Shown here one piece after another: positions 1-11,613 of a DNA stretch of 11,613 nucleotides; the first letter of the stretch is position 1, and every line of letters starts with the position of its first letter. The DNA is taken from NCBI GenBank assembly GCA_003483125.1, contig DMWU01000040.1, forward strand, positions 1 to 11,613. Reading direction: 5' to 3'. The notes below the pieces were generated by a model. It saw only the letters and a list, made by a program, of their open reading frames with translations, had not been told where the DNA came from and searched no databases. The DNA is from Erythrobacter sp. (GTDB taxonomy: Bacteria; Pseudomonadota; Alphaproteobacteria; Sphingomonadales; Sphingomonadaceae). The position numbers and the translations under genes were made by a program.

Positions 1-1
1 G

Positions 2-88
2 TGCCTTGGTCTGGGCACTTGGCCCGCAGCCAGCCATGCCGGCGATATCTCCTAGCCGCGTGCAGCCGCGCTTCAAGGCGTCGCGAAG
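2..88 (+). pseudogene. astB: N-terminal remnant of astB with in-frame amber stop
   Basis: In the same frame as the astB body, codons from position 2 translate to LGLGTWPAASHAGDIS, then TAG at 53-55, then PRAAALQGVAK leading into the ATG at 89. Without any gap this lines up with the family N-terminus (E. coli [25 protein letters not shown]), so the TAG sits inside the gene rather than before it. Family enzymes use the AGLSxGNxAS segment to hold N-succinylarginine. Here it reads C-L-G-L-G-T-W-P-A, with Gly, Asn, Ala and Ser positions changed. Adding one base near 17-18 and removing one C from 23-25 would restore G-N-L-A, so compensating indels are possible. True decay and sequencing or assembly error cannot be told apart here. 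The gene continues off the left edge. Confidence 0.7.
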
Positions 89-1198
89 ATGCGCGGCAAT
101 CTTGATCGATTGGGCATTGAAGGCTTTTTGCTGCCCCTGCCCCGCCCTAATCAGGAATTGCTCAATTCACTGCGCGTCGATGGCCGAACAGACAAAGCCC
201 TGCTCGCCGCCGCATGGTCGGCCAGTTCAATGTGGACGGCCAATGCCGCAACTATCAGCCCGGCGCCCGATACGGCGGATGGCAAGTGCCATCTCACTCC
301 GGCCAATCTGGTCACCATGGTCCACCGTGCGCAGGAATGGCCCGACACGAAACGCCAATTGGATATTGCATTTGCCGACAAAGACCATTTCCGAATTCAT
401 GAAGCCGTACCGCCAACCTTCGGGGATGAGGGGGCGGCAAATCATATGCGGCTGTGTGAAGGCCATGGCAGCGCAGGCGTCGAGGTATTTGTCTATGGTG
501 AATGCGGCGGCAAGTTTCCGGCGCGCCAGCATGAACAGGCCAGCCGCGCGGTTGCGCGCAAGCACAGGCTGGATCCCGAAAAATGCGTGTTCATCGAGCA
601 AAACCCTGTCGCAATCGAAGCGGGCGCATTCCACAACGATGTGGTGGCGGTCGCCAACGAAAATGTCGTGTTCGCGCATGAACTTGCCTTTGCCGACAGG
701 CAGGGTGCCTATGACGCCATGAGAAAGGCATTTCCGTCACTAGAAGTTGTCGAGGTTCCTGATTCTACTGTCAGTCTGTCAGAAGCGATCAAGAGTTATC
801 TCTTCAACGCCCAACTCGTTAGCCGCCTAGGTGACGCCGGAATGGCATTGATCGTTCCGCAAGAATGTCGCGAAAGCAACAAGGTGTGGAACTGGTGCGA
901 ACAGATGATGGTTAGCAATGGACCGATCCGCGAAGTCATCCGGGTGGATGTTCGTCAATCCATGGCGAATGGCGGTGGACCAGCCTGCCTGCGACTGCGC
1001 GTTGTGGCTGATCCTGGCACTGTGGATCCGCGTTTCCTCCTCGACCCGGCCAAAGCGGACCGAATCGAGGGCGTCATCTCCAAAAACTGGCCGGAACAGA
1101 TTGATCCGGCTGATCTTGGTAGTGAAACGCTGACAAACAGTGTCATCGCGGCACGGAACGCGCTCTTGGCAGAGTTGGACCTTGCGGAACTAGGTTAA
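89..1198 (+). CDS. astB: N-succinylarginine dihydrolase (AstB), body of a gene truncated by an upstream stop
   Basis: AstB hydrolyses N2-succinylarginine to N2-succinylornithine, CO2 and ammonia, the second step of the arginine succinyltransferase (AST) pathway, in the cytoplasm. From the ATG at 89 the frame gives 369 residues, against about 415-447 for the family, so about 60-75 N-terminal residues are missing. The rest is well conserved. The catalytic residues are present: Glu114 in GDEGAANH, His182 in FHNDVVAV and nucleophile Cys300 in NGGGPACLRLR. SPMWxANAATI-like (46-56) and LPQEC-like (VPQEC, 256-260) motifs are also there. The ATG at 89 is an internal Met of the family (AKM), with no ribosome binding site, so it is probably not a native start. 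Without the N-terminal substrate loop the product is likely inactive. The intact catalytic part implies that any inactivation is recent. Confidence 0.85.
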   Translation: MRGNLDRLGIEGFLLPLPRPNQELLNSLRVDGRTDKALLAAAWSASSMWTANAATISPAPDTADGKCHLTPANLVTMVHRAQEWPDTKRQLDIAFADKDHFRIHEAVPPTFGDEGAANHMRLCEGHGSAGVEVFVYGECGGKFPARQHEQASRAVARKHRLDPEKCVFIEQNPVAIEAGAFHNDVVAVANENVVFAHELAFADRQGAYDAMRKAFPSLEVVEVPDSTVSLSEAIKSYLFNAQLVSRLGDAGMALIVPQECRESNKVWNWCEQMMVSNGPIREVIRVDVRQSMANGGGPACLRLRVVADPGTVDPRFLLDPAKADRIEGVISKNWPEQIDPADLGSETLTNSVIAARNALLAELDLAELG

Positions 1199-1215
1199 CG
1201 CGCTGGACTCAGGGC

Positions 1216-1227
1216 TACTAATTAGTA
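1216..1227. repeat. 12-bp perfect palindrome TACTAATTAGTA
   Basis: TACTAATTAGTA reads the same on both strands. It lies 18 bases after the astB stop and about 60 bases before the next start codon. Two GTTAAC hexamers (1194-1199 and 1241-1246) flank it. Such a palindrome could be an operator for a dimeric regulator of the downstream small gene, but no regulator is visible nearby and a chance AT-rich palindrome is possible. Confidence 0.3.
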
Positions 1228-1247
1228 AGCTTAGCGAATTGTTAACC

Positions 1248-1270
1248 AAACCCGACGCCAAGCCGGGTTT
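1248..1270 (+). terminator. Hairpin between astB and the downstream small gene
   Basis: AAACCCG (1248-1254) and CGGGTTT (1264-1270) are perfect complements around a 9-base loop. The right arm ends in TTT but no longer T-run follows, so termination would be weak. The hairpin ends two bases before the GAGGA ribosome binding site of the next gene. It could end astB transcription or modulate access to that site. Confidence 0.4.
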
Positions 1271-1284
1271 CAGAGGAAATTAGC

Positions 1285-1536
1285 ATGCTGCGCAAGATTG
1301 GCCGGCTATTTGTGATCAAAACGCGTTTTGAGGCGTTTGTGATCATCTATGCCCTGGCCTTGGGTGCAACTGCACGCGGCTCTCAATACATCACAGAATA
1401 TCCCGGTTGGGGCGGCAAATTGCTGTTCCTGGCAACAACGGGGGCCGTTTTCCTGGGCGGCGCCAAGATCCTCGACGCGGTTCGTTATGAGCGTGAGAGG
1501 AACGAATCTGAACTCTTGGGTAATGAACCGACCTGA
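1285..1536 (+). CDS. Small membrane protein of unknown function (83 aa)
   Basis: I do not recognise a named family. The start is well supported: ATG at 1285 with GAGGA at 1273-1277, eight bases upstream. The protein begins with a basic stretch (MLRKIGRLFVIKTR). Two hydrophobic segments follow, about residues 15-31 (FEAFVIIYALALGATA) and 46-59 (LLFLATTGAVFLGG), then a charged tail (RYERERNESE). This fits a two-pass inner-membrane protein with both ends in the cytoplasm. It stands alone: astB ends 86 bases upstream behind a hairpin, and the tmRNA downstream is on the other strand. Coding is supported by the ribosome binding site and the membrane-protein composition; function is unknown. Confidence 0.75.
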   Translation: MLRKIGRLFVIKTRFEAFVIIYALALGATARGSQYITEYPGWGGKLLFLATTGAVFLGGAKILDAVRYERERNESELLGNEPT

Positions 1537-1639
1537 ATTCACTTAGGTTTCGAAGATTCCTGATTCATCAATGCCCTGCGTCTTATCGAGGACCTCAGGC
1601 CCGATTGAGTGGCAAATATCTGGAAAGTGAAGGGATTCT

Positions 1640-1970
1640 GTTGCTACGTTCCCTCCGGACGCCCGGAATCCGCTTCTGTTGCCCGGTGGGTCCAACCGCG
1701 CTTTAGCTTTGTAAATTCAAGCCGTTAGGCCATAGAATTACGCTGCAACAGCGAGTGCTTCATTATCATTGGCACTTGTGTGTTTTGAGCCTTTAACGGG
1801 TTACTCAGCCCGGGTGAAAACACTGCCTTTCAACACACGTCGATCCTGGTTCGGCCCCGTCAGAAACCCCGTAAATTCCGAGGGTTATGGTGGAGCCGCC
1901 GGGTACTGCCCCCGGGTCCGTTGTGCCTATTACACAGCGCAATTTATCGCCATAGCCCGCAACGACGGGC
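1640..1970 (-). ncRNA. ssrA: Transfer-messenger RNA (tmRNA), circularly permuted two-piece form
   Basis: tmRNA rescues stalled ribosomes by acting as tRNA-Ala and then as a short mRNA. On the minus strand the acceptor piece comes first and ends CGGCTCC-A-CCA (1898-1888). A 29-base spacer (1887-1859) follows, then the coding piece starts GGGGCCG (1858-1852). These two ends pair as a 7-bp acceptor stem with G3-U wobble (1856 with 1894), the alanine identity mark. CCA is encoded. A T-arm of 5 bp (1915-1911 with 1903-1899) encloses a 7-base loop, GGCAGTA. The coding piece has the D-domain GGATCGACG and a tag frame at 1773-1738. AGCGCGGTT (1702-1694) can pair with AATTGCGCT (1944-1936), a helix that would join the two mature pieces. 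The order acceptor-spacer-coding is the alphaproteobacterial permutation. Outer ends are estimates; the CCA end and the 5' GGGG end are firm. Confidence 0.95.
1738..1773 (-). other. ssrA: tmRNA proteolysis-tag reading frame (ANDNEALAVAA)
   Basis: Reading down from 1773, the codons GCC AAT GAT AAT GAA GCA, then CTC GCT GTT GCA GCG TAA, give A-N-D-N-E-A-L-A-V-A-A-stop. With the alanine carried by tmRNA itself the tag on rescued proteins would be AANDNEALAVAA. The AND start and the LAVAA end match known tags: AND-type for adaptor binding (SspB) and a hydrophobic-Ala-Ala end for ClpXP. The resume codon is GCC at 1773-1771. Confidence 0.93.
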
Positions 1971-1976
1971 ACGCCC

Positions 1977-2004
1977 TATATAGGCCGCGCCCGCTTAATG
2001 TGAA
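1977..2004 (-). promoter_or_regulatory. Sigma-70-type promoter for ssrA
   Basis: On the minus strand TTCACA (2004-1999) and TATATA (1982-1977) are separated by 16 bases. Transcription would start near 1970, at the foot of the hairpin GCCCG-N6-CGGGC (1970-1955), which forms the 5' leader of the tmRNA precursor. Position relative to the RNA supports the call. It lies 25 bases past the mscL stop, so some ssrA transcript could also come from mscL read-through. Confidence 0.55.
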
Positions 2005-2029
2005 GTGAAGCGTCGTTTCGACCCGATTT

Positions 2030-2461
2030 TTACCGGTTTTTCAGTGAGTCCCGGATTTCGGTTAGCAGGTCGATTTCGCTTGGACCTGCAGGTTCTGCCG
2101 GTGCTTCCTCTTCCTTCTTCTCAAACTGCTCGATCAGCCTGGTAGTGTAACGAACCATCATAAAGATGATCCAAGCCAGGATTAGGAAGTTGATCACTGC
2201 TGAGATGAAGCTGCCCCATGCCAATACATTCGCGCCAGCTTCGCGTGCAGCCGCCAGACTCATGCCGGCCTCAACCTCGCCGCTCAACACGAGATACTTG
2301 TCGCTGAAATCGACGTTGCCGAATATCGCACCCACCAAAGGCATGATCACCTCGTCGGTCAACGACTTCACAATCGTCGCAAAGGCACCACCAATGATAA
2401 CGGCGACTGCCAATTGCATTACATTGCCTTTAGCAATAAACGCTTTGAAATCTGCAAACAT
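2030..2461 (-). CDS. mscL: Large-conductance mechanosensitive channel MscL
   Basis: MscL is a homopentameric inner-membrane channel that opens under membrane tension and releases solutes during hypo-osmotic shock. The 143-residue product matches the family length (E. coli 136). The amphipathic N-terminal helix and first gate segment read [20 protein letters not shown] (residues 5-24), with TM1 at about 15-45 including the family's DxIMP-like turn (DEVIMP, 36-41). A periplasmic loop follows, then TM2 at about 79-105 ([19 protein letters not shown]). The C-terminal bundle helix is [10 protein letters not shown] (131-140), preceded by a Glu/Pro/Ala linker. I chose the ATG at 2461 because it gives the family N-terminus and has GGAGG at 2471-2467, five bases upstream. 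The frame stays open 39 codons further upstream, but those codons encode nothing MscL-like. The gene is divergent from lemA and followed by ssrA on the same strand. Confidence 0.96.
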
Positions 2462-2535
2462 CCAGTCCTCCCATATTCCCCGGAAACACCGCAATTTTGC
2501 AGCATTGTGCCGCGATGCCAACCCCTGTCGGTTAC

Positions 2536-2563
2536 TTGAAATTCCGGGCAGGTGACCTATATT
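2536..2563 (+). promoter_or_regulatory. Putative sigma-70-type promoter of the lemA operon
   Basis: TTGAAA (2536-2541) and TATATT (2558-2563) are 16 bases apart, 55 bases before the lemA start and inside the mscL-lemA divergent gap. Both hexamers differ from consensus by only one or two bases. It is the best plus-strand promoter candidate for the five-gene operon. Confidence 0.45.
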
Positions 2564-2617
2564 GGCAATACAGATCAATGTCGGGCGGATCTGCGCTCGA
2601 TTGCAAAGGGGATATCC

Positions 2618-3223
2618 ATGAGTTTTATTGCTGTTCGCCGCTTCGCTCTGGTTGCGGCTATGTCACTTGGGCTGGCTGCATGCGGGATCAACTCGGTCCC
2701 CGCTGCCGAGGAGAACGCGAAGGCCAAATGGGCTGATGTCGAGGCACAGTTCCAACGCCGTGCGAACCTGATCCCGAATTTGGCCGAAGTCGCCCAAGGC
2801 GCTGCCGAGAACGAGCGTGCGATCCTGACGGAAGTGACGGAAGCGCGCGCCCGGGCGACCAGCATCAATGTGACGGCCAGCGATCTGGGCGATGCAGACA
2901 AGATGGGTGAACTTGCTGCGGCGCAGTCGCAGATGAGCCGGGGAATCGGTCGCCTACTCGCAAGCTTCGAGGCATACCCGCAGATTACCTCTACGCAGGG
3001 CTTCATCACCCTTCAGAGCCAGCTTGAAGGTACAGAAAACCGCATTGCGGTAGCCATTCGCGACTATAACGAGGCGGTGCGTCAGTATAATACAACGATC
3101 CGCACCTTCCCCGACACTATAGGCGCGAGCATCATCCATGGTGCAGAACCGCTGGTTCCTTACCAGGCAGTGACAGAAGGCGCAGAAGTCGCGCCGGAAC
3201 TTGACCTGACCACGAACAATTGA
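2618..3223 (+). CDS. lemA: LemA family lipoprotein
   Basis: LemA proteins are small helical envelope proteins of uncertain biochemical role, often encoded beside TPM-domain proteins. The start at 2618 follows AAGGGG (2606-2611) with six bases of spacing; in-frame codons further upstream lack LemA similarity. The 201-residue product has a signal peptide ending in the lipobox L19-A20-A21-C22, so it is probably a lipoprotein. Family motifs follow in order: [18 protein letters not shown] (38-55), a heptad-like helix with EARARA (75-80), and [12 protein letters not shown] plus [11 protein letters not shown] (132-158). The C-terminal stretch has the PFD-like FPDTIG turn (164-169). It is the first gene of an operon, with the next start eight bases after its stop. 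The lipobox is notable because many LemA proteins carry an N-terminal membrane anchor instead. Confidence 0.93.
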
Positions 3224-3231
3224 GGCGCCTG

Positions 3232-4023
3232 ATGCGCGCACTCGCTGCAATACTCGTCGCATTTGCGACGCTCTTGGCAGCGCCCCTTTTAGCGCAGGAT
3301 TTCCCTGCGCTGACAGGCCGCGTTGTCGATGAAGCCAATATCATCCCCTCGGACGTCGAAGCGAAACTGACACTGCAGCTTGCCGCGCTTGAACAACAAT
3401 CGCAGCGACAATTGGTCGTGGTCACGCTCAACGACCTGCAGGGATATGACATTTCCGACTATGGCTACCAGCTTGGCCGCGAATGGGGCATTGGCGATGA
3501 AGAGCGCAATGACGGCGCGCTGCTGATTGTCGCGCCAAACGAACGCAAGGTACGCATCGAAGTCGGCTACGGCCTTGAAGGCATCATGACCGATGCGCTG
3601 TCCAGCCTGATCATCCAGAACGCAATCATCCCGCGCTTCCGCGATGGAGATATGCCAGACGGAATTGTCGCCGGCACCAATGCAATCACTCAGCAATTGG
3701 TCCTGCCCGAGGATGAAGCGCGGCAAATCGCCAGCGAAGCAGGCCAGGCTCGCGGGCGCGACAGCGGCTTCCCGATTGGCGCGCTGATCTGGTTCGCATT
3801 CATATTCTTCTTTTTCATCCTACCAATGATTCGCGGACGCGGAAGGCGCAGGCGATTTGGCGGAACCGTAGGCAACATAATCCTTTGGGAGGTAGGCAGT
3901 GCCATTGCCCGCAGCGCGATTAATAGCGGGGGTAGCAGTGGCGGCTTTAGCGGTAGTTTCGGAGGCGGCTTCTCCGGTGGTGGCGGCAGCTTTGGTGGCG
4001 GTGGCGCCTCGGGGGGTTGGTGA
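3232..4023 (+). CDS. TPM-domain (YgcG-type) envelope protein with Gly-rich tail
   Basis: This belongs to the TPM (TLP18.3/Psb32/MOLO-1) family, COG1512-like: an extracytoplasmic alpha/beta domain anchored by a C-terminal helix. Its molecular role in bacteria is unclear; plant relatives act in photosystem II repair. The start at 3232 has GAGG (3222-3225) six bases upstream; a TTG at 3220 is possible but overlaps the lemA stop. Of 263 residues, 1-21 form a signal peptide (LLAAPLLA, then QDFPALTGRVVDEANII). The TPM domain runs about 28-158, with QLVVVTLNDLQG (60-71), RNDGALLIV (92-100) and RKVRIEVGYGLEG (105-117). A transmembrane helix lies at 180-200, a basic stop-transfer RGRGRRRR at 201-208, and a Gly/Ser-rich tail ends in GGW (232-263). 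Its stop overlaps the next start codon by one base. Confidence 0.92.
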   Translation: MRALAAILVAFATLLAAPLLAQDFPALTGRVVDEANIIPSDVEAKLTLQLAALEQQSQRQLVVVTLNDLQGYDISDYGYQLGREWGIGDEERNDGALLIVAPNERKVRIEVGYGLEGIMTDALSSLIIQNAIIPRFRDGDMPDGIVAGTNAITQQLVLPEDEARQIASEAGQARGRDSGFPIGALIWFAFIFFFFILPMIRGRGRRRRFGGTVGNIILWEVGSAIARSAINSGGSSGGFSGSFGGGFSGGGGSFGGGGASGGW

Positions 4024-4697
4024 TGGCATATCTTGATGAGAAGCAGCACAAGATCGTTTCCGATGCCGTGTCAGAGGCAGAGGGCATTACATCGGGCGAA
4101 ATAGTAACCGTACTGGCCGACCGCTCCAACGATTACAGTGATGTCGCCCTGCTTTGGGCGGCGGCCGCATCATTCACGGCAATGAGCTTGTTCGCATTCT
4201 TCCCCCTACCCTTCCTCAATCTGTGGGATCGGCTGGTCGGCGGGTGGCTGCATGAGTGGACCACGGGTGAGCTCGCGACCATGGTGATTGCGCTGGGGCT
4301 CATCTCATTTGCGCTCACTTGGGTTGCGCAATTGTGGCAACCGCTGAAATTTGCGCTCGTGCCCGGCCCTGTTAAGAGCGCCCGCGCTCATGATGCCGCA
4401 GTCAAGCATTTCAAGGTCGGCGCAGAGCGAAGTACGCATGGCCGCACCGGGGTGCTGATCTACCTGTCGATGTGCGAACACCGTGCAGAGATCGTCGCAG
4501 ACGAGCCGATCGCAGTGAAAGTCCCCGCGGAGGTATGGGGCGAGGCGATGGCCGACATGCTGGTTGAAATCAAAAAGGGCTGCATCGCAGAAGGCATGGC
4601 AGCCGGCGTCCGCGACGTTGGCAAGGTGTTGGCTGAACATTTCCCGCGCGGCGAAGATGACCAGAACGAGTTGCCCGATCGCTTGATTGAAGTCTAA
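4023..4697 (+). CDS. TPM-domain membrane protein (COG3762-like)
   Basis: This is a second, divergent TPM-family protein paired with the preceding one, as is common in lemA operons. ATG at 4023 overlaps the upstream TGA (TGATG), with the G-run 4011-4016 as a possible ribosome binding site; this implies coupled translation. The 224-residue product starts cytoplasmic-like with no signal peptide. TPM-type sequence SGEIVTVLADRSNDYSD (24-40) is followed by two transmembrane helices (about 41-62 and 83-105). The domain then resumes with HFKVGAERSTHGRTGVLIYL (129-148) and AEIVADEPI (155-163). The TPM fold therefore appears split by a membrane hairpin of about 85 residues. The C-terminal region holds a helical GCIAEGMAAGVRDVGKVLAE (186-205). 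It has no catalytic motif that I can name. It may form a membrane complex with LemA and the first TPM protein; that is inference from linkage. Confidence 0.88.
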   Translation: MAYLDEKQHKIVSDAVSEAEGITSGEIVTVLADRSNDYSDVALLWAAAASFTAMSLFAFFPLPFLNLWDRLVGGWLHEWTTGELATMVIALGLISFALTWVAQLWQPLKFALVPGPVKSARAHDAAVKHFKVGAERSTHGRTGVLIYLSMCEHRAEIVADEPIAVKVPAEVWGEAMADMLVEIKKGCIAEGMAAGVRDVGKVLAEHFPRGEDDQNELPDRLIEV

Positions 4698-4708
4698 GCC
4701 GCCTAGTC

Positions 4709-5251
4709 ATGAGTGATCGTGACGCAAACAAGCCCGAAAACATTGAATGGCAGGGCAGCTTCATAGCTGCCAAGACCCGCGGGCGATGGGAATATGTCGG
4801 CCGCACACGCGGCATGCGCGCCGCCGCAATCATTGCGATCGACCAGGGCCATGTCCTGCTGGTCGAGCAGTATCGCGTTCCCATCGGCAAGAAATGCCTT
4901 GAGATTCCAGCAGGGCTAATTGGAGACAGTGCTGAGCATGAAGGCGAAGGTCCTGAAACAGCTGCCATGCGCGAGTTGGAGGAAGAAACTGGCTATCGCG
5001 CAGCACGAATGGAAATTCTGGGCGAGTTTTACTCGAGCCCTGGCCTGGTTTCGGAAAGCTTCACCCTTCTGCGCGCGCACGATTTGGCCAAGGTTAGCGA
5101 AGGCGGTGGAACCGAAGGGGAAAACATCACAGTCCACAGGGTGCCGCTACGGCAGCTTGAAAGCTTCGTTGCGCAATGGCGCAAAGGCGGCCACGGTGTC
5201 GATGTAAAGGTTATGCTGCTGATGGCAGCGGAGCTAATTGGAGAGGATTAA
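4709..5251 (+). CDS. Nudix hydrolase, ADP-ribose pyrophosphatase-like
   Basis: Nudix enzymes cleave nucleoside diphosphates linked to another group. This one resembles ADP-ribose/nucleotide-sugar pyrophosphatases (NudF type). The 180-residue protein has an N-terminal strand region (WEYVGRTRGMRAAAIIAI), then LLVEQYRVP (50-58) and EIPAGL (65-70). The Nudix box core is E80-x7-R88-E89-L-E-E92-E93-T-G95-Y, so the metal-binding glutamates are present. The box glycine (Gly69) is ten residues from Glu80, where five is canonical: a five-residue insertion rich in acid residues. SSPG (109-112) places a proline about 15 residues after the box, a mark of ADP-ribose-type members. The start at 4709 lies 11 bases after the previous stop and has no clear ribosome binding site, so it may depend on coupling. 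The substrate is inferred, not proven. Confidence 0.9.
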   Translation: MSDRDANKPENIEWQGSFIAAKTRGRWEYVGRTRGMRAAAIIAIDQGHVLLVEQYRVPIGKKCLEIPAGLIGDSAEHEGEGPETAAMRELEEETGYRAARMEILGEFYSSPGLVSESFTLLRAHDLAKVSEGGGTEGENITVHRVPLRQLESFVAQWRKGGHGVDVKVMLLMAAELIGED

Positions 5252-5253
5252 GC

Positions 5254-6036
5254 ATGGCAGGCAGAGTTGCTGGAAAACTGGCATTGATAACGGGCGCTGC
5301 GCAGGGGTTGGGCGAGGCCCATTCGCGAAGACTGGCTGAAGAGGGTGCCCGCGTCCTTTGCACAGACATAAATGAGGCTGGAGCTGCGGAAACCGCCGCC
5401 GCGATCAATGCCGAGCTTGGCGATGGTACTGCCTTCTCTTGTCGGCATGACGTAACTAACCGCGATGATTGGGAGGCGGCAGTCGATGCTGCACGCGAAA
5501 ACCTGGGTGGCCTGAATGTGTTGGTGAACAATGCAGGCATGGGCGTTGCCGGCAATATTGAGACATGCGTGTTCGAAGACTGGCAACGTTGCTTCTCGGT
5601 CAATGTCGATTCAATCTTTCATGGCTGTCAAAAGGCCTTGCCGCTGATGCGTGAACACGCGCCTGGTTCAATCATCAATATCAGCTCGATCGCAGGGCTG
5701 ATCGCCAGCGACACCATGCCGGCCTATAATGCATCCAAGGCTGCGGTATGGATGCTAAGCAAGTCGATAGCATTGCATTGCGCGAAGAATAACATGCAGA
5801 TCCGCTGCAATTCGGTCCATCCGACATTCGTGGATACGCCCATCCTGGATGGTACGGCGAAACACCACAATCTCGACAAGAATGTTTTGATGGAAAAGCT
5901 GGCTCGTCAAATCCCGCTGAAATTTGTCGGGGAGCCAAATGACATCGCCAATGCGGTAGTTTACCTGGCTAGCGATGAGAGCCGTTTCATGACCGGTGCG
6001 GAGCTAAAGCTCGACGGCGGAATTTCGGCCATGTAG
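5254..6036 (+). CDS. Short-chain dehydrogenase/reductase (classical SDR)
   Basis: This is a cytosolic NAD(P)-dependent oxidoreductase of the classical SDR family, 260 residues long against a usual length of about 250. The Rossmann motif is T13-G14-A-A-Q-G18-L-G20, NNAG is at 92-95, and the catalytic tetrad is Asn117, Ser145, Tyr158 and Lys162. Asp38 at the end of the second strand (VLCTDIN) favours NAD(H) over NADP(H). The C-terminal region has the family features HPTFVDTP (189-196), DIANAVVYLASDESRFMTG (230-248) and LDGG. It looks like the 3-alpha/20-beta-hydroxysteroid or cyclic-alcohol dehydrogenase branch, but substrate cannot be read from sequence. ATG at 5254 has GAGAGG (5241-5246) seven bases upstream and sits two bases after the Nudix stop. 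It is the last gene of the lemA operon, ahead of a strong hairpin. Confidence 0.94.
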   Translation: MAGRVAGKLALITGAAQGLGEAHSRRLAEEGARVLCTDINEAGAAETAAAINAELGDGTAFSCRHDVTNRDDWEAAVDAARENLGGLNVLVNNAGMGVAGNIETCVFEDWQRCFSVNVDSIFHGCQKALPLMREHAPGSIINISSIAGLIASDTMPAYNASKAAVWMLSKSIALHCAKNNMQIRCNSVHPTFVDTPILDGTAKHHNLDKNVLMEKLARQIPLKFVGEPNDIANAVVYLASDESRFMTGAELKLDGGISAM

Positions 6037-6044
6037 AAATGGTG

Positions 6045-6070
6045 AAGAGGGCGGGAACCCCCACCCTCTT
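6045..6070. terminator. Terminator hairpin between the SDR gene and the pspC-like gene
   Basis: AAGAGGG (6045-6051) pairs with CCCTCTT (6064-6070), and after one C-A mismatch GGG (6053-6055) pairs with CCC (6060-6062), leaving a 4-base loop. It starts eight bases after the SDR stop. On the plus strand the 3' arm runs into TTT. It also touches the stop codon of the convergent pspC-like gene, so it may serve both directions, although the minus-strand side has no T-run. Confidence 0.7.
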
Positions 6071-6288
6071 TAATCCGCGATCAACGCGATCGCGAGATAT
6101 ACTAGGATCAGCGAACCGAAACCGATCAGCGTACCGAGCACGAAGCCGACGCGGACGAGAGTGGTGTCAATCCCGAAATAGTTGGCAATGCCTGAGCAAA
6201 CGCCGAAGACTTTGCCATTCGTCTTATCCAGGTGGAAGCCTTCACGAACTGGCGGTCCACCTGATGGTTGAGGTGTAATCGGGCTCAT
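6070..6288 (-). CDS. PspC-domain protein (72 aa)
   Basis: PspC is an inner-membrane partner of the phage shock response that senses envelope stress. This short version has a proline-rich N-terminus (MSPITPQPSGGPP) and then the PspC core: FHLDKTNGKVFGVCSGIANY (18-37), FGIDTTLVRVGF (38-49) and one membrane segment (about 48-70) ending LIALIAD-like (IALIAD). E. coli PspC is about 119 residues and carries a further periplasmic part; only the PspC domain is present here. ATG at 6288 has GGAG (6299-6296) seven bases upstream, and its ATG overlaps the TGA of the preceding 39-aa gene (ATGA), so the two are translationally coupled. No pspA, pspB or pspF is in the window. The cassette appears to be driven by a sigma-54 promoter at 6624-6640. 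Confidence 0.9.
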   Translation of the reverse strand: MSPITPQPSGGPPVREGFHLDKTNGKVFGVCSGIANYFGIDTTLVRVGFVLGTLIGFGSLILVYLAIALIAD

Positions 6289-6404
6289 ACGAGAACTCCA
6301 AGAGTTGGACTTGCTGGCACAATCGCAGTTGCCATAGCAACGAATGAGAGTGCAAGGGCCGAAACGGCTGCCATCACTCGATTGCCCGTTTCAGAGTTAA
6401 ACAT
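6285..6404 (-). CDS. 39-aa hydrophobic peptide, second of a tandem pair
   Basis: Translation is MFNSETGNRVMAAVSALALS, then FVAMATAIVPASPTLGVLV. ATG at 6404 has AGGAAA (6415-6410) as ribosome binding site. A polar head of about 10 residues is followed by a hydrophobic segment (11-30) and a short PASP-containing end, so it is either a single-pass membrane peptide or a small exported peptide. Coding is supported by clear similarity to the peptide encoded at 6442-6561 and by the ATGA overlap with the pspC-like gene. The same frame stays open 51 codons further upstream, but that extension covers the neighbouring peptide gene in another frame and has no start signal. The function is unknown; the position suggests a role with the PspC protein in the membrane. 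Confidence 0.75.
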   Translation of the reverse strand: MFNSETGNRVMAAVSALALSFVAMATAIVPASPTLGVLV

Positions 6405-6441
6405 TTTTCTTTCCTTTCGAATTTCTGCGCTAGCTGCGCAA

Positions 6442-6561
6442 TTAGGCGATAAGACCGGCTGGGGTAGCTGGGATGATTGCGGTGGCCATGAAAACTGCCG
6501 AAATGGCAAGTGCGGAAACAGCGGCGAAGAAGCGGCTGGTTGTGTCAGTAGTTGCAAACAT
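6442..6561 (-). CDS. 39-aa hydrophobic peptide, first of a tandem pair
   Basis: Translation is MFATTDTTSRFFAAVSALAI, then SAVFMATAIIPATPAGLIA. It has exactly the same length as the gene at 6285-6404. After a one-residue offset the two share AAVSALA, S-x-V-x-MATAI and PA-x-P, with mostly conservative changes between. This points to a tandem duplication with the reading frame kept under selection. The ribosome binding site is weak (GAG at 6568-6566). The gene is 37 bases upstream of its sister and about 52 bases downstream of the predicted sigma-54 start. Such short genes are often left out by automatic annotation. It has a polar head, one hydrophobic segment (about 11-31) and a Pro/Thr end. 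I cannot assign a function. Confidence 0.72.
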   Translation of the reverse strand: MFATTDTTSRFFAAVSALAISAVFMATAIIPATPAGLIA

Positions 6562-6589
6562 TGTTACTCAATTCCCTTATTTAGTTTCT

Positions 6590-6610
6590 CCGGAGGGCCA
6601 ATCCCTTCGG
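6590..6610 (-). other. Hairpin at the predicted 5' end of the peptide-pspC transcript
   Basis: On the minus strand CCGAAGGG (6610-6603) pairs with CCCTCCGG (6597-6590) around a 5-base loop, with one A-C mismatch. No T-run follows, so it is not a terminator for this strand. The predicted sigma-54 start at about 6613 would put the hairpin at the very 5' end of the transcript, where such structures commonly protect RNA from decay. Confidence 0.4.
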
Positions 6611-6623
6611 ATACCAAATACAT

Positions 6624-6640
6624 TGCAGGTACCGTGCCAA
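6624..6640 (-). promoter_or_regulatory. Sigma-54 (-24/-12) promoter for the peptide-pspC cassette
   Basis: The minus strand reads TTGGCACGGTACCTGCA (6640-6624). It matches the sigma-54 consensus TTGGCACG-N4-TTGCA with one mismatch (C for T in the -12 box). The invariant GG (6638-6637) and GC (6626-6625) are separated by the required 10 bases. Start would be near 6613, about 52 bases before the first peptide ATG. E. coli psp genes are sigma-54 dependent and activated by PspF, which agrees with a PspC gene downstream. The upstream stretch (about 6640-6690) is AT-rich, as needed for a DNA bend. Confidence 0.65.
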
Positions 6641-6702
6641 ACTCTTTTATTTGTTATTATTCAATGATATAAGGATATTTGCCCGCTTAATGAGATGTTC
6701 AC

Positions 6703-6723
6703 AAATCCGAACGATTGGGATTT
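6703..6723. promoter_or_regulatory. Inverted repeat, candidate activator site
   Basis: AAATCC (6703-6708) and GGATTT (6718-6723) are perfect inverted arms around 9 bases. Each arm lies close to a TTCAC element (6699-6703 and 6724-6728). The centre is about 100 bases upstream of the predicted sigma-54 start, the usual distance for an enhancer-binding protein such as PspF. It also lies about 90 bases before the recF start, so it could instead affect recF. Confidence 0.4.
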
Positions 6724-6803
6724 TTCACCAACATTAGGTATTGCGGATATTGTAAATGCACCGATGGTCAAACAGTGCGGTGCGCTCTAGGCAAAATAGA
6801 TCC

Positions 6804-7880
6804 ATGGCTCTCGACCGAATATCCCTGGCCGACTTTCGGAATCACCGCGCAAGTGAGCTTGCGGCCACCAGCCATTTCAACCTGCTGATTGGGGAGAATG
6901 GTGCGGGCAAGACCAACGTGCTCGAGGCGATATCGCTTATCGCACCGGGGCGCGGACTGCGCCGTGCTGCGCTACAAGACCTGCCCGGCCCCGGCGGCGG
7001 TGGCGGCTTCGCCATTGGCGCCAGCTTGAAAGAGCAAGGACACGAGAGTGCGAGACTGGGAACCTTTATCGATCCGCAGGCTCCGCGTAGGCGGCAAGTC
7101 CGCATCAATGGGGCGGATGCACGTGGGAGCGAGCTTGGCGAGTGGTTTGCACTAAGCTGGCTGACCCCCGCATTGGACGGCCTGTTTACCGATAGCGCTG
7201 GTGCCCGTAGGCGATACCTAGACAGAATGGCCCTCGCCCTCGAGCCGGCCCATGCCCACAATGTCTCACGTTTTGAGGGAGCGCTACGCGAAAGGAACAA
7301 GCTGCTCGAAACCGGGGCAGAAGCGACCTGGCTTGACGCCATTGAGGCTCAGGCGGCCGAATATGGTGCGTTGGTCGCAGCCGGAAGATCCGATGTAGTC
7401 GCGCGATTGAGCGACGAGCTTTCCACTCTTCCCGATGAACCTTTTGCCCGCCCAATCCTCACATACCGCGCTGGCGGCCCAACCGACCGACAAGATCTTG
7501 CAAATGATCTGCGCAATAACCGCACTCGCGATCGCGCGGCAGGACGCGCGCTAAGCGGGCCTCAGCGTGACGAGCTGGAAGTTGTTATGGCGGGAAGCGG
7601 TCAGCCAGCGGCATCCTGTTCGACCGGAGAGCAAAAGGCGATGTTGATCGCCATCACGCTCGCCCATGCCGATCTCGCATCTGAGGGGCGACCATGCGTA
7701 TTGCTGCTCGACGAAGTGGCCGCCCATCTCGACCCTGTCAGGCGTAGCGCCTTGTTTGACCGGCTTCGCCGCGGGCGAGCGCAAGTCTGGATGTCAGGCA
7801 CTGAGGTAGCACCCTTTGAAGAAGTTATGAATGAAGCGGCCGTTTGGCGGGTAAGTGACGGAACCGTGGAGAGACTCTAA
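6804..7880 (+). CDS. recF: DNA replication and repair protein RecF
   Basis: RecF is an SMC-like ATPase that, with RecO and RecR, loads RecA at single-strand gaps. The 358-residue product fits the family length (about 355-385). It opens with the family start LDRISLADFRNHR and has Walker A GENGAGKT (30-37), the DxF-type core SWLTPALDGLFTDSAGARRR, the lid/signature region LSGPQRDEL, STGEQKAMLIAI, and Walker B LLLDEVAAHLD. ATG at 6804 was chosen because it gives the conserved N-terminus. An ATG at 6756 in frame would add 16 unrelated residues, and neither start has a good ribosome binding site. A weak promoter candidate is TTCACC (6724-6729) with TATTGT (6748-6753), 18 bases apart. It is not beside dnaA or dnaN. 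Its 3' end overlaps the convergent tesA stop by four bases. Confidence 0.96.
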   Translation: MALDRISLADFRNHRASELAATSHFNLLIGENGAGKTNVLEAISLIAPGRGLRRAALQDLPGPGGGGGFAIGASLKEQGHESARLGTFIDPQAPRRRQVRINGADARGSELGEWFALSWLTPALDGLFTDSAGARRRYLDRMALALEPAHAHNVSRFEGALRERNKLLETGAEATWLDAIEAQAAEYGALVAAGRSDVVARLSDELSTLPDEPFARPILTYRAGGPTDRQDLANDLRNNRTRDRAAGRALSGPQRDELEVVMAGSGQPAASCSTGEQKAMLIAITLAHADLASEGRPCVLLLDEVAAHLDPVRRSALFDRLRRGRAQVWMSGTEVAPFEEVMNEAAVWRVSDGTVERL

Positions 7881-8596
7881 CCCGCGTTATCTGCTGGCGG
7901 CAGCGCCTCCGCTATCTGGTCAACGGTAGAGCCTACCAAAACCTCCAGCCCCTCTTCTGTAGGATGGATCCGGTCATCCTGGAAAAGGCGCTGATCTTCA
8001 TAGATCGCCTCCAGCCAGAACGGTATAAAGGCCGTGTTATACTCGCGCGCCAGTTCACCATAGAGCCCGTCAAACTCGGCCTGGTACTCGGGCCCGTAGT
8101 TTGGAGGAGAGCGCATGCCCATGATCAATACAGGTATCTCTCTCTGCTTGAGTTCATCCAGCATAGCTTGAAAATTCTCGCGCGTCTGATCGGGCGAAAT
8201 ACCGCGCAACAGGTCGTTGCCGCCCAATTCGAGGATGAACAGCTCTGGTTTCTCTTCCTGCGCATCGAGCGTAAAGGCAAGCCGCTGCAGCCCAGCGGCG
8301 CTCGTATCCCCTGAGATACCCGCATTGGTAATCTGTGCATTGATGCCGCGTGCACGCAGCGCGCTCTGAAGCTTGGCCGGATAGCTGTTTTCCTTGCCCA
8401 CGCCGTAACCAGCAAACAGACTATCCCCAAATGCAAGGATCTTGCGTGTTGGCCCCATTACCGGGATGTCTGCCTCTTCCACCGCCCCTGACGTACTTGC
8501 ATTTTGCGTCGCTGGAACAGTGGTTTCTTCGGTCGATGCCGAACCGCAAGCCGCCAAAAGCAGCGCCAATCCAATCGACCAAATGCATTTTACCAT
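7877..8596 (-). CDS. tesA: TesA-like SGNH-hydrolase (arylesterase/thioesterase), lipoprotein
   Basis: TesA enzymes are GDSL/SGNH serine esterases with acyl-CoA thioesterase, arylesterase and lysophospholipase activity, acting in the periplasm. The product has 239 residues. Block I is AFGDSLFAGYG with nucleophile Ser59, block II is NAGISGDT (Gly93), block III is GGND (125-128, Asn127), and block V is DDRIHPTEEG with Asp208 and His211. MVKCIWSIGLALLLAACG carries a lipobox, L14-A15-A16-C17, so this version is probably a lipoprotein, unlike soluble periplasmic E. coli TesA. A Ser/Thr/Ala/Glu-rich linker (18-45) follows. ATG at 8596 has AAGGAG (8610-8605) eight bases upstream; 26 codons of upstream open frame lack a signal. 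It diverges from the ABC transporter genes 47 bases away, as in E. coli tesA-ybbA. Confidence 0.94.
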   Translation of the reverse strand: MVKCIWSIGLALLLAACGSASTEETTVPATQNASTSGAVEEADIPVMGPTRKILAFGDSLFAGYGVGKENSYPAKLQSALRARGINAQITNAGISGDTSAAGLQRLAFTLDAQEEKPELFILELGGNDLLRGISPDQTRENFQAMLDELKQREIPVLIMGMRSPPNYGPEYQAEFDGLYGELAREYNTAFIPFWLEAIYEDQRLFQDDRIHPTEEGLEVLVGSTVDQIAEALPPADNAG

Positions 8597-8643
8597 CTGC
8601 GAGTCTCCTTGTGCTGGGGCAATGCCTATGCCATCGCGGCTCC

Positions 8644-9348
8644 GTGACAAACCCCTCTCTAGCGATTTCCGCACGAAACCTTACCCTGACGCTTGGAACG
8701 GACGCTGCTCCGGTTGAAATCCTGCGCGGGGTCGACCTTGACGTTAATGAAGGCGAAGTGGTCGCACTGCTTGGCCCCTCCGGCTCGGGCAAGAGTTCGC
8801 TCATGGCGGGACTTTCTGGGCTTGAGCGCGCCACAAGCGGCTCCCTCACTGTGGCGGGCGAAGATTTCGGCACGCTCAGCGAAGACGCACTGGCGCAGGC
8901 GCGGCGCGGCCGTATCGGTATTGTGCTTCAGGCATTCCACTTGCTGCCAACCATGACAGCAATGGAGAACGTCGCCACACCGATGGAACTGGCCGGCGAA
9001 ACAGGCATTCTCGCCCGGGCAAAAGAGGAATTGACGGCAGTGGGCCTCGGCCACCGCCTTGAACATTATCCGACCCAGCTTTCAGGCGGCGAACAACAGC
9101 GCGTAGCAATTGCACGTGCGATTGCACCACGTCCCGGCCTGATCTTTGCCGACGAGCCGACGGGCAACCTCGACGTTGCGACCGGTCACGAAATCATAGA
9201 GCTGCTATTTGCTCGCCGTGCGGAAACTGGCGCCACCTTGCTGGTCATCACGCATGATCCGGAGCTAGCGGAGCGGTGCGACCGCGTGATCACGCTTGCC
9301 GATGGCAAAATCGCATCCGACACGGCCACAAACTCGGAGCGCACATGA
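8644..9348 (+). CDS. ybbA: ABC transporter ATP-binding protein (YbbA/LolD type)
   Basis: This is a cytoplasmic ATPase that powers an FtsX-family permease (MacB/LolD-type mechanotransmission ABC systems). The 234-residue product has Walker [10 protein letters not shown] (44-52), Q-loop Gln96 ([17 protein letters not shown]), signature LSGGEQQR (146-153), Walker [13 protein letters not shown] (166-177) and switch His204 (VITHDP). The start is GTG at 8644, giving [15 protein letters not shown]; no ATG lies at a sensible place in frame and no clear ribosome binding site is seen, so the exact start is uncertain by a few codons. The frame is open back to 8350, but that is read-through over tesA. 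The stop overlaps the permease start (ATGA). With tesA divergent and the permease downstream it matches E. coli ybbA; the substrate is unknown. Confidence 0.93.
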
Positions 9349-11613
9349 CTGGCGCAATGAGCTGGAAGATGGCCTGGCGCATTGCCCGGCGCGATCTCAA
9401 TGCGCGTTTTAAGGGATTGCGCCTGCTACTTGTCTGCCTGTTCCTGGGCACTGCAGCACTTGCCGCGATCGGAACGCTTACCGCGGCGATTGAGCGCGAA
9501 TTGGACAATCGCGGGCAGGAACTGCTTGGCGGCGATCTTGAGATTGAGATTTGGCAACGTGATCTTTCCGATCAAGAGCGTGAAGCCCTTTCTGAACATG
9601 GCGAGATTTCTGGCGGCGTCCGCATGCAGGCCATGGCGAACACCCCAGATGCCGCTGCTCCTGTGGGCCTGAAATCGGTCGACTCAAACTGGCCACTCTA
9701 CGGAACACTCACATTGAAAGATGGCCGCAGTGTCGGCGCGCCCAAGCAGGGAGAGGCATGGCTCGGCCAAGGTGCAATCGACCGACTGGACATCGCGGTG
9801 GGCGATACATTCCGTATCGGCACACAGGATGTCCGCGCCGCTGGCATCATCAATATCGAGCCCGACAAACTCTCAGAGGGCTTCCAATTGGGCCCAACAG
9901 TTATCGTGCCGCGCGATCTGCCAGGCAAAGCAGGTCTAACCGCCCCGGGCGCGCTCTATGAAACCAAATACCGAGTGGCATTCTCTAGCGATCAGGAACC
10001 CTCAAACGTGCAAGAGGCGCTGGAGGAGCAATTCCCTGAGGCTGGATTCCGTTATCGCACGCGCGATCGCGCCTCCCCCGGTACCGATCGCTTTGTCGGG
10101 CGGATTGGTGAATTCCTGACACTCGTCGGACTTGCCGCTCTGGTCATTGCCGGTATTGGCATTGGCGGCGGAGTATCTTCCTATCTCGAAGCGCGGCGGC
10201 GTAACATTGCTACATTAAAGGTGCTGGGTGCCTCGAGCGGCGACATAGCCCGCATCTATGCGCTTCAGATTGGTGCTGCGGCTCTGGTGGGTGCGCTCGC
10301 AGGCTTGGCCGTAGGAATTGCTGTAACCCCCCTGCTCGGCATCGCACTGCAGGGCCTGCTGCCAGTCGCAAGCGGTGTAATCATTGAACCGAGGGCCCTG
10401 TTGCTTGCCGCTAGCTTTGGCCTCCTGGTTGCACTGAAATTCGCTGCGACACCGCTAATCCGCGCGCGCAGCTTCCCGGCGATGGCATTGATGCGCGCGC
10501 GCGTTGCCCCGCTCAAGACCGACAAACAGGCCCTGCCTTGGGTTGTTGGCGGGCTGGCCGCCATCGTCGGATTGGTCCTCATAACTTCGAATGATGCGCG
10601 CCTAGCTCTTATGTTCCTGGGTGGTGCAGCCGCTGTATTCGGCATCCTGACGCTTATGGGTGTTGGTATCGGCAAATTGGCGCGCGGCGCTCCTCGTGCA
10701 AATAATCCGCTTATCCGCGCTGCCATTGCCAATTTGCACAGGCCGGGCAGTTCAACCGGCGCGCTGGTTACTGCATTGGGTTTTGGTCTTGCCGCATTCG
10801 TTCTGATCGCCGCAATCCAGAGCAGCATTAATGGCAATATCGAACGTAGTATTCCGCGCGAGGCGCCTGACTATTTCATTCTCGACATCCCGCGCGATCG
10901 TGCCGAAGACTTCGAGCATTTGGTGATGGATACAGACCCGCAGGCTGAAATTCGCATGGTACCAACCATGCGCGGAGCCATCCTGGCCTATGGTCCTGAA
11001 GGCAATATGATCCGCGTGTCAGAGCTGGAGGAAATCCCGCGTGAAGCATGGGCTCTGCGCGGCGAGCGCGGGCTGACCTATTCGGACAATTTGCCCGATG
11101 GGAGCAGCATTGTCGCAGGCGAGTGGTGGGACGCCGCTAGCGATATGGAACCGCAGGTTTCGGTCGATGCCGAGTTTGCCGAGGCGATCGACCTTCAGAT
11201 CGGCGACTACATAACAGTCGGCGTTCTGGGGGTAGAACGCACAGCGCGTGTCGCGAACCTTCGCCAGCTAGACTGGGAAAATATGAGCTTCAACTTCGTG
11301 CTTGTATTCAGCCGCAGTGCGCTGGAGGATGCCCCGCACAACCTTACATCGACAGTCGAGCTTAGTGAGGATCAGCCCGGCGCAACTTTGCTGCAACGGA
11401 TGGTACGCGAGTTCCCCTCGAGCTCAGTGATCGAGATCGGACAAGTGCTTGGCGAGGCGCGCACGATTTTGAGCCAGGTCGGCGTCGCTACCTTCGCCGC
11501 TGCATCGGTCGCGGTTCTCGCGGGTTTGGCTGTACTGATGGGCGCAATTGCCGCAGCGCGGGCAGCGCGCACCTATGACACTGTTGTGATCCGCGTACTG
11601 GGTGCCAGCCGCA
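9345..11613 (+). CDS. ybbP: FtsX-family ABC permease (YbbP type), cut by window end
   Basis: This is the membrane partner of the preceding ATPase. The frame has 756 codons without a stop and runs off the right edge; family members are about 800-850 residues, so roughly 80-90 are missing. ATG at 9345 overlaps the upstream TGA and has GGAG (9336-9339) five bases before it; ATG at 9357 is a less likely alternative. A first transmembrane helix (about 26-48) is followed by a large periplasmic domain (49-250) and a first FtsX core of four membrane helices. That core begins about 255-278, with the typical cytoplasmic ARRRNIATLKVLGAS (283-297). A second half follows with another periplasmic domain, and the final core begins near 715 and repeats the motif as TYDTVVIRVLGAS at the edge. 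This double-FtsX layout is the YbbP form. The role of YbbAP is not settled. Confidence 0.93.
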   Translation, partial: MTGAMSWKMAWRIARRDLNARFKGLRLLLVCLFLGTAALAAIGTLTAAIERELDNRGQELLGGDLEIEIWQRDLSDQEREALSEHGEISGGVRMQAMANTPDAAAPVGLKSVDSNWPLYGTLTLKDGRSVGAPKQGEAWLGQGAIDRLDIAVGDTFRIGTQDVRAAGIINIEPDKLSEGFQLGPTVIVPRDLPGKAGLTAPGALYETKYRVAFSSDQEPSNVQEALEEQFPEAGFRYRTRDRASPGTDRFVGRIGEFLTLVGLAALVIAGIGIGGGVSSYLEARRRNIATLKVLGASSGDIARIYALQIGAAALVGALAGLAVGIAVTPLLGIALQGLLPVASGVIIEPRALLLAASFGLLVALKFAATPLIRARSFPAMALMRARVAPLKTDKQALPWVVGGLAAIVGLVLITSNDARLALMFLGGAAAVFGILTLMGVGIGKLARGAPRANNPLIRAAIANLHRPGSSTGALVTALGFGLAAFVLIAAIQSSINGNIERSIPREAPDYFILDIPRDRAEDFEHLVMDTDPQAEIRMVPTMRGAILAYGPEGNMIRVSELEEIPREAWALRGERGLTYSDNLPDGSSIVAGEWWDAASDMEPQVSVDAEFAEAIDLQIGDYITVGVLGVERTARVANLRQLDWENMSFNFVLVFSRSALEDAPHNLTSTVELSEDQPGATLLQRMVREFPSSSVIEIGQVLGEARTILSQVGVATFAAASVAVLAGLAVLMGAIAAARAARTYDTVVIRVLGASR

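Follow-up and report, generated by a model that had tools for sequence, protein, structure and literature searches.

The window (the whole stretch of 11,613 nucleotides that was analysed) comes from an Erythrobacter sp. assembly of 1.9 Mb in 310 contigs that is 80% complete. On its minus strand there is a compact cassette of small genes (Table 1). A preliminary description of this DNA had reported a near-consensus sigma-54 site, two related hydrophobic ORFs of 39 aa and a PspC-domain gene that overlaps the last stop codon, and all of these are present. The two peptides are 53% identical to each other. The ATG of the PspC gene and the stop of peptide 2 share the bases ATGA. On the upstream side recF is transcribed away from the cassette, and at the other end an SDR gene converges on pspC. 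The same order, from divergent recF through a sigma-54 site to one or more peptides and PspC, was found again in most of the loci that were fetched. A GC-rich inverted repeat noticed by eye (6046 to 6069) lies where pspC and the SDR gene converge and could perhaps be a shared terminator. A tmRNA gene of the alphaproteobacterial type, permuted and in two pieces, is located at 1665 to 2008 of the minus strand. Searches with PADLOC and against PDB sequences returned nothing useful.

Table 1. Features of the peptide cassette and its divergent neighbour
Feature	Position	Strand	Basis
Pair of enhancer-like half-sites (CCTAATGTTGG and CCCAATCGTTCGG), where PspF probably binds	6707..6738	-	Matrix from 28 psp promoters
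Sigma-54 (-24/-12) promoter, TTGGCACGGTACCTGCA	6624..6640	-	12/13 consensus positions; position conserved in relatives
Possible stem-loop near the transcript 5' end	6589..6611	-	Enrichment family-wide; window alone z -0.72, not significant
Peptide 1, 39 aa, predicted single membrane helix	6442..6561	-	Frame, conservation, dN/dS, model
Peptide 2, 39 aa, diverged paralogue of peptide 1	6285..6404	-	Frame, comparison, dN/dS
Short PspC-domain protein, 72 aa	6070..6288	-	PF04024, E 2.5e-17, 62.9 bits
recF, divergent neighbour	6756..7880	+	Start probably 6804, by eye, from relatives

Small hydrophobic peptides as genes

Relatives of the peptides were found beyond the strain itself. A single-sequence search recovered them in 34 of 61 genomes, which comprised 34 of the 37 genomes from the same GTDB genus and none of the 24 from other families of the order. 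Within Sphingomonadaceae, the GTDB family of the window, a profile of 17 rows (E<=0.01) gave matches, some of them weak, in 111 of 397 genomes and in 39 of the 96 genera sampled. An alignment of 28 sequences matched 951 proteins at E<=0.001, and no Pfam domain was recorded in any of the 120 listed among them. Some of the database copies are named 'recombination protein F' or 'enoyl-CoA hydratase' in NCBI or UniRef. These names were evidently borrowed from neighbouring genes.

The loci that were collected contain 253 distinct peptide coding sequences of 35-56 aa, for which an ATG start and a length under 60 aa were criteria of selection and not results. On the Kyte-Doolittle scale, all 253 exceed 1.6 over a stretch of 19 aa. 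Asp, Glu, Lys, Arg and His are all missing after position 12 in 223 of them, and 221 end with alanine. Peptide 1 was modelled as a single helix spanning residues 2-32, with a mean pLDDT of 75. Among pairs of equal length with a DNA identity of 70-97%, dN/dS is 0.23 over 91 independent pairs and 0.27 when 1047 pairs are pooled. Substitutions within the peptide frames are mainly synonymous, which together with the recurring order of the locus indicates more than chance. The low dN/dS and the conservation rule out chance ORFs, and on these comparisons the peptides are real genes. The preliminary description had named a lack of conservation and a neutral substitution ratio as outcomes that would count against it, and neither was seen.

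When 28 members of the family were compared with Pfam and NCBIfam, only sub-threshold and unrelated matches were obtained, with no family of the PspG or PspD type. The peptides also do not match the PspB models PF06667 and TIGR02976. Among the matches listed in searches of open-licence papers, no title or abstract opening deals with them. They are undescribed small membrane components as far as was searched, in keeping with the preliminary description. It had also suggested that they could stand in for PspB. PspB is encoded as a separate gene in the same genome (L073:4479-4772 of the minus strand, contig C68), and therefore this role is ruled out.

Sigma-54 promoters and putative PspF sites

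The promoter TTGGCACGGTACCTGCA is the sole site in the window with at least 12 of the 13 consensus positions, and the mean number of such sites in 300 mononucleotide shuffles was 0.06. Peptide operons were counted with peptides at E<1e-3 and under 60 aa, which gave 133 distinct operons. A site with at least 11 of 13 positions is present in 126 of these, and in 123 of the 126 the first ATG is 70-84 nt after the start of the site. The seven operons that lack a site are L054, L129 and L130, where the peptide is within about 25 nt of the start of the stretch, and L072, L083, L135 and L174. At L174 the first peptide (E 0.0014) falls below the cut, and a sigma-54 site does precede that peptide. Across the same loci, sites with at least 12 of 13 positions number 151 near these genes versus nine elsewhere in 2.0 million strand-bases. 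Four exact sigma-54-like sites were identified in the host genome, two of which are inside ORFs and were set aside. No sigma-70-like promoter was found at 5900-6900 of the window.

The psp promoters themselves served as the reference for enhancer sites. Psp loci were taken from 30 genomes, and a sigma-54 site was recognised in 28 (none in L178 and L194). In all 28 promoters, the second half-site starts exactly 77 nt before the sigma-54 17-mer. The psp matrix scores best within 1 nt of this place in 117 of the 121 promoters of peptide-pspC units and in 14 of the 15 peptide promoters where no PspC was recognised. The promoters counted are not phylogenetically independent; 85 of the 121 and 14 of the 15 are left at under 75% identity. 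One of 122 peptide-pspC promoters was too short to be included and L104 contributed two sites; the other 15 include L160, L163 and the near copies L127 and L128. With the upstream region reversed as a control, the psp position was best in 2 of 121 and 0 of 15. This control is weakened by the motif being partly symmetrical, as the reversed regions peak 2 nt away in 21 of 121. In the window, the best match is 1 nt off the psp position and its score is barely positive (0.11).

The candidate regulator is encoded in the same genome. The preliminary description had noted the absence of pspA, pspB and pspF, which is true of the window, but the three genes are on contig C68 of the same assembly. PspF, PspA, PspB and a full-length PspC from this contig pass the NCBIfam cut-offs, and the PspF gene is divergent from the psp operon. 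In the part of the study that was consulted, phage shock protein genes are described for all Qipengyuania strains studied (PMC9241875). A search for rpoN in the 80%-complete host assembly did not find it; the gene is present in 59 of the 61 genomes of the set, the other miss being G013. With the sigma-54 promoter, the psp-type enhancer sites and the psp genes on contig C68, it is very probable that the unit is a satellite operon under PspF and sigma-54, in line with the earlier proposal of a satellite to a psp regulon encoded elsewhere. Its regulation by sigma-54 and PspF is well supported by the sequence, with PspF predicted to bind at the half-sites.

The first transcribed bases may also have a structure. 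Stems of five or more Watson-Crick pairs are present in 78 of 126 distinct leaders, versus a mean of 16.5 and a maximum of 27 in 200 mononucleotide shuffles, and in none of 28 psp leaders. For the leader in the window, 46 of 200 shuffles fold equally well. No pairs emerged when the aligned leaders were folded to a consensus. An apical motif occurs in 72 of the 126 leaders, and among 51 non-redundant ones 70% are paired in register versus 29-58% when the register is slid; the window leader is without this motif. A hairpin before every peptide was ruled out, as 117 inter-peptide spacers fold weakly (mean -2.3 kcal/mol). Thus, the hairpin in the spacer of the window (-8.3) is peculiar to it. A palindrome centred on GAATTC is found 18 nt before the 17-mer in 62 of 122 peptide-pspC promoters, 6 of 15 other peptide promoters and 6 of 28 psp promoters. 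It is missing from the window promoter. The palindrome might mark a bend or be bound by a second regulator.

Operon architecture and peptides of psp operons

The peptides had been described as coupled to PspC. This holds for 115 of the 133 operons, in which PspC follows one peptide (31), two peptides (66) or three peptides (18), and it does not hold for the other 18. Since these 18 operons have no PspC after the peptides, the peptides are the constant part of the unit, and their strict dependence on PspC is ruled out. Among the 18, L160 and L163 adjoin recF with no PspC recognised there, and L072, L129, L130 and L135 have no visible sigma-54 site. The remaining twelve have a site and are away from recF (L010, L013, L018, L031-L034, L077, L081, L127, L136, and L152). 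Neighbourhoods were viewed for part of the 18, and L018 and L077 apparently share one setting, as do L031, L033 and L034. The third peptide gene of the host genome is one of the PspC-free cases (L072:5124-5243 of the minus strand, contig C70). It has no recognised sigma-54 site and is followed by a 159-aa ORF; by eye, the stretch before it looks like the spacer before peptide 2. In another observation, L127, L128, L129 and L130 of one genome are near-identical PspC-free cassettes located in inverted orientation at the two ends of each of two contigs, with 414 nt at 97% and 505 nt at 95%. This could be an inversion site or an assembly break.

When the peptides of two-peptide operons were compared across operons, with operons over 90% identical excluded, peptide 1 or 2 found its best match at the same position of another operon in 127 of 132 cases. 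The duplication noted in the preliminary description therefore appears to be old, and the copies form a diverged pair. The last peptide ends with ATGA in 83 of the 115 PspC-linked operons, and in 83 of 83 the PspC reading frame runs from that ATG. The PspC protein of the window passes the gathering cut-off of PF04024 (25 bits). Against the full-length equivalog TIGR02978 it scores 55.8 bits over positions 5-59 of 121 and does not pass the cut-off of 104.

Psp operons also begin with a small peptide. In the host genome, the first gene of the psp operon encodes a 50-aa hydrophobic peptide with an SKLG motif (L073:5724-5876 of the minus strand), and it opens all 28 psp operons with a recognised sigma-54 site in the window's genus. 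By profile comparison (2% and 1%) it is not recognisably related to the peptides of the window, and homology between them was rejected. After pspB and pspC in the same host operon there are five extra small ORFs (L073:2596-4071), some with PspB-like or PspC-like stretches below the cut-offs.

The profile had no match in 286 genomes of the family; 20 of these were examined, and 19 have a PspC match. Eight of their PspC loci have no pspA within the 1.5 kb retrieved. Each of the eight has a sigma-54 site, five adjoin recF, and at seven a small hydrophobic ORF of 28-44 aa precedes PspC (none at L278). The same set gave 21 pspA loci, with two operons counted twice. A sigma-54 site is present at 15, and 14 of the 15 open with a small hydrophobic ORF; in the other six no site is visible in the available sequence, and no ORF was found at L268. 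In profile comparisons, the window family matches the peptides of the pspC loci in these profile-missed genera at 95% and the peptides that open psp operons at 58%. The best two single peptides from psp operons match it at E 4e-5 and 1e-3, and several others score within the range of shuffled decoys, the best of which reached 0.04. Because of this, a common origin of the window family and the psp-operon peptides is suggestive only.

It can be asked whether the peptides are translated leaders that set downstream expression by translational coupling, with their sequence mattering little. The frequent in-frame overlap with PspC would suit such a role, as would the small ORF at the start of psp operons and the quick divergence of the peptide sequences from genus to genus. 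Against this, 18 operons have no PspC after the peptides. The dN/dS of 0.23 and the distinct identities kept by the tandem copies also argue against it, and leaders of this kind are unlikely.

Possible roles in the phage shock response

The cassette is probably a satellite unit of the PSP regulon that is driven by PspF and sigma-54, with the peptides serving as PSP effectors of the inner membrane. Envelope stress would free PspF, which is encoded on another contig. PspF would then bind the two upstream sites and drive the sigma-54 polymerase at the promoter. The transcript would yield two single-helix inner-membrane peptides and, through the stop/start overlap, the short PspC. Within the inner membrane the two peptides would most likely work as a non-identical pair, with PspC or beside it, and could help to maintain a tight bilayer or to position PspA/PspC. 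It is possible that a PspF/sigma-54 unit with a leading small membrane peptide gave rise to the satellite copies, with or without a short PspC. On the best reading, the peptides would be fast-evolving single-helix effectors of the phage-shock regulon, often as an old non-identical pair.

At about half the length of PspG, the peptides have a partial counterpart in that protein. PspG of Escherichia coli, like the cassette, is an inner-membrane protein made from a separate PspF/sigma-54 unit and is regarded as a PSP effector in the parts covered of two papers (PMC2763126, PMC3709507). It has two predicted transmembrane helices according to the consulted part of the first (PMC2763126), whereas one helix is predicted here. 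Unlike PspG, the peptides are in tandem, are usually followed by PspC and match no PSP family. The regulator and partner proteins of the pspFABC operon are the same as those found in the host genome; its reported variants, in the portion of the survey covered, have PspB duplicates, PspD and Toastrack, with no small peptides opening the unit (PMC11237479). The text of that survey contains no word beginning with 'Sphingo', and no such peptides were seen in the parts covered of two PSP surveys (PMC11237479, PMC9239133).

YohP and similar proteins are, like these peptides, tiny hydrophobic membrane proteins that are tied to stress and the PSP response, as set out in the part of PMC12719787 that was consulted. 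There, YohP lowers the membrane potential of E. coli, raises PspA/PspC and so triggers the response, whereas the peptides here are predicted members of the PspF regulon. They could likewise be stress-induced depolarisers (YohP-like or TisB-like) that reduce the membrane potential and slow the cell down, in which case PspC would be made alongside them to limit the damage. Their size, hydrophobicity, and tandem and scattered copies fit this. Charged residues matter for such peptides in the same portion of the paper (PMC12719787), yet there is almost no charge after position 12. For a type I toxin of the TisB/Hok kind, no antitoxin RNA was indicated by an Rfam match at the locus or by a sigma-70-like promoter within 5900-6900. 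A depolariser under PSP control would also feed back on its own inducer, and this role appears improbable.

Sigma-54 promoters serve many activators, and with PspF binding predicted from sequence and a low enhancer score in the window, an activator other than PspF could drive a stress-related cassette outside the PSP regulon, but the psp-type motif at the psp distance, even in promoters without a recognised PspC, and PspC as the usual partner gene make this very unlikely.

The role as PSP effectors can tentatively be extended to the whole of Sphingomonadaceae, although this wider reading is doubtful. Nearly every PspF/sigma-54 unit, the psp operon included, might be headed by between one and three membrane peptides, each a single helix and quick to evolve, in a class whose position and regulation are better conserved than its sequence. 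They would often be ancient non-identical partners, would also occur as scattered PspC-free cassettes, and would be the first-made effectors of the phage shock response. Work on PSP centres on PspA, PspB, PspC and PspG in the parts of the literature that were consulted. If true, tiny membrane peptides that are under selection, are regulated by stress and head PSP units would add an overlooked layer to the response, one hidden by the annotation names mentioned above. They would also be an example of small proteins that can still be recognised by position and regulation after sequence similarity has faded. In other families of the order, 19 psp loci were viewed, and the small ORF, where found, is non-hydrophobic. 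Many of these psp operons (L231-L249) open with an arginine-rich ORF of about 50-60 aa.
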